IMG/VR virus record: IMGVR_UViG_3300033145_000247
Location: 1-38,724 of that record
Reading direction: 5' to 3' (one strand)
Length of the DNA: 38,724 bases
Source of the DNA: a virus
Positions within the stretch are counted from its first letter, which is position 1. Each line of letters starts with the position of its first letter. Below the pieces are notes generated by a model. That model searched no databases. It was not told where the DNA came from and saw only the letters and a program-made list of their open reading frames with translations. The position numbers were made by a program, and so were the translations under genes. Below, one piece after another: positions 1 through 38,724 of this stretch.

Positions 1-114
1 AAAGTATTAATCGAAATTACTGACTTATCACAAGGCGGATTCAAGGTGAGACGGCTTGATTCAGATTTTATTTATGACCGACTCGATCCGGCAACACCCA
101 TCCCGGTTATCGGC
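1..114. repeat. Terminal direct repeat, left copy
   Basis: These 114 bases are identical to positions 38611-38724. The repeat lies inside a gene that reads continuously from the right end into the left end. This shows that the molecule is circular or circularly permuted and that the unique length is 38,610 bp. The simplest reading is an assembly overlap of a circular contig. A physical 114-bp terminal repeat is possible but cannot be told apart from sequence alone. Confidence 0.95.
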
Positions 115-204
115 GACGAAATCTACTCTGAGAAGTTGCCCGGGAAGCTCGGACTCATTCACCGGATCGGCCAGCGGCTGATCGAGATATTCAAGCCCGA
201 ATGA
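1..204 (+). CDS. Small protein of unknown function, 3' part (gene spans the circular join)
   Basis: This reading frame has no start at the left edge. It continues from ATG 38608 at the right end, giving a 68-residue protein that begins MKVLIEITDL and ends IGQRLIEIFKPE. It stops at TGA 202-204, three bases before the next small gene. The protein is short, has alternating charged and hydrophobic residues, and shows no signal peptide, membrane segment or metal motif. I do not recognise a family. Its place at the end of the early operon, after the Gp37/Gp68-like gene, is its only functional clue. Confidence 0.75.
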   Translation, partial: KVLIEITDLSQGGFKVRRLDSDFIYDRLDPATPIPVIGDEIYSEKLPGKLGLIHRIGQRLIEIFKPE

Positions 205-207
205 GCC

Positions 208-387
208 ATGAGATTTTCCGAGCACAGCATGGCCCTGGTATTTTGCCGGTTCATCAGGCGATGTGACAAGCCTGCCAGATACCACTGGTACTGGCAGAAC
301 GTCAAAATCCCGAAAGGCACACGGGAATGGATACCGATCCATGTCGCTTTGAAGCTCATTGAGGACGGATTTGTGAAGCGAGTCTGA
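208..387 (+). CDS. Small basic protein, unknown
   Basis: A 59-residue frame starts at ATG 208, three bases after the upstream stop, and ends at TGA 385-387. The protein begins MRFSEHSMALVFCRF and ends with a basic KLIEDGFVKRV tail. It is rich in Arg, Lys, Trp and Tyr and has two cysteines, but no recognisable zinc motif. Tight spacing with the preceding gene and the same strand support it as real. The ribosome site is weak, so translation may be coupled to the gene before it. No function can be assigned. Confidence 0.55.
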   Translation: MRFSEHSMALVFCRFIRRCDKPARYHWYWQNVKIPKGTREWIPIHVALKLIEDGFVKRV

Positions 388-403
388 TTATATGCCCTTA
401 GTG

Positions 404-412
404 TGTTATACT
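404..412 (+). promoter_or_regulatory. Extended -10 promoter for HNH gene
   Basis: TGT followed directly by TATACT (407-412) is an extended -10 element. The ATG at 419 follows after exactly 6 nt, so transcription would start at or next to the start codon. No convincing -35 box is present. Three other genes in this window have the same arrangement (1247, 24579, 30680). Confidence 0.6.
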
Positions 413-418
413 TTTGCA

Positions 419-925
419 ATGATTAATGAAAAACAACAACAGAGTCCCAATCGTTCCGCTTACATGCGCGAGTATCGCGAAGCTAATCGTGAAAAGATTC
501 GCGAGAATCAGCGCAGATATTATAAAAAACATGCGAAACTGCTTTATGAGCGTAAACGCGAGTGGATCAAAAGGAACCCCGATTATCATAAAAAGCAACG
601 CGCGAAGCGACTGAAAAGACGATTGAAAGAGTTAGGCGTTATATTCACTCAATATCTAAGGGCAAATCCTTGTGAGGATTGCGGCGAGTCTGACATTAGA
701 TGCTTGGAGTTTCATCATTTGAATCGCAAGGCAAAAGGTAATGTGAATGTTTCCTCATTGATAGATGGTGGAAGTTCAATTGAAAGAATACAAAAAGAAA
801 TCGACAAGTGTATCGTTCTTTGTGCAAACTGCCATTGCAAACGGCACGGTAGGAACGGAGTACGCATGAATGCAATGAGGCGGGAAAGGGCGGCGATTTG
901 GCGAATAGCAAATGTATCTGACTGA
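419..925 (+). CDS. HNH homing-type endonuclease
   Basis: The protein is 168 residues when started at ATG 419. A longer frame from 392 exists, but 419 sits 6 nt after a -10 box and has no Shine-Dalgarno, as in other apparent leaderless genes here. Residues 1-75 are a highly basic, helical stretch of the kind that binds DNA in small phage HNH proteins. The nuclease core has zinc cysteines C85 and C88, the catalytic-type EFHH at 98-100, and C135, C138 and H139. The gene is richer in A and T than its neighbours, and its end overlaps the next gene by 14 bases, both of which suggest later insertion. It lies about 0.7 kb upstream of terminase. HNH proteins near terminase assist cos cleavage in some phages, so a packaging role is possible. 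A selfish homing enzyme is the simpler reading. Confidence 0.85.
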   Translation: MINEKQQQSPNRSAYMREYREANREKIRENQRRYYKKHAKLLYERKREWIKRNPDYHKKQRAKRLKRRLKELGVIFTQYLRANPCEDCGESDIRCLEFHHLNRKAKGNVNVSSLIDGGSSIERIQKEIDKCIVLCANCHCKRHGRNGVRMNAMRRERAAIWRIANVSD

Positions 926-1229
926 AAGACAACTCGAAATCCTGGCCTTCATCAACCGACACCAGCCGGTCGCTCAATGGGAAGTCGGCGATGGTTGCAA
1001 TATCAGTATGGAGACCGCTTGGAATTGGGTCCGGCAACTGAAACGGATCGGCGTCGTCACGTACACATGCGGACTATACCGGCCACATTCAGCAATACTT
1101 GGAGCACGATACGATCCGGGGGACTGGGCGACCCCATCGCGAGACATTCTGATTCTGGATAGTGAATATCTGGGAATTATCCGGTGCTCGCAGTGCCATG
1201 AGGTCGAATGGGGAAAAACGACAGATTGA
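912..1229 (+). CDS. Winged-helix DNA-binding protein (LexA N-terminal-like)
   Basis: This 105-residue protein starts MYLTERQLEILAFI, which matches the first helix of LexA-type winged-helix domains. A recognition-helix region follows (ISMETAWNWVRQLKRIGVV, about 31-49). The C-terminal part carries a CSQCHE cysteine pair (about 95-100) and lacks any LexA protease catalytic region, so it is not a LexA repressor. It overlaps the end of the HNH gene. Two other winged-helix proteins of this type occur at 24579 and 36873. A transcriptional regulator is likely; its operator is unknown. Confidence 0.65.
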   Translation: MYLTERQLEILAFINRHQPVAQWEVGDGCNISMETAWNWVRQLKRIGVVTYTCGLYRPHSAILGARYDPGDWATPSRDILILDSEYLGIIRCSQCHEVEWGKTTD

Positions 1230-1231
1230 CA

Positions 1232-1240
1232 TGATATAAT
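1232..1240 (+). promoter_or_regulatory. Extended -10 promoter of lipoprotein gene
   Basis: TGA followed by a perfect TATAAT (1235-1240), with ATG 1247 after exactly 6 nt, predicts a leaderless transcript. A TTGACA-like string at 1225-1230 is too close to be the -35. The extended -10 TG motif probably substitutes for it. Confidence 0.65.
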
Positions 1241-1246
1241 CCAGAT

Positions 1247-1474
1247 ATGAAAACTCTAACAATCATAATCATGCTTTTACTTCTCATCGGCTGTGGCGGT
1301 TCATTGGGTACAGAGGTCGGGCCATATCTTTTCGGACCCTGCCCGCCGACAAACGGTCCGGGCTACAGCGAATACTGCGATGACTGGTTTGAATGCTTTG
1401 AGCGGGACGACCGATACAATCCTGCCCTTGAAACGTTGCGGACGTACTGTTCGACCTGTCACGAGATTTATTGA
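1247..1474 (+). CDS. Small lipoprotein with C-terminal CXXCH motif (moron-like unit)
   Basis: The 75-residue protein has a short basic start, a hydrophobic core (MKTLTIIIMLLLL) and a lipobox LLIGC with the lipidated cysteine at residue 16. The mature part is acidic and rich in Cys (C32, C44, C50) and ends in CSTCH at 68-72, which matches the CXXCH heme-c attachment motif. At about 60 mature residues it is smaller than typical cytochromes c, so heme binding is only a possibility, and disulfides or metal binding are equally open. It has its own promoter upstream and a strong terminator downstream. Small surface lipoproteins made from separate promoters often block superinfection, as with T5 Llp. 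That role is inferred, not shown. Confidence 0.7.
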   Translation: MKTLTIIIMLLLLIGCGGSLGTEVGPYLFGPCPPTNGPGYSEYCDDWFECFERDDRYNPALETLRTYCSTCHEIY

Positions 1475-1500
1475 ACCCGCATAGGTAATCCTCCTATAAT
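1471..1500 (+). promoter_or_regulatory. Sigma70-like promoter immediately before a terminator
   Basis: TTGAAC at 1471-1476 and a perfect TATAAT at 1495-1500 are separated by 18 bp. The predicted start near 1507 coincides with the foot of the terminator hairpin at 1508. The promoter could give a roughly 50-nt RNA, or could drive the late operon if termination is suppressed. Confidence 0.6.
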
Positions 1501-1507
1501 TTGCATT

Positions 1508-1555
1508 GACCCCTGGCACCCCTCCCATCTCAGCCAGGGGTCTCTTTTTATTTTC
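1508..1555 (+). terminator. Rho-independent terminator
   Basis: GACCCCTGGC (1508-1517) pairs perfectly with GCCAGGGGTC (1533-1542) around a 15-nt loop, followed by a T-rich tract (1543-1554). It ends the early operon and lipoprotein transcription ahead of terminase. Confidence 0.9.
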
Positions 1556-1614
1556 CCGATACTGTGGTAGGCTTTTAGTGATCTATAAACGCAAGTCAAG
1601 TTAAAGTTTACATC

Positions 1615-2112
1615 ATGGTCGATAATTCTGATAAAGTCGCCTGTCCCACGCCGGATGCCCGACGGCGAGATGTCGCTGTCCGGCTCTACCAGGCTGCTTT
1701 CAAGATTACAGATACCGCACTCGCTAAAATCTACGGGGTTTCACAGCCGACAATCAATTCCGACCGCCATTCAGATGCCTACTGGGATGAACTCGATAAC
1801 CTCATGGATAATCGCATGTATGAGGTTCAGCACAAGGCATGGGAAGTCATCAGGAAGGCGATAGACGACGGCGATAAAGGGGTAGCACTTGAACTCCTGA
1901 AGAACACGGACAAGCGTTTCGTGCGGCAACTCAGGGCTGAGATCGTCAACGTCCGCGCACCTGCTGATGAAGTTGATAATGAAATCAGTGATATACTGAG
2001 AACCGAACTTGAACGAATCGAATTAAGCGTAGAATTCGATCCATCCGATAATGGAAGCGGAAACGGAAATAAAGGAAACGGCGAAGCCACGATTGACGAT
2101 CCCGCAATTTAA
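1615..2112 (+). CDS. terS: Terminase small subunit
   Basis: The 165-residue protein lies directly before the large terminase. Its N-terminal 60 residues contain a helix-turn-helix-like segment (ALAKIYGVSQPTINSDRH, about 36-53), as expected for the subunit that recognises the packaging site. The middle is helical (QHKAWEVIRKAIDDGDKGVALELLKN), the usual oligomerisation region, and the acidic, Gly/Asn-rich tail (about 148-165) would contact the large subunit. No good Shine-Dalgarno precedes ATG 1615. The last 62 bases overlap the next gene. The family call rests on position and architecture. Confidence 0.75.
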   Translation: MVDNSDKVACPTPDARRRDVAVRLYQAAFKITDTALAKIYGVSQPTINSDRHSDAYWDELDNLMDNRMYEVQHKAWEVIRKAIDDGDKGVALELLKNTDKRFVRQLRAEIVNVRAPADEVDNEISDILRTELERIELSVEFDPSDNGSGNGNKGNGEATIDDPAI

Positions 2113-3487
2113 GCGGCTCATTCAGCGACGGTACTGGCAGAAGCGTATCCGATCAGTAACGAAGTACGAACCCCACTCGGAAAAACAGAACTCGATCCAT
2201 ACCGCAATTGATTACGGCGCGACCCGGATTGCCGAACTCGCCGGTAGGCGATGGGGCAAGACGATGGCGAGTGCGGATGAATGCGTTATCGAGTTTCCTT
2301 TCGGTCCCGACGGCAATCTACCGATTCGGCATATCTGGATCGTCGGCCCGGAATTCGATGTAACCGACCCCGTATTTGAATACGTCTGGGATTGGGCTGT
2401 CGATAAGCGGTGCATTAACGGGGTAAAGCCGGTTAAGAAATCGGCACGTGAGCGGTACATAGAATTCCCCTGGAAATCCCGCCTGTCATGCCTGACAACC
2501 CGCAACCCGGACAGCCTACAGGGTAAGGGCGTCGTCAAGATCATCGGCGATGAATTTGCCGATCATAAACCCGGAACGCTGAAAACTTACCTGGAACCCG
2601 TTACCGCCGACACGAACGGCGTAATCGTTCTCATATCGACCCCGGACGGTCCGCTCAATCACTTCACGGCAACGTATGATGACTGGCGCGAGCAATCAGC
2701 CACGGACCCAAGATACCACACCGTAGAGGCGACCTCATGGGAGAACCCTGAACTGTCCCGGCAATGGCTGGAGGATTACAAGCGGGATTGTGAGCGGTCC
2801 GGCTCAATGGACATCTACCTGCAGGAAATTATGGCCCAGATCGTGGCCCGGTCCGGCTCCATCTATCCGCAATTCAAATATGAGAAAAGCGGCAAGCCCT
2901 GGCATGTCGGGCATTATCCGTACATCCCCGGTGTTCCGGTCGATTTCGGCATTGACTGGGGTTACGATCATCCGTTTGCCTGTCTGTTCGGACAGGTGAT
3001 CGACGGCGACCGGATCCGCATATTCGCTGAAATCTCACAGCGCGGCTTGTCCCCGGTCGATCAACGCAACCGGGTCCTGTCGAAACTTGACGACATAGCC
3101 GCCTTTGAACCGGATGCCGAGAGCATCTACGACATTATGGGGATGGTCTATGCGGACCCGTCCGGTGCGGCATCTAAAAAACTTTTCCGTGATGCCGGAT
3201 TCAGTGTCTGGGAACCGTCGAAACGTGACAGAACCCGCATAAATAGTGTCAATGACGGCATTGTCGAAGTCAGGAAATTGTTGTCACGACCCGATATTCC
3301 AGGGTTGGAAATTGACAAAAGCTGTGTTAATCTGATAAAAGGTATCCAGAACTATGTATGGAGTGACAAGGCGCAACTCGAAAGGCCGGTTAAAATCGAT
3401 GATGATGAGTGCGATGGCTTGCGTTATTATGTCATGGGGGCAATCGGACTGCATACAGGTGCCCCGGCATTTATTGACTTGAACTGA
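2051..3487 (+). CDS. terL: Terminase large subunit (ATPase and nuclease)
   Basis: This 478-residue packaging motor has a Walker A motif AGRRWGKT at residues 64-71, a Walker B IIGDE at 164-168 and a coupling-type VLISTP at about 193-198. The C-terminal RNase H-like nuclease carries the expected spaced acids: D302 in GIDWGYDHP, D369 in YADPSG and D455 in DDECDGLRYY. The length fits the family. It would bind TerS-marked DNA, pump it through the portal and cut it. It is followed 4 bp later by the portal gene. The start at ATG 2051 overlaps terS by 62 bp. A somewhat later start is possible, but all motifs lie downstream. Confidence 0.95.
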   Translation: MEAETEIKETAKPRLTIPQFKRLIQRRYWQKRIRSVTKYEPHSEKQNSIHTAIDYGATRIAELAGRRWGKTMASADECVIEFPFGPDGNLPIRHIWIVGPEFDVTDPVFEYVWDWAVDKRCINGVKPVKKSARERYIEFPWKSRLSCLTTRNPDSLQGKGVVKIIGDEFADHKPGTLKTYLEPVTADTNGVIVLISTPDGPLNHFTATYDDWREQSATDPRYHTVEATSWENPELSRQWLEDYKRDCERSGSMDIYLQEIMAQIVARSGSIYPQFKYEKSGKPWHVGHYPYIPGVPVDFGIDWGYDHPFACLFGQVIDGDRIRIFAEISQRGLSPVDQRNRVLSKLDDIAAFEPDAESIYDIMGMVYADPSGAASKKLFRDAGFSVWEPSKRDRTRINSVNDGIVEVRKLLSRPDIPGLEIDKSCVNLIKGIQNYVWSDKAQLERPVKIDDDECDGLRYYVMGAIGLHTGAPAFIDLN

Positions 3488-3491
3488 CTCA

Positions 3492-5594
3492 ATGACTGAT
3501 TCAATTCTCAATCGATTCGCTACATGGTTACTCAGGAAAACTGAGAGCAGGGCTATCGGTAAACCCGCTGTTCCGTGGGAGTGGATAACCGGCTCCGGTT
3601 CAGGATCAACCTATAACTACAACACTTACATCAGGGACGGCTTTCATGCAAACCCCGTAATCTATGCCTGCCTGAATATGATTGCCCGGACGACTGCGAC
3701 TATCGGAGTTGCCATTTCAGTCAATGGGGAAGTCCTGGAACTCGACAAGATACCGAAAGAATTACAGCCGCTTCAAGCCCTGATAACACAGCCGAATCCG
3801 AACCAGGCCTGGAAGGAATTCATTGAGGAATGGTCGATAAATCAGAACGTCGGCGGTGCGGCATACATCCACGGAATCGGAATCGGAACGCAGCGGATCG
3901 GTGAGTTTGAACGGGCTATGACATCGCCCGAGATGTGGCTTATTAAACCTGACAGGGTAACGCTCCTGAAGGACGGTCCGCTTGTTGTCGGCTTCCGTAT
4001 CGACTCAATAACGAACCGGACGATAGAGGAGATGTTCTATACTGCATTTCCAACCGGCCTGAATAATTCTGAGGGCTTGTCTGCACTGAAGGCAGCGAGC
4101 AGGTCTGGCGACGCTCACAGCGCGGCAATCAAATGGAACGAACGGCTCTTGTCGAATTCCGGTAAGCCGTCCGGCCTGGTCGGGATTCAGGGCATGTCAT
4201 CCTGGACAAAAGCTGAACGTGAGCAGTTTGAGGAAGATTGGCAAAAACGATATCACGGTCCCGATAACGTCGGCAAAATAGCGGCTATCCCGGCGGATGG
4301 ACTCACTTACACGACGTTCGCCATGTCGCCTAAAGATATGGACTGGCTCGGTGGTAAGCAGGATTTCATGCGCGATATTGCAGCCGCGCTAGGTGTTCCT
4401 TCGATCCTTATCGGCGACCCGAATAGTCGCACATACAGCAACTATAAAGAGGCTCGGAAAGCGTTATATCAGGAAAAAACGCTGCCTGATACGATGCATT
4501 TCCTGTCTGAATTAAATCATTTTATCGATGGTCGATTCAGGCCCGGAACTAAGATCGTTCCAATAACGGATCATATCGATTGCCTGAGAGCGGACCAGGA
4601 CGCGCTCGTGACCCGGCTCAAAACCGCTGACTGGATGACCTTTAACGAGAAGCGGGCCGAGATGGGACTGAAGGAAATTAAAGATGGAGATATTCTGCTC
4701 GTGCCGTTCAATCTTGTCCCGATATCGATTGTCGGAGCGGGAGCGGGAAAAGCGAGTGAGGGACCAATCGAGTCCCGGTCTATCAGCAAGGCAAGCCTCT
4801 ACCAGACAGAGGAGCAACGGCAAGCTGCATTCGACCGACACGACCGAACACGACGGCTATTCGAGAAACGATACGAAGCGAAAGTTGCCGAATACCTTCA
4901 GAAGCAAGTCGAATCGATAGCCAAGCTCCTGATCGAGAATGATACCGGGACGTTCGCACGCGGCGAGAAGCGCGACCTCCCGGACAACTTTGTGCAACTC
5001 GCTTTCGATTTCGAGTCTGAAGCTGAAAGATACGTTGCGGAATTTGAGGCTCTACAGATTGACCTTACAATCGAATTCGGGCAACAGGCGATAAATCAGT
5101 TGATTGCGGAAGGTGTTTTATTCGATATCGAGCGACCGGCATTGAGACAGTTCATCGCACTTGATTTAGCCGCCCGGTCGAAGCTGATAAACGGTACGAC
5201 GGCAACCCAGATGCAGGGAATTATCAATGCGGGACTCGCTGAGAATGAAGGCATCTACGTGATTCGTGACAGGCTGTTAGATAAATTCGGCGACCTGTCT
5301 GTTGCCCGGGCGCGGACTATCGCACAAACCGAGGTCGGACGGGCAGCGACACAGGCGACACAGGAAGGCTTCAAGCAAATGGGAGTCGCACAAAAAGAAT
5401 GGCTGTCGGCACGCGACGGTAACGTGCGCGATACTCACACGGCGATGGACGGCCAGGTCGTGAATCTGGATGATGATTTCACGAGTCCGAGCGGTGCAAC
5501 AGGTTCGGGTCCGGGATTGCTGAATGATCCCGGAGAGGATATAAATTGCCGATGCGTTACAGTGCCGCTGGCGGTTGGAGAGGAAAAGATATAG
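3492..5594 (+). CDS. Portal protein fused to MuF-type minor head protein
   Basis: Residues 1 to about 420 resemble HK97-family portals: a FHANPVIYACLNMIARTTA segment, a QPNPNQAWKEFIEEW segment and the loading-ring region around IAAALGVPSILIGDP. Residues about 470-700 are a MuF/gp7 (SPP1)-type minor head domain with the signature TEVGRAATQATQEGF at about 612, followed by DTHTAMDGQVV and the closing INCRC. In most phages these are two neighbouring genes; here they are one 700-residue protein. A fusion places one MuF domain on each of the 12 portal subunits, unless it is cleaved, perhaps by the protease encoded next. Confidence 0.92.
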   Translation: MTDSILNRFATWLLRKTESRAIGKPAVPWEWITGSGSGSTYNYNTYIRDGFHANPVIYACLNMIARTTATIGVAISVNGEVLELDKIPKELQPLQALITQPNPNQAWKEFIEEWSINQNVGGAAYIHGIGIGTQRIGEFERAMTSPEMWLIKPDRVTLLKDGPLVVGFRIDSITNRTIEEMFYTAFPTGLNNSEGLSALKAASRSGDAHSAAIKWNERLLSNSGKPSGLVGIQGMSSWTKAEREQFEEDWQKRYHGPDNVGKIAAIPADGLTYTTFAMSPKDMDWLGGKQDFMRDIAAALGVPSILIGDPNSRTYSNYKEARKALYQEKTLPDTMHFLSELNHFIDGRFRPGTKIVPITDHIDCLRADQDALVTRLKTADWMTFNEKRAEMGLKEIKDGDILLVPFNLVPISIVGAGAGKASEGPIESRSISKASLYQTEEQRQAAFDRHDRTRRLFEKRYEAKVAEYLQKQVESIAKLLIENDTGTFARGEKRDLPDNFVQLAFDFESEAERYVAEFEALQIDLTIEFGQQAINQLIAEGVLFDIERPALRQFIALDLAARSKLINGTTATQMQGIINAGLAENEGIYVIRDRLLDKFGDLSVARARTIAQTEVGRAATQATQEGFKQMGVAQKEWLSARDGNVRDTHTAMDGQVVNLDDDFTSPSGATGSGPGLLNDPGEDINCRCVTVPLAVGEEKI

Positions 5595-5606
5595 CGGGGT
5601 GAAATT

Positions 5607-6239
5607 ATGGAAACGAGAGCAATAAAATTCAACTTAGCCGAAGCCGGCATGGATGATGAAACAGGCATATTTGAGGGTTATGCCAGTGAATTCAACCGGC
5701 TCATTCCCTATTACAATGAGATCGTTGCACCAGGCGCATTCAAAAAGACCCTGCAGGAGAATCACGGTAACGTCCGTGTGATGTACCAACATTGGGAATG
5801 GATCGGCATGGGTCTTGAAGCGGTTGAGGATAAAAAGGGATTGAAGGTCAAAGGAAAAATCCAGATAGAGGATATTCCCATTGCAATGCAAGCATGGTCT
5901 CTGATGGGGCTTGCACGTGACGTCGGCGCACCCGCCGGTCTTTCAATCGGCTTTGAAATAATTGCCGAAACGAAAATAACATTTAAGGGCATTGAGGGTG
6001 TCGTCCGACTTGATGAAATCGCGCTGTCTGAATACTCGATTACTCCCTTCCCGGCAAATCCGGGTGCATTAGTTACAGATGTGAGATCAATCGTCCGGGC
6101 AATATCCGGGCTTGATACTAAAGAAATCGCACTCCTGTCAGCCGCACTTCGCACTGACGGAGCCGCAAGCAATACCGATGAAGGGCCGGACATCCACCCC
6201 ATCGCAGCCGCGCTTAACAGCGCATTGGAAAAACTTTAG
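5607..6239 (+). CDS. Prohead maturation protease (HK97 gp4/S78 family)
   Basis: The 210-residue protein has the family pattern FEGYASEFN (22-30), a catalytic-type His62 in VRVMYQHWEW and a catalytic-type Ser113 in GAPAGLSIGFEI, followed by the EYSITPFPANPGA segment usual for this family. It digests the capsid scaffold domain before DNA packaging. It sits between the portal and major capsid genes, the standard order. A GGGGTG-type ribosome site lies just before ATG 5607. The C-terminal 40 residues after PANPGA look like a removable tail. Confidence 0.93.
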   Translation: METRAIKFNLAEAGMDDETGIFEGYASEFNRLIPYYNEIVAPGAFKKTLQENHGNVRVMYQHWEWIGMGLEAVEDKKGLKVKGKIQIEDIPIAMQAWSLMGLARDVGAPAGLSIGFEIIAETKITFKGIEGVVRLDEIALSEYSITPFPANPGALVTDVRSIVRAISGLDTKEIALLSAALRTDGAASNTDEGPDIHPIAAALNSALEKL

Positions 6240-6256
6240 TAAAGGAGCATCCGATA

Positions 6257-7564
6257 ATGGATGAAAAAGAGATTAAAGAAATAGCTGACAATATCGGCAA
6301 GTTGGCCGCCGCTGTGGATGATGTCCGAAAGCGGATGGACGAGGCCGATAAAGATCGTGTCGGCAAAGGTGAGTTTACTACCGAGCTTGAAAGAATCGGT
6401 AAAGAACTTGCCGAGAACGTCAAGGCCGTGCAGGGTATTGAACTCCTGCAGAAACGCCTCGATGAAGTCGAGACCCGCTATGCGCGGTTAAAGGAAACTC
6501 AGGTTGAAGCTGGTGTGAAGCCGAGCGACCACCACAGGGCGATTCTCGATGCGCTCAGTTGTGGTTTCGGCGATTCACAGATTATCGGCGGTCGGGCGAT
6601 GCGTAAAGAGACCATTGAGTTTTTCGCGTCCGATGAATACAAGCGGTATTCGACCTTCATAGGCGAGTACGAACTTGAAACCCGCACCCTGGTTGAGACG
6701 GTAGCGACAGCAGGCGGCGTGTTTGTCAGTCCTGAGATCGAGGCTGAGATATTGAAGAACGTCGTGGATGTCGATCCGGTCCGGTCGGTTGCACAGGTCC
6801 GGGCAATCAGCACATCCGACCGCCTGAAAGGCTTCCGGCGGACGGGAACTCCTACCGCTACATGGGAAACTGAACTCGGAACAGGAACCGACGCACAGGG
6901 CGAGTATACCGATTACGAGATTCCCGTTCATGCAATGGTCGGGATTACTCCCGTATCGGGTGATCTGCTTGCTGATGTTGGCTTCATCGAAAAGGAAGTC
7001 ACTGTGGATATGGCTGAACAATTCAGCTATACCGAGGGTGTCGCCTTTGTCAAAGGACATGGAGCCGGGCAGCCGATGGGATACACTACCTCTGTCAGCG
7101 TAGATGACAATATCTACCCCGCCGCTGTAACGAGTACGGGTACAGCCGCAAGCGATGCTGTACAGCCCGATGACATCCCCAAGATGTGGGGCACCCTGAA
7201 AGCTCGCTACAGGGCGAATGCGACCTGGGCTTTCAACTCCAATACGTACATTTCCCTGCTTTCACTCGCAGATTCCAATGGCCGCTACTACATGATGAAG
7301 GACGGCGGATTAATATCCGGTCCTCCGAACATGCTGTATAGCCGACCGTTCATCATCTGTGAATCTCTTCCCGATGAAGGCAGCGACGTTTATCCGCTCT
7401 GGCTCGGCGACTTCAAGGCGGGCTACAGGATCGTCGATAGAAGCGGAATCCAGTTGTTACGGGACATCTACACGATCTGGCCGCGCGTTTACTTCAAGAC
7501 GAGAAGTCGAGTCGGCGGACAGGTCGTTAAGCCGGAAGCAATCAAGGGCTTAAAGACTTCGTAA
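6257..7564 (+). CDS. Major capsid protein, HK97 fold
   Basis: The 435-residue protein has an N-terminal charged coiled-coil of about 100 residues (repeated KEI, RKRMDEADK, ELERIGKELAENVK). This corresponds to the HK97 delta domain that acts as scaffold and is cut off by the protease encoded upstream. Residues about 130-435 carry HK97-fold features: TLVETVATAGGVFVSPEIEAEIL, the phage_capsid-type FVKGHGAGQPMGYTT, WAFNSNTYISLLSL and the ending RVGGQVVKPEAIKGLK. A strong AAAGGAG site precedes ATG 6257. The order protease-capsid and the length fit the family well. Confidence 0.93.
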   Translation: MDEKEIKEIADNIGKLAAAVDDVRKRMDEADKDRVGKGEFTTELERIGKELAENVKAVQGIELLQKRLDEVETRYARLKETQVEAGVKPSDHHRAILDALSCGFGDSQIIGGRAMRKETIEFFASDEYKRYSTFIGEYELETRTLVETVATAGGVFVSPEIEAEILKNVVDVDPVRSVAQVRAISTSDRLKGFRRTGTPTATWETELGTGTDAQGEYTDYEIPVHAMVGITPVSGDLLADVGFIEKEVTVDMAEQFSYTEGVAFVKGHGAGQPMGYTTSVSVDDNIYPAAVTSTGTAASDAVQPDDIPKMWGTLKARYRANATWAFNSNTYISLLSLADSNGRYYMMKDGGLISGPPNMLYSRPFIICESLPDEGSDVYPLWLGDFKAGYRIVDRSGIQLLRDIYTIWPRVYFKTRSRVGGQVVKPEAIKGLKTS

Positions 7565-7621
7565 GTAAGAACGGGCGGGGCTTGATTCTTTAATGAGTGA
7601 AATAATTACAGGAGCATACAA

Positions 7622-8074
7622 ATGCCTTTATCTAACTTTGGGGAATTCGATACGGTAACGATGTCCGAGCCGCAGTCGCTTGCGGCTACACACACATCGG
7701 ACCCCGTAGACCTGGATGAATACAACGGGGTCACCGTCTGCTTTGCAATCGGGACCGATTCGCATCTGGACTCAGGCGACTACTGGACGCTTTCGCTTAC
7801 GGAATGCGCCACGGTCGGCGGGTCTTATACCGCCGTTGCAGTCGGCGATCTTGACGACGGTGAAACTACTGCGTCTAACATCGTGGTGAATTCGACCGCT
7901 TTAGACGGCACGGTTTACAAGCTGGCCTATATCGGCAACTTGCGTTTTATTAGAGGTGTGATGACAGAAACATCCGACACGGGTGATATCGCCACCATCG
8001 CCGGGATCACTGCCATTCTGTCCCGCAAGCGCATGGGTCCGATGATCCAGGCATCGAGGGCAATCGCCTCATAA
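7622..8074 (+). CDS. Probable capsid-associated (decoration-like) protein
   Basis: This 150-residue, beta-rich protein is high in Thr, Ser, Gly and Asp with few charged helices (for example DPVDLDEYNGVTVCFAIGTDSH). It ends LSRKRMGPMIQASRAIAS. It follows the capsid gene after a 57-bp gap with an AGGAG site. Position and composition suggest a head decoration or stabilising protein. I recognise no catalytic motif. Another, DUF2190-type, decoration candidate lies far away at 24824, so which of the two coats the head is open. Confidence 0.6.
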   Translation: MPLSNFGEFDTVTMSEPQSLAATHTSDPVDLDEYNGVTVCFAIGTDSHLDSGDYWTLSLTECATVGGSYTAVAVGDLDDGETTASNIVVNSTALDGTVYKLAYIGNLRFIRGVMTETSDTGDIATIAGITAILSRKRMGPMIQASRAIAS

Positions 8075-8083
8075 GGATTGCCA

Positions 8084-8248
8084 ATGATCGTTCATTTCGT
8101 AAAAGCATGGGGATTATTCCATCCGGGCGAGAGAGTCTCACTTGATGATTCTCTCGCCCGGGAATTGATCGAGCGCGGCATTGTTGCGCGAGACCATGTT
8201 ATCGATATTCCTGAGACGCACGATCTGAAACCGATGGAGTATAACTAA
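8084..8248 (+). CDS. Small head-module protein (capsid-to-connector type)
   Basis: A 54-residue protein begins MIVHFVKAWGLFHPGERVSL and continues into LARELIERGIVARD. The pattern of a short beta hairpin, PGE turn and helix with LIxxGxA is common in tiny proteins between capsid and connector genes. Its stop overlaps the ATG of the connector gene as TAATG. Inside the gene, 8123-8134 and 8150-8161 form a perfect 12-bp inverted repeat, which may be an mRNA hairpin that slows translation or decay. The biochemical role is unknown. Confidence 0.7.
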   Translation: MIVHFVKAWGLFHPGERVSLDDSLARELIERGIVARDHVIDIPETHDLKPMEYN

Positions 8249-8916
8249 TGGGATCACTCGCCAGGCTCTCAGTTTTCAAGTCGCCCGCCTTTATGAACGA
8301 TGAAGGCTCAGTCGAGTACGATGATGAGTATAAAAATATGCTCGTAATGGCGACCGGCTTTGTCGAAAAGTACACGGCTCGAAATCTCATATCGGCGACC
8401 TATACCGATCAGGAATATGCCGGAGAAGCGAGCAACCGGCTCTGGCTCCGGGAATGGCCCGTTACAGCGGTATCAGAGGTCAAAGTTTGGGATGGTTCCG
8501 ACTGGACCGCTTTAACGGCGGCTCATTACGGGATTCGAGAGGAGAGGTATCTGCTGTATCCGCTCCTGAACTACCGTAGCGCGGCTGTGTACGGCAACTG
8601 GCGTTCCCCCTATGCAGAGACGGAGGATGCAATTAAAGTCTCGTACACGGCGGGCTATGACAATACAAGCTGGGATACAACGCCGGTTTGGGACATCTAC
8701 GGCGATGCCTACGGTTTATGGGAAGTGCCGATGGAGCTTGAACTTGCCGTACTGGAAATTGCACACATTCTCTGGACGGAAGGTAAGGAAGGCGGGGCAC
8801 GGCGCGGGCTTACATCGGTTGGCATGGGCGGAGAATCAATCTCGATCGATACATTCATCACGAAAATGCCGAGCCGGGTACGGACGGTGCTTGACCGATA
8901 CAGGCGGTTGATATGA
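8248..8916 (+). CDS. Head-tail connector protein (HK97 gp6-like)
   Basis: The 222-residue protein has the connector arrangement: N-terminal helices with DDEYKNMLVMATGFVEKYTAR (residues about 29-49), a beta section RLWLREWPVTAVSEVKVWDGS, IKVSYTAGYD in the middle and a helical end LELAVLEIAHILWTEGKEGG. Gp6-type proteins form a ring under the portal. It starts one base into the previous stop and overlaps the next gene by 4 bp. Position between capsid and tail completion genes supports the call. Confidence 0.82.
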   Translation: MGSLARLSVFKSPAFMNDEGSVEYDDEYKNMLVMATGFVEKYTARNLISATYTDQEYAGEASNRLWLREWPVTAVSEVKVWDGSDWTALTAAHYGIREERYLLYPLLNYRSAAVYGNWRSPYAETEDAIKVSYTAGYDNTSWDTTPVWDIYGDAYGLWEVPMELELAVLEIAHILWTEGKEGGARRGLTSVGMGGESISIDTFITKMPSRVRTVLDRYRRLI

Positions 8917-9374
8917 CAGAGACCGTTCCGATAGAGCAATTCGCTCCGAGAATCGAAAAGATTCTCAGCAAGCTGGCTGAGAAGTCAGCAAAGCATGTCG
9001 GCAAAAAAGCCGCTGATATGCCGCGCCGGTTTTTGAAGGCGGCACTGGCATTTTATCCGAGCGTGTTGAGAGTCAGGACGGGACGATTGCGAAAGAGTTT
9101 TGAACCGTTCGGTCGAATCTCACAGAATAAATATGAGCTTGGTTTACGATCAAAGGTCGAGTATGCGAAAATTCAGCATTGGGGCGGACGGACACCGGCG
9201 CATGAGATCAGACCGAAACATAAAAAGGCTCTGTTCTGGCCGGGTGCGAAACATCCGGTCAAGAGCGTTCAGCACCCCGGATCGGACATCAAGCCTACTT
9301 ATTTCTTCCGTGATCCGATGAAGGTTGAAGCGAATAAAGTCATCGGAGAACTGAAAAAGGAAATCGGATTTTAA
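8913..9374 (+). CDS. Tail completion protein (HK97 gp10-like)
   Basis: The 153-residue protein has an N-terminal amphipathic helix (FAPRIEKILSKLAEKSAKHVGKK), then VRTGRLRKSFEP (about 51-62) and VEYAKIQHWGGRTPAHEIRPKHKKALFWP, which match the gp10-like pattern of RTGxLR followed by YAxxxxxG. Members join the connector to the tail tube. The C-terminus (YFFRDPMKVEANKVIGELKKEIG) also fits. Translation is coupled on both sides by short overlaps. Confidence 0.85.
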   Translation: MTETVPIEQFAPRIEKILSKLAEKSAKHVGKKAADMPRRFLKAALAFYPSVLRVRTGRLRKSFEPFGRISQNKYELGLRSKVEYAKIQHWGGRTPAHEIRPKHKKALFWPGAKHPVKSVQHPGSDIKPTYFFRDPMKVEANKVIGELKKEIGF

Positions 9375-9508
9375 TGGCAAAGCAAGTCAAGCAAAAAGAT
9401 ATTTTACATTGCCCGAAATGCGGCGCATACATCCCGAGAGGATCAGGCGGTTGCGCGAAATGCGATACGACAAGAGAGAAAAACGTCGGATGGAAAAAGG
9501 ATAAATAA
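9374..9508 (+). CDS. 44-residue zinc-ribbon protein within the tail module
   Basis: ATG 9374 overlaps the previous stop (TAATG), and the gene ends in another TAATG with the next. The protein has two cysteine pairs, CPKC (residues 13-16) and CAKC (27-30), spaced as a single zinc ribbon, with lysine-rich ends. It is tightly embedded between head-tail joining genes, so it is very probably translated. Tiny zinc ribbons here are unusual. The protein might bind nucleic acid or act as a folding knob on a neighbour. No specific function is known to me. Confidence 0.75.
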   Translation: MAKQVKQKDILHCPKCGAYIPRGSGGCAKCDTTREKNVGWKKDK

Positions 9509-9927
9509 TGGCGTCGCAGTCCATAAAAACTATCAAAGCCGCACTCGTTACTCAGATCGATACTGAAGTTGACGGCTTCAAGCTCGTTACCGACGTTCTG
9601 CGACATTCAGATCATTACGGATCGGGCAAATATCCGATTTGCATTATCAGGCTCGGCGGGTTCGCTCACAATAAAAAACTCGCCCGGACCGAATCGATAG
9701 ACGTTCAAATCCTGATAAGCATTATCGGGAAAGGGACTACGACATCGGATCAACTTGAAGATTTGTATGAGGCTACCGTGGATGCAATCAATACGGATTT
9801 GACCGTCGGCGAGACGTGCATCCATGCCTTGACGACGGAAGCGGATATGGCGTCGGTCTATCCGAGAGATCAGAAGTTTATCCTGAACGCGATGATCCTC
9901 TGCACTTATTGGAGAGACATAAACTAA
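9508..9927 (+). CDS. Tail terminator-like protein, copy A
   Basis: The 139-residue protein starts MASQSIKTIKAALVTQI and has an alternating strand-helix pattern (YPICIIRLGGF, IDVQILISIIG, LEDLYEATVDAINTDL) typical of tail terminator (gpU/gp17-like) folds. Its position after the gp10-like gene fits. The protein encoded next has the same length and aligns without gaps at roughly half identity, so the pair arose by tandem duplication. Copy A has unique features such as the ARTES loop. One copy probably caps the tail tube; which one is unclear. Confidence 0.7.
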   Translation: MASQSIKTIKAALVTQIDTEVDGFKLVTDVLRHSDHYGSGKYPICIIRLGGFAHNKKLARTESIDVQILISIIGKGTTTSDQLEDLYEATVDAINTDLTVGETCIHALTTEADMASVYPRDQKFILNAMILCTYWRDIN

Positions 9928-10346
9928 TGGCATCGCAGGCAATAAAAGATATTAAATATGCACTGGTCAATCAGATCAATACTGAAGTGCCTGAATTCGG
10001 CCTTGTCACCGATGATGTCCGACACAGCGAGGAGTACGGCTCCGGCAACTATCCCGTCTGCATCATCCGGGCAGGAGCGCGGGGACATGATCCGTTCGTA
10101 TCGAAGTCGGACTGGATCGACATCGAATTATTTATCCGCATCGTGGCAAAGGAATCACAAACTGAAGGCGACCTTACCGACCTGTACGAAGCCGCAATCG
10201 ATGCCATAAACACGGACATTCAGTTGAACGGAACCTGCATTAAAGCGATGACCTTGAACGCGGACCCGCCGATTGTCTGGCCGCGTGATGAGAAATTCAT
10301 CATGGATGCGATGATTATTGTCACTTATGAGCGAGTAATCGCCTGA
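9927..10346 (+). CDS. Tail terminator-like protein, copy B (tandem paralog)
   Basis: ATG 9927 overlaps the stop of copy A as TAATG and gives 139 residues, identical in length to copy A. A longer in-frame extension upstream is only the shadow of copy A. Shared blocks include MASQxIK, VTDxxRHSxxYGSGxYPxCIIR, LYEAxxDAINTD and WPRD/YPRD-KFI near the end. Divergence is spread evenly, so both copies look maintained. Possibilities are a hetero-hexameric ring or division of labour between tail terminator and tail completion. Confidence 0.7.
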   Translation: MASQAIKDIKYALVNQINTEVPEFGLVTDDVRHSEEYGSGNYPVCIIRAGARGHDPFVSKSDWIDIELFIRIVAKESQTEGDLTDLYEAAIDAINTDIQLNGTCIKAMTLNADPPIVWPRDEKFIMDAMIIVTYERVIA

Positions 10347-10378
10347 TATAAAACGAAAGAAAACGGAGGGCTAAGAAA

Positions 10379-11287
10379 ATGGCCGCACCTCACATAACAG
10401 CAATGTCGGAAGTTGAGTTTGACTCAGTTTCCCACAGGGTTGAAAACCTTAATATCGATCCGGTGAAATCGGATGTCCACGAAACCACGGGGCAAATCCC
10501 GATTTCAAAACGGGATACGCCTGTCACTGGAGCGCAATGGACCGAGCCGTCGTTTGATTATTGGCTAGCCGGTTCCGGGACAGCGGGAACCCCGCCAGCT
10601 TTTGATGCAGCTCTCCTGAGTTGCGGATTAAACTACGCGAACGATCCGGGAACCAGTGACACCTATCTTGTCACCGGCGACCTGGTAACGGACACGACCC
10701 CGGTTGACATAACGCAATCCCTGGGTGATGCGGTGAGTATCGCTTGTAAAGGTTGCGTCGGCAATATGTCAATCGCTTTAAGGCCGGGCGAACCCGCAAA
10801 GGCTTCATTCACTTTCGCCGGGAAATATACCGAGCCGACGGAAGCCGCTCTATCAGCCTCAATCGCGACATCGGCGCATCCGCCTGCTTGTAAGGGAATG
10901 GTTATCACGGTAGGCACCAAGACGCTTAAATTGAAAGAGGTAAACATCAATCTCAATAATGAGAACAACTCGCCGAATTACAGCATCTATGACACAACCG
11001 GAATCGAGGCACCGGATCTTGTAAATCAGATGCCCGAATGGGATGTGCTCGCCGTCCTGCCCGATTTCTCAACGGCAAATTATTGGGCTGACTTGACAGC
11101 CGAAACCGAGACGGCTTTTTCAGCCGTTCTGGGCGCGACAGCCGGGAACATCCTGACAATCACCGGCGACGGATACCTGAGAGCCGCACCCGAGATAACC
11201 GATGTCGGCGGCGTCGTTTGTGTCAGGCTCCGATACCGCATGGGTTGGGGTGCGGACAATACCAAGCTCACATCAGAATTCACTTAA
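10379..11287 (+). CDS. Major tail (tube) protein
   Basis: The 302-residue protein follows the tail terminators and precedes the chaperone pair, the standard slot for the tube subunit. It is beta-rich with Gly/Thr/Ser composition (MAAPHITAMSEVEFDSVSH, GNMSIALRPGEPAKASFTFAGKYTEPTEA, LKEVNINLNNENN). A GGAGG site precedes ATG 10379. Two-layer tube proteins often run 150-300 residues, so the size allows one extra surface domain. The call depends mainly on gene order. Confidence 0.72.
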   Translation: MAAPHITAMSEVEFDSVSHRVENLNIDPVKSDVHETTGQIPISKRDTPVTGAQWTEPSFDYWLAGSGTAGTPPAFDAALLSCGLNYANDPGTSDTYLVTGDLVTDTTPVDITQSLGDAVSIACKGCVGNMSIALRPGEPAKASFTFAGKYTEPTEAALSASIATSAHPPACKGMVITVGTKTLKLKEVNINLNNENNSPNYSIYDTTGIEAPDLVNQMPEWDVLAVLPDFSTANYWADLTAETETAFSAVLGATAGNILTITGDGYLRAAPEITDVGGVVCVRLRYRMGWGADNTKLTSEFT

Positions 11288-11302
11288 AAAGGAAGGTTTG
11301 AA

Positions 11303-11794
11303 ATGGCTACAAAAACAGTACCGAGGGAACGAACCGGAAACTGGATCGTATGGGAAGGCGACAAGAGCGGCGAGACTCAATATCTCGTTAAGCCGCTGTC
11401 CAATTCGATGCAGACACACATCGCCGGATCGACACCGTTCAAGAGAAAAGGTCGCAAGGTCGTGGCTGAAGGCGGATACATCTCGATTGTCACGTTCAGG
11501 ATCGGACTGAAGGGCTTGAAGGGTGTTATCGATTCCGAAACCGGCAAGCCACTGGAATTAAAGTTTGAAAAGCTGAAAGTCGGCACCCGGAAGATCGAAG
11601 CCGTTCAGGAAGAAATCTATGACCTGCTCCCGGCGGACCTTATGGGTGACATCCTGGATACGATTCAGGAGGTTTCTGATTTCGGCGAAGATGAGGAGGA
11701 AGCCGTGGATTTTATTGCAGGCTCCTCTACGCAGAACTCGAATGCGGTGACTGCGAACGGGACGAAAGCGAGTGTAGATACAGAACCGGCATAG
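11303..11794 (+). CDS. Tail assembly chaperone (gpG-like)
   Basis: The 163-residue protein has a compact N-terminus (RTGNWIVWEGDKSGETQYLVKPLS) and an acidic C-terminal region (VSDFGEDEEEAVDF). It lies between the tube and tape-measure genes, where gpG-type chaperones lie. The following frame is in the -1 phase and stays open from about 11695, so a frameshifted longer product is possible, as in lambda gpG-GT. I see no canonical X-XXY-YYZ slippery heptamer in the overlap; GAT TTT ATT near 11706-11714 is the nearest T-rich candidate. Confidence 0.7.
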   Translation: MATKTVPRERTGNWIVWEGDKSGETQYLVKPLSNSMQTHIAGSTPFKRKGRKVVAEGGYISIVTFRIGLKGLKGVIDSETGKPLELKFEKLKVGTRKIEAVQEEIYDLLPADLMGDILDTIQEVSDFGEDEEEAVDFIAGSSTQNSNAVTANGTKASVDTEPA

Positions 11795-11811
11795 AGGGCT
11801 GCGATGATCTC

Positions 11812-12087
11812 ATGGTCCTCATGGATTATGAGAAGAACGAAGCGGGCGACCGCATAACGATCTATCGGCAAACCTGCCCCTGGAATGATATTGACGATGA
11901 TGTTTACGAGATTGCAGCCTTGTACAGGCACTACGAAAAAGGGCATCTGTTATCGTCCGGCGGGTTGGAGGATCAGCCGAACTGGTATATTGAAGCGATG
12001 GACTGTTTCACGACTCGAATGAATCACTGGCAGGCCGATGCGATGGACAGGGCGCGTGAGAAAGCGAAAGCGGACGCAAAGCGATGA
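11812..12087 (+). CDS. Second tail chaperone frame (gpT-like), possibly made by -1 frameshift
   Basis: From ATG 11812 the frame gives 91 residues (MVLMDYEKNEAGDRITIYRQ and onward), rich in Trp, Tyr and acidic residues, with a lysine-rich end. The same frame has no stop back to about 11695, so the coding potential extends into the upstream gene in the -1 phase. The nearest ribosome-like sequence (GAGGG) is 13 nt before ATG 11812, which is far. This fits a chaperone fusion, as in many siphoviruses, but independent initiation is equally possible. It overlaps the tape-measure start by 4 bp. Confidence 0.65.
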   Translation: MVLMDYEKNEAGDRITIYRQTCPWNDIDDDVYEIAALYRHYEKGHLLSSGGLEDQPNWYIEAMDCFTTRMNHWQADAMDRAREKAKADAKR

Positions 12088-14186
12088 ATCAAAAGATATT
12101 AGAAGTTACTTTGGAGTTAAACGATAAATTATCCCCCAGGCTGCAACAAACTTCGGGAGCTTCATCTCGTTCCATAAATAAAATAACTGAATCCACTCAC
12201 AAGATGGAGCGGGCATTTAAAAAGGCTAATCGCAGAATGATGGCGATGGCTCAAGGCTTTGGGCGTTTCGGCAAAGCATTAACCGTTGGTGTCTCACTCC
12301 CTATTATTGCTCTTGGTGCAACTGTAGCAAAAATGGGAATCGATGTTGCTGAAAGTCAATCGTTGGTTGAAGTCAGTTTTGGGCGCATGACTGAAGCGGT
12401 TAAAACGTGGTCTCAAACTTCATCAGCCGCAATCATTCAAACGACTTTCGACATACAGGAGCAGGCAGCGATGTTTTTCAATGTCGCTCGCGGCATGGGA
12501 GTTACCGAACGAGCATCTTATGATTTAGCTACGGCATTCACTGAGATGTCCGCAGACTTTGCGAGCTTTTATAATCTCAGGCCGGATGAAGCGATGACAA
12601 AATTGAGAGGTGCCATAACGGGTGAATTTGAACCTTTGAAGCAATTGGGTATTGTGCTTAATGTAGCTACAATCGAGGCGCAGGCATTGAAGGATGGATT
12701 AATTGTACTCGGTGAGGAAATGGACACGGCGACACGAGTGCAAGCAACTTATAACGCAATTGTTGAACGCGCCGGTCCTGCGATGGGGGATGTCGCTAGA
12801 ACGGCGGACGGCACGGCGAATAGAATCCGTGCATTACAGGCTGATTTAAGAGAAACAGGCCAGGTAATCGGACTCGAATTATTACCAGTTGTCAGCGAAT
12901 TGGTGGAAACCCTCGCGCCGCCATTGATAGATGCCTTGACTGGTGCCGCCGAGGCATTCAGTGATATGGATGAAGAACAGCGAAAAACCGCATTAGGTAT
13001 GACCGGACTTGCAATTGTGACTGGTCCCGTTATTGTCGGGCTTTCCGAAATAGCACAAGGTATAATTGCAATTACATTATTCGCAAGGGAGTCGCGAGCA
13101 GCAATGAGGAATCTCGTAGCCGCTATTTTACTTCTGAGACATCCGCTTGTAATTGCTGCTGCTGCCGGGATCGGATTGGGATATGCATGGGGGAAGGCTT
13201 TTAATGAGATAGAGAAAGATGCTATGGAGATGGGTGCGGAAATTGAGGCCGCCGCCGCCGCCCAGGCTGGCGCAATGGTTGAGACAACCCAGGTTCTTGA
13301 AGATTATTTTGCAGCGCGAGATATTGGAATGCTCGGACCGCAACCGATAACGCAGGAGCAAATAGATGCGATGGGCGCGGAAGCGGAAGCGGCGGTTGAA
13401 GCGCGAATAGCTTTAGAAGAACTGGAAGTTGTAGTGGAAGATTTAGGAGAGGTGATTACGGCATCCGGCGGCTTCACCGATGATCTCAACGCCTCGCTTC
13501 GCACCCTGAATACAACCCTTAACAATACGGAAACCGCATCTACCGGAGCCGCCGGCGGCATCGATGCATTGACGGATGCAACACTTAATTTCGGCGTTGC
13601 GCTCCAAAGCGTTCAGGATATATATGATGCCGCGGAAAGACCGGGCGCGTTTGGTATTCCTTCCCCGTATCCAACTTCATTACAACCGCAAGTTAGCCCC
13701 GGTGCTACTGAAATGGAGGCGGAAGCATACAGGAGGGCAAGGGAAAGATTCCCCGGTATCCGGGTTCAACACTTTGGTTATTTAGGGGCATTCACCGGCA
13801 CTGGTATACCCGAACCGGAAGTAACGGAAGCCGGGACGGTCCGCTTCACGAATGAGATAATGCAGAACATTGCCGCCTCAATGATCGGCGGGTTTGCAGC
13901 AGGCGGTCCTACCGGCGCGTTAGCAGCGGGATTGCCGATAATCGGTACGGCTCTATTCGGTCCGGTCGGCGGTGCAGTCGGCGGATTCCTCGGCGGTTTG
14001 ATCGGAAAGAAAAGGCGCGGCGATTCACCAAGTAATCCGATATTCACTAAGATCATCAACCCGGAAGACCTGGCAACCGCTTTCCTCGGAGTAACGAAGG
14101 GATTGATTGCAGCGGGCGGGGCAGCCGGAATGAATGTACTCGTACAGGACATCCGCGCACAGGCCCAAAGGATCGGTGCATCGTGA
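12084..14186 (+). CDS. Tail tape measure protein
   Basis: At 700 residues this is a short tape measure, pointing to a tail of about 100 nm by the usual residue-to-length rule. Residues 1-60 are helical. The TP901-type core spans about 60-300 (KMGIDVAESQSLVEVSFG, FNVARGMGVTERASYDLATAFTEMSADFASFYN, LKQLGIVLNVATIEAQAL). Hydrophobic segments follow (LGMTGLAIVTGPVIVGLSEIAQGIIAITLF region), with a Gly/Ala-rich helix near the C-terminus (AASMIGGFAAGGPTGALAAGLP). Bases 12084 to about 13450 are visibly more AT-rich than the flanking tail genes, which suggests replacement from another phage. Confidence 0.92.
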   Translation: MNQKILEVTLELNDKLSPRLQQTSGASSRSINKITESTHKMERAFKKANRRMMAMAQGFGRFGKALTVGVSLPIIALGATVAKMGIDVAESQSLVEVSFGRMTEAVKTWSQTSSAAIIQTTFDIQEQAAMFFNVARGMGVTERASYDLATAFTEMSADFASFYNLRPDEAMTKLRGAITGEFEPLKQLGIVLNVATIEAQALKDGLIVLGEEMDTATRVQATYNAIVERAGPAMGDVARTADGTANRIRALQADLRETGQVIGLELLPVVSELVETLAPPLIDALTGAAEAFSDMDEEQRKTALGMTGLAIVTGPVIVGLSEIAQGIIAITLFARESRAAMRNLVAAILLLRHPLVIAAAAGIGLGYAWGKAFNEIEKDAMEMGAEIEAAAAAQAGAMVETTQVLEDYFAARDIGMLGPQPITQEQIDAMGAEAEAAVEARIALEELEVVVEDLGEVITASGGFTDDLNASLRTLNTTLNNTETASTGAAGGIDALTDATLNFGVALQSVQDIYDAAERPGAFGIPSPYPTSLQPQVSPGATEMEAEAYRRARERFPGIRVQHFGYLGAFTGTGIPEPEVTEAGTVRFTNEIMQNIAASMIGGFAAGGPTGALAAGLPIIGTALFGPVGGAVGGFLGGLIGKKRRGDSPSNPIFTKIINPEDLATAFLGVTKGLIAAGGAAGMNVLVQDIRAQAQRIGAS

Positions 14187-15271
14187 CCGTAACCGCAAAA
14201 CAGATCGTGATTATACAGCGGGACGGATTTACTTATTGCCGGAAATATACCGCCGGAACTTATGATGTAACCGGCGGGGATCAGGGCAATAAGACTTTCA
14301 CGATCGCAGAGGATGTGGCTTGTAAATTTGTAGCCGGATCGACATTTACCATAACCGGGGCAGTTTTACCCCCTGGTAATAATGGCGATTATACTTGCGC
14401 GATCGATGCAACCGGCGACGGTCCGATTACAATCACGGTCTCGGAAATTATACCGAGCGCGACGTTTGACGGTGCAATCGGCGCGATATTTACCAAGCGC
14501 GATGCACAGGCGATTGATTACGATGCCGAGACAGACGGCGGCGCGGAATTCACCCTTTGGGAGAACGCGACCGATTACATGTATGTCGGGCATTCTAAAC
14601 CTTTCGCATGGGTAGGCTTTCGACCTCAAACTGTCGGAGTCGGTTACGGTAATTTTACATTTGAGTATTGGGACGGCGATTCATGGGAATCGTTATCGAC
14701 ATTGCTTAATTCAACTATTGGATTTACACGAGCCGGATATGTCGCCTTTTCAATACCCGGTGACTGGGCCTTGACTACGAACGGCGATAAAACACAATCC
14801 GCGTTCTGGGTCCGGGCTTCACAGGATGAAGCGAGTCCGGCAACACCGGCGAAAGCATACAACCTGCTCCGAAACGTAACACTCGACCGTCCCGTTGTCA
14901 TTCAGCCGATTCATACCACGTCCCGATTCATAATGGACGTGAACCGCTTGCCGCGTTTGAAGGATGTCGCACGGACAACGCCTGATCGACTGGTAATCGA
15001 TGCGACTCACCTTGCCCTGATTATGAGTGAATTAAACATGCTCTGGGACTGTTTCGATCAGCGGCGACCCGTATTCGTCTGGGACGGCACTTTCACATCA
15101 GCCAACCCGAGCTTTACAGCCGATGCCTACTACGAAAGCTACGAGGCTTACATTGACGTCATGCCGCCACGTGCCATGTCGCCCTCGAAAATGGAGCCAT
15201 TCGAGTACACGATAGAATTCATCTGTGGTGTGGTTAAAACAATCGCTGACAGGCTCGGTGCGAACGCATGA
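14183..15271 (+). CDS. Distal tail-type protein with inserted beta domain
   Basis: The 362-residue protein follows the tape measure, the slot of distal tail or baseplate hub proteins. Residues about 27-102 form a module (GNKTFTIAED, GNNGDYTC, ITITVSEIIPSATFDGAIG) that recurs twice in the next gene and once in the fibre gene. The rest has alternating strands (NFTFEYWDGDSWESLS, AYIDVMPPRAMSPSKMEPFEYTIEF), the last part resembling distal-tail proteins that bind the tube end. Assignment comes from gene order and composition. The inserted module could contact host glycans or tail partners. Confidence 0.65.
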   Translation: MTVTAKQIVIIQRDGFTYCRKYTAGTYDVTGGDQGNKTFTIAEDVACKFVAGSTFTITGAVLPPGNNGDYTCAIDATGDGPITITVSEIIPSATFDGAIGAIFTKRDAQAIDYDAETDGGAEFTLWENATDYMYVGHSKPFAWVGFRPQTVGVGYGNFTFEYWDGDSWESLSTLLNSTIGFTRAGYVAFSIPGDWALTTNGDKTQSAFWVRASQDEASPATPAKAYNLLRNVTLDRPVVIQPIHTTSRFIMDVNRLPRLKDVARTTPDRLVIDATHLALIMSELNMLWDCFDQRRPVFVWDGTFTSANPSFTADAYYESYEAYIDVMPPRAMSPSKMEPFEYTIEFICGVVKTIADRLGANA

Positions 15272-18078
15272 CGTTCACGGCGACATTCAATAATCCCGCC
15301 TACAATCTTTCAGGCGGCGGTTCCGGCGTATCTGAAGCGGTCGATCTGTCGATGTTCGCGCTGTCAGGCGATTACAACGTAATCAGTGCAGGCGTTTTTT
15401 TTATTCCGACCGATGTTAAATCGAAATATTCCCTTGAAACCGTAGACACAAACGCGGTTCAGCAGAACGGCACGATTGTATTCAAGCGCGATTCCGATCC
15501 CTGGTTCAGAGGATATGTGATTAAGAAGCCGGTGTTTACCGAGTACCCGACCGGCACGATCATGCAGGTTGCCTGCTGGGGCGTTGACGGCGTTCTGGCT
15601 CAAACAATCGTCCCGGACGCGAACGGCAACGATGTCTGGCACCTGGCAACATCCGATGAAACCGTAACGGACCTCCCATTAAAAAAGAGCAGCAATTACG
15701 GCACGTTCCAGGGCGATTCGCTCTGGCCCGATCCCCTGGACCCCGGAAGCGTCGGACAAAAATGCTACATTCAGGATTCGGACAGCAACAGCGATGCCTT
15801 AGACGTGGCAATCGGTGTCGGGACATACGCGATTGACGAAGCGGACCAGACAAACAAATACTTCTACGTTCAGGATAACGTGCCGGACGAATTCGTAGCG
15901 GGCGAGACCTTTGATGTATCCGGTTCAGATGGGGGCGATAACGACGGCGGTTATACGATCATCGCCGCTGTATGGCTCGGTCCGGGCGACACCCGGACAC
16001 GGATAACTGTCAGCGAACCGATAACCACAAATGAAGGCGCGGGCGCGGGAACAGGGAATATCGATCAATCAAACATTCTGCTTTCCGAAACGGCTTACGG
16101 TTTCCGTCCGCGTGGATGGGTCAAGATTGAATCTGAATGGATTTACTACGACGGATACCATGATTCAAGCGGTGCAGACGACAACAAGTACAGGCTCCGG
16201 AACTGCAAGCGCGGCGAACTCGGCACCACAAAGGTCGCACACGTCGCCACAACCGCCGTCTACGAAAAGATAGGCAAACGCATTGCTCCGGGGTCGATCA
16301 CGCTACAGAACGACCCCACGACCGGCTATGTGTCTCTCAGGCTTGATAAGGAATACGTTGTGCATGTCGAGATCGGCGCGTTCGTCCTGCCTGCAACGGC
16401 ATCCGGTACGTATCGGGCAACTTATGACATCTATGATGAGGATAAAGTACTCAATGGGGCTTCAACCGTCGTTACAGTGAATGATGTTGTAGAGGCCATG
16501 CTGACCGCTCCGAGACGATATGGCGGACCGGGTTTTGAAACATGGTCGATTACAGAGGTTCATCAAGGCAATAAGACCTTCACAATCGCAGAGGATGGAT
16601 CGAATTCATTCACTGTCGGCGATTTCGCAGCGGTCTATAATTCGACCGGAAACGACGGCGTATACACGATAACGAATAAATCAGGGTCAGGACCGACAGT
16701 GATAACGGTTTCAGAAGCCGTCCCGAGCGCGGTTGTCGATGGTAAGCTCTCGCCGGACCTCTGGTTTGACGCCACGACAAATGCGTTGAAAATTACCCGG
16801 TACGATTATGACCCGGAAGAAAAGCCCGAATATACCTGGGACGCGATACGTGATTTCCTGCGAGTGATCGATCTCGAAGATGAAGTGAAATTCTGGTACA
16901 GGCACGACAAAGGTAAATTCCGCCTGCGGATCGTAGCAAACGATACGGCGGCTTTCAAGATCACAACCATGACCGGCATTGAAGAGGATGTCGGAATCGA
17001 GGATACGATGTCCGGGATCCGCATCCGGTACACGGACGATCAGAATTTGAATCGGGTATCGGCTGAATACTCATGGCATCAGGAAGCGACCGGAGTAGGT
17101 GCGAAGCCGGATATTTACAAGCGCATAAGCGAGGACGGCGCAAGCTGGGAATTCCCTGACGATCATTTGACAACCGATACAGCGGAGGGCGATTTCGGAA
17201 TGGATATGGTTGTGGACGGACGACCGGATACGAAGCTCGGCGCGTTCTACGATTACGATCCGGCGGGTTCAATCGAATTCGGGCAATTCTGGTTTGGACC
17301 GGGCACGACACCGCCTGCAATCAATCTCGATCAAATCAACTTAAAGATCGGGAGTTATCGGGAAATCGATGCTGATCAACCTCACAGGAATTCCACGAAT
17401 ACCTGGGTTGTCCATCTCGAGGGATGCGATGACTATTCGACAGCGACACATTCCGGTACATGGGTAAATCTCGGTGTTGAGTTTGAGGGCTTCCCTGATA
17501 AAAACGGGAAGTGGGTACAGAGCGGAAACGCGACAGCATTCAAAAAGCGAACCGTAAATGCTGTCCGAATCATGTTTGATTACATGCCCGGACCCGATAC
17601 GATCACAGGCAGCGAATTGCACAGTGCCGTGATTCACGATCTCGAAATCCAGGGCAGCAATGTCCAGTATGTCCTGGTACAACTTTCCGCCTTGACGACA
17701 GACGCTGGTGATGCAACGAAGCTGATAGCCTCCGGCAGTTTTGAAAAGATGCGCGGCGGTATCAAATCAGGCAATGGAATTCCGGGCTGTCCGCGCATCC
17801 TGTCATATCCAATCGGTGCGGCATCGGACGCGGCGGCGGTATCCCTGGGTCGCGTTCTTCTGATCGATAAGTTGAGACTTCATACGATGCGGAAATATAG
17901 ATATGAGGGCGTTCTACCGGCAAAACCGGAAGTCGGATTGACTCTTGAAGTCGATGAAAACGGCAACGGTGAAGTAGATTATACGGGCGTCCTTTGGAGT
18001 TGGGGAATTGTTGCCGATGGAAACGGAATCGTGACGACCGGCTCCGTACTCGATATGTCGGCGAGCGTGATTACGTAA
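15268..18078 (+). CDS. Large tail-tip/baseplate protein with two copies of the beta module
   Basis: The 936-residue protein is the largest gene product here and overlaps its neighbours by 4 bp and 1 bp. The N-terminal section (VDLSMFALSGDYNVISAGVF and VIKKPVFTEYPTGTIMQVACWG) resembles tail-associated hub proteins. Copies of the shared module lie at about residues 186-265 (EADQTNKYFYVQD, GDNDGGYTI, TRITVSE) and 426-494 (QGNKTFTIAEDGSNSF, GNDGVYTI, TVITVSEAVPSA). A C-terminal beta region follows. No lysozyme or peptidase motif is visible, so cell-wall penetration is not assigned. Receptor contact or hub function is likely. Confidence 0.65.
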   Translation: MTFTATFNNPAYNLSGGGSGVSEAVDLSMFALSGDYNVISAGVFFIPTDVKSKYSLETVDTNAVQQNGTIVFKRDSDPWFRGYVIKKPVFTEYPTGTIMQVACWGVDGVLAQTIVPDANGNDVWHLATSDETVTDLPLKKSSNYGTFQGDSLWPDPLDPGSVGQKCYIQDSDSNSDALDVAIGVGTYAIDEADQTNKYFYVQDNVPDEFVAGETFDVSGSDGGDNDGGYTIIAAVWLGPGDTRTRITVSEPITTNEGAGAGTGNIDQSNILLSETAYGFRPRGWVKIESEWIYYDGYHDSSGADDNKYRLRNCKRGELGTTKVAHVATTAVYEKIGKRIAPGSITLQNDPTTGYVSLRLDKEYVVHVEIGAFVLPATASGTYRATYDIYDEDKVLNGASTVVTVNDVVEAMLTAPRRYGGPGFETWSITEVHQGNKTFTIAEDGSNSFTVGDFAAVYNSTGNDGVYTITNKSGSGPTVITVSEAVPSAVVDGKLSPDLWFDATTNALKITRYDYDPEEKPEYTWDAIRDFLRVIDLEDEVKFWYRHDKGKFRLRIVANDTAAFKITTMTGIEEDVGIEDTMSGIRIRYTDDQNLNRVSAEYSWHQEATGVGAKPDIYKRISEDGASWEFPDDHLTTDTAEGDFGMDMVVDGRPDTKLGAFYDYDPAGSIEFGQFWFGPGTTPPAINLDQINLKIGSYREIDADQPHRNSTNTWVVHLEGCDDYSTATHSGTWVNLGVEFEGFPDKNGKWVQSGNATAFKKRTVNAVRIMFDYMPGPDTITGSELHSAVIHDLEIQGSNVQYVLVQLSALTTDAGDATKLIASGSFEKMRGGIKSGNGIPGCPRILSYPIGAASDAAAVSLGRVLLIDKLRLHTMRKYRYEGVLPAKPEVGLTLEVDENGNGEVDYTGVLWSWGIVADGNGIVTTGSVLDMSASVIT

Positions 18079-18641
18079 TGCATCCACATCAGCAAATATT
18101 CTGTCTCGAAGTAAAGAAGCGATTCTGTTACGTTGAGGGCGAGACCCCATTTAATTATGCAATCGTTCTCGATGTCGGGAGTCTCGATATTAACGGGAGC
18201 AACCGTTTCCTTTTCGACCATTGCGTCTATACCGGAATCGATGTAGTGACGGGTCCGAACGTCGATATTGTGATGCCCGTTCATAAATGGCACGGGAAAT
18301 ATGACACGATCATCTGTACTGAAACGCTCGAACATGATATGTACTGGATCGATTCATTAAGGGCGATGTATTCAATGCTGAAAATCGGCGGACTCCTGAT
18401 AGTCACCTGTGCTACAGTGAATCGTCCCGAGCATGGCACGAAGCGGCTGTCACCCGAATCGTCCGGCACGTCGCAATTGCAAGGCGTCTGGTCGGATTAT
18501 TATCGGAACCTGGCCGAGCTTGATTTCCGTGAAGCCCTTAATTTCGATGCCGGGTTTTCGGAGTATGAATTTCAGGTGGCGCGGGACGGGAAAGACCTTT
18601 ATTTCTGGGGGATAAGGAAGGAATTAGATGCCGTATCCTGA
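18078..18641 (+). CDS. SAM-dependent class I methyltransferase
   Basis: Started at ATG 18078 (TAATG overlap), the protein is 187 residues. Motif I is IVLDVGSLDINGSN (29-42), the acidic ribose-binding residue is in YTGIDVVTGP (D55), and motif IV is DTIICTETLEH (76-86), as in small methyltransferases that act on metabolites or glycans. The post-I helix LRAMYSMLKIGGLLIVT also fits. There is no DNA-methyltransferase PPY or PC motif. It lies between tail-tip and fibre genes and about 2 kb before a glycosyltransferase gene, so capping or decorating a virion or host sugar is a plausible role. The acceptor is unknown. Confidence 0.78.
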   Translation: MHPHQQIFCLEVKKRFCYVEGETPFNYAIVLDVGSLDINGSNRFLFDHCVYTGIDVVTGPNVDIVMPVHKWHGKYDTIICTETLEHDMYWIDSLRAMYSMLKIGGLLIVTCATVNRPEHGTKRLSPESSGTSQLQGVWSDYYRNLAELDFREALNFDAGFSEYEFQVARDGKDLYFWGIRKELDAVS

Positions 18642-20010
18642 TGACAGAAAAACTCGACCGCCTAATATCGCTTCTGAAATCGAAGCGATGATACGCGGCA
18701 TCGTCCGTAAAAATCCCGAACCGGGCACCAGGCTTCTAAGAGGTCGCAGGACTTATGGTGACCTGACAGACGGCGGCGGGCATTACGATTATGACCTGAT
18801 CGATCTGGTGGACACTCCGACCGTTTACGCAGGGTCCGCCCTGAAATACTTGCGGGTGAATACGGAGGAAACCGCCGTTGAATTCATTACTCCGCCGTTC
18901 GCACAGGCGTTTTACCTGGACGATGCAGCAGACCCGGTAATAGGTGGATATAAAAAGTGGCAACGTGCAATCCCCACAGGCGCGGAAGCGACCCTGACTC
19001 AGACTGGGAAGAATACCGACGGCGAGATGCTGCTCGGTACTTTTATCACGACAGCCGGTGTCCCCGGTACAGAGATAATTCCGGTAGGCGAGTGGGACTG
19101 GCATATGTACGCTCATGTGGATAATGCCAGTTCGGAATCGTACCTGAAGCTGTACGTGTACAAGAGATCAACAGCGGCGGGACCATACGACATAACCGGG
19201 GTGGATATTGTATTAGAAACTTTCACCGTTGCTGAAGGTGTAACGAATGAATTTACTACAGGAACAATATTTACAGTATCAGGTAGTACCGGCAACGATG
19301 GTACCTATACTTGCTCTTCCTCATCGGGAGGCGGAGGCGGGCCTACCACGATCATAGTCAATGAGGACATCACCAATGCTGTCGCCGACGGTCAAATAGA
19401 TACGCCTATCACGACGGCACTTTTCAATGTCACATCGGCGGAAATCAATGATCTCGCCGTAGCATTACAGCATTTCCTGTATTCGCAATCAGAACAGATA
19501 GCGATGGATGATACCGACAGGCTGGTATTAAAGGCTTACTTCTACACGACTCGACCGGCCAACGTCAAGATGACTCTCACTTACGACGGGACGGAACATG
19601 CCGGACACGTTCACCTTCCGATAGCAGCAGGCGGTCGAACCATTCCAGGCGGTTCCGATACCGAGGTCCAGGTAAATGATAACGGAGTCTTTGCCGGCTA
19701 CTCGACATTCAGTTATGATGATGCGACCAAGATACTCGCGCTATCCGATCAATTAAAGGTTACTCAGAGCGATTCATCCGGGGCTGTCCCGGTACAGGAA
19801 CTGGAACAGAAAGATGTGGACGAGCCGTTCATTAAGTTTATCGGTACGGCTACCGTTGGAGAGATTGACAGAAGCATTGTAAATGATAGCGATGTAGATA
19901 CGGCTACACTGGTAGGATGGATAAAGGTTGAAGTGAAAGACGACGGCGACCAGATACCCGACCAGGATTATTACATGCCCGTCTATACGCTGGCAGGTGG
20001 AGCGTTGTAA
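18628..20010 (+). CDS. Tail fibre / receptor-binding protein
   Basis: The 460-residue protein has an N-terminal attachment-like segment (RTYGDLTDGGGHYDYDLIDLVDTPTVYAG), a beta-rich middle and the fibre-like phrase GGSDTEVQVNDNGVFAGYSTFSYDDATKIL at about 346-377, a pattern common in tail fibres and their chaperone-adjacent regions. Residues about 189-259 are the fourth copy of the beta module shared with the two preceding tail genes (FTTGTIFTVSGSTGNDGTYTC, TIIVNEDITNAVADG). It starts inside the methyltransferase end with an AAGGAAGGAA ribosome site. It is the best candidate for host recognition. Confidence 0.72.
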   Translation: MPYPDDRKTRPPNIASEIEAMIRGIVRKNPEPGTRLLRGRRTYGDLTDGGGHYDYDLIDLVDTPTVYAGSALKYLRVNTEETAVEFITPPFAQAFYLDDAADPVIGGYKKWQRAIPTGAEATLTQTGKNTDGEMLLGTFITTAGVPGTEIIPVGEWDWHMYAHVDNASSESYLKLYVYKRSTAAGPYDITGVDIVLETFTVAEGVTNEFTTGTIFTVSGSTGNDGTYTCSSSSGGGGGPTTIIVNEDITNAVADGQIDTPITTALFNVTSAEINDLAVALQHFLYSQSEQIAMDDTDRLVLKAYFYTTRPANVKMTLTYDGTEHAGHVHLPIAAGGRTIPGGSDTEVQVNDNGVFAGYSTFSYDDATKILALSDQLKVTQSDSSGAVPVQELEQKDVDEPFIKFIGTATVGEIDRSIVNDSDVDTATLVGWIKVEVKDDGDQIPDQDYYMPVYTLAGGAL

Positions 20011-20023
20011 GAGGAATGAATAA

Positions 20024-20281
20024 ATGGAACCCGACTGGAACCTCATAAGTCAAATATTCGGGCCGGCGGCACCGCTGTTGATTGCGACCGTCTGGATTGC
20101 CCGCTGGTATAAGCCGATTTATGATCGACACGTCAAAGCGATGGAACGTGATATAATCCTGCGAAAACATTCAATAAGAACACAGAAAGCACTCGCCGAA
20201 TTCTTGAAAGGACAAGGCCATGAAATCGAAACACCCGACCTTATCGACTCTTTTAATGGAGATGGAACGACTTCAGGATGA
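20024..20281 (+). CDS. Single-pass membrane protein with charged cytoplasmic tail
   Basis: The 85-residue protein starts MEPDWNLISQIFGPAAPLLIATVWIARWYKPIYDRH. One hydrophobic segment (about 10-27) is followed by a positively charged border and a long helix (KAMERDIILRKHSIRTQKALAEFLKGQ). A GAGGA site precedes ATG 20024. It lies between the fibre and glycosyltransferase genes and overlaps a smaller gene at 20220. It could be a holin accessory or spanin-like protein, or an anchor for the modification enzymes nearby. A two-helix holin candidate is found elsewhere (32983), so the role here is open. Confidence 0.65.
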   Translation: MEPDWNLISQIFGPAAPLLIATVWIARWYKPIYDRHVKAMERDIILRKHSIRTQKALAEFLKGQGHEIETPDLIDSFNGDGTTSG

Positions 20282-20351
20282 GGAAATCGAAATGATCCTG
20301 AAGCTGAACGGCGGGGACAAGCCGACCGAAAAGGAGCCTGCAAATGTCTGA
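20220..20351 (+). CDS. Small acidic protein overlapping its upstream neighbour
   Basis: ATG 20220, with a GAAAGGA ribosome site about 7 nt upstream, opens a 43-residue frame (MKSKHPTLSTLLMEMERLQD and onward) that overlaps the last 62 bases of the upstream gene in another phase. It ends in a Lys/Glu/Pro-rich tail. The overlap recalls Rz/Rz1 pairs, but there is no lipobox or signal peptide, so I do not call it a spanin. The following gene overlaps it by 8 bp with its own AAGGAG site inside this frame. Confidence 0.5.
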   Translation: MKSKHPTLSTLLMEMERLQDEEIEMILKLNGGDKPTEKEPANV

Positions 20352-20496
20352 CTTCGATAAACTCTCACTTCGACTCAAAACGCTCGCCGACAAAGCGAAG
20401 CGATGGAAGGGCTGGCGCAAGGTCCGCGCTTTCTTTTGGGGATGGGTCAACAAATATTCCGAAAAGAAAGTTGACGACTTGAATAAAAATGAGTAG
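20344..20496 (+). CDS. 50-residue cationic, tryptophan-rich peptide
   Basis: ATG 20344 follows an AAGGAG site (20331-20336). The protein has a helical first half and a striking centre, KRWKGWRKVRAFFWGWVNKY, with four Trp, several Arg/Lys and an amphipathic pattern. Such peptides bind or disturb membranes. Here it could be a membrane-acting lysis factor or a membrane tether. It overlaps the glycosyltransferase start by 8 bp, so the two are translationally coupled. I know no family match. Confidence 0.6.
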   Translation: MSDFDKLSLRLKTLADKAKRWKGWRKVRAFFWGWVNKYSEKKVDDLNKNE

Positions 20497-22594
20497 TCAG
20501 ATTTTCGACATCCTGACCCTGGACATGACCTTCCCGGATACCGTCTACATTGTCGGCACGGCCCCCGTATCGACCGGCGTGCATGAGCGCATACCGCAAG
20601 GTGCGCTGACAATCGCCCTGAACGGTGCGATAACCTACGACATCAATCCGAATATCTGGATGATCGGTGATTCCCGATTCTGTAAAACCGATGTCTGGAA
20701 AGAGTACTCCTTTCAGATTAAAAACGCCGGTTACGATATAACGCCCTGTGGCATCTATCCGGGATGCAAGCCGGTCCCGCTCGTTTGTAACGTCTCGATC
20801 CAGCCGATGAATCCCTGGATTAAAACCGTTTTCAAAGTGAAGACCGGATCGAAAAGGCAGGACTGCGGACCATTCAAAAAGAGCGACGGCACTTTACGAA
20901 TGCACGGCACGGTAGCAGGCGCGGCGATTCAACTCTGCTACTACATGGGAGTGAAACATGTCCGGGTTGCAGGTGTTTCCCTGAACGGTCAGAGACATCA
21001 CGACGGAACCATAAATAAGGATACGAATAAACTTGGCGACTGGCCCCATAAGGATTTCTTCGATTGGATGATAATCAGTTTACAGAACAGTGGACTTGAT
21101 ATTGAATTCATCGAGAAGCCGCTCACGCAGGACATGCCCGCCGAGAACATGTCGGAGATCAAAAGGTTGGAAAGGATAAACACTGAATGGTCGGTAATCC
21201 CGAAACATACCGATTGGATTCTGGACCAGGGGAAGATACTGCCTCACACCGTTTTCGTTGTCGGCTCCGGCCCGAACGGATTAAAGCATTATAAGGATAT
21301 ACCGGAAAGTGCTTACGTAATCGCAGTGAATTCGGCAATAAATTATTTGCCGCGCAAGCCCGACATGTGGCTCTGTGCTGACGGCATGACTCCGAGCCGT
21401 GACTGGTTCGCAAAGGCACTGGAACTATCAGCAGAGGGCGTGGAGCGTGTCTGGAGTTGCGCCGTATCCGCTCGTACAATGTCAAAGCCGACGTATCGAT
21501 TCCAACTCGTGCCGAACTTTGAGGATGGTTTCAGGCCGGTCCCCGGATATTTTCGACCGGATGAAACAATCGCCGGTATCGGAATCGATCTGGCTCACCG
21601 TCTCGGAGCGCGTGAGATCGTTCTGGATGGTGTCGATATGTCCGGCGCGTTCTATGCGGACGGCTCGCCCTCACCCGGCAACGTGGATGACAAGCACGGT
21701 AAAATCTGGAACTGCTGTGAAGCTCTCGATGATGAAATAAGATGGATGCACGAGCATGGAATCCGAGTTTACACAATGAGTAAAACGGAATTGAAAGAGC
21801 CGGGATTATGGGTTGACAATAAACTCCCTTCTGTCGCGCTTCTTACCATGTCGGTCAATCCCGTTTACGCGAAACATGCCGTTTTCAATGCGGCGATACA
21901 GCGGTATCCGTCTCAACTTTTAACGCAATATATGATCTATCAGAACGGGACACAGCCGGATTTCAATCACGACTTGCCACACCGGATCGTGCAGTCGAAT
22001 GTGGACGGTAAATGGCCCGAGCTATGGCTACACAAACTCATGCACTTCTTCGACATCTCGACAGAAGGAGTCATGGCGATATTCGATGAAGATGATTATT
22101 TTGAACCGGAATATCTCGTACATGCAGTCCGCGCTTTAATTGAGAATCCCAAAGCCCTGGTTGCCTGGTCGTACAATAATAAGATGATTGACAGGCATAG
22201 AGTTAAAAGCGGCAAGTATCGCTCGCCGTTCGGCACGATTGTGGCGAGCCGGGATTTCTTGTTTAAGGTTGCAAAGCGTCTCTGGAAAAAAATATACAAG
22301 CTCGATTACCGTCCGAATGAAAGACCGCCCGGATATGGCGAACACAACGGATGCCAGGATGCGACTTATCGAATGATGATAGTCGAGGCGGCTGATGGTA
22401 GACTGGTAAAACTGCATGACGACTTCGAGAGCGGGGAGCGAATTGTTTTGCATGAAGGGCAGCGATGGTATGTAGAGCATCTGAATTCCAATACGTGCAT
22501 GAAGCGAAAAGATGAGAACTCGATTGATTACTGGATGCCGCATCCCTGGTATGCGGGTACGCAATTCGAGAAAACGCGAACGCAGAATAAATAA
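20489..22594 (+). CDS. Fused double MptE/Maf-like (DUF115-type) and glycosyltransferase protein
   Basis: The 701-residue protein has three parts. Residues about 10-200 and 245-430 are two related Rossmann-like domains: DTVYIVGTAPVS with IALNGAITYDINPNIWMIGD, and HTVFVVGSGPNG with IAVNSAINYLPRKPDMWLCADG. This is the pattern of DUF115 proteins such as MptE and the Maf flagellin glycosylation factors. Residues about 445-700 look like a GT-A glycosyltransferase, with VALLTMSVNPVYAKHAVFNA, a metal-binding DxD-type FDEDDYFEPEY near 531-541 and a later YGEHNGCQDATY segment. It is the last gene of the late operon, after fibre and methyltransferase, so virion glycosylation or modification of a host surface glycan is likely. 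Domain names are by pattern only. Confidence 0.72.
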   Translation: MSSQIFDILTLDMTFPDTVYIVGTAPVSTGVHERIPQGALTIALNGAITYDINPNIWMIGDSRFCKTDVWKEYSFQIKNAGYDITPCGIYPGCKPVPLVCNVSIQPMNPWIKTVFKVKTGSKRQDCGPFKKSDGTLRMHGTVAGAAIQLCYYMGVKHVRVAGVSLNGQRHHDGTINKDTNKLGDWPHKDFFDWMIISLQNSGLDIEFIEKPLTQDMPAENMSEIKRLERINTEWSVIPKHTDWILDQGKILPHTVFVVGSGPNGLKHYKDIPESAYVIAVNSAINYLPRKPDMWLCADGMTPSRDWFAKALELSAEGVERVWSCAVSARTMSKPTYRFQLVPNFEDGFRPVPGYFRPDETIAGIGIDLAHRLGAREIVLDGVDMSGAFYADGSPSPGNVDDKHGKIWNCCEALDDEIRWMHEHGIRVYTMSKTELKEPGLWVDNKLPSVALLTMSVNPVYAKHAVFNAAIQRYPSQLLTQYMIYQNGTQPDFNHDLPHRIVQSNVDGKWPELWLHKLMHFFDISTEGVMAIFDEDDYFEPEYLVHAVRALIENPKALVAWSYNNKMIDRHRVKSGKYRSPFGTIVASRDFLFKVAKRLWKKIYKLDYRPNERPPGYGEHNGCQDATYRMMIVEAADGRLVKLHDDFESGERIVLHEGQRWYVEHLNSNTCMKRKDENSIDYWMPHPWYAGTQFEKTRTQNK

Positions 22595-22625
22595 CTGTCT
22601 CTCGCCTCCCTGCACCTTCCTTTAA

Positions 22626-22657
22626 GGCCCGGTTGAATCGACCGGGCCACTTTTATT
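22626..22657 (+). terminator. Rho-independent terminator closing the late operon
   Basis: GGCCCGGT (22626-22633) pairs perfectly with ACCGGGCC (22641-22648) around a 7-nt loop and is followed by ACTTTTATT. It stands 32 bp after the last late gene. The 150 bp from here to the next promoter hold no gene that I can support. Confidence 0.9.
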
Positions 22658-22756
22658 CATTGAACTATATCCACATCCCGGCATCTGATAGCAACCATGC
22701 GGGTCACGGGCTGATTAAAATAAGCCGCTTTTTCTGCACGTTTAAGTCCTGTACTC

Positions 22757-22786
22757 TTGACAGGCTGTACGTAAGTGTGGTATGAT
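22757..22786 (+). promoter_or_regulatory. Strong early promoter
   Basis: TTGACA (22757-22762), an 18-bp spacer ending in the extended -10 TGG, and TATGAT (22781-22786) make this one of the two best sigma70-like promoters in the window. Predicted initiation near 22793 gives a short leader with a GGAGG site before ATG 22814. It opens the early operon. Confidence 0.85.
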
Positions 22787-22793
22787 TAGGGCA

Positions 22794-22817
22794 TCAGATC
22801 AATGGAGGATGTTATGA
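22794..22817 (+). repeat. 24-bp direct repeat (translation start cassette), copy 1
   Basis: This sequence, containing the GGAGG ribosome site and the ATGA of the gene at 22814, is repeated exactly at 23330-23353 before the Xre gene. The second copy begins inside the 3' arm of RNA module 1. The two copies bracket one gene plus that RNA module, as would result from cassette duplication or recombination. Confidence 0.9.
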
Positions 22818-23041
22818 AACTCACAATCAAAAATGAAGGTACGGGTCGGATTCATTTCAATCCTGATGACTTCGAGCCGGACGAGCGGGCACTGATTGAG
22901 ATGTATAATGAGACGTGCCTGGGTTGTATGTTTGCCGAACCCGAGAATGCCCAAAAGGGTAAGCCGTTCTGCACATACGCGTTCAAGCGGATCATCACTG
23001 GCGATGGTGTCTGTGATGTAAAGCGAACGAACCAGTCCTGA
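22814..23041 (+). CDS. Small cysteine-containing early protein
   Basis: ATG 22814 is chosen over ATG 22802 because the GGAGG site (22804-22808) lies correctly before 22814. The 75-residue protein begins MKLTIKNEGTGRIHFNPDDF and has four cysteines in the second half (ETCLGCMF, GKPFCTYAF, GDGVCDV), which could bind one zinc ion. It is the first gene after the strong early promoter, a position used for host takeover or regulatory proteins. No family is recognised. Confidence 0.75.
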   Translation: MKLTIKNEGTGRIHFNPDDFEPDERALIEMYNETCLGCMFAEPENAQKGKPFCTYAFKRIITGDGVCDVKRTNQS

Positions 23042-23055
23042 CGAAGCGAAAGCGA

Positions 23056-23080
23056 AACCGGACTCTACATCCGGTCGGCT
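23056..23080 (+). other. Short hairpin upstream of RNA module 1
   Basis: An ACCGG...CCGGT inverted repeat (5 bp, loop about 9 nt) follows the stop of the upstream gene and precedes RNA module 1 by about 18 nt. It has no T-tract, so it is not a terminator. It may be a processing signal or part of the larger fold. Confidence 0.35.
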
Positions 23081-23091
23081 GGTACAGAACA

Positions 23092-23333
23092 TTGACAATT
23101 GAATCTAGCATGTGTGGGACTTGTCAGAGTCCGGCAGTGAAGATGCGGGGGATGCAAAAAGCCCCTAACGCCGCGAACGGCAATCATCATGGACGCTAGA
23201 AGCCTCAATGAAGGTGAGTTCTTAGGAATCCTGACAGTGAACTATGAACGATAGACCGGATAGGTGAATTGCAATAGTAGCGGACAGGACCGGAGTGGGG
23301 AATCCCGGCGCACATGCTAGATTGAATTGTCAG
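23092..23333 (+). ncRNA. Structured RNA module 1 (194-nt cargo in conserved helix frame)
   Basis: The 5' arm 23092-23115 and 3' arm 23310-23333 form a 24-bp helix. Its only mismatch is G-G at helix position 10 (23101 with 23324), plus two G-U pairs at the ends. The outer half TTGAxAATTGA is shared with three modules at 25.25-25.61 kb; the inner half is unique but fully paired. The cargo (23116-23309) has no supported ORF and contains GGACT/AGTCC, GGGG/CCCC and GCCG-CGAA-CGGC hairpins, ending in a GGGGAATCCC-containing hairpin next to the 3' arm. The module fills the roughly 300-bp gap between two early genes, downstream of the strong promoter at 22757, so it should be transcribed. I cannot assign a known RNA family. 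Confidence 0.75.
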
Positions 23334-23353
23334 ATCAATGGAGGATGTTATGA
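23330..23353 (+). repeat. 24-bp direct repeat (translation start cassette), copy 2
   Basis: This is identical to 22794-22817. Its first bases overlap the end of the 3' arm of RNA module 1, and it carries the ribosome site and ATG of the Xre-family gene. Confidence 0.9.
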
Positions 23354-23574
23354 CCGAAACGGAAGTTATTAAAAACCATCTCAGAGAGTGGCGAGTTAAG
23401 AAGTTGATGACTCAGAAGGAACTGGCTAAGGCCAGCGGGGTCAGCCAGGTCACGATCAGTTTCATTGAGAATCAGCTTTCCGATCCGATGAACTTGACGA
23501 AACAGAAACTTGCCCGCGCCTTGAAGGTTGAGGTTGAGCAGATATTCCCGCCGAGAGACAGGAACTCAAAATGA
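23350..23574 (+). CDS. Xre/Cro-type helix-turn-helix regulator
   Basis: Started at ATG 23350 with GGAGG at 23341-23344, the protein is 74 residues. It is a complete single HTH_3 domain: IKNHLREWRVKKLMTQKELAKASGVSQVTISFIENQ, with the recognition helix at about 32-40, then KLARALKVEVEQIFPP, the usual ending of Cro/C1-type minimal regulators. No dimerisation or cleavage domain is present. It probably controls the early promoter region. Its leader overlaps the closing helix of RNA module 1, so folding of that RNA could affect its translation. Confidence 0.88.
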   Translation: MTETEVIKNHLREWRVKKLMTQKELAKASGVSQVTISFIENQLSDPMNLTKQKLARALKVEVEQIFPPRDRNSK

Positions 23575-23915
23575 CGCATACATCCCTCGGGGAAAACCTT
23601 GAACCACCGGACGGTATCGAGCCGTTGGACTGCCCGGAATGCGATCATCCGATGGAGCATATCGGCGGATGGGACTTTGAATGCAAGTGGCCTCCATGCG
23701 ACACGAACAGCATCGATTGTAAAGAGTATTACGCTGACCTGGAGGATAAGGTTGACGAACTCAACAGTAAGCTATACAGGCGGGCGCAGCTACTCAGGGG
23801 ATTGTTGAAATGTATTCACTACGAGCAGATACGCGGATCGGCTACATTCAATGCCATGGTGGCTGATTTGAAGATCGTGCTGAAAGTAGACGAGAAGAAA
23901 AACGGAGGACGATGA
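23571..23915 (+). CDS. Zinc-ribbon plus coiled-coil protein
   Basis: The 114-residue protein overlaps the Xre gene by 4 bp. Residues 21-24 (CPEC) and 38-43 (CKWPPC) form a probable zinc ribbon with the intervening HPMEHIGGWDFE. A helical segment follows (YYADLEDKVDELNSKLYRRAQLL), likely a short coiled coil. The arrangement of metal knuckle then coiled coil is frequent in small early phage proteins of unknown role and recurs in this genome (28223, 29155, 29538). Confidence 0.75.
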   Translation: MTHTSLGENLEPPDGIEPLDCPECDHPMEHIGGWDFECKWPPCDTNSIDCKEYYADLEDKVDELNSKLYRRAQLLRGLLKCIHYEQIRGSATFNAMVADLKIVLKVDEKKNGGR

Positions 23916-23916
23916 C

Positions 23917-24165
23917 ATGAACGAGACAGAAATCAAGGCAAAGGCAACACGTACAGCGACGGAAATACTTGCACTTGAAGAGGAGAAGTTAGACCGCATC
24001 CGTGCCGAAGAACGCAAGCGCATCCGTGACCAGGTTGAGAAGTGGCGGGATGAGGCATTAGAAAGGAGCGATAAAGCTCCAGAGCACGGATCAATGTGCC
24101 ACTACAATGGGAGAGCGGAGGCTTACGAAACTGTCCTCAACTTGATTAACGAGAAGAAGAATTAG
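23917..24165 (+). CDS. Charged helical protein, unknown
   Basis: The 82-residue protein is almost entirely predicted helix with alternating Glu/Lys/Arg (LALEEEKLDRIRAEERKRIRDQVEKWRDEALERSDKAP) and ends GRAEAYETVLNLINEKKN. The C-terminal pattern resembles many small phage proteins that end in a helix of the type AEAY.T.L.LI. A GGAGG site lies upstream of ATG 23917. No catalytic feature is visible. Confidence 0.7.
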   Translation: MNETEIKAKATRTATEILALEEEKLDRIRAEERKRIRDQVEKWRDEALERSDKAPEHGSMCHYNGRAEAYETVLNLINEKKN

Positions 24166-24184
24166 TACCTCCTCCATTGATAAG

Positions 24185-24216
24185 GCCGGGGAGTATTCGC
24201 ACGATTACTCCCCGGC
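24185..24216 (+). other. Perfect 11-bp intergenic hairpin
   Basis: GCCGGGGAGTA (24185-24195) pairs with TACTCCCCGGC (24206-24216) around a 10-nt loop in the 69-bp gap between two genes. No T-tract follows on the + strand (TGATAAAAAGG), so intrinsic termination is doubtful. mRNA stability or processing is more likely. Confidence 0.6.
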
Positions 24217-24234
24217 TGATAAAAAGGTGATGAC

Positions 24235-24546
24235 ATGAGCGCGATAGAAAAAGTAATCGAAATATCAAAGTCCGGCTATGAATTGATTCAGGAAGAAGAT
24301 TGGTACGAGTTACTTGATGAAGTGAAGGAGCTTATGCCTGAACTCGCAGAACTCCGCAAGGATTCAGAGCGTTTGGAGTGGCTTAAATCCATGATGTCGG
24401 GCAAGACGCAAGTATTTATTATCTTTGATCTTCTTAACTCGATTAAACCGTGGGGCACGTATCGGAAACGTGCCAAGAGACCAAAGCCGTTAGAAAGATT
24501 CGAGGATTTCAATGCCGCAATCGACGCGGCGATGCTGAACACTTGA
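24235..24546 (+). CDS. Small helical phage protein, unknown
   Basis: The 103-residue protein starts MSAIEKVIEISKSGYELIQEEDWYELLDEVKELMPELAEL. It contains RKDSERLEWLKSMM, a phrase common in small uncharacterised phage proteins, and ends FEDFNAAIDAAMLNT. The promoter of the next gene begins within its last codon. Its role is unknown. Confidence 0.65.
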   Translation: MSAIEKVIEISKSGYELIQEEDWYELLDEVKELMPELAELRKDSERLEWLKSMMSGKTQVFIIFDLLNSIKPWGTYRKRAKRPKPLERFEDFNAAIDAAMLNT

Positions 24547-24572
24547 CAGACTACACAAGGGTATGGTATAAA
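24543..24572 (+). promoter_or_regulatory. Consensus promoter giving a leaderless transcript
   Basis: TTGACA (24543-24548), an 18-bp spacer ending in TGG, and TATAAA (24567-24572) are followed after exactly 6 nt by ATG 24579. No Shine-Dalgarno lies between, so the mRNA would start at or next to the start codon. Confidence 0.82.
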
Positions 24573-24578
24573 AGTGTT

Positions 24579-24809
24579 ATGAAAAAGAGAAAGAAACTAT
24601 CGAGGGGAACGCCGACACCACGCGAAAAGGATATCCTGGCGGCGATCCGGCTCTATCAGAAGAACAATAAACGCCCGCCGACCTTTGAGGAACTTGGCGA
24701 AGCAATCGGAATGGCGAAAGTGACGGCGGTAGGCCATTGTCGAAGGCTACAAGATAAAGGACTGGTCACATGGGATAAATGGAAGTCCCGCACGTTGCGA
24801 ATACTTTGA
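24579..24809 (+). CDS. Winged-helix regulator (LexA N-terminal-like), leaderless
   Basis: The 76-residue protein has a basic start (MKKRKKLSRGTPTPREKDIL), then the LexA-domain pattern AIRLYQKNNKRPPTFEELGEAIGMAKVTAVGHCRRLQDKGLVTWDKWKSRTLRIL, with recognition helix about 48-60 and wing about 61-76. It stops just after the wing and has no protease part. ATG 24579 is set by the promoter. Having its own consensus promoter inside an operon suggests a repressor or activator needed early. It is a family mate of the proteins at 912 and 36873. Confidence 0.82.
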   Translation: MKKRKKLSRGTPTPREKDILAAIRLYQKNNKRPPTFEELGEAIGMAKVTAVGHCRRLQDKGLVTWDKWKSRTLRIL

Positions 24810-24823
24810 AAAGGAGCGAACGA

Positions 24824-25165
24824 ATGGCGAAGAATTATATCAGCCGGGGCGACGTATTAACGCTTACCGCCCAAGCAGCCCACACATCAGGCTCACCGTA
24901 CAGGATCAGCGGATTCAATGGTGTCGCACTGATTTCTGTCGAGTCGGGCGAACAGTTGAGTTTCCAGCTTTCAGGGATCTTCGAGTTCACAATGAGCGAT
25001 GCCGCTGAAGTCGGCAGCCGGATATTCATCGACCTCAATGAGGGACTTCATGCCACCGGCGGCGGTCCCCAACCTATCGGCCAGGACTGGATACTGTTCG
25101 GTCGAGCCGTCACTGCAAGCGACGCGGAAGGCAAGTTTTACTGTCGCTTGCTTCAGTCAGACTAA
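24824..25165 (+). CDS. DUF2190-type capsid decoration-like protein
   Basis: Started at ATG 24824 (AAGGAG at 24811-24816), the protein is 113 residues. The opening MAKNYISRGDVLTLTAQAA and the beta-barrel-like phrases FNGVALISVESGEQLSFQLSGIFEFT and DWILFGRAVTASDAEGKFYCRLLQSD match the DUF2190 pattern, usually a small head protein encoded beside the capsid gene. Here it lies about 17 kb from the capsid gene, in the early region directly before the RNA module trio. It may have moved there, or may have a different job such as binding the RNAs, which is speculation. Confidence 0.7.
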   Translation: MAKNYISRGDVLTLTAQAAHTSGSPYRISGFNGVALISVESGEQLSFQLSGIFEFTMSDAAEVGSRIFIDLNEGLHATGGGPQPIGQDWILFGRAVTASDAEGKFYCRLLQSD

Positions 25166-25206
25166 CTCTCGATGGGTTAGCCCACGAAAACTTGGTAAGG
25201 GGCGAC

Positions 25207-25240
25207 GCGGCCCGTTCTTAGCCCGCACGGGCAAGGCCGC
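25207..25240 (+). other. Nested GC-rich hairpin before RNA module 2
   Basis: GCGGCC (25207-25212) pairs with GGCCGC (25235-25240) and encloses a second stem, GCCC with GGGC, around 25221-25232. It occupies most of the gap between the DUF2190-type gene and RNA module 2, and no T-tract follows. It may belong to the same precursor RNA. Confidence 0.55.
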
Positions 25241-25248
25241 AAAGCACC

Positions 25249-25375
25249 TTGATAATTGAGTTGGATGCTTGACCGCAACCAGGCCGACAATGCGGGTGGG
25301 GTTGTCACGGTGACAGCGCGCAATCCGGGGTTCGAGTCCCTTTCCCCCCACACAAGCATCCTACTGAGTTATCAA
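25249..25375 (+). ncRNA. Structured RNA module 2 (T-arm-like cargo)
   Basis: Arms 25249-25271 and 25353-25375 form a 23-bp helix with the constant outer half (TTGATAATTGA against TGAGTTATCAA), a G-G mismatch at position 10 and a U-U at position 14. The inner half GGATGCTTG/CAAGCATCC is perfect and unique to this module. The 81-nt cargo has CCGCA/TGCGG, GTGGGG (25296-25301) with CCCCAC (25346-25351), TGTCA-CGG-TGACA, and a hairpin GGG-TTCGAGT-CCC like a tRNA T arm. There is no D arm or usable anticodon arm, so it is not a normal tRNA. It is preceded by CAAAGCACC, a linker repeated before modules 3 and 4. Confidence 0.78.
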
Positions 25376-25384
25376 AAAAGCACC

Positions 25385-25492
25385 TTGAAAATTGAGTAGG
25401 GCATCTGTTACCGGACCCGGTATGCGCAGAGGTCAAGATGGTTTCTAGGGTTCAAATCCCATTATCTCACAGGTGTCCTACTGAATTATCAA
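25385..25492 (+). ncRNA. Structured RNA module 3 (T-arm-like cargo)
   Basis: Arms 25385-25407 and 25470-25492 pair over 23 positions with the constant outer half, an A-A at position 5 and G-G at position 10. The inner half GTAGGGCATCTG/CAGGTGTCCTAC is kept paired through two G-U pairs. The 62-nt cargo contains TACCGG-AC-CCGGTA and a hairpin GGG-TTCAAAT-CCC resembling a T arm. The linker AAAAGCACC joins it to module 2. No ORF or ribosome site is seen. Confidence 0.78.
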
Positions 25493-25503
25493 ACAAAAGC
25501 ATC

Positions 25504-25606
25504 TTGATAATTGAATGAGTGCTCGTGCAGAAGTCCGGCGGTGTGAGGCTCCAGGGTCAAAGCATGTCGGCAGCAAGTCGCGACCGGGCACTCATTGAGT
25601 TTTCAA
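25504..25606 (+). ncRNA. Structured RNA module 4
   Basis: Arms 25504-25525 and 25585-25606 pair over 22 positions: constant outer half, U-U at position 5, G-G at position 10, and inner half ATGAGTGCTCG/CGGGCACTCAT with one U-G pair. The 59-nt cargo is different again (GTCCGGCGG, CTCCAGGGTCAAAGC, CAGCAAGTCGCG) and lacks the clear T-arm hairpin. It follows linker ACAAAAGCATC. The AGGAG site of the next gene starts 4 nt after the module. Confidence 0.75.
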
Positions 25607-25622
25607 ACACAGGAGTTGAGAA

Positions 25623-25844
25623 ATGTCGGAATTCATATCCTCACACAAACTTCTACATCTCACTGACAACCTCCGAGTAGTATGTTTATCCGATGAGGAT
25701 TTATTGAAAGAATATCTGGGAGCCGGACGAATCGGCGATACTCACGCATTCAGATTCGGATTTGCACGCTCAACTTTAGAGGATGCCTTACAGCACATTG
25801 AAGAACTTGAAAGGAAAATAAACAAGGAGGCCGACGGTGACTGA
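25623..25844 (+). CDS. Small protein before Gp157-like gene, unknown
   Basis: The 73-residue protein (MSEFISSHKLLHLTDNLRVV and onward) ends in a helix LEDALQHIEELERKINKEADGD. AGGAG at about 25610 lies just after RNA module 4, so its translation may depend on that RNA being processed or folded. It overlaps the next gene by 8 bp. No family is recognised. Confidence 0.65.
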   Translation: MSEFISSHKLLHLTDNLRVVCLSDEDLLKEYLGAGRIGDTHAFRFGFARSTLEDALQHIEELERKINKEADGD

Positions 25845-26406
25845 TGAACGCAAATCACTCTATCAACTCACTCAGGAAGAAGCCGAACTACTGATGGAAT
25901 TCGAGTGGGCTTTGAATCCTGAACCGGACCCTGAGACCGGCGAGATTCCTGATACGGAAGAATCCGCAATGGCCCTGCTCTCGATTCAGATGCAGTCCAG
26001 CGAGAAGATCCAGGCCATGATCCGCATCGTGGAGGAGTTCGAGTACACGGCTTTACTTGCGGCGGCTGATTACGAGGCCGCTGTTGAGATTATTGATCGA
26101 AAGCGACAGCGAAAGAAGTCCTGCGAATCGAACGCCGAACGAATGAAAAAGAACATCCTTCGCTACATGAATGAAACCGGAAAGCAGGAATTGACCGCCG
26201 GTTCTCGACTGCTGAAAGTTGCAGGTACAGGTAGCTCCGTGCTTGTTGGCGAAGCGGCTAAATTACAAATAATGCGCTGGCCTGATGAATTCGTGCGCGT
26301 CAAGTACGAGGCCGATAAGCCCGCCATAAAGGCCGCTGATAAAGAAGGCCGACCGATACCTCCTGGTTGTGAGGTCGTACAGGGAACCAGGCTGATTATC
26401 AAGTGA
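25837..26406 (+). CDS. Siphovirus Gp157-like protein
   Basis: The 189-residue protein starts at GTG 25837, about 7 nt after an AAGGAGG site. It has the Gp157 layout: an N-terminal LYQLTQEEAELLMEFE, a long helical middle (AALLAAADYEAAVEIIDRKRQRKKSCESNAERMKKNILRYMNETGKQEL) and a C-terminal beta part FVRVKYEADKPAIKAADKEGRPIPPGCEVVQG. Gp157 proteins accompany single-strand annealing recombinases in many siphoviruses. Here RecT is encoded two genes downstream. The molecular role of the family is poorly defined. Confidence 0.85.
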   Translation: MTDERKSLYQLTQEEAELLMEFEWALNPEPDPETGEIPDTEESAMALLSIQMQSSEKIQAMIRIVEEFEYTALLAAADYEAAVEIIDRKRQRKKSCESNAERMKKNILRYMNETGKQELTAGSRLLKVAGTGSSVLVGEAAKLQIMRWPDEFVRVKYEADKPAIKAADKEGRPIPPGCEVVQGTRLIIK

Positions 26407-26419
26407 GGAGATGATAGAG

Positions 26420-26824
26420 ATGGAAAGCGTAACGACAACAAGGCTGTCGCTCAACAAAGAGGAAAGGGCGATAGCAAAAACATGGGGCAGGGATTGGAGT
26501 CGAATACGGAATGAGCAAAAAAGGCACGGATCATTTTATATCCTGATCGGCGATTGGTCGGGATATCGCTCAAGCAAGTACCGTTATACCCATATCGTTT
26601 TTATGAGCCGCCGAGCAATGAAGCTATACGGTATCGATGCCGACTGGTGCGCGCATCATCAATTCGGCGATAATACGGGCATGCGTATCTGGATTCAGGA
26701 AATGACAATTGAGAAACTTATCAGTTCTGAAACTCGACAGTGCAGGGGTTATGATTCACTGGTGGGCGAGTATCTTACCAAAGCGCGAATGGAGGAACCC
26801 AATGAACCAGATAATGAAGCGTGA
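26420..26824 (+). CDS. Unknown protein between Gp157-like and RecT genes
   Basis: ATG 26420 is preferred to 26411 because GAGGAG touches 26411 but stands 10 nt before 26420. The product is 134 residues, starting MESVTTTRLSLNKEERAIAK. It contains WGRDWSRIRNEQKRHGSFYILIGDWSGYRSSKYRYTHIVFMSR, a basic, aromatic-rich stretch that might bind nucleic acid. The last 23 bases overlap the recT start. Position suggests a recombination accessory factor. No motif of an exonuclease is present. Confidence 0.65.
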   Translation: MESVTTTRLSLNKEERAIAKTWGRDWSRIRNEQKRHGSFYILIGDWSGYRSSKYRYTHIVFMSRRAMKLYGIDADWCAHHQFGDNTGMRIWIQEMTIEKLISSETRQCRGYDSLVGEYLTKARMEEPNEPDNEA

Positions 26825-27767
26825 ACCCGGATCGGTCGTGAATTGGGAAGATGAGACGATGCGGACGTTCATTAAGGAGAAGTACGCTCCCAATTCGACC
26901 CCTATTGAATTCCACGAATTCATGTGGAAGGCCAAAATGGCCGATGCGAACCCGATCCTGAGTGAGATTTATTTCATAAAATTCGGTGGGAAAAAACCAA
27001 AGGCCGCTGTCGTTTTCTCAATTAATTGGATGATTAAAAAGGCTCACGAAAGCGGGATATTCCGGGGCTTCACCCTGCCCTGGTATCGCGGCAAAAACGG
27101 CATCTGGTATGAAGGCGTGTTTGAAAAGAGTCGCGAAAGGGGGCAAGTGCCGACGCATTGTAAGATCGGCGTGATTCGATCAGATCATCCTGAACCGCTT
27201 TGGGGAATCATTTCATGGGCTGAACGGGCAAAAGAGCATGGCGAATGGTTAAATCAACCCCTTCACATGATGTCGATCCGGGCGCAAGCTGAGGGGTTGC
27301 GCAAAACCATCCCAGGGCTTTCAACCTATTATATTAAAGAAGAATTCTATCGGGATGATAAAGAGGAATGGGTCCACGATCCCGAGCGACCGGCGACCGA
27401 GCAGGCAATTGAGGCCGGACAGGTTGCAAAAGAACGAGCGGACTTCAAGCAGGGCAATGTCGATCCCGGCACCGGGAAAATCGATCCCGGCAAGCGACAG
27501 CAGATCAAGCGGCTCTGTCACGGACTCGGGTACGAGAAGGCTGTCGATTACATCCCCTACATCAACAAGATTCTGGACGATCACGGCCTGCCTGAAATCC
27601 CTGAAGGGAAAGATACGAAAAGCCTGACCGTCGCATCCGGCGAGGTCGTGCTGAAAGCGTTGTGGGAGCAGACGCCGGAGGAGGAAAAAGAAACGATCAC
27701 CGATGCGGACCTTGCACCGGAAGAAGATAAAACGGGACTGTTTAAGGAAGGTGAAAACGATGGTTGA
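26802..27767 (+). CDS. recT: RecT/Bet-family single-strand annealing protein
   Basis: ATG 26802 has GGAGGA at 26791-26796. The longer upstream frame is overlap with the preceding gene. The protein is 321 residues. The core contains KKPKAAVVFSINWMIKKAHESGIFRGFTLPWYRGKNGIWYEGVFEKSR, then ISWAERAKEHGEWLNQPLHMMSIRAQAEGLRKTIPGLSTYYIKEE, which matches the Bet/RecT region where a P-xRM-like helix precedes ALR-x-xFP. The acidic, Lys-rich tail is typical. It anneals complementary single strands in phage recombination. I see no partner exonuclease (RecE or lambda Exo type), so the phage may depend on a host nuclease. Confidence 0.85.
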   Translation: MNQIMKREPGSVVNWEDETMRTFIKEKYAPNSTPIEFHEFMWKAKMADANPILSEIYFIKFGGKKPKAAVVFSINWMIKKAHESGIFRGFTLPWYRGKNGIWYEGVFEKSRERGQVPTHCKIGVIRSDHPEPLWGIISWAERAKEHGEWLNQPLHMMSIRAQAEGLRKTIPGLSTYYIKEEFYRDDKEEWVHDPERPATEQAIEAGQVAKERADFKQGNVDPGTGKIDPGKRQQIKRLCHGLGYEKAVDYIPYINKILDDHGLPEIPEGKDTKSLTVASGEVVLKALWEQTPEEEKETITDADLAPEEDKTGLFKEGENDG

Positions 27768-27978
27768 CAATGGAATCAAAGTCTGCAAGAAATGCGGAGA
27801 GCCGATCCCGATTGATGTGTATGTGATTGACCTTGATGATCTAACATCTTTCATTCAGGATATTAAAATGAATGATAAGCGACCCAGAGACGGCGATTAC
27901 GATGCGCACGTTCAGAAGGTTCTCACAGAAGTGCAGGATCGTATTGCGGAACTCAAATCAGAAGGTAAATCAGAATGA
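27760..27978 (+). CDS. Small CXXC protein, unknown
   Basis: ATG 27760, after AAGGAAGG, overlaps the recT end by 8 bp and gives 72 residues (MVDNGIKVCKKCGEPIPIDV and onward). A single CKKC zinc knuckle near the N-terminus is followed by a helical region VQKVLTEVQDRIAELKSEGKSE. One CXXC pair alone could bind zinc only as a dimer or with other ligands. Function is unknown. Confidence 0.7.
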   Translation: MVDNGIKVCKKCGEPIPIDVYVIDLDDLTSFIQDIKMNDKRPRDGDYDAHVQKVLTEVQDRIAELKSEGKSE

Positions 27979-28226
27979 GCGCACGACCTGACCTGAACGC
28001 ATACCCGATCCGTCCCCTGCACGCAAAGGCGAAAGTCGATCTGCGACAGAAGAACTTCACCGACAAATTCGAGGCTGCACTGAACGAAATCGCCATGGCC
28101 CGACAGAAATTACAAAAGCTGGAGCGACACCTGGAGCCGCATCAGATCGATCCAATTGATTTGAATCTGAACATGGCCCGGAACCATATCGAATTTATCT
28201 GGCGGGAAAGCGGGTTGAAGAAATGA
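27975..28226 (+). CDS. Small helical protein, unknown
   Basis: The 83-residue protein overlaps its neighbours by 4 bp on both sides. A basic N-terminus (MSARPDLNAYPIRPLHAKAK) precedes a helical hairpin-like stretch (FEAALNEIAMARQKLQKLERHLEPHQIDPIDLNLNMARNHIEFIWRESGLKK). No metal motif or catalytic residues are recognised. Confidence 0.65.
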   Translation: MSARPDLNAYPIRPLHAKAKVDLRQKNFTDKFEAALNEIAMARQKLQKLERHLEPHQIDPIDLNLNMARNHIEFIWRESGLKK

Positions 28227-29158
28227 ATTTGAAAATCTTAGGCAGCACGGATTATCAGGTCATAGATGAGAGCGGCAAGCATGTACTCTGGCTTGATGAT
28301 GTAAGCGATGAACAGCGGGCGTTCCTGGACAAGGCAGTAACCGCATTGAATGACCCGACACCTGAGCCGACCGGGGATGGGTACTGGTGGTGTCAGAATT
28401 GCAAAAGAAAGATTGCCATATTAGAAGTAACGGAAACGAAACCGGTACACAATCTCTGTGCGAATAATGTCGAATGGATTGAGCTGATTCGTCAGGCAGG
28501 ATATACAAAGGACTATGAAACTATTCCCAAAGGCTACGAACTGATGGAGTGTTACATGTCGGAAACCGAGTATGTAATTCTTGGTGATCCGCCAGCGGAA
28601 AAAGAAGGTAACGGCGACGCGCTGCACAACTGTGACCAGATGGGTTGCGGCTCATATGGCGGGCATGTACTGGCCCGTATTCCGCGCCTGACACAGCCGA
28701 CCGGCGACGTTGCGGAACTGCTGGATAAAATACGAAGTAAGTTCTCAGGCTCACTCTGGAATGACGAGCGTGAGATGGTTGACGCCCTCCGCACCCTCAT
28801 AGCCGCGCTCCAGGATAAGGTTTCGCTGTACGAGTGCAAGAGACTGCCTGAGCTTGAAGCTGAAAATACCGCGCTCCAGTCCCGCAACGAATTCCTGGAA
28901 ATGGCGTTGAAGGGCGCAGCCGACAGCGAGGCTACGGTGCGGGAGTTGCTTGAGAACATCACGGAAGTTGACGGTTGGCAACCTGAAGGCAACGCAGAAT
29001 ACGATGCCAGTTGCTCAATCTGTGGGCAGAAATACCGGAGTCCCCACTACTTCAAAGTTGAAACTCCTAATATTCCTTTTCGCCCAAAAGATAATCTCTG
29101 CACCAACTCAAAATGCCCCGCCGTGATAGCACGGAAGGCACTGGAGGCTGAGAAATGA
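28223..29158 (+). CDS. Mosaic zinc-binding protein A
   Basis: The 311-residue protein is a string of small segments. Residues about 55-80 have WWCQNCKRK with a later LCANN. A middle section contains NCDQMGCGSYGGHV. A coiled coil spans about 190-240 (LIAALQDKVSLYECKRLPELEAENTALQSRNEFLEMALKGA). The C-terminal zinc unit has CSICGQKY and LCTNSKCPAVIARKALE. The last unit and the stretch DSEATVRELL are shared, at DNA level, with the next gene, so these genes exchange parts. A scaffold or nucleic-acid-binding role is possible; none is shown. Confidence 0.7.
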   Translation: MNLKILGSTDYQVIDESGKHVLWLDDVSDEQRAFLDKAVTALNDPTPEPTGDGYWWCQNCKRKIAILEVTETKPVHNLCANNVEWIELIRQAGYTKDYETIPKGYELMECYMSETEYVILGDPPAEKEGNGDALHNCDQMGCGSYGGHVLARIPRLTQPTGDVAELLDKIRSKFSGSLWNDEREMVDALRTLIAALQDKVSLYECKRLPELEAENTALQSRNEFLEMALKGAADSEATVRELLENITEVDGWQPEGNAEYDASCSICGQKYRSPHYFKVETPNIPFRPKDNLCTNSKCPAVIARKALEAEK

Positions 29159-29541
29159 GCGCGATTAGAACTATTTTACAAAACCTCAATATCAATACAA
29201 AGTGTTGTGATCCAGACGAAGATTGGCCTAAGACGATAAGGCAAGCAGAAAAAGAGTTTATCGAATTGGAGCGGGATCGAGTCAGGCTCGAACATTTCTT
29301 AGACCCTGATAATGAAACGATCGATTCTGCCGAACTCGCGACCCTGCGCGACAGCGAGGCTACGGCGTGGGGGCTGTGCGGGGAGTTGCTTGACATTGAT
29401 AACCTTCCAGCTTGTGCCGCAGATCAAGAAGGATGCTGGTGGTGTGTTACATGCGGTAGTCCTGCTGATATGGATAAGAAATGCACCAACCCCGACTGCC
29501 CCGCCGTGAAAACGCGTAAGGCACTGGAGGAACGGTCATGA
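29155..29541 (+). CDS. Mosaic zinc-binding protein B
   Basis: The 128-residue protein overlaps its neighbour by 4 bp. The N-terminal half is helical and charged (TIRQAEKEFIELERDRVRLEHFLD). The C-terminal half carries GCWWCVTCG (about 92-100) and KCTNPDCPAVKTRKALE, a four-cysteine zinc unit nearly the same as in the preceding gene. The 17-base string cgacagcgaggctacgg occurs in both genes. It looks like a shortened relative of protein A. Confidence 0.7.
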   Translation: MSAIRTILQNLNINTKCCDPDEDWPKTIRQAEKEFIELERDRVRLEHFLDPDNETIDSAELATLRDSEATAWGLCGELLDIDNLPACAADQEGCWWCVTCGSPADMDKKCTNPDCPAVKTRKALEERS

Positions 29542-30104
29542 ACTCAAACGATAATAATCTGGAATTAGATGAGAGTCCAACCGTAACGGCTCAATGCCTA
29601 CTTTGCGGTAGCGATATGGGGCACGACCAAGAAGGTATAAGTGAAATCCCTTGTGACCAATGCTTAAAACAGAGCGATGAGGCACGGATTTCCCTGTACT
29701 ATGAATATTATAATCTAAAGTCCGAACTCGCGACCCTACGCGAAAAGGCCGCGCTTGCTGAACGAGTTGGTATAGACTTGATCGAGCGAGTTGACAAGGG
29801 CGAATGTACAATTGTCAGCAATGAAGAAATGCATGACAGGTTTGGTAAAGACCGCTTCTATGATGTGCTGAATAAACTTAGGCCCAAGTATGACAGGTAT
29901 AAAGCACAGGCCGCGCAACTCAGGCCGGTGGTCGAGGCTTTGGAAGAAGCGAGTGTGCTTGTATGGGAAGCAATGGAGAAGAACGTGAGTCCGCTTGCAG
30001 TACATCCTGATCCAGCCGCATTGCATTCTACCTGTACAAAGGCACTCACCGACGCCCGCGCTGTGCTGGACCCGGAGGTGCGCGATGAAACCGATGAGCA
30101 TTGA
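29538..30104 (+). CDS. Mosaic zinc-binding protein C
   Basis: The 188-residue protein starts MNSNDNNLELDESPTVTAQC. It has CLLCGSDM and CDQCLKQSD (about residues 20-46) as a probable zinc ribbon, then SELATLREKAALAERVG, shared in part with protein B (ELATLRDSEA), and a long helical region. The end, AVLDPEVRDETDEH, is encoded by a 21-bp sequence repeated at 31143-31163 in the HNH gene. It overlaps the next gene by 20 bp. Confidence 0.7.
   Translation: MNSNDNNLELDESPTVTAQCLLCGSDMGHDQEGISEIPCDQCLKQSDEARISLYYEYYNLKSELATLREKAALAERVGIDLIERVDKGECTIVSNEEMHDRFGKDRFYDVLNKLRPKYDRYKAQAAQLRPVVEALEEASVLVWEAMEKNVSPLAVHPDPAALHSTCTKALTDARAVLDPEVRDETDEH
30067..30087 (+). repeat. 21-bp direct repeat, left copy
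   Basis: This sequence is repeated exactly at 31143-31163. Each copy encodes the peptide DPEVRD at the end of one gene and supplies the GGAGG site and ATG of the following gene. The copies bracket the ADP-ribosyltransferase-like and HNH genes, suggesting insertion or exchange of that cassette by recombination. Confidence 0.9.
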
Positions 30105-30690
30105 TGATTTGATTACACATTGTAGAAAAGAGGGGGCTTGCTCAAATAATAAGTATCCTGATTTTGGCAAAGGGATGCAAGCGGCCTACCTTAAAATCGC
30201 AGACCACATCGAAGCCAACCGCCCCGCACTCGAAGCCGGTACGCGGGAGCCTGTCACGCCATGCTTTCACGCCACGACATCTGACCGGGTTGAAAGCATC
30301 CTTGAAAACGGCTTGCTCCCAAACTCCGACCCGTCTTACTTCAAGTCGAAAACCCCGTACGTGATGCTGTCAGAAAAGCCCTGGTGGACCTTGCACGGAA
30401 GCGATACGGTTGTTTTCGTCGTGACCGATCCGGCAATCAAGCGGAAGTATTTCGATGACCCGGAAGGTTTGCGTTGGCCTAAACCGATTGAGCCGTGCTA
30501 CTTGCAAGTGCTCGAAGCCGGTACGCGGGGGGTGCTGAGAGACAAGATCAGCAAGGCATGGTATGAATATTCACTTGATGTGAATCTTGGCGATGTACTG
30601 GATTTGATCGATGGTAAGCCGAACAGGATAGATGCGGTGCTTACTTGCAATAGTGAGCATTCCGTGGTAGAATCTAAGCATGAAGAATAG
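30085..30690 (+). CDS. ADP-ribosyltransferase-fold-like protein
   Basis: ATG 30085 has GGAGG 6 nt upstream and gives 201 residues. After a helical N-terminus (about 1-55), the segment CFHATTSDRVESILENGLLPNSDPSYFKSKTPYVMLSEKPWW (60-101), then SDTVVFVVTDP, follows the pattern H-x-T/S ... I-L-x-x-G-L seen at the NAD site of Tpt1/DarT/ART-fold enzymes, with a candidate H62. The second fold half is harder to place, so activity is uncertain. Substrate could be a host protein, RNA or DNA; no antitoxin-like partner is visible. The C-terminal codons contain the promoter of the next gene. Confidence 0.55.
   Translation: MKPMSIDDLITHCRKEGACSNNKYPDFGKGMQAAYLKIADHIEANRPALEAGTREPVTPCFHATTSDRVESILENGLLPNSDPSYFKSKTPYVMLSEKPWWTLHGSDTVVFVVTDPAIKRKYFDDPEGLRWPKPIEPCYLQVLEAGTRGVLRDKISKAWYEYSLDVNLGDVLDLIDGKPNRIDAVLTCNSEHSVVESKHEE
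30645..30673 (+). promoter_or_regulatory. Promoter of second HNH gene (leaderless type)
   Basis: TTGCAA (30645-30650), a 17-bp spacer ending in TGG, and TAGAAT (30668-30673) are followed after exactly 6 nt by ATG 30680. No Shine-Dalgarno is present. The promoter lies within the 3' end of the upstream gene. Confidence 0.7.
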
Positions 30691-31177
30691 AATCTGTAAT
30701 AAATGTGGTAGAGAGAGAAAGATCAAATGGGGAGAACGCTGGTATTGCGGGCCATGCCAGAGAGCAAAAGGGCGACGATATAAAGAAAATAACAGACTTC
30801 TTATACGGAAAAAGGCGAGAGAATGGAAGCGTCGAAATTATGACAGACTCCAGAATAAATCTAAGAATATTGCCAGAAAGAAATGGTTGCTTAAAGGCGA
30901 TGTCACCAGAGAGCAACTTATAGAACTCTACGAAAGTCATGGGGAATCATGCCACTATTGCGGTTCGGATATTAAAACGATCAGATTTAATCCGGTCCAG
31001 CCTTTGGGTTTCGATCATAAAACTCCGCGGTCCAGGGGCGGCAAACACACAATTAAAAACATCGTACCCTGTTGTGCTGACTGCAATAATAAAAAGAATT
31101 CTCGGACATATCGTGAATATATTGAGTATAGAAAATCCATTGTGGACCCGGAGGTGCGCGATGCAGTTCAAACGTGA
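30680..31177 (+). CDS. HNH endonuclease with N-terminal zinc ribbon
   Basis: The 165-residue protein has an N-terminal zinc ribbon (C6, C9, C23, C26), a basic helical linker (about 28-70) and a classic HNH core: CHYC at 91-94, FDHKTPRSRGG at 111-121, N127 and CCADCNNKK at 131-139. This is the active-site pattern of nicking or double-strand HNH enzymes. It has its own promoter, overlaps the upstream gene by 11 bp, and its final residues (VDPEVRDAVQT) come from the repeated junction sequence also found at 30067. These points indicate a mobile, free-standing homing endonuclease. Confidence 0.9.
   Translation: MKNRICNKCGRERKIKWGERWYCGPCQRAKGRRYKENNRLLIRKKAREWKRRNYDRLQNKSKNIARKKWLLKGDVTREQLIELYESHGESCHYCGSDIKTIRFNPVQPLGFDHKTPRSRGGKHTIKNIVPCCADCNNKKNSRTYREYIEYRKSIVDPEVRDAVQT
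31143..31163 (+). repeat. 21-bp direct repeat, right copy
   Basis: Exact copy of 30067-30087. It forms the last codons of the HNH gene and the ribosome site and ATG of the ASCH gene. Confidence 0.9.
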
Positions 31178-31499
31178 AATGGCTGACCTGGTACTTGCCG
31201 GGGATAAAACGCAGACGCGCCGGTTAAAGCCGCCACGCTACAAGGTCGGATCGATTCAGCCTGTCCAGTGCGGTTATCGAGACAAGGCGCGGGGGCATAT
31301 CAAGATACTGGACATCAGGGAACAGCGGCTCGGTGATATTACATACGCTGATGCCAGAGCGGAGGGCTTCAATTCGGTTTCAGCTTGCAGAATATACATA
31401 ATTAAGATCAGTCCGGGAGTTGCCTGGACGATGCGCACCGTTTTGACAGTCTACGAATTCGAGCTTATGGAGGACGGCGATGCCGCTCATAACAATTGA
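31161..31499 (+). CDS. ASCH-domain protein
   Basis: ATG 31161 (GGAGG upstream) gives 112 residues. The start MQFKREMADLVLAGDKTQTRRLKPPRYKVG has the ASCH signature of I/V-x-x-G-x-KTxTRR, and VQCGYRDKARGHIKILDIREQRLGDIT forms the beta-barrel part. ASCH domains resemble PUA RNA-binding folds, and some have nuclease or amidohydrolase activity. In phages they are common small accessory genes. Residues K16, T17 and R20 would line the cleft. A nucleic-acid or modified-nucleoside ligand is likely but not demonstrated. Confidence 0.82.
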   Translation: MQFKREMADLVLAGDKTQTRRLKPPRYKVGSIQPVQCGYRDKARGHIKILDIREQRLGDITYADARAEGFNSVSACRIYIIKISPGVAWTMRTVLTVYEFELMEDGDAAHNN

Positions 31500-31677
31500 T
31501 GTCGAAGTATATTGTGCGACATGTGGGAAAGGTATTTGCCACTTGGCTGAGGATTCCACGCGCTCAGGCAGAACTCCAGCTATCACGGTTGAACCCTGTA
31601 AGGATTGCATGGAAACTGAATATGAACGTGGTCGTGCAGATGGAATTGATGAGGCTGAAGCGGAGGAAGCGACATGA
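31480..31677 (+). CDS. Small zinc-binding protein, unknown
   Basis: The 65-residue protein starts at ATG 31480 with GGAGG upstream, overlapping the ASCH gene by 20 bp. Cysteines in VYCATCGKGIC (about 11-19) and EPCKDCMETEYERGRADGIDEAEAEE suggest one four-cysteine zinc site followed by an acidic helix. Its last codons (EEAT) and the next ribosome site share a 17-base string with the following gene junction at 31897-31913. Function is unknown. Confidence 0.7.
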   Translation: MPLITIDVEVYCATCGKGICHLAEDSTRSGRTPAITVEPCKDCMETEYERGRADGIDEAEAEEAT

Positions 31678-31913
31678 TAAAGAGTGATTCGGTATTCAAG
31701 CTATTCAAGAGCCGGGATGAATTCGATGAATGGTTAAAGGCTATCGATCCATCGGTAATGTCGGGCTTGCCACACGACATAGATTACCCGATCCTGATTG
31801 AGTTGCCGATCGGCGAAATGCACGTTTTCCCTGCGAACGAAGTGTTTATAATCACGCATCTGCTCGCTGAACTTGCGAAAGAATCAGAGACGGAGACGGA
31901 GGAAGCGACATGA
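31674..31913 (+). CDS. Small acidic protein, unknown
   Basis: The 79-residue protein (MIKSDSVFKLFKSRDEFDEWLKAI and onward) overlaps both neighbours by 4 bp. It ends with the acidic helix LAELAKESETETEEAT. No zinc or catalytic motif is seen. The junction string cggaggaagcgacatga at its start and end is identical, which suggests cassette exchange. Confidence 0.65.
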   Translation: MIKSDSVFKLFKSRDEFDEWLKAIDPSVMSGLPHDIDYPILIELPIGEMHVFPANEVFIITHLLAELAKESETETEEAT

Positions 31914-32314
31914 CCATGACAGATTGGGATTCCAAGTGGGCGAAAGTTGAAAAAATCGAATGGGATGGTGATACATTCCCGATGAACGAATTCGCCGGGG
32001 ACGCATTCTTTTGGTCCGAGGATGATATTATCGAATACTTGGACCATTTGAACTTGACGGAAATCCGCCTCTGTCTTTGCAGGCAGAACGTTCCGTCGTT
32101 TGATATGCAGGATTTACTGGATGACTACTGCTGCGACGGGATAGATTATAGCAAGCAGGATGATAAAGATATAGATAGCATCAATAATATCGTCTCGGAC
32201 TGGATCGACAAGCACAAGCATCTTTACTCGTGGGAAATGGCGTATCCCGCAAAGGGTTTCGTCTATAAAAACACAGAGGCTGAACGAAATGAAGCAAATC
32301 AAAACAATCGGTGA
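31910..32314 (+). CDS. Acidic protein upstream of the endolysin, unknown
   Basis: The 134-residue protein starts MTMTDWDSKWAKVEKIEWDGD and is rich in Asp, Trp and Ile, with a cysteine group LCLCRQN and DDYCCDG. The net charge is strongly negative, as in DNA-mimic or inhibitor proteins, but that is only a resemblance. It overlaps the endolysin gene by 26 bp. Role unknown. Confidence 0.65.
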   Translation: MTMTDWDSKWAKVEKIEWDGDTFPMNEFAGDAFFWSEDDIIEYLDHLNLTEIRLCLCRQNVPSFDMQDLLDDYCCDGIDYSKQDDKDIDSINNIVSDWIDKHKHLYSWEMAYPAKGFVYKNTEAERNEANQNNR

Positions 32315-32981
32315 TAAGCCGATACTGTACGATAGGATGCCGGACAAGGGTTACGGCGTTCCGGTCGAAGGTCATCATTTCTACGGGACGGTTGAGTTAG
32401 AAACCGCGCTTGAATCGCTTGCGGTCGATCTATTAACCATCGGATGGTTGCCGCATATTGAAGCGTTCCTGAGTGCCGGATTCCAGGTAAATAAAGGATC
32501 GGTAACGAATGCACACCGGCGCGGGATTGCATGGGACTGGGATGGAGTTACGTTGATTGATAATCCCTTGAACGAAATCCCTGCATTTAAGCAAGTGAAA
32601 GTATACAAATATGCAATGCATAAAATATTGGATCATGTTAACGGGTGTGAAATAAGCCGAATGACCCATAGGTCAAGAACTCAGGCCGCCTGTTTATGTT
32701 CCCGCCATTTCGGGGTCGTTCTCGGCGACTTCTATGATAAAGCGCATGGGGATCATCTGCATTGTGACCTATCAAAGTTAGTTGCTTGGCGCGGATCAAC
32801 ATCACAGATCGGTCTTGTGCAAGCGACGCTGAACGCATGGTTTGATTCCGGCTTGAAGGTTGACCGGATACTTGGTGTAAAGACACAGGACGCATGGAGT
32901 TCGGCGAGGAATGACGGTATTGGATTCCCACACAGCGTAATGTGGTTATGGCTGATTGACACGATTGCGATGGAGCGCTGA
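32289..32981 (+). CDS. Endolysin: M15-like peptidase with peptidoglycan-binding domain
   Basis: The 230-residue protein has NAHRRGIAWDWDG (74-86), matching the H-x-x-G-x-A-x-D zinc-binding pattern of M15 D-Ala-D-Ala or extensin-like peptidases (H76, D83), and HGDHLHCD (153-160), which supplies the third ligand. Residues about 170-203 (STSQIGLVQATLNAWFDSGLKVDRILGVKTQDAW) match a PG_binding_1 repeat. The enzyme would cut peptide crosslinks of the cell wall. There is no signal peptide, so export requires the holin candidate encoded next. The order catalytic then binding domain is the reverse of some M15 endolysins but is common. Confidence 0.82.
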   Translation: MKQIKTIGDKPILYDRMPDKGYGVPVEGHHFYGTVELETALESLAVDLLTIGWLPHIEAFLSAGFQVNKGSVTNAHRRGIAWDWDGVTLIDNPLNEIPAFKQVKVYKYAMHKILDHVNGCEISRMTHRSRTQAACLCSRHFGVVLGDFYDKAHGDHLHCDLSKLVAWRGSTSQIGLVQATLNAWFDSGLKVDRILGVKTQDAWSSARNDGIGFPHSVMWLWLIDTIAMER

Positions 32982-32982
32982 C

Positions 32983-33174
32983 ATGACACTGAAAAGCTGG
33001 ACAATTTTAGGGATATGCTTTGTCGTCTCGGGGGCTGGATTCATTGTGTATACCGTGCTTAATGATATCGAAGCGTGGCAGTTCTACATTGTTGAGATTC
33101 AGAAAACTTCTAACATCGACTGGATCAAGTTTTTATTATTCATGATATGGATTACGCTGTGGGGGAAGAAATGA
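32983..33174 (+). CDS. Holin candidate, two membrane segments
   Basis: ATG 32983 has GGAG 7 nt upstream and starts one base after the endolysin stop. The 63-residue protein has two hydrophobic segments, WTILGICFVVSGAGFIVYTVL (about 6-26) and WIKFLLFMIWITLW (about 46-59), separated by a polar loop, and a lysine-containing end. Size, topology and direct placement after the endolysin fit a class II-type holin. An upstream ATG at 32956 lies inside the endolysin gene and lacks a good site. Confidence 0.75.
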   Translation: MTLKSWTILGICFVVSGAGFIVYTVLNDIEAWQFYIVEIQKTSNIDWIKFLLFMIWITLWGKK

Positions 33175-33207
33175 GCCGTGATATCAAAAATACCTGGAGG
33201 ATAAACG

Positions 33208-33522
33208 ATGGGGCAATTATCTGAAAACATCGAGGCTCTACGAGAAGCGGGATGGATATTATGTGAAATACATCCGACATCATCCCTGCATTATTCATGC
33301 GCACTAATGCCCGGATTGCTACCGATGCATTCAGAGGAGTTTGAGTGCCCGCATTGCAATGAGAAGGTTGTCTTGAAATGGAGCATCGAGGAAAGCGGCA
33401 ATATTGTCCGGGCCGCAAAATCATCAGATAAATATCAAGGGACTTATCCATGCACGTGCGGAGCCATGATTACATTTTATGACGGCGAGACTATGTATTG
33501 TCCGCCGAAATCCGGAGGATAG
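33208..33522 (+). CDS. Zinc-ribbon protein, unknown
   Basis: The 104-residue protein (MGQLSENIEALREAGWILCEIHP and onward) has CPHC (about 47-50) and CTCG (about 82-85), spaced as a zinc ribbon with an intervening KVVLKWSIEESGN strand. A GGAGG site precedes ATG 33208. Such ribbons bind nucleic acid or act as assembly folds. It follows the lysis pair but is unlikely to be a lysis gene. The 33 bp before it contain only a very short leader frame. Confidence 0.7.
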   Translation: MGQLSENIEALREAGWILCEIHPTSSLHYSCALMPGLLPMHSEEFECPHCNEKVVLKWSIEESGNIVRAAKSSDKYQGTYPCTCGAMITFYDGETMYCPPKSGG

Positions 33523-33526
33523 AACG

Positions 33527-33748
33527 ATGCTGACACTTGCCGAAATCGAAAAGCGAATCAAACCATTTAAAGGCCGTCTACACAGAGAAACCCGGCGACT
33601 TTTTGGTAATCCTACTTATTCGCTTTGGTGGGAACAGGGCGAATGGGAATTGAATATTACGGAGAATCGGGTTGATCGAATCAGATTCCGAAAGATCGCG
33701 ACAACGATCATCATTGGATTGGAAGCTCAAAATGCAAATTCAGCGTGA
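33527..33748 (+). CDS. Small basic protein, unknown
   Basis: ATG 33527 has GGAGG at 33514-33518. The 73-residue product (MLTLAEIEKRIKPFKGRLHRETRRLF and onward) is basic with aromatic WWEQGEWEL in the centre. It overlaps the following HNH gene by 17 bp. No family is recognised. Confidence 0.6.
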   Translation: MLTLAEIEKRIKPFKGRLHRETRRLFGNPTYSLWWEQGEWELNITENRVDRIRFRKIATTIIIGLEAQNANSA

Positions 33749-34058
33749 CAAATGGCGACTTTACAAGCGCACTCAGCGGGCGTATCCGCTGTACGGTCAG
33801 CCGTGCGAGGTCGTGGGTTGCTGGCGGGTAGCCGTTTGCCGGCATCACATTGACGGGGACGTGGAGAATATTAACCAGGGCAACATAAATTTGCTCTGCC
33901 TGCCCCATCACCGCGCTTTTGATACCCTGATACTCAATCATGCCCAGATTGCCGCCATACGCGATTCTGTACAGCCAGGAGCGGTTCTCGCAGAGCGGTT
34001 CGGGATATCCAAGTCTTACAGTAACCGGATCAGAGCGGGAACGAGGTTGAGGGCGTGA
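33732..34058 (+). CDS. HNH-type protein with C-terminal helix-turn-helix
   Basis: ATG 33732 has GGAAG upstream and gives 108 residues. Metal and active-site residues are C25, C30, H38-H39 (CRHHIDGD), N52 and C56-x-x-H59-H60, the HNH arrangement of short phage HNH proteins. Residues 82-103 (GAVLAERFGISKSYSNRIRAG) form a helix-turn-helix that would give target specificity. It is a third HNH-type gene, distinct from those at 419 and 30680, and has normal operon placement without its own promoter, so it may be a resident rather than mobile gene. Confidence 0.8.
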   Translation: MQIQRDKWRLYKRTQRAYPLYGQPCEVVGCWRVAVCRHHIDGDVENINQGNINLLCLPHHRAFDTLILNHAQIAAIRDSVQPGAVLAERFGISKSYSNRIRAGTRLRA

Positions 34059-34154
34059 AGGAATCTCGCAAGCCTAGAGGGTCGGGTATACGTTTTTCAA
34101 CTCCGGCGGGCGGTCTACGGATCATCCGCTGGGTTGACAAAAAGGAGCGAAATC

Positions 34155-34397
34155 ATGGCAAGTGCCGCTGAAGCATTCAAGAAAGATGCCGATCCGAACT
34201 GCACGAAATGTCTCGGGGCCGGATATGCACTCGTTAGTATCGAGCGCACAGATGAAGATCGTCAAGCGATAAAAGATATCCTGGACGATGAAAGCCTCAC
34301 CCCGACACAGAGGTTGCGGAAGGTCCGAGATGAATATGGTCCAATAGCCGGGATGGTGAAATGCCCGCACTGTTTCCGCGGACCAGAATTGAATTGA
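34155..34397 (+). CDS. Small protein with DnaJ-type zinc knuckles
   Basis: ATG 34155 follows AAGGAG. The 80-residue protein has CTKCLGAGY (16-24) and CPHCFRG (70-76), similar to the CxxCxGxG repeats of DnaJ zinc fingers, around a central acidic helix (TDEDRQAIKDILDDESLTPTQRLRKVRDEY). The stop at 34395-34397 overlaps the -35 box of the next promoter. The 96-bp gap before it holds no supported gene. Function unknown. Confidence 0.68.
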   Translation: MASAAEAFKKDADPNCTKCLGAGYALVSIERTDEDRQAIKDILDDESLTPTQRLRKVRDEYGPIAGMVKCPHCFRGPELN

Positions 34398-34422
34398 CAT
34401 CAGCCGAAACTTTTGCTATTCT
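34394..34422 (+). promoter_or_regulatory. Promoter for the replication genes
   Basis: TTGACA (34394-34399), 17-bp spacer ending in TGC, and TATTCT (34417-34422) form a near-consensus sigma70-type promoter. Transcription would begin near 34429, at a short leader frame (34430) and the folded leader described next. Confidence 0.85.
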
Positions 34423-34429
34423 GTACGGG

Positions 34430-34474
34430 ATGAACCACCGTGAATACCAACACATTACAATCAAATTGCCTTAA
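34430..34474 (+). CDS. Possible 14-residue leader peptide
   Basis: ATG 34430 stands 7 nt after the -10 box and opens a 14-codon frame (MNHREYQHITIKLP) ending at TAA 34472-34474, five bases before or within the structured leader. Its first codons overlap the 5' strand of helix 1-3, so a translating ribosome would break that helix. This may be chance, since no Shine-Dalgarno is present and length alone gives little support. Confidence 0.3.
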   Translation: MNHREYQHITIKLP

Positions 34475-34537
34475 CCGGGACGCCTCGCTTTCATCTCACG
34501 GTGGTTCGCGAGGCCGTCCCGTGAGGATATGAGATGA
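34432..34537 (+). promoter_or_regulatory. Crossing-helix mRNA leader before the replication initiator
   Basis: Segment 1 (34432-34443) is perfectly complementary to segment 3 (34496-34507) over 12 bp. Segment 2 (34477-34488) pairs with segment 4 (34508-34520) over 12 bp with one bulged C. Segment 3 lies wholly inside the loop of helix 2-4, so the two helices form a pseudoknot or exclude each other. In addition TCATCTCA (34491-34498) can pair with TGAGATGA (34530-34537), which contains the ATG at 34534. The arrangement looks like an attenuator or translational switch. An operator or replication role for the DNA repeats is the alternative. Confidence 0.7.
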
Positions 34538-35490
34538 CGCGCATGTATCAGCCGATCCAGACAAAGTATTGGGATAACGTCCGGCGCAAGGGTCTACTGC
34601 CAGATGAAATTTTGGTTGAGCTTTATCTCGTCACAAACCAGGCTTGTGGACCTTCCGGTGCGATGATTGCCGCGCCCTCGACAATTGCATATTATACCGG
34701 GATTCCAGACGAGAAATCCGATAGTGACTTATTCGGAAATATGCGCGTCGAGACAGCGTTGCGCGGACTCGAATCAAAGAAGCGCATCGAGATATTCCCC
34801 GGCGGGTGGGTTTGGGTGGTTGGCAAGTGGGAATATGAATCCACCAAGACGGAGCAAGTGCAGAAAGCCGTTGTGATCGAATTGACATCTGCGCCGGATT
34901 CCCTTGTTCAAGCCTTTTTCGATAGGTACACTGATACCCTCAATCCGACCCTCACCGTGACCCTCACTGATAGGCTCACTGTGACCGTACCGCCTATAAA
35001 GATAATTAATAAAGATAATAATAAAGAAAATAATAAAGAACACATACCCGGCAAGCCGGGTGCGCGTGTCAAAGTTGGACCGATAGCAGAGGTTCTCAAA
35101 AGGGACCAGATCGAGTACCCGGAAATCTACGCTTTCATTCAGGAGCTTTTCCCGGATGTCTGGACTGATAAGCCGAAAGAACTGAAAGCCCAGGCCGATG
35201 CGTTCCGACTGATCCTCTATCGAGATTCGACGGAATTAATGGAGGATGTCCAAGCCTGCCTGCGATGGGCCAAGGCCGACATCATCCCTGGAGCCGGACA
35301 TGGCGAATGGCAGGGTTGGGGTGTCCAGTTCAAATCGTTCCGGGGACTCAGGCGCAAGCGGGACGGCGTATCGAAGTTTGAAAAGATATGGGCGAGCTAT
35401 CAGAACAGCTTGAAGAAGCCGAAATCACATCTGGCCGCTCTTGATGATAGGGGCAAATTCAGCGGGACGAGCGGGAGGAAGAAGATATGA
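34534..35490 (+). CDS. Replication initiator (lambda O-like, winged-helix N-terminus)
   Basis: The 318-residue protein starts at ATG 34534 with GAGGA 6 nt upstream. Residues 1-105 resemble the winged-helix domain of phage replisome organisers (QTKYWDNVRRKGLLPDEILVELYLVTN, APSTIAYYTGIP, ALRGLESKKRIEIFPGGWVWVV). A repetitive linker follows (TLTV, TLTD, RLTV; about 134-152), then a charged Asn/Lys region and a C-terminal domain (ELFPDVWTDKPKELKAQADAFRLIL and WQGWGVQFKSFRGLRRKRDG) that probably contacts the loader. The linker DNA contains iterons and an AT-rich tract, as in lambda O. It binds the origin and recruits the helicase with the DnaC-like protein at 36035. Confidence 0.8.
   Translation: MTRMYQPIQTKYWDNVRRKGLLPDEILVELYLVTNQACGPSGAMIAAPSTIAYYTGIPDEKSDSDLFGNMRVETALRGLESKKRIEIFPGGWVWVVGKWEYESTKTEQVQKAVVIELTSAPDSLVQAFFDRYTDTLNPTLTVTLTDRLTVTVPPIKIINKDNNKENNKEHIPGKPGARVKVGPIAEVLKRDQIEYPEIYAFIQELFPDVWTDKPKELKAQADAFRLILYRDSTELMEDVQACLRWAKADIIPGAGHGEWQGWGVQFKSFRGLRRKRDGVSKFEKIWASYQNSLKKPKSHLAALDDRGKFSGTSGRKKI
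34924..35061. other. Candidate replication origin: 12-bp iterons, AT-rich tract, palindrome
   Basis: Within the initiator gene, copies of a 12-bp unit begin at 34936, 34948, 34960 and 34972 (core ACCCTCAC, with weaker units at 34924 and 34984). About 10 bp later comes a 46-bp tract (about 34995-35040) made nearly only of A and T with a few G. It is followed by ACCCGGC-AA-GCCGGGT (35046-35061). Iterons plus an AT-rich unwinding element inside the initiator gene is the layout of lambdoid origins. Confidence 0.7.
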
Positions 35491-36038
35491 AAGTCCTCGT
35501 CGCATGTGAATTTTCAGGTATCGTCCGGGACGCTTTCCGTGAGCGCGGGCACGATGCCTGGTCGTGCGACCTGCTGCCGACTGAGAAACCGGGTCCGCAC
35601 ATTCAGGGTGACGTGCTTGAAATCCTCGATAAGGGCTGGGATTTGATGATTGCTCATCCACCCTGCACACATCTTGCCGTGTCCGGAGCGCGATGGTTCA
35701 AGGACAAGAAATATGAGCAGGCAAACGCTCTCGGATTCGTGCGGTTACTCATGGGAGCTTTCATAGATAAAATTTGTATCGAGAATCCAATCAGCGTGAT
35801 ATCGACCCGGATCAGGAAGCCAGATCAGATAATCCAGCCGTGGCAGTTCGGGCATGGGGAAACGAAAGCAATCTGTCTCTGGCTGAAGGGATTGCCGCTG
35901 CTTGAGCCGACCGATATTGTACCCGGACGCGAAGCCCGGATACATAAAATGTCGCCTTCACCGGATCGATGGAAAAACCGAAGTCGTTTTTATCACGGAA
36001 TCGCGCAGGCAATGGCCGAACAGTGGGGTAAAATATGA
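35487..36038 (+). CDS. C5-type DNA methyltransferase-like protein, divergent
   Basis: The 183-residue protein overlaps its neighbours by 4 bp. It starts MKVLVACEFSGIVRDAFRERGHDAWSCDLLPTE, the SAM-binding motif I-II pattern of C5 cytosine methyltransferases (FSG), then DLMIAHPPCTHLAVSG (52-67) in place of motif IV PCQ, and ENP at 99-101 like the ENV/ENP motif VI. It is far shorter than classic C5 enzymes and lacks a target-recognition domain. Short proteins of this pattern are common in phages. They may methylate DNA at a relaxed site or act on another base. C60 would be the nucleophile if the chemistry is conserved. Confidence 0.75.
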   Translation: MKVLVACEFSGIVRDAFRERGHDAWSCDLLPTEKPGPHIQGDVLEILDKGWDLMIAHPPCTHLAVSGARWFKDKKYEQANALGFVRLLMGAFIDKICIENPISVISTRIRKPDQIIQPWQFGHGETKAICLWLKGLPLLEPTDIVPGREARIHKMSPSPDRWKNRSRFYHGIAQAMAEQWGKI

Positions 36039-36679
36039 CTGATCCTGATTTCAAAACCATCCTGAAAGCGATAACCGAACGCCGCCGGTCCATCCTGCCG
36101 CCGCGCATCTACAACGTCCTGAACGCGCTGAACGTCGAAGCGGACGGAATCGTGCAGGCCTGCAAGTGGATCGTGCATCTCATGGAGGGCAAGTGCATCG
36201 TGTTCAGCGGTCCGATCGGTTCAGGCAAAACGGTATCAGCCGCGTTCATGGCGTGTTACTGGACCTGGCTTGCCGCATGTCGTCCGGTTTATGAAGCCTT
36301 GAAAGCCGATCCTGAAATCAAGGGCGACAGCTTGCGGATCATGGAGGAGGCAATCCATGTCAGTCATCACCGCGCCAGGTTCAAGTGGGTGGTCGCCAAA
36401 GAAGTGATTCAGATCGAATGGCACGAACTCGATTCAGGTTATGAAGGACTCTTGATAATCGAAAATTTGGGTCGGGAATACTGGAAGCCCGGATCAGATT
36501 ATGCGCCGTGCAGATGGGATGATCTTTTCGACATTCGTTACAGCCGATACCTTCCGACGATCATCACCACGAACCTTACGCCGACCGAATTCAAAACCAG
36601 GTACGGTAAGCATAACGGATCAAGGCTGCGAGAGTGGGGGATATGGACAGAGATTGTAGAGGAGGATATGAGGATATGA
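36035..36679 (+). CDS. DnaC-like AAA+ helicase loader
   Basis: The 214-residue protein has Walker A GPIGSGKT (59-66), a Walker B position YEGLLIIENLG (136-146), sensor-1-like TIITTNLTPTEF (175-186) and an arginine region GSRLREWG (195-202), the DnaC/IstB order. The Walker B acid pair, normally DD or DE, reads E-N here, so ATP hydrolysis may be slow or rely on the first Glu. The N-terminus (about 1-40) would bind host DnaB. Together with the O-like protein it implies use of the host helicase and polymerase. Confidence 0.85.
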   Translation: MTDPDFKTILKAITERRRSILPPRIYNVLNALNVEADGIVQACKWIVHLMEGKCIVFSGPIGSGKTVSAAFMACYWTWLAACRPVYEALKADPEIKGDSLRIMEEAIHVSHHRARFKWVVAKEVIQIEWHELDSGYEGLLIIENLGREYWKPGSDYAPCRWDDLFDIRYSRYLPTIITTNLTPTEFKTRYGKHNGSRLREWGIWTEIVEEDMRI

Positions 36680-36873
36680 AAATCAGGAGCATGGAAGAAA
36701 TTAGACTTTGGGCTGATGATACCGGCCGAAAGATAATCAAACATGATGATTCAGCCTTGTTTGTATTAATCACAAATGGGAATAGAAGTATGCCGCTATC
36801 AAGGCCGCGCTTCAGGCGGGCCTGCACGCGAATGATAAAGATTGACATCGAAAACAAAAGGTGGAAGGAATGA
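36676..36873 (+). CDS. Small basic protein, unknown
   Basis: ATG 36676 overlaps the loader stop (ATGA). The 65-residue protein starts MKIRSMEEIRLWADDTGRKI and ends RRACTRMIKIDIENKRWKE. It is basic and probably alpha/beta. No motif is recognised. It also overlaps the next gene by 1 bp. Confidence 0.65.
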   Translation: MKIRSMEEIRLWADDTGRKIIKHDDSALFVLITNGNRSMPLSRPRFRRACTRMIKIDIENKRWKE

Positions 36874-37166
36874 TGAAACTCACCGATAGGCAGCTACAAA
36901 TCCTCACGTTCATTTCGATGTTTCGAGCGATAAAAGAGCGACCTCCAACGTATCAAGAAATCGGGAACGCCTTCGGATTCACCTCACGCGGCGCATGGGA
37001 TCACGTGAAAGCCCTAGTCAAAAAAGGCGTAATCGAAAAGGGCCGATATGGGAACTGCTCGATCCACATAACGCTGCTCGGCCAGGAAACGCTGGACCTC
37101 GAAAAGAACACGCTGGCAATCGAAGCTGGGACGATGACGGCATGGGAAATGGTGGCTGTGACATGA
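36873..37166 (+). CDS. Winged-helix regulator (LexA N-terminal-like)
   Basis: The 97-residue protein begins MKLTDRQLQILTFISMFRAIKERPPTYQEIGNAFGFTSRGAWDHVKALVKKGVIEKG, an almost textbook LexA DNA-binding domain. A short C-terminal helical tail follows with no protease dyad. ATG 36873 is preferred over ATG 36870 and GTG 36861 because GGAAGGA ends at 36869. It may bind SOS-box-like operators or phage-specific sites. It is the third protein of this type in the genome. Confidence 0.82.
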   Translation: MKLTDRQLQILTFISMFRAIKERPPTYQEIGNAFGFTSRGAWDHVKALVKKGVIEKGRYGNCSIHITLLGQETLDLEKNTLAIEAGTMTAWEMVAVT

Positions 37167-37423
37167 ATCCCTGGTGGCTGACATTCGGCTTATTTGCTTT
37201 CGGAACGGTGATGCTCCTGATCGGATTCGGAAACGGTCACGCGATGGGATACAATGCAGGCCTGGATGATGGAGTGATGATCCAGAAGAAAGCTGAAAAG
37301 ATTTCAAGGGAAATTATAGAAAAAGCACGTGAGATGTGGAGGGAAAGGATAACAGAGAAGCCGAGCGATGAAGATGCCGCCGAGACTACTGACAATGAAA
37401 TTCGCCATGATCGATCTCGATAA
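37163..37423 (+). CDS. Membrane-anchored helical protein
   Basis: ATG 37163 gives 86 residues. One membrane segment (MNPWWLTFGLFAFGTVMLLIGFGNG, about 4-24) is followed by GHAMGYNAGLDDG and a long charged helix (KAEKISREIIEKAREMWRERITEKPSDEDAAE). This N-in anchor plus helix design resembles small phage membrane proteins. A spanin or a membrane partner for a cytosolic factor is possible. It is not near the lysis pair. Confidence 0.68.
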   Translation: MNPWWLTFGLFAFGTVMLLIGFGNGHAMGYNAGLDDGVMIQKKAEKISREIIEKAREMWRERITEKPSDEDAAETTDNEIRHDRSR

Positions 37424-37493
37424 GGTTCATCTACTCAGGTGGCATTTCGTAGAAGTGAACTATGTATATTACTGGACGGAAACGGAGAACTGA
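37395..37493 (+). CDS. Possible 32-residue peptide
   Basis: ATG 37395 lies within the end of the previous gene in another frame and runs to TGA 37491-37493, one base before the next start. The peptide (MKFAMIDLDKVHLLRWHFVE and onward) is aromatic-rich. It would fill an otherwise empty 70-bp gap and keep the coupled-stop pattern, but it has no clear ribosome site. Confidence 0.35.
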   Translation: MKFAMIDLDKVHLLRWHFVEVNYVYYWTETEN

Positions 37494-37496
37494 GTG

Positions 37497-37775
37497 ATGA
37501 CCGACAAAAAACTAAAATCGATTGAGGAAATGGAAGTCGAGTACGCGGAGGGTGCGGCTGATTTCATCCGCGCCCGCATTCGTGAACTCGGCGGGGACGG
37601 TGTTGTGAGTCCGGACGTGTGTGGATGCTCCCTGGATGAGTTTCCCGCCTGCTGTTGTGACCTGTACGAACTGGATGAATGCTACCCGGCAAAGGGTCGC
37701 ATGGGTGAGTGGGAGGGGATGAAGTGTATGCTTTATCACAAGCTCGGGGAGGAAGAAGAAAATGGCGCCGAATGA
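37497..37775 (+). CDS. Cysteine-rich protein, unknown
   Basis: The 92-residue protein (MTDKKLKSIEEMEVEYAEGA and onward) has a cysteine cluster in the middle (CGCSLDEFPACCCDLYELDEC, about 43-63) that could bind zinc or an iron-sulfur cluster. A GTG at 37494 is an alternative start. It overlaps the next gene, a likely radical-SAM relative, by 14 bp, so a shared metal-related role is conceivable but unproved. Confidence 0.65.
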   Translation: MTDKKLKSIEEMEVEYAEGAADFIRARIRELGGDGVVSPDVCGCSLDEFPACCCDLYELDECYPAKGRMGEWEGMKCMLYHKLGEEEENGAE

Positions 37776-38592
37776 ATCACCGATCGATTACTTGGCCGAA
37801 TCAGAAAGACTCATAAACCGGCCCGGACGGTCACTGAACATCGTAACGGGATGCCGACACTGGAAAGGTGATGACCCGATTTGCACCGTCCCGTGTTATG
37901 CCCGCCGGATGGTTGAACACGGTCGCCTGAAAGGAAACAAGGCTTATCCGTATGGGTTTGAGCCGACTTTCCATCCCGAGAGAATTAAACATTATCGGCG
38001 AAGAGATAAAAGACCGATGCTAATTTTCCTGAATACACTCGGTGATGTCGGCGGGGATTGGGACTGGTCTATTTTCGACGTGAAGCCAAGTGAACCGGAG
38101 GCATCCTGGGTGGATTCAGAGGCGATTGCGCGGGAAATGGTCCGCTTCGCCAACCTCAACCCTGAACACATCATCCTGCTACTCACCAAAAACCCGGCAT
38201 GGTACGGGCTTGTGGAGTGGCCTGAGAATGTTTGGTGCGGGATAACTGCGACAAATAATAAAGAGCTTGCCGAGCGAACAGACGGACAATTGCCGTGGGA
38301 TATTGAGCGTGTCTGGTTTTCTCTGGAACCGTGGTATGACCTGGAACCGCCTGAAACTATGTACATCGGGAAAGGTGATTTCACAGTCATCGGCGGGCAG
38401 ACGCACCCGAATAAGCCGGTCAGTAAGGCGACGCTGAAATGGCTGAGTGAACCATTTGACAGCAAGCGATTCGTGAAGGCCAACGCGATGCAAGGCGACT
38501 TTGTTTCATACGGTTTAGGTGCTAATTCACCGACCATTTGGCTGAAAGATTTGCCACAGGAGTACCCCGAGGAATTCAGATACAAACCATAA
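37762..38592 (+). CDS. Phage Gp37/Gp68 (DUF5131) family protein
   Basis: The 276-residue protein shows the family pattern: SLNIVTGCRHWKGDDPICTVPCYARRM (25-50) with C31, C41 and C45, then a TIM-barrel-like series: RPMLIFLNTLGDVGGDW, IILLLTKNPAWY, VWCGITATNN, ERVWFSLEPWYDL and FTVIGGQTHPNKPV. The family is related to radical SAM proteins. The N-terminal cysteine group could hold an iron-sulfur cluster, although the spacing differs from CxxxCxxC. Substrate is unknown; DNA base or tRNA modification has been considered for relatives. It is encoded just before the gene that crosses the join. Confidence 0.8.
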   Translation: MAPNESPIDYLAESERLINRPGRSLNIVTGCRHWKGDDPICTVPCYARRMVEHGRLKGNKAYPYGFEPTFHPERIKHYRRRDKRPMLIFLNTLGDVGGDWDWSIFDVKPSEPEASWVDSEAIAREMVRFANLNPEHIILLLTKNPAWYGLVEWPENVWCGITATNNKELAERTDGQLPWDIERVWFSLEPWYDLEPPETMYIGKGDFTVIGGQTHPNKPVSKATLKWLSEPFDSKRFVKANAMQGDFVSYGLGANSPTIWLKDLPQEYPEEFRYKP

Positions 38593-38607
38593 AAGGAGCG
38601 AATGACG

Positions 38608-38724
38608 ATGAAAGTATTAATCGAAATTACTGACTTATCACAAGGCGGATTCAAGGTGAGACGGCTTGATTCAGATTTTATTTATGACCGACTCGATCCG
38701 GCAACACCCATCCCGGTTATCGGC
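38608..38724 (+). CDS. Small protein of unknown function, 5' part (continues at position 1)
   Basis: An AAAAGGAG site (38591-38598) precedes ATG 38602 and ATG 38608, which are in frame. 38608 has the better spacing (9 nt). The frame runs off the end and continues at position 1 to TGA 202-204, giving 68 residues in all. Function unknown. Confidence 0.75.
   Translation, partial: MKVLIEITDLSQGGFKVRRLDSDFIYDRLDPATPIPVIG
38611..38724. repeat. Terminal direct repeat, right copy
   Basis: Identical to positions 1-114; see the left copy. Confidence 0.95.

Follow-up and report, generated by a model that had tools for sequence, protein, structure and literature searches.

The boxA element is seen mainly as an antitermination signal of rRNA (rrn) operons; its other uses are in the nut sites of phages, in CRISPR arrays and in a small number of regulated genes. 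In rrn operons, it is necessary and sufficient for antitermination complexes, and RNase III acts on the leader-trailer helices (PMC10250234). Placed ahead of a synthetic CRISPR array, boxA increased precursor-crRNA expression approximately tenfold (PMC7862264). Bacterial Y RNAs, which combine a conserved lower stem with a variable interior (PMC4726728), are reported to occur in some phages (PMC12282133). We analysed a viral stretch of 38,724 nucleotides (the window; IMG/VR record IMGVR_UViG_3300033145_000247), which holds four RNA modules resembling the first of these systems.

The four elements lie at 23092-23333, 25249-25375, 25385-25492 and 25504-25606, all of them intergenic and on the sense (+) strand, in an operon with a strong candidate sigma70-type promoter upstream (22757..22786, + strand; TTGACA-18-TATGAT with extended -10, 11/12 matches in a consensus scan). 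Each is closed by a helix of 22-23 bp with constant outer ends (TTGA-N-AATTGA against TGA[AG]TT-N-TCAA) and a G-G mismatch at position 10, as a preliminary description of this DNA had it (there with 22-24 bp); its coordinates are correct. Position 5 varies freely and forms no pair in two of the elements, and the final base of element 1 is G rather than A, giving a T-G pair, a small departure from the outer-arm pattern. The 5' and 3' arms occupy 23092..23114 and 23311..23333 in module 1, 25249..25271 and 25353..25375 in module 2, 25385..25407 and 25470..25492 in module 3, and 25504..25525 and 25585..25606 in module 4. Modules 2-4 follow one another directly, without a gene in between. Folding z-scores were -5.9, -3.8, -3.7 and -3.4 for modules 1 to 4, and the closing helices were kept when 25150-25640 was folded in one piece. 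With one or a few mismatches over their length, they fall in the range of RNase III stems (an almost unbroken helix of approximately 20 bp or longer). A combined frame-plus-helix score of at least 19 was reached only by the modules, their outside relatives and one spurious pairing (element 2 5' arm with element 3 3' arm); when three whole viral contigs were shuffled six times, no score rose above 15.

Pattern scans yielded three further modules in two unrelated viral contigs (one in L011, two in G079), bringing the total to seven modules in three contigs, all seven with the G-G mismatch. With the exact frame patterns, viral contigs mostly gave hits in coding sequence or chance matches in AT-rich DNA, and only L011 and L268 also paired in the inner helix. 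A genome scan returned mostly seven-base tandem repeats of the TTGAGAA type, in Bacteroidetes and others, which are unrelated to the frame. Searches by cargo motif added no relative, nor did searches via Gp157 or terminase, and a host search by terminase and exact boxA in Actinobacteriota gave nothing apart from one chance match. In the window elements, the inner helix pairs change together on both sides. Across the seven modules, 14 of 23 helix pairs show changes on both sides, compared with 8.1±1.7 in shuffles (0/500 shuffles reach 14), and covariation is 0.694 against 0.198±0.039 for shuffled and at most 0.184 for slid arms, although the outside modules were found partly via a helix-pairing filter, which makes their pairing less than fully independent as evidence. 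The covariation supports the earlier proposal of an RNA structure under selection, in which a constant frame and a compensatory inner helix enclose cargo that can be exchanged.

The frame had been described as lacking a known match. By its sequence, the 5' arm, taken together with the 'GCACC' linker ahead of it, is the boxA of bacterial rRNA operons, and AAAAGCACC, taken earlier for a remnant linker between cut units, is the upstream half of boxA. A matrix trained on 18 bacterial rRNA spacers only placed the window modules at ranks 1, 3, 4 and 6 of 77,400 window positions with 13.6-19.8 bits, the next unrelated site scoring 9.9 bits; the sites at ranks 2 and 5 are the modules' own arms read as complements. 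The boxA of module 1, GAACATTGACAATTG (23087..23101, rank 6), contains CATTGACAATTGAAT, identical in rRNA spacers L370 and L371; that of module 2 is GCACCTTGATAATTG (25244..25258, rank 3), with GCACCTTGA found in spacer L349 too; that of module 3 is GCACCTTGAAAATTG (25380..25394, rank 1), with GCACCTTGAAAATT identical in L413; and that of module 4 is GCATCTTGATAATTG (25499..25513, rank 4). The same element occurs in rRNA spacers of several phyla (GCTCATTGACAATTGAATATT, GATCTTTGATAATTGAATATG, GCACCTTGAAAACTGC, TTGCACCTTGAAAATTACATAG). Outside the window, G079b ranks 1/79,952 and is preceded by the canonical boxA GCTCTTTAACAATT, whereas L011 (rank 7/55,518) and G079a (216/79,952) lack the upstream half and have ordinary scores, so that identity with rrn boxA extends to five of the seven modules. 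Since boxA is short and AT-rich, AT-rich viral DNA often matches it by chance; in 1.95 Mb of viral loci, boxA with a strong helix was found only for the window modules and G079b, the remainder being at shuffle level.

The likeness extends to the helix. Strict 23S-start patterns recovered few rrn operons, while a search by the 16S 3' end worked, and in 11 of the 11 operons tested the best pairing partner of boxA and the sequence downstream of it was the 23S trailer of the same operon. The pairing register is that of the phage modules, from the TTGA of boxA inwards, and in the modules, too, the boxA region pairs with a 3' trailer in a long helix. Few rrn stems share the G-G mismatch and most have G-C there; the actinobacterial pre-23S stems L393, L455 and L457 carry G-G at position 10. 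What the modules enclose is not rRNA. Because of the boxA match and the trailer pairing in the same register, we read the modules as miniature pre-23S leader-trailer frames in which the rRNA has been swapped for a cargo.

The cargos measure 59-196 nt in the window and 27-196 nt over all modules; those of the window contain no open reading frame of consequence. That of module 1 (23115..23310, 196 nt) has a multibranched fold, and that of module 4 (25526..25584, 59 nt) is a hairpin. The comparison with Rfam proposed in the preliminary description gave no match at gathering score among 4227 families, GOLLD, ROOL, drum and skipping-rope included, and the Y RNA models gave none even at a permissive E-value. 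Similarity of the cargos to rRNA or spacer sequence was not above shuffled controls and the Rfam scans gave no LSU match; a by-eye likeness of the module 1 cargo to the 5' end of 23S was rejected, as it too did not exceed shuffles. The window has just two copies of the T-loop motif, in the cargos of modules 2 and 3, as part of tRNA-like T-arms at the same relative place, directly inside the 3' arm (25328-25340 in module 2; GGGTTCAAATCCC, 25448..25460, in module 3). Members of the mascRNA type have an acceptor, a D-like and a T-arm but no anticodon arm. In module 2, the motif belongs to a putative tRNA-like domain of this kind (25294..25349) that aligns full-length with the Rfam family mascRNA-menRNA at 15.8 bits (E 1.6), which is sub-threshold for a gathering score of 42.5. 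ARAGORN found no complete cloverleaf in the cargos, calling no tRNA at default settings and only low-scoring artefacts at relaxed ones. The cargos of module 1 and L011 have CGATAGACCGG in common (p 0.003).

The modules most likely recruit NusB-S10 antitermination, form RNase III-type stems and release small RNAs. We infer Nus-factor binding, antitermination and RNase III cutting, together with the stability and use of the cargo, and events might run as follows. Each module has boxA, then the helix of 22-23 bp beginning at the boxA TTGA, with a small structured RNA inside. During transcription, host NusB-S10 would attach to boxA while this is single-stranded, SuhB, NusA and NusG would join, and the complex would make RNA polymerase Rho-resistant over the untranslated stretch. 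The tethered 5' arm could then be passed to the 3' arm as it emerges from the polymerase, burying boxA in the helix. RNase III would cleave the finished helix, as it does in pre-rRNA, so that the cargo is set free as a stable small RNA and the adjacent mRNAs come apart. The earlier view of the frame as a protein-binding or RNase III-type signal is likely; the accompanying idea of processing into separate RNAs may hold.

It is also conceivable, if a good deal less probable, that the modules serve the mRNA, with boxA repeats keeping the polymerase processive, the helices acting as cistron-separating RNase III sites and the interior a mere spacer. The intergenic placement of every module on the coding strand, in the window downstream of a strong promoter, the overlap or contact of two modules with the stop codon of the gene upstream and the effect of boxA on downstream transcription in rrn operons and before CRISPR arrays (PMC10250234, PMC7862264) all fit this. 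Tandem modules without intervening genes are, however, unneeded for mRNA separation, and the interiors fold well, two have T-arms at a matching place and CGATAGACCGG recurs in another contig. The modules might also be Y RNA-like, with the constant stem binding a Ro60/Rsr protein and the variable, partly tRNA-like interior as effector, a plan they share in general terms (PMC4726728). Alongside the tRNA-like parts of modules 2 and 3, an RtcB gene precedes the module in one relative; the frame is at none of 45 other viral RtcB loci, so this is probably coincidence. No TROVE (Ro60, PF05731) gene is present in the window or in L011's record, although records may be incomplete, and no Y RNA model matched. 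We dropped this now very unlikely idea because Ro60 is absent and boxA, whose identification had already weakened it, explains the constant stem.

Two further readings concern origin. Decayed host rRNA or tRNA genes would explain a frame of the same kind as that of pre-23S and T-arms like those of spacer tRNAs. Against such a relic, which we consider highly improbable, no cargo resembles rRNA or spacer above controls, no intermediate with a recognisable rRNA cargo was seen, and the helices are intact and covarying, with four copies in one phage and others in unrelated phages. The terminal inverted repeats of a small, MITE-like mobile DNA element would also have constant ends, and AAAGCACC on both sides of module 2 resembles a target duplication. 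The repeated AAAGCACC is boxA, however; module 1 has no such duplication, every copy is in sense orientation and intergenic, and constancy is confined to the outer 11 nt, the inner arm halves being wholly different from copy to copy but still paired, in part through G-U pairs. Covariation at the present level already counts against mobile-element ends, as had been anticipated, and leaves this reading with next to no probability.

For the rRNA-type modules, our data suggest that phages borrow the cell's rRNA production line for their own small RNAs. There is perhaps an even chance that unrelated phages carry cassettes imitating rRNA operons (boxA plus a pre-23S-type helix, with exchangeable small RNAs, some tRNA-like) and, jointly, that the host line for rRNA transcription and maturation makes phage RNAs from them. 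If so, a whole-frame phage version would mean that rRNA-type transcription and maturation are transferable to other RNAs, and would explain how phages produce and protect untranslated structured RNAs. The combination of boxA and leader-trailer helix offers a signature by which viral genomes can be searched for small RNAs not yet described, and a module a minimal model (approx. 100 nt versus 3 kb) for the coupling of boxA, NusB-S10 and helix closure.

Among known systems, GOLLD and ROOL are likewise structured non-coding phage RNAs, but far larger single ones, and the modules match neither in Rfam. YrlA and other bacterial Y RNAs share the conserved closing stem, exchangeable interior and tRNA-like parts, whereas the modules come without a Ro60 gene or Rfam match and have boxA as their constant part. 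Lambda-type nut sites are a phage use of boxA; here, we recognised neither a boxB hairpin nor an N-like protein, short of a search with a dedicated model, and the sites are several, all of them enclosing cargo in a long helix. CRISPR arrays led by boxA, as PMC7862264 relates citing Stringer et al., place boxA on a non-rRNA, non-coding transcript, while the modules have no repeats, spacers or Cas genes and keep boxA inside the closing helix. Closest is the pre-23S leader-trailer of rrn operons, with a long helix that has boxA at its base and begins at TTGA, a variable, covarying inner helix around a structured RNA and, in some actinobacterial stems, the G-G mismatch; the modules differ in being phage-borne and tandem-repeated, in enclosing 27-196 nt unrelated to rRNA and in carrying G-G in seven of seven cases.

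The four non-coding elements of the window (modules 1-4, at 23092-23333, 25249-25375, 25385-25492 and 25504-25606) were located and are built exactly as set out in the preliminary description. Their arms read TTGA-N-AATTGA on the 5' side and TGA[AG]TT-N-TCAA on the 3' side, with a G-G mismatch at position 10 of the closing helix and no pairing constraint at position 5; the last base of module 1 is G in place of A. The RNA folds of all four are much better than those of shuffled sequence, and the closing helices are retained when folded within a 491-nt context. No tRNA was found in the four elements, and no Rfam family reached its gathering score.

Exact frame scans of viral contigs yielded many chance matches, of which two passed an independent test of the inner helix. 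One, L011, is a 98-nt module on a 27.8-kb contig (37% G+C). The other, L268 (73 nt; L347:2905-2977), lies on a 40-kb contig (29.5% G+C), immediately after an RtcB RNA ligase gene (L347:1713-2903). No proteins common to the window phage and either contig were found, where tested. When the L268 contig was rescanned with relaxed settings, a second module emerged, G079b (14500-14695), in which the third pair is A-U instead of G-C, the G-G is retained and the enclosed RNA, or cargo, is new. The L011 phage has a possible second, more divergent module on the minus strand (L257:11240-11343, equivalent to G001:25240-25343); its 19-bp closing helix has no G-G mismatch, and TCAAGCGTAA comes after it just as it does after the first module. 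Modules score 19-21 as frames; six shuffles of the three contigs never exceeded 15. The L268 phage also encodes five tRNAs (L347:16927-17520) and a RecA-like gene (L347:10868-12919) apparently interrupted by an intein-like insert, as judged by eye from the translation. Elsewhere, tRNA-like sequences immediately follow viral RtcB genes (L314 and L320).

Across seven frames (modules 1-4, L011 and both L268-contig modules), 89% of cells pair and 14 of 23 pairs have changed on both sides. The frames score 0.694 for covariation, compared with 0.198±0.039 for shuffled frames and 0.033-0.184 with slid partners, the outside members having been selected partly for pairing. This supports a selected RNA structure with the compensatory inner helix proposed from the window.

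Immediately before G079b stands GCTCTTTAACAATT, a textbook boxA of rRNA operons, and 16S-23S gene spacers from three bacterial phyla were therefore gathered for comparison. These carry the same element in a similar place, 35-180 nt upstream of 23S (for example GTTCTTTGACAATTGAATAG, GCTCATTGACAATTGAATATT, GATCTTTGATAATTGAATATG and GCACCTTGAAAATTACATAG); a stretch of 15 bases in module 1 is identical to one spacer, and module 3 has 14 in common with a second. A boxA weight matrix built from 18 bacterial spacers, phage data excluded, placed the modules at ranks 1, 3, 4 and 6 of 77,400 window positions; ranks 2 and 5 fell on the 3' arms of modules 2 and 3, read on the complementary strand. The linker AAAAGCACC, previously read as a cut site, is instead the first half of boxA, a half that is missing from L011 and the first L268-contig module. 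Because boxA is AT-rich, finding the motif by itself says little in an AT-rich phage; it is the combination of boxA and helix that stands out. Nothing on phage boxA frames was found in the literature searched.

The window, a virus record of 38,724 bases, has a siphovirus-type gene set (terminase, portal, capsid and tail, plus Gp157 and RecT). Its structural block ends at a terminator (22626-22648), and the operon after it is headed by a strong promoter (22757-22786). All four modules are in coding-strand orientation: module 1 has a short gene on one side and the gene of a Cro/CI-type regulator on the other; modules 2-4 form a tandem row that is flanked by a cement-protein-like gene and by a gene of no assigned function upstream of Gp157. 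The Phage_cement_2-like gene (24824-25165) sits away from the structural block, immediately before the array, and another structured stretch (25161-25246; GCGGCC/GGCCGC hairpins), without the boxA frame, directly precedes module 2. Two genes have their RBS and start within an exact 24-nt repeat, TCAGATCAATGGAGGATGTTATGA (22794-22817 and 23330-23353). A segment of that strand, 24167-24181, is complementary to the repeat at 14 of 15 positions and may be an anti-RBS or else mark a larger closing helix.

By analogy with rRNA work (PMC10250234, PMC6614801) and boxA on CRISPR arrays (PMC7862264), from which every step beyond 'boxA plus helix' is drawn, boxA most likely recruits NusB-S10 and the remaining rRNA antitermination complex while free during transcription. 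The complex would shield the untranslated stretch from Rho; boxA would afterwards be buried in the closing helix, which RNase III could cut, freeing the cargo. The main rival, less likely but plausible, is that the frame serves the mRNA only and the cargo is a spacer. As to the cargos themselves, a T-arm motif lies directly inward of the 3' arm in each of modules 2 and 3, and neither strand of the window has another. In Rfam, module 2 is matched best, though below threshold, by the mascRNA tRNA-like family. CGATAGACCGG followed by GCAATA occurs both in the module 1 cargo and in that of L011 (p 0.003), so a relationship between some cargos of different phages is possible. No cargo resembles rRNA or rRNA spacer sequence.

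In bacterial rrn operons, boxA and the sequence downstream of it pair with the trailer after 23S, and the operon's own trailer outscored every foreign trailer in 11/11 operons (at L391 only marginally). This helix starts at the TTGA of boxA and proceeds inward, as in TTGATAATTGAATATGTTGTGA with TCACAACATATTCAGTTATCA and, in an actinobacterial example with G-G at position 10, TTGAGAACTGCATAGCGAGCACGA with TCGTGCTCGCTATGGAGTGCTCAA. The phage modules are therefore shortened pre-23S frames in sequence, register and geometry. Most other bacterial pre-23S stems have a standard tenth pair, whereas some actinobacterial stems (L393, L455 and L457) have a G-G mismatch there, as in all the phage modules.

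Follow-up and report, generated by a model that had tools for sequence, protein, structure and literature searches.

Two neighbouring modules in a phage genome each carry, close to their 3' end, a short hairpin with the sequence of a tRNA T arm, which raises the question of what such an element does there and of what kind of RNA it would belong to. The DNA analysed (38,724 nt, hereafter the window) encodes terminase, portal, capsid, tape-measure, RecT, Gam-like and helicase-loader proteins, and it is a tailed phage far from known records. Searches with the decoration protein and the terminase gave no relatives. A search with the capsid protein returned one record at 49% identity (L008, whose 9.6 kb stop short of the module region) along with three weak matches, and a terminase alignment again brought up only L008. 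A DNA pattern search of viral and bacterial collections recovered no copies of the modules, the matches being either unrelated or coding, which means that, in the collections covered, the modules are known from one genome only; close relatives of the phage may escape such searches.

Inverted-repeat and motif searches recognised four modules, M1 to M4, of which M2, M3 and M4 stand head to tail and M1 stands apart (Table 1). What they have in common is a closing helix, which starts with an outer boxA-like arm (AGCACCTTGAWAATTGA) and continues into a variable, strongly co-varying inner helix, while the sequences between the closing arms, which we call the cargo, differ from one another and have no evident coding frame. 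The boxA-like string at the start of the 5' arm is AGCACCTTGATAATTGA in M2, with a single W variant in M3, a single change in M4 and more divergence in M1. When the closing arms of the four modules are aligned, 92% of the cells pair and 10 of the 22 pairs are changed on both sides, a figure that none of 500 shuffles reached, and sliding the partner strand by one base destroys the pairing signal. Pair 10 is a G.G mismatch that is invariant in all four modules. Since the 24-pair arms contain seven G.U wobbles and no A.C when read on the + strand, RNA from that strand, rather than DNA, is likely to be the molecule concerned. With the closing helix included, M1 folds at -96.7 kcal/mol (z -5.45 vs shuffles), and the corresponding z values are -4.27 for M2, -3.69 for M3 and -2.38 for M4.

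Table 1. Modules, hairpins and promoter-like sites, in window coordinates.
Feature	Position	Strand	Basis or closing arms
Sigma-70-like promoter TTGACA-18-TATGAT, upstream of the gene before M1	22757-22786	+	11/12 consensus bases
Hairpin around CCGGACTCTACATCCGG, just upstream of M1, in rrn-leader boxB position	23058-23075	+	sequence; fold of 23030-23092
Module M1: boxA-like arm, boxC core, ~190-nt multibranched cargo, 3' arm, no T-arm	23086-23336	+	arms 23092-23115 / 23310-23333
Possible promoter TTGACA-18-TATAAA of a putative M2-M4 transcript	24543-24572	+	read from sequence; not listed by promoter scan
Module M2: closing helix, cargo with T-arm-like hairpin	25243-25378	+	arms 25249-25272 / 25352-25375
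M2 weak tRNA-like core: acceptor-like 7-mer (one mismatch), short hairpin, T-arm, no anticodon arm	25294-25349	+	sub-threshold mascRNA-menRNA match
M2 T-arm-like hairpin GGG-TTCGAGT-CCC (GGGTTCGAGTCCC)	25328-25340	+	pattern match
Module M3: closing helix, cargo with T-arm-like hairpin	25379-25496	+	arms 25385-25408 / 25469-25492
M3 T-arm-like hairpin GGG-TTCAAAT-CCC (GGGTTCAAATCCC)	25448-25460	+	pattern match; pairing probability ~0.8
Module M4: same closing helix, cargo without T-arm	25498-25610	+	arms 25504-25527 / 25583-25606

As sequences, the T-arm hairpins are real. Both lie on the + strand inside 25296-25470, where a sequence-only reading of this DNA had placed them, and they are the only two matches to GGGTTCRANNCCC in all 38.7 kb, against 0.04 expected from shuffles. 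Dinucleotide shuffling of the cargo produced the T-arm pattern in 23 of 20,000 cases for M2 (0.00115) and in 6 of 20,000 for M3 (0.0003); a looser pattern, GGNTTCRANNCC, occurs three times in the window vs 0.86 expected, which is not unusual. The hairpins do sit just before the 3' closing arm, as had been described, ending 11 nt from it in M2 and 8 nt from it in M3. Their structure is where the earlier description has to be toned down, for the T stem consists of three G-C pairs and one G.U in M2 and of three G-C pairs only in M3, shorter than the five pairs of a tRNA, and the M2 T-arm accounts for only a minority of the predicted ensemble (p 0.12-0.2), in which G-rich and C-rich stretches compete. 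The T-arm is also absent from M1 and M4 and hence not a part common to the whole module system. The short stems, the weak prediction of the M2 T-arm and this absence all count against T-arm mimicry.

Neither M2 nor M3 is a tRNA. In the window, ARAGORN found no tRNA or tmRNA gene, the Rfam tRNA model (RF00005) had no match and no Rfam family reached its gathering score, so that the claim that neither module holds a complete tRNA stands. For tmRNA, the Rfam search gave no model match with a tag frame, just a 7.3-bit beta_tmRNA fragment. Both modules lack the 5-bp T stem and the CCA end of a tRNA, and something like the 7-bp acceptor stem is seen, with a mismatch, in M2 only. Against the mascRNA-menRNA model of Rfam the M2 core scores 15.8 bits (E from 0.33 to 4.2, depending on search size), well short of the gathering threshold, 42.5. 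Recruitment of elongation factor Tu, which had been put forward as one role for the T-arms, is unlikely because no CCA end is encoded and the acceptor-like stem, itself mismatched, is confined to M2.

It is the closing helix that points elsewhere. The sequence-only reading compared it with the closing helix of Y RNAs and missed its resemblance to the boxA and leader-trailer helix of rRNA operons (rrn). Of 251 Chloroflexota genomes, 8 contain the string GCACCTTGANAATTGAR, against 0 of 299 in the phylum of Acetivibrio and 0 of 149 in that of Actinomarina. Four of the eight Chloroflexota loci have 16S rRNA just downstream (Rfam) and are thus 16S leaders, and two more look like 16S leaders by eye. 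By sequence alone, the 17-mer pattern of the modules is the same as that of Chloroflexota 16S leaders, NusB binding being putative. In one Chloroflexota rrn operon (L079), all but two of the 24 positions of the arm TTGACAATTGAAGAGTGGAAAACA (22 of 24) find a partner in a strand ~215 nt past the 3' end of the 16S, which 0 of 2000 shuffles reach. A second boxA-like string, before 23S, starts a helix with a downstream strand (-63 kcal/mol), whose internal loop lies close to the position of the G.G in the modules. The boxB, boxA, boxC and leader-trailer helix of rRNA operons have been described, together with an RNase III site that overlaps boxC (PMC10250234). M1, alone among the modules, has an exact boxC core (TGTGTGGG, 23111-23118, the sole + strand copy in the window), and its order of hairpin, boxA-like string and boxC core is that of the E. 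coli rrsB leader; a BLAST search of E. coli genomes with the M1 leader gave no match. As the Rfam search found no rRNA in the window, the modules do not enclose rRNA and are therefore like rrn leader-trailer units without being members of that class. Their appearance is that of small RNAs in the packaging of rRNA precursors, and such rRNA-style units in a phage are a more surprising finding than the T-arms themselves. As a clue to the host, the rrn match in Chloroflexota is no more than a hint, because the capsid relatives in that phylum are distant (24-28% identical) and do not identify the host.

Similar strings also occur in other settings. In the phylum of an Oscillatoriaceae cyanobacterium, 4 of 117 genomes contain the boxA-like string in non-rRNA settings, so that the string by itself is no proof of an rrn-type unit. 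By eye, it stands around position 1501 before a ribonuclease E/G-like gene in two records of the cyanobacterial group (L087, L088), and before a similar-looking non-rRNA sequence, again around 1501, in one Chloroflexota (L071) and two cyanobacterial records (L085, L086). Two viral contigs, L001 (1173-1505) and L005 (44-458), have a boxA-like closing helix around short, differing reading frames, in which AAGCACC-TTGATAATT-G-AATAGACTTTGCAC meets its partner strand, once more with a G.G at pair 10, and the 3' arm leads on into a hairpin that resembles a terminator. These contigs share their arms and differ in the enclosed frame, and therefore count as one or two independent cases. A promoter reading of TTGATAAT / TTGACAAT was rejected by eye, since M1-M4 show no -10 at a suitable spacing; the same promoter-candidate string in L013 and L016-L018 resembles the -35 of a tRNA promoter.

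Several features of the neighbourhood deserve mention in their own right. Promoter-like sites are not enriched over shuffles in the region. The sequence CAGATCAATGGAGGATGTTATGA, a ribosome-binding region, is found at 22795-22817, before the gene at 22814, and again at 23331-23353, before the HTH gene that follows M1, this second copy overlapping the end of the M1 3' arm. A G+C-rich hairpin (GCGGCC...GGCCGC, 25205-25240), possibly boxB-like or terminator-like, adjoins the 5' side of M2, and a head-decoration-like gene (phrog_122, 24824-25165) adjoins M2 upstream, away from the structural genes. The 701-aa protein encoded at 20489-22594 has a weak MptE-like match (PF01973), just under the cut-off.

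The explanation that we find best, and hold tentatively, with somewhat less than even confidence in it as a whole, is that the modules are rRNA-precursor-like units and that two of them carry a genuine mimic of the T arm, which tRNA enzymes would recognise. On this view, M2 and M3 would be two of four structured RNAs that the phage encodes and produces in the way of ribosomal-RNA precursors, and in each of the four the boxA-like 5' arm and its 3' partner would close the RNA co-transcriptionally as a leader-trailer helix. Host NusB/S10 (via boxA) and RNase III may then help to fold the RNA and to release it from the phage transcript, all of which, from boxA recruitment to release, we infer from the resemblance to rrn operons. 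The T-arm hairpin of M2 and M3 would offer its sequence to T-loop enzymes such as TruB, possibly also to RNase P or TrmA, and the RNAs might thereby be modified and stabilised as if they were tRNAs, or occupy those enzymes. Such a function of the T-arms is plausible. We rank TruB-type recognition first and RNase P second, for three reasons: (i) TruB accepts GUUYRANYC in a 17-base T-arm (PMC7912444), a consensus that is fitted by GUUCGAGUC in M2 and GUUCAAAUC in M3, (ii) the minimal stem for TrmA is 5 bp (PMC7912444), more than the 3-4 bp of the M2 and M3 T stems and (iii) RNase P measures the stack of T-arm and acceptor (PMC4919913), to which only M2 has something similar, in its sub-threshold mascRNA-type match. 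The earlier proposal of T-arm mimicry without a tRNA body is thus supported by the above-chance sequences and the fit to the TruB target, whereas the recruitment of tRNA enzymes would be a further step that we infer, as we do the transcription, processing and purpose of the modules.

Other readings have to be set against this one. Bacterial Y RNAs have a closing helix with a fixed mismatch and a T-arm mimic, as the modules do, and the modules could accordingly be imagined as Y RNA-like molecules whose closing helix is bound by a Ro protein and whose tRNA-like part gates access. We regard this as very improbable, for the TROVE/Ro protein (PF05731) is absent from the window, in line with the earlier remark that no Ro/Rsr gene is visible in this DNA (the partner gene could lie in the host genome), the Rfam searches gave no Y RNA family match and it is rrn helices that the closing helix resembles. 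It is unlikely, if less so, that within a real rRNA-type packaging the T-arms are relics, M2 and M3 being decayed tRNA genes, or 3' halves of such genes taken in by recombination, inside processing stems. The tRNA-like position of the T-arms near the 3' end would fit such a history, as would the acceptor-like stem and weak mascRNA-type match of M2 and the fact that rRNA operons often include tRNAs (PMC10250234). When the flanks of the T-arms were compared with phage tRNAs by BLAST, however, the best E was 0.5, and controls (one query per hairpin, with the same hairpin and shuffled flanks) reached 0.1-0.5. Matches that had seemed suggestive of tRNA ancestry were equalled by these controls, and nothing beyond the 13-nt hairpin therefore shows tRNA descent. 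Moreover, the module helices are maintained, which means that the modules are not decaying as wholes, and the record contains no integrase, which also weakens an origin from an attachment site (attP).

Chance must be considered too, since the feature was picked after the sequence had been read, the looser pattern is no rarity in the window by chance standards, and only two of the four modules have a T-arm, with short stems at that. T-arm strings might thus have arisen by coincidence in G+C-rich structured cargo, the role of the modules being unrelated to tRNA, and yet two independent matches at matching places in neighbouring modules, with the low cargo-shuffle frequencies given above, make this quite improbable. 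We are likewise doubtful that the boxA-like sites and stems are cis-acting antitermination, processing or stability elements of phage mRNA, with the cargo merely lying between them. Such sites are known in nut-type antitermination (PMC10250234), and L001 and L005 show the same boxA-like stem and G.G mismatch around short protein-coding frames, but the cargo of M1-M4 has no such evident frame and folds well (z -2.4 to -5.5), and three head-to-tail units would be superfluous for a single antitermination site.

The reading as rRNA-precursor-like units can be taken further, to the idea that the phage makes counterfeit rRNA precursors, that is, non-coding RNAs that would enter the host pathway of rRNA transcription, folding and RNase III cleavage via boxA and leader-trailer helices, some of them with a T-arm, and, in the course of infection, would make use of or tie up factors of ribosome and tRNA maturation. 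In this full form we think it rather unlikely, but if it were true, the phage would have borrowed rRNA-precursor packaging for small RNAs of its own, with a tRNA hairpin as an addition, which would be an unusual route to interfere with, or make use of, ribosome and tRNA maturation, and would provide a natural test of the role of boxA and the leader-trailer helix when no ribosome is built.

Among known systems, mascRNA (the MALAT1 tRNA-like RNA) is like M2 only, combining a T-arm with an acceptor-like stem and no normal anticodon arm, but the match falls far below the cut-off, the family is eukaryotic and M2 encodes no CCA. The bacterial Y RNA YrlA shares with the modules a helix closed from both ends and a T-arm-like element, but the modules have an rrn-like helix sequence, are without an Rfam match and are accompanied in the window by no Ro protein. 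A lambda-type nut site (boxA/boxB) is similarly a boxA-like element in a phage transcript, whereas each site in the modules is paired with a 3' partner strand and an N-like protein was not identified. The rrn leader-trailer helices of E. coli and Chloroflexota differ from the modules in that the latter have a G.G at pair 10, which the rrn helix used for comparison did not show, occur as several tandem phage units and enclose 60-220 nt of uncharacterised RNA instead of rRNA. Common to them and the modules is a long helix that the two ends form, with a boxA-like sequence at its base; further likenesses are the boxC core of M1, the hairpin upstream of that module and, in a Chloroflexota pre-23S helix, an internal loop at nearly the same place.

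Follow-up and report, generated by a model that had tools for sequence, protein, structure and literature searches.

Plasmids are already known to limit their replication initiators by leader RNAs and leader peptides. In pT181-type and trp-type attenuators, competing hairpins decide on termination before the regulated gene. The rep leader of ColIb-P9 forms crossing pairings, and a pseudoknot activates repZ. For the C4 antisense RNA of P1/P7 (RF01695), which derives from the same strand and the same promoter, two separate segments are complementary to the downstream ribosome-binding region. Initiator synthesis in the I-complex plasmids requires that a leader peptide be translated (PMC10286972). 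Immunity of the satellite phage P4 involves a same-strand CI RNA (seqA/seqC) that leads to premature termination of the replication genes (PMC4825925), while the Gifsy-1 prophage leader at IsrK/orf45-anrP combines a terminator and two alternative folds with an upstream ORF that is linked to the downstream gene (PMC4825925).

Here we analyzed a 38,724-base IMG/VR virus record (the window) that encodes tailed-phage head, tail and DNA-metabolism genes, focusing on the leader of its replication initiator gene. In this leader four segments follow one another in the order S1-S2-S1′-S2′, so that the helices S1-S1′ and S2-S2′ are interleaved.

The I-complex rep leaders (repB/repY leader peptide; ColIb-P9, IncB, IncK) are alike in having a leader ORF upstream of the initiator and crossing RNA pairings. 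However, their control RNA is an antisense transcript from the opposite strand and their pseudoknot activates, whereas both complements of the phage leaders lie on the same strand; moreover, the leader AUG of the phages is predicted to be leaderless, and in several members the geometry suggests that S1 and S2 are mutually exclusive. A consensus scan revealed no consistent antisense promoter opposite the phage leaders. The P4 system shares the same-strand complementarity inside a replication-operon leader, but there a processed RNA pairs with two target copies and the transcript is untranslated, while the phage leaders combine one complement per element (the only one present for each in the window's leader) with a putatively leaderless ORF. 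IsrK resembles them as a bistable leader with a terminator and an upstream ORF; its short RNA, however, activates in trans and its target is an antiterminator system, whereas the target of the phage leader is the replication initiator and action in trans is only a candidate feature. The target of C4 is an antirepressor rather than an initiator, and the C4 covariance model (RF01695) gave no match at the gathering score in the window or its relatives, and none at E ≤ 10 in the window or the L002 leader. Finally, the competing stems of the pT181 and trp attenuators share a strand, whereas the 1:3 and 2:4 pairings of the phage leaders share none and would exclude each other by topology. No Rfam family matched the window leader or those of the relatives' loci that were tested; low-score microRNA-like matches were dismissed as generic hairpins. 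We regard the phage leader as a case of RNA leader control of replication initiators that lies outside any named family, and the I-complex, P4 and IsrK systems lack this combination. We did not find the layout described in the open-licence literature, which given that scope is weak evidence of novelty.

Results and discussion

The initiator gene and its surroundings

The gene downstream of the leader (34534–35490, + strand) encodes a protein of 318 aa that had no direct Pfam or PHROG match. Its residues 7–128, however, aligned with a profile of its relatives (hhalign probability 95.4%, E 1.8e-8), and 10/10 relatives in this profile matched phrog_6251 (replisome organizer DnaA-like) or phrog_1701 (DnaD-like helicase loader). 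Membership in the DnaD/DnaA-like phage initiator family is thus supported by the profile match, and the label of replication initiator or replisome organizer rests on the family. A DnaC-like loader is encoded downstream (36035–36679). The Shine-Dalgarno sequence of the initiator, GAGG, was located at 34523–34526 (+ strand), ahead of the AUG at 34534–34536.

Several other features of the records were observed in passing. A small protein with a LexA DNA-binding domain (36861–37166; PF01726, E 1.2e-12) resembles phage repressors and is a possible regulator of the initiator region. The protein encoded at 33672–34058 displays, by eye, an HNH-like pattern (CEVVGCWRVAVCRHHIDGD...LLCLPHHRAFD) and matched neither Pfam nor PHROGs. 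A DUF5131 protein (PF07505, 37762–38592) and an ASCH-domain protein (PF04266, 30939–31499) may be RNA- or nucleotide-related phage proteins. An intergenic stretch of 670 nt (25165–25837) contains three tandem long hairpins built from repeated arms (AAAGCACCTTGATAATTGAGT...), located at 25245–25380, 25380–25495 and 25500–25610 with fold z values of –4.0, –4.0 and –3.4. The first two enclose a tRNA T-arm-like sequence (GGGTTCGAGTCCC, GGGTTCAAATCCC); ARAGORN and Rfam gave no match for these hairpins, nor did any named phage. In the L002 record, the terminase large subunit (1901–4057, – strand) appears, by eye from the translation, to contain an intein-like insert (CFAPETLVYTTKGKIRIDEL ... QANGILAHNC).

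Interleaved helices upstream of the initiator

A sequence-only reading of the window had proposed two interlocking helices and a third pairing upstream of the initiator, all of which we recovered on the + strand. S1 (34432–34443, GAACCACCGTGA) is the perfect 12-bp complement of S1′ (34496–34507, TCACGGTGGTTC), exactly as claimed. The second helix, given there as 34477–34488 with 34508–34520 and one bulge, is in fact one pair longer: S2 (34476–34488, CGGGACGCCTCGC) forms 13 bp with S2′ (34508–34521, GCGAGGCcGTCCCG), leaving one bulged C. S1′ occupies part of the apical loop of S2 and is immediately followed by S2′, which in turn ends directly before the Shine-Dalgarno sequence. An HDV-like ribozyme was considered for this arrangement and dropped, as S1′ and S2′ leave no room between them for a P4 stem. 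The third, 8-bp pairing is likewise present: S3 (34491–34498, TCATCTCA), a segment of the S2 loop, is the perfect complement of S3′ (34530–34537, TGAGATGA), which covers the start codon of the initiator. Its 5′ strand has positions 34496–34498 in common with S1′.

The interleaved-helix score of the window leader (54.2) was the highest of 1542 stretches of 200 nt from both strands of the whole genome (mean 29.4, sd 4.2; best unrelated stretch 43.2), and exceeded that of dinucleotide shuffles with a z of 6.9. With S2 given, the complementarity of its loop to the upstream S1 was equaled by 0/300 shuffles. The fold of the leader as such had a z of –3.9. S3 alone was modestly unusual (p about 0.02); it was not shared by the leaders of the relatives, so that it is confined to the window so far and was rejected as a general family feature.

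Promoter and leader reading frame

The near-consensus promoter that had been noticed just before S1 was confirmed by a consensus scan. This sigma-70-type promoter (34394–34422, + strand) consists of TTGACA (34394–34399), a 17-nt spacer and an extended –10 element, TG-N-TATTCT (34417–34422), and reaches 10/12 consensus matches plus the TG. Transcription would start at 34429–34430. The frame of 14 codons overlapping S1 was found as described (34430–34474, + strand; MNHREYQHITIKLP*): its AUG overlaps the start of S1, 7 nt past the –10 box and at –104 relative to the initiator, and its stop lies 1 nt before S2. From this position the ORF is predicted to be leaderless.

The relatives showed the same promoter-to-S1 arrangement. 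We compared AUG positions, without making use of the helices, between the 22 structured and the 59 unstructured leaders of our first set. An AUG exactly 6–7 nt past a TAnnnT box, as expected of a leaderless start, occurred in 7/22 structured leaders (0.63 expected) and in 0/59 unstructured ones. An ORF starting at –135 to –85 and ending within –12 to +32 of the initiator AUG was present in 12/22 structured leaders (0.94 expected), and both features together, a leaderless AUG and an ORF reaching the initiator start, in 6/22 (0.06 expected; maximum of 1 in 500 shuffles). Since the leaderless AUG recurs in relatives, the 14-codon frame of the window, whose start at –104 coincides with theirs, probably represents more than a mere overlap. 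Examples of leader peptides are those of L016 (MALVKEKRINLLSVSGVVQFVILNGRHSNIRLCL*), L020 (MCKSFDIFFINISSPLMFRQSSSVWDFCS*) and L032 (MDKKAKSLFNNCGQQLQDCLGFSDLSSSLGVFARKNYG*). The nearest analogue of the window is L132, where TTGACA-16-TATAAT is followed by an AUG 6 nt later and an ORF of 16 codons that ends at the base of S2, with a Shine-Dalgarno sequence before the initiator. S1 usually starts inside or shortly after the leader AUG, suggesting that S1 pairing and leader initiation should compete.

We also noted that L017 and L032 have leader peptides of related appearance (GLGFAKSLSSRLLPF / CLGFSDLSSSLGVFA) but different S1 elements, so that the leader may evolve at another rate than S1.

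Recurrence of the topology in phage leaders

The first lead came from two distant relatives (26% identity), in which the order S1-S2-S1′-S2′ was identical and the bases were wholly different. Further scans brought together about 105 distinct leaders of the initiator family, which were scored by one procedure. Including the window, 24 of them share the S1-S2-S1′-S2′ topology with unrelated sequences. This 24-member family was picked by score and curated; its members are metagenomic contigs from various metagenomes, and one of them (L093) stems from a Candidatus Aegiribacteria assembly. Seven leaders (L053, L063, L035, L051, L104, L087 and L058) were left out as ambiguous or as high-GC artefacts. 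A different variant is seen in L053 and L063, some 50 nt ahead of their initiator AUG (2001): a terminator-like hairpin (AAGCCC...AAAGGAGGGCTTTTT) whose loop and 3′ arm contain the Shine-Dalgarno sequence and which immediately precedes the start codon.

An interleaved score of z ≥ 4 was reached by 15/81 leaders of the first set, as against 1/243 random stretches from the same records. When S2 was kept fixed and only the upstream bases were shuffled, S1 attained p ≤ 1/301 in 8/49 leaders, where 0.2 would be expected. Covariation in relatives, which the sequence-only reading had proposed as a check, was observed in sub-class C, five leaders with similar flanks (L013, L031, L147, L167 and L044). 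In their S1 helix both sides had changed in 5/8 pairs and 40/40 cells were paired, a level that 0/500 shuffles reached and that sliding the partner abolished, in a sample of only five sequences. As its members have topology rather than sequence in common and their helices cross, the family was not suited to a covariance model.

The structure was absent from roughly three quarters of the relatives' leaders that we examined, indicating that it is dispensable for the initiator. In four named phages whose initiators are related, the gene sits within an operon that lacks this leader. Nothing useful came from nucleotide searches for close relatives of the leader sequence, from a tblastn search of named phages with the initiator of the window, or from scans of viral sequences that used the DnaC-like loader and the upstream ORF of 87 aa as queries.

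In most family members S2 ends just ahead of the initiator start. A run of at least four T at this end was present in 14/24 members (4.2 expected), and an S2 of this kind looks like an intrinsic terminator. In four leaders (L013, L031, L167 and L054) the Shine-Dalgarno sequence lies within S2′ and its complement in the 5′ strand. No U-run follows S2 in the window, which at this point does not have the form of an intrinsic attenuator, and the stop of its leader ORF lies 59 nt ahead of the initiator; the termination and the stop-start coupling of the relatives thus both fail there.

Probable competing folds and alternative explanations

In minimum-free-energy folds, RNA ending at S1′ folded into S1 in 24/24 members, and the full leader folded into S2 with S1 freed in 23/24, the exception (L068) keeping S1 and not S2. 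This result is partly circular because the helices had been chosen for strength, although the winning of S2 had not been chosen; moreover, such folds cannot hold both helices at once and say little on kinetics. Geometry gave a further indication. In L014, L031, L044 and L147 the connecting loops measure 0/3–4/0–1 nt and the helices 8–11 and 16–21 bp, too short a connection for both helices to form in one molecule. A true H-type pseudoknot, in which S1 and S2 together would activate translation of the initiator as in ColIb-P9 repZ, is for this reason unlikely as an explanation of the family, even though the helices cross and the loops of the window (32/7/0 nt) make coexistence of S1 and S2 marginally possible. 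The putative coupling to a leader peptide does resemble the I-complex plasmids (PMC10286972), but S2 often has the form of a terminator, for which a pseudoknot that activates would have no use. We thus favour mutually exclusive folds over a static pseudoknot. Of the switch layout suggested from the window, by pseudoknot or by competing folds, the switch-like character is well supported, with the topology present in 23 other phage leaders; a static pseudoknot is the less favoured option.

Two further explanations do without a regulatory RNA fold. The helices could act as DNA, either as inverted repeats to which the initiator or a repressor binds or as a portion of an origin, in keeping with their place beside the initiator gene and with the S1 and S2 arms of the window, which are near-perfect inverted repeats without G-U pairs. 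Family-wide, however, the sense strand folds better than the reverse complement (15 vs 5 leaders with z ≥ 4) owing to G-U pairs, as is expected of RNA and not of DNA sites; the helices also lie at similar distances from the 5′ end of the RNA and from the initiator AUG, and S2 ends in U-runs, all of which makes this quite improbable. Even harder to sustain is the view that a small protein-coding gene precedes the initiator and the helices are incidental. Open frames of 28–45 codons do reach the initiator start in many relatives, but apart from the L017/L032 pair the peptides have no visible common sequence, the frame of the window stops before S2, and sub-class C has no such frame although its S1 covaries. 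The absence of a leader ORF from sub-class C (L014, grouped with it by geometry, has a possible one) indicates at the same time that the ORF is not essential to the layout. A less likely reading is self-antisense feedback: since the S2 loop of each leader is complementary to the 5′ end of the leader made after it, the same leader RNA, terminated or processed after S2, could pair through S1′ in trans with the S1 of new leaders. It would block their leaderless AUG and favour S2, so that genome copies limit the initiator and define a group for immunity or copy number. The sequence of S1 varies freely from phage to phage with its complementarity kept, as would be expected of a specificity element, pairing in cis is incompatible with S2 in several members, a U-run is often found at the S2 end, and the P4 CI RNA and IsrK are known same-strand analogues (PMC4825925); the missing U-run of the window speaks against it. 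With similar reserve, the leaders might be regarded as a sequence-independent phage leader-RNA family, in which transcription begins right at the start codon and a terminator or blocking hairpin carries, in its loop, an antisense to the 5′ end of the same RNA.

Proposed mechanism

We consider the leader to be a co-transcriptional RNA switch that is coupled to leader translation and limits initiator expression, a reading to which we assign a probability of about 0.6. What the sequences themselves show is the promoter, the placement of the leader ORF, the conserved topology, selection on the complementarity and, in many members, an S2 in the form of a terminator or ribosome-site hairpin. The RNA would start at or next to the leader AUG, with S1 at that 5′ end. 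As S1′ is made before S2′, S1-S1′ should pair first and hold S2 open. Once S2′ emerges, the more stable S2 hairpin would take over and turn the initiator off. Where a relative has a U-run this would happen by termination, and in others by hiding of the Shine-Dalgarno sequence; in the window, S2 would occlude the ribosome site, perhaps with the help of S3. The identity of the ON fold is inferred. A ribosome on the leaderless AUG would compete for S1. In most ORF-bearing relatives it would traverse S2 as far as the initiator start, which translational coupling would then re-open, while in the window it would stop at 34474 with its footprint over the 5′ strand of S2. The predicted outcome is a limited pulse of initiator per transcript that depends on translation of the leader, and such a switch may tune replication.

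Conclusions

Environmental phages that are unrelated to one another appear to limit their replication initiators by a shared RNA logic, in which the topology is conserved and the sequence is not. This would explain why sequence-based RNA families miss the layout. A predicted leaderless AUG that lies in or next to a pairing in competition with a terminator or blocking hairpin represents a simple design. If self-antisense feedback were true, each leader RNA would silence the next, providing same-strand copy-number control and immunity groups with no separate antisense gene, and if the pairing in trans is real, S1 would define phage compatibility groups that are readable from sequence.
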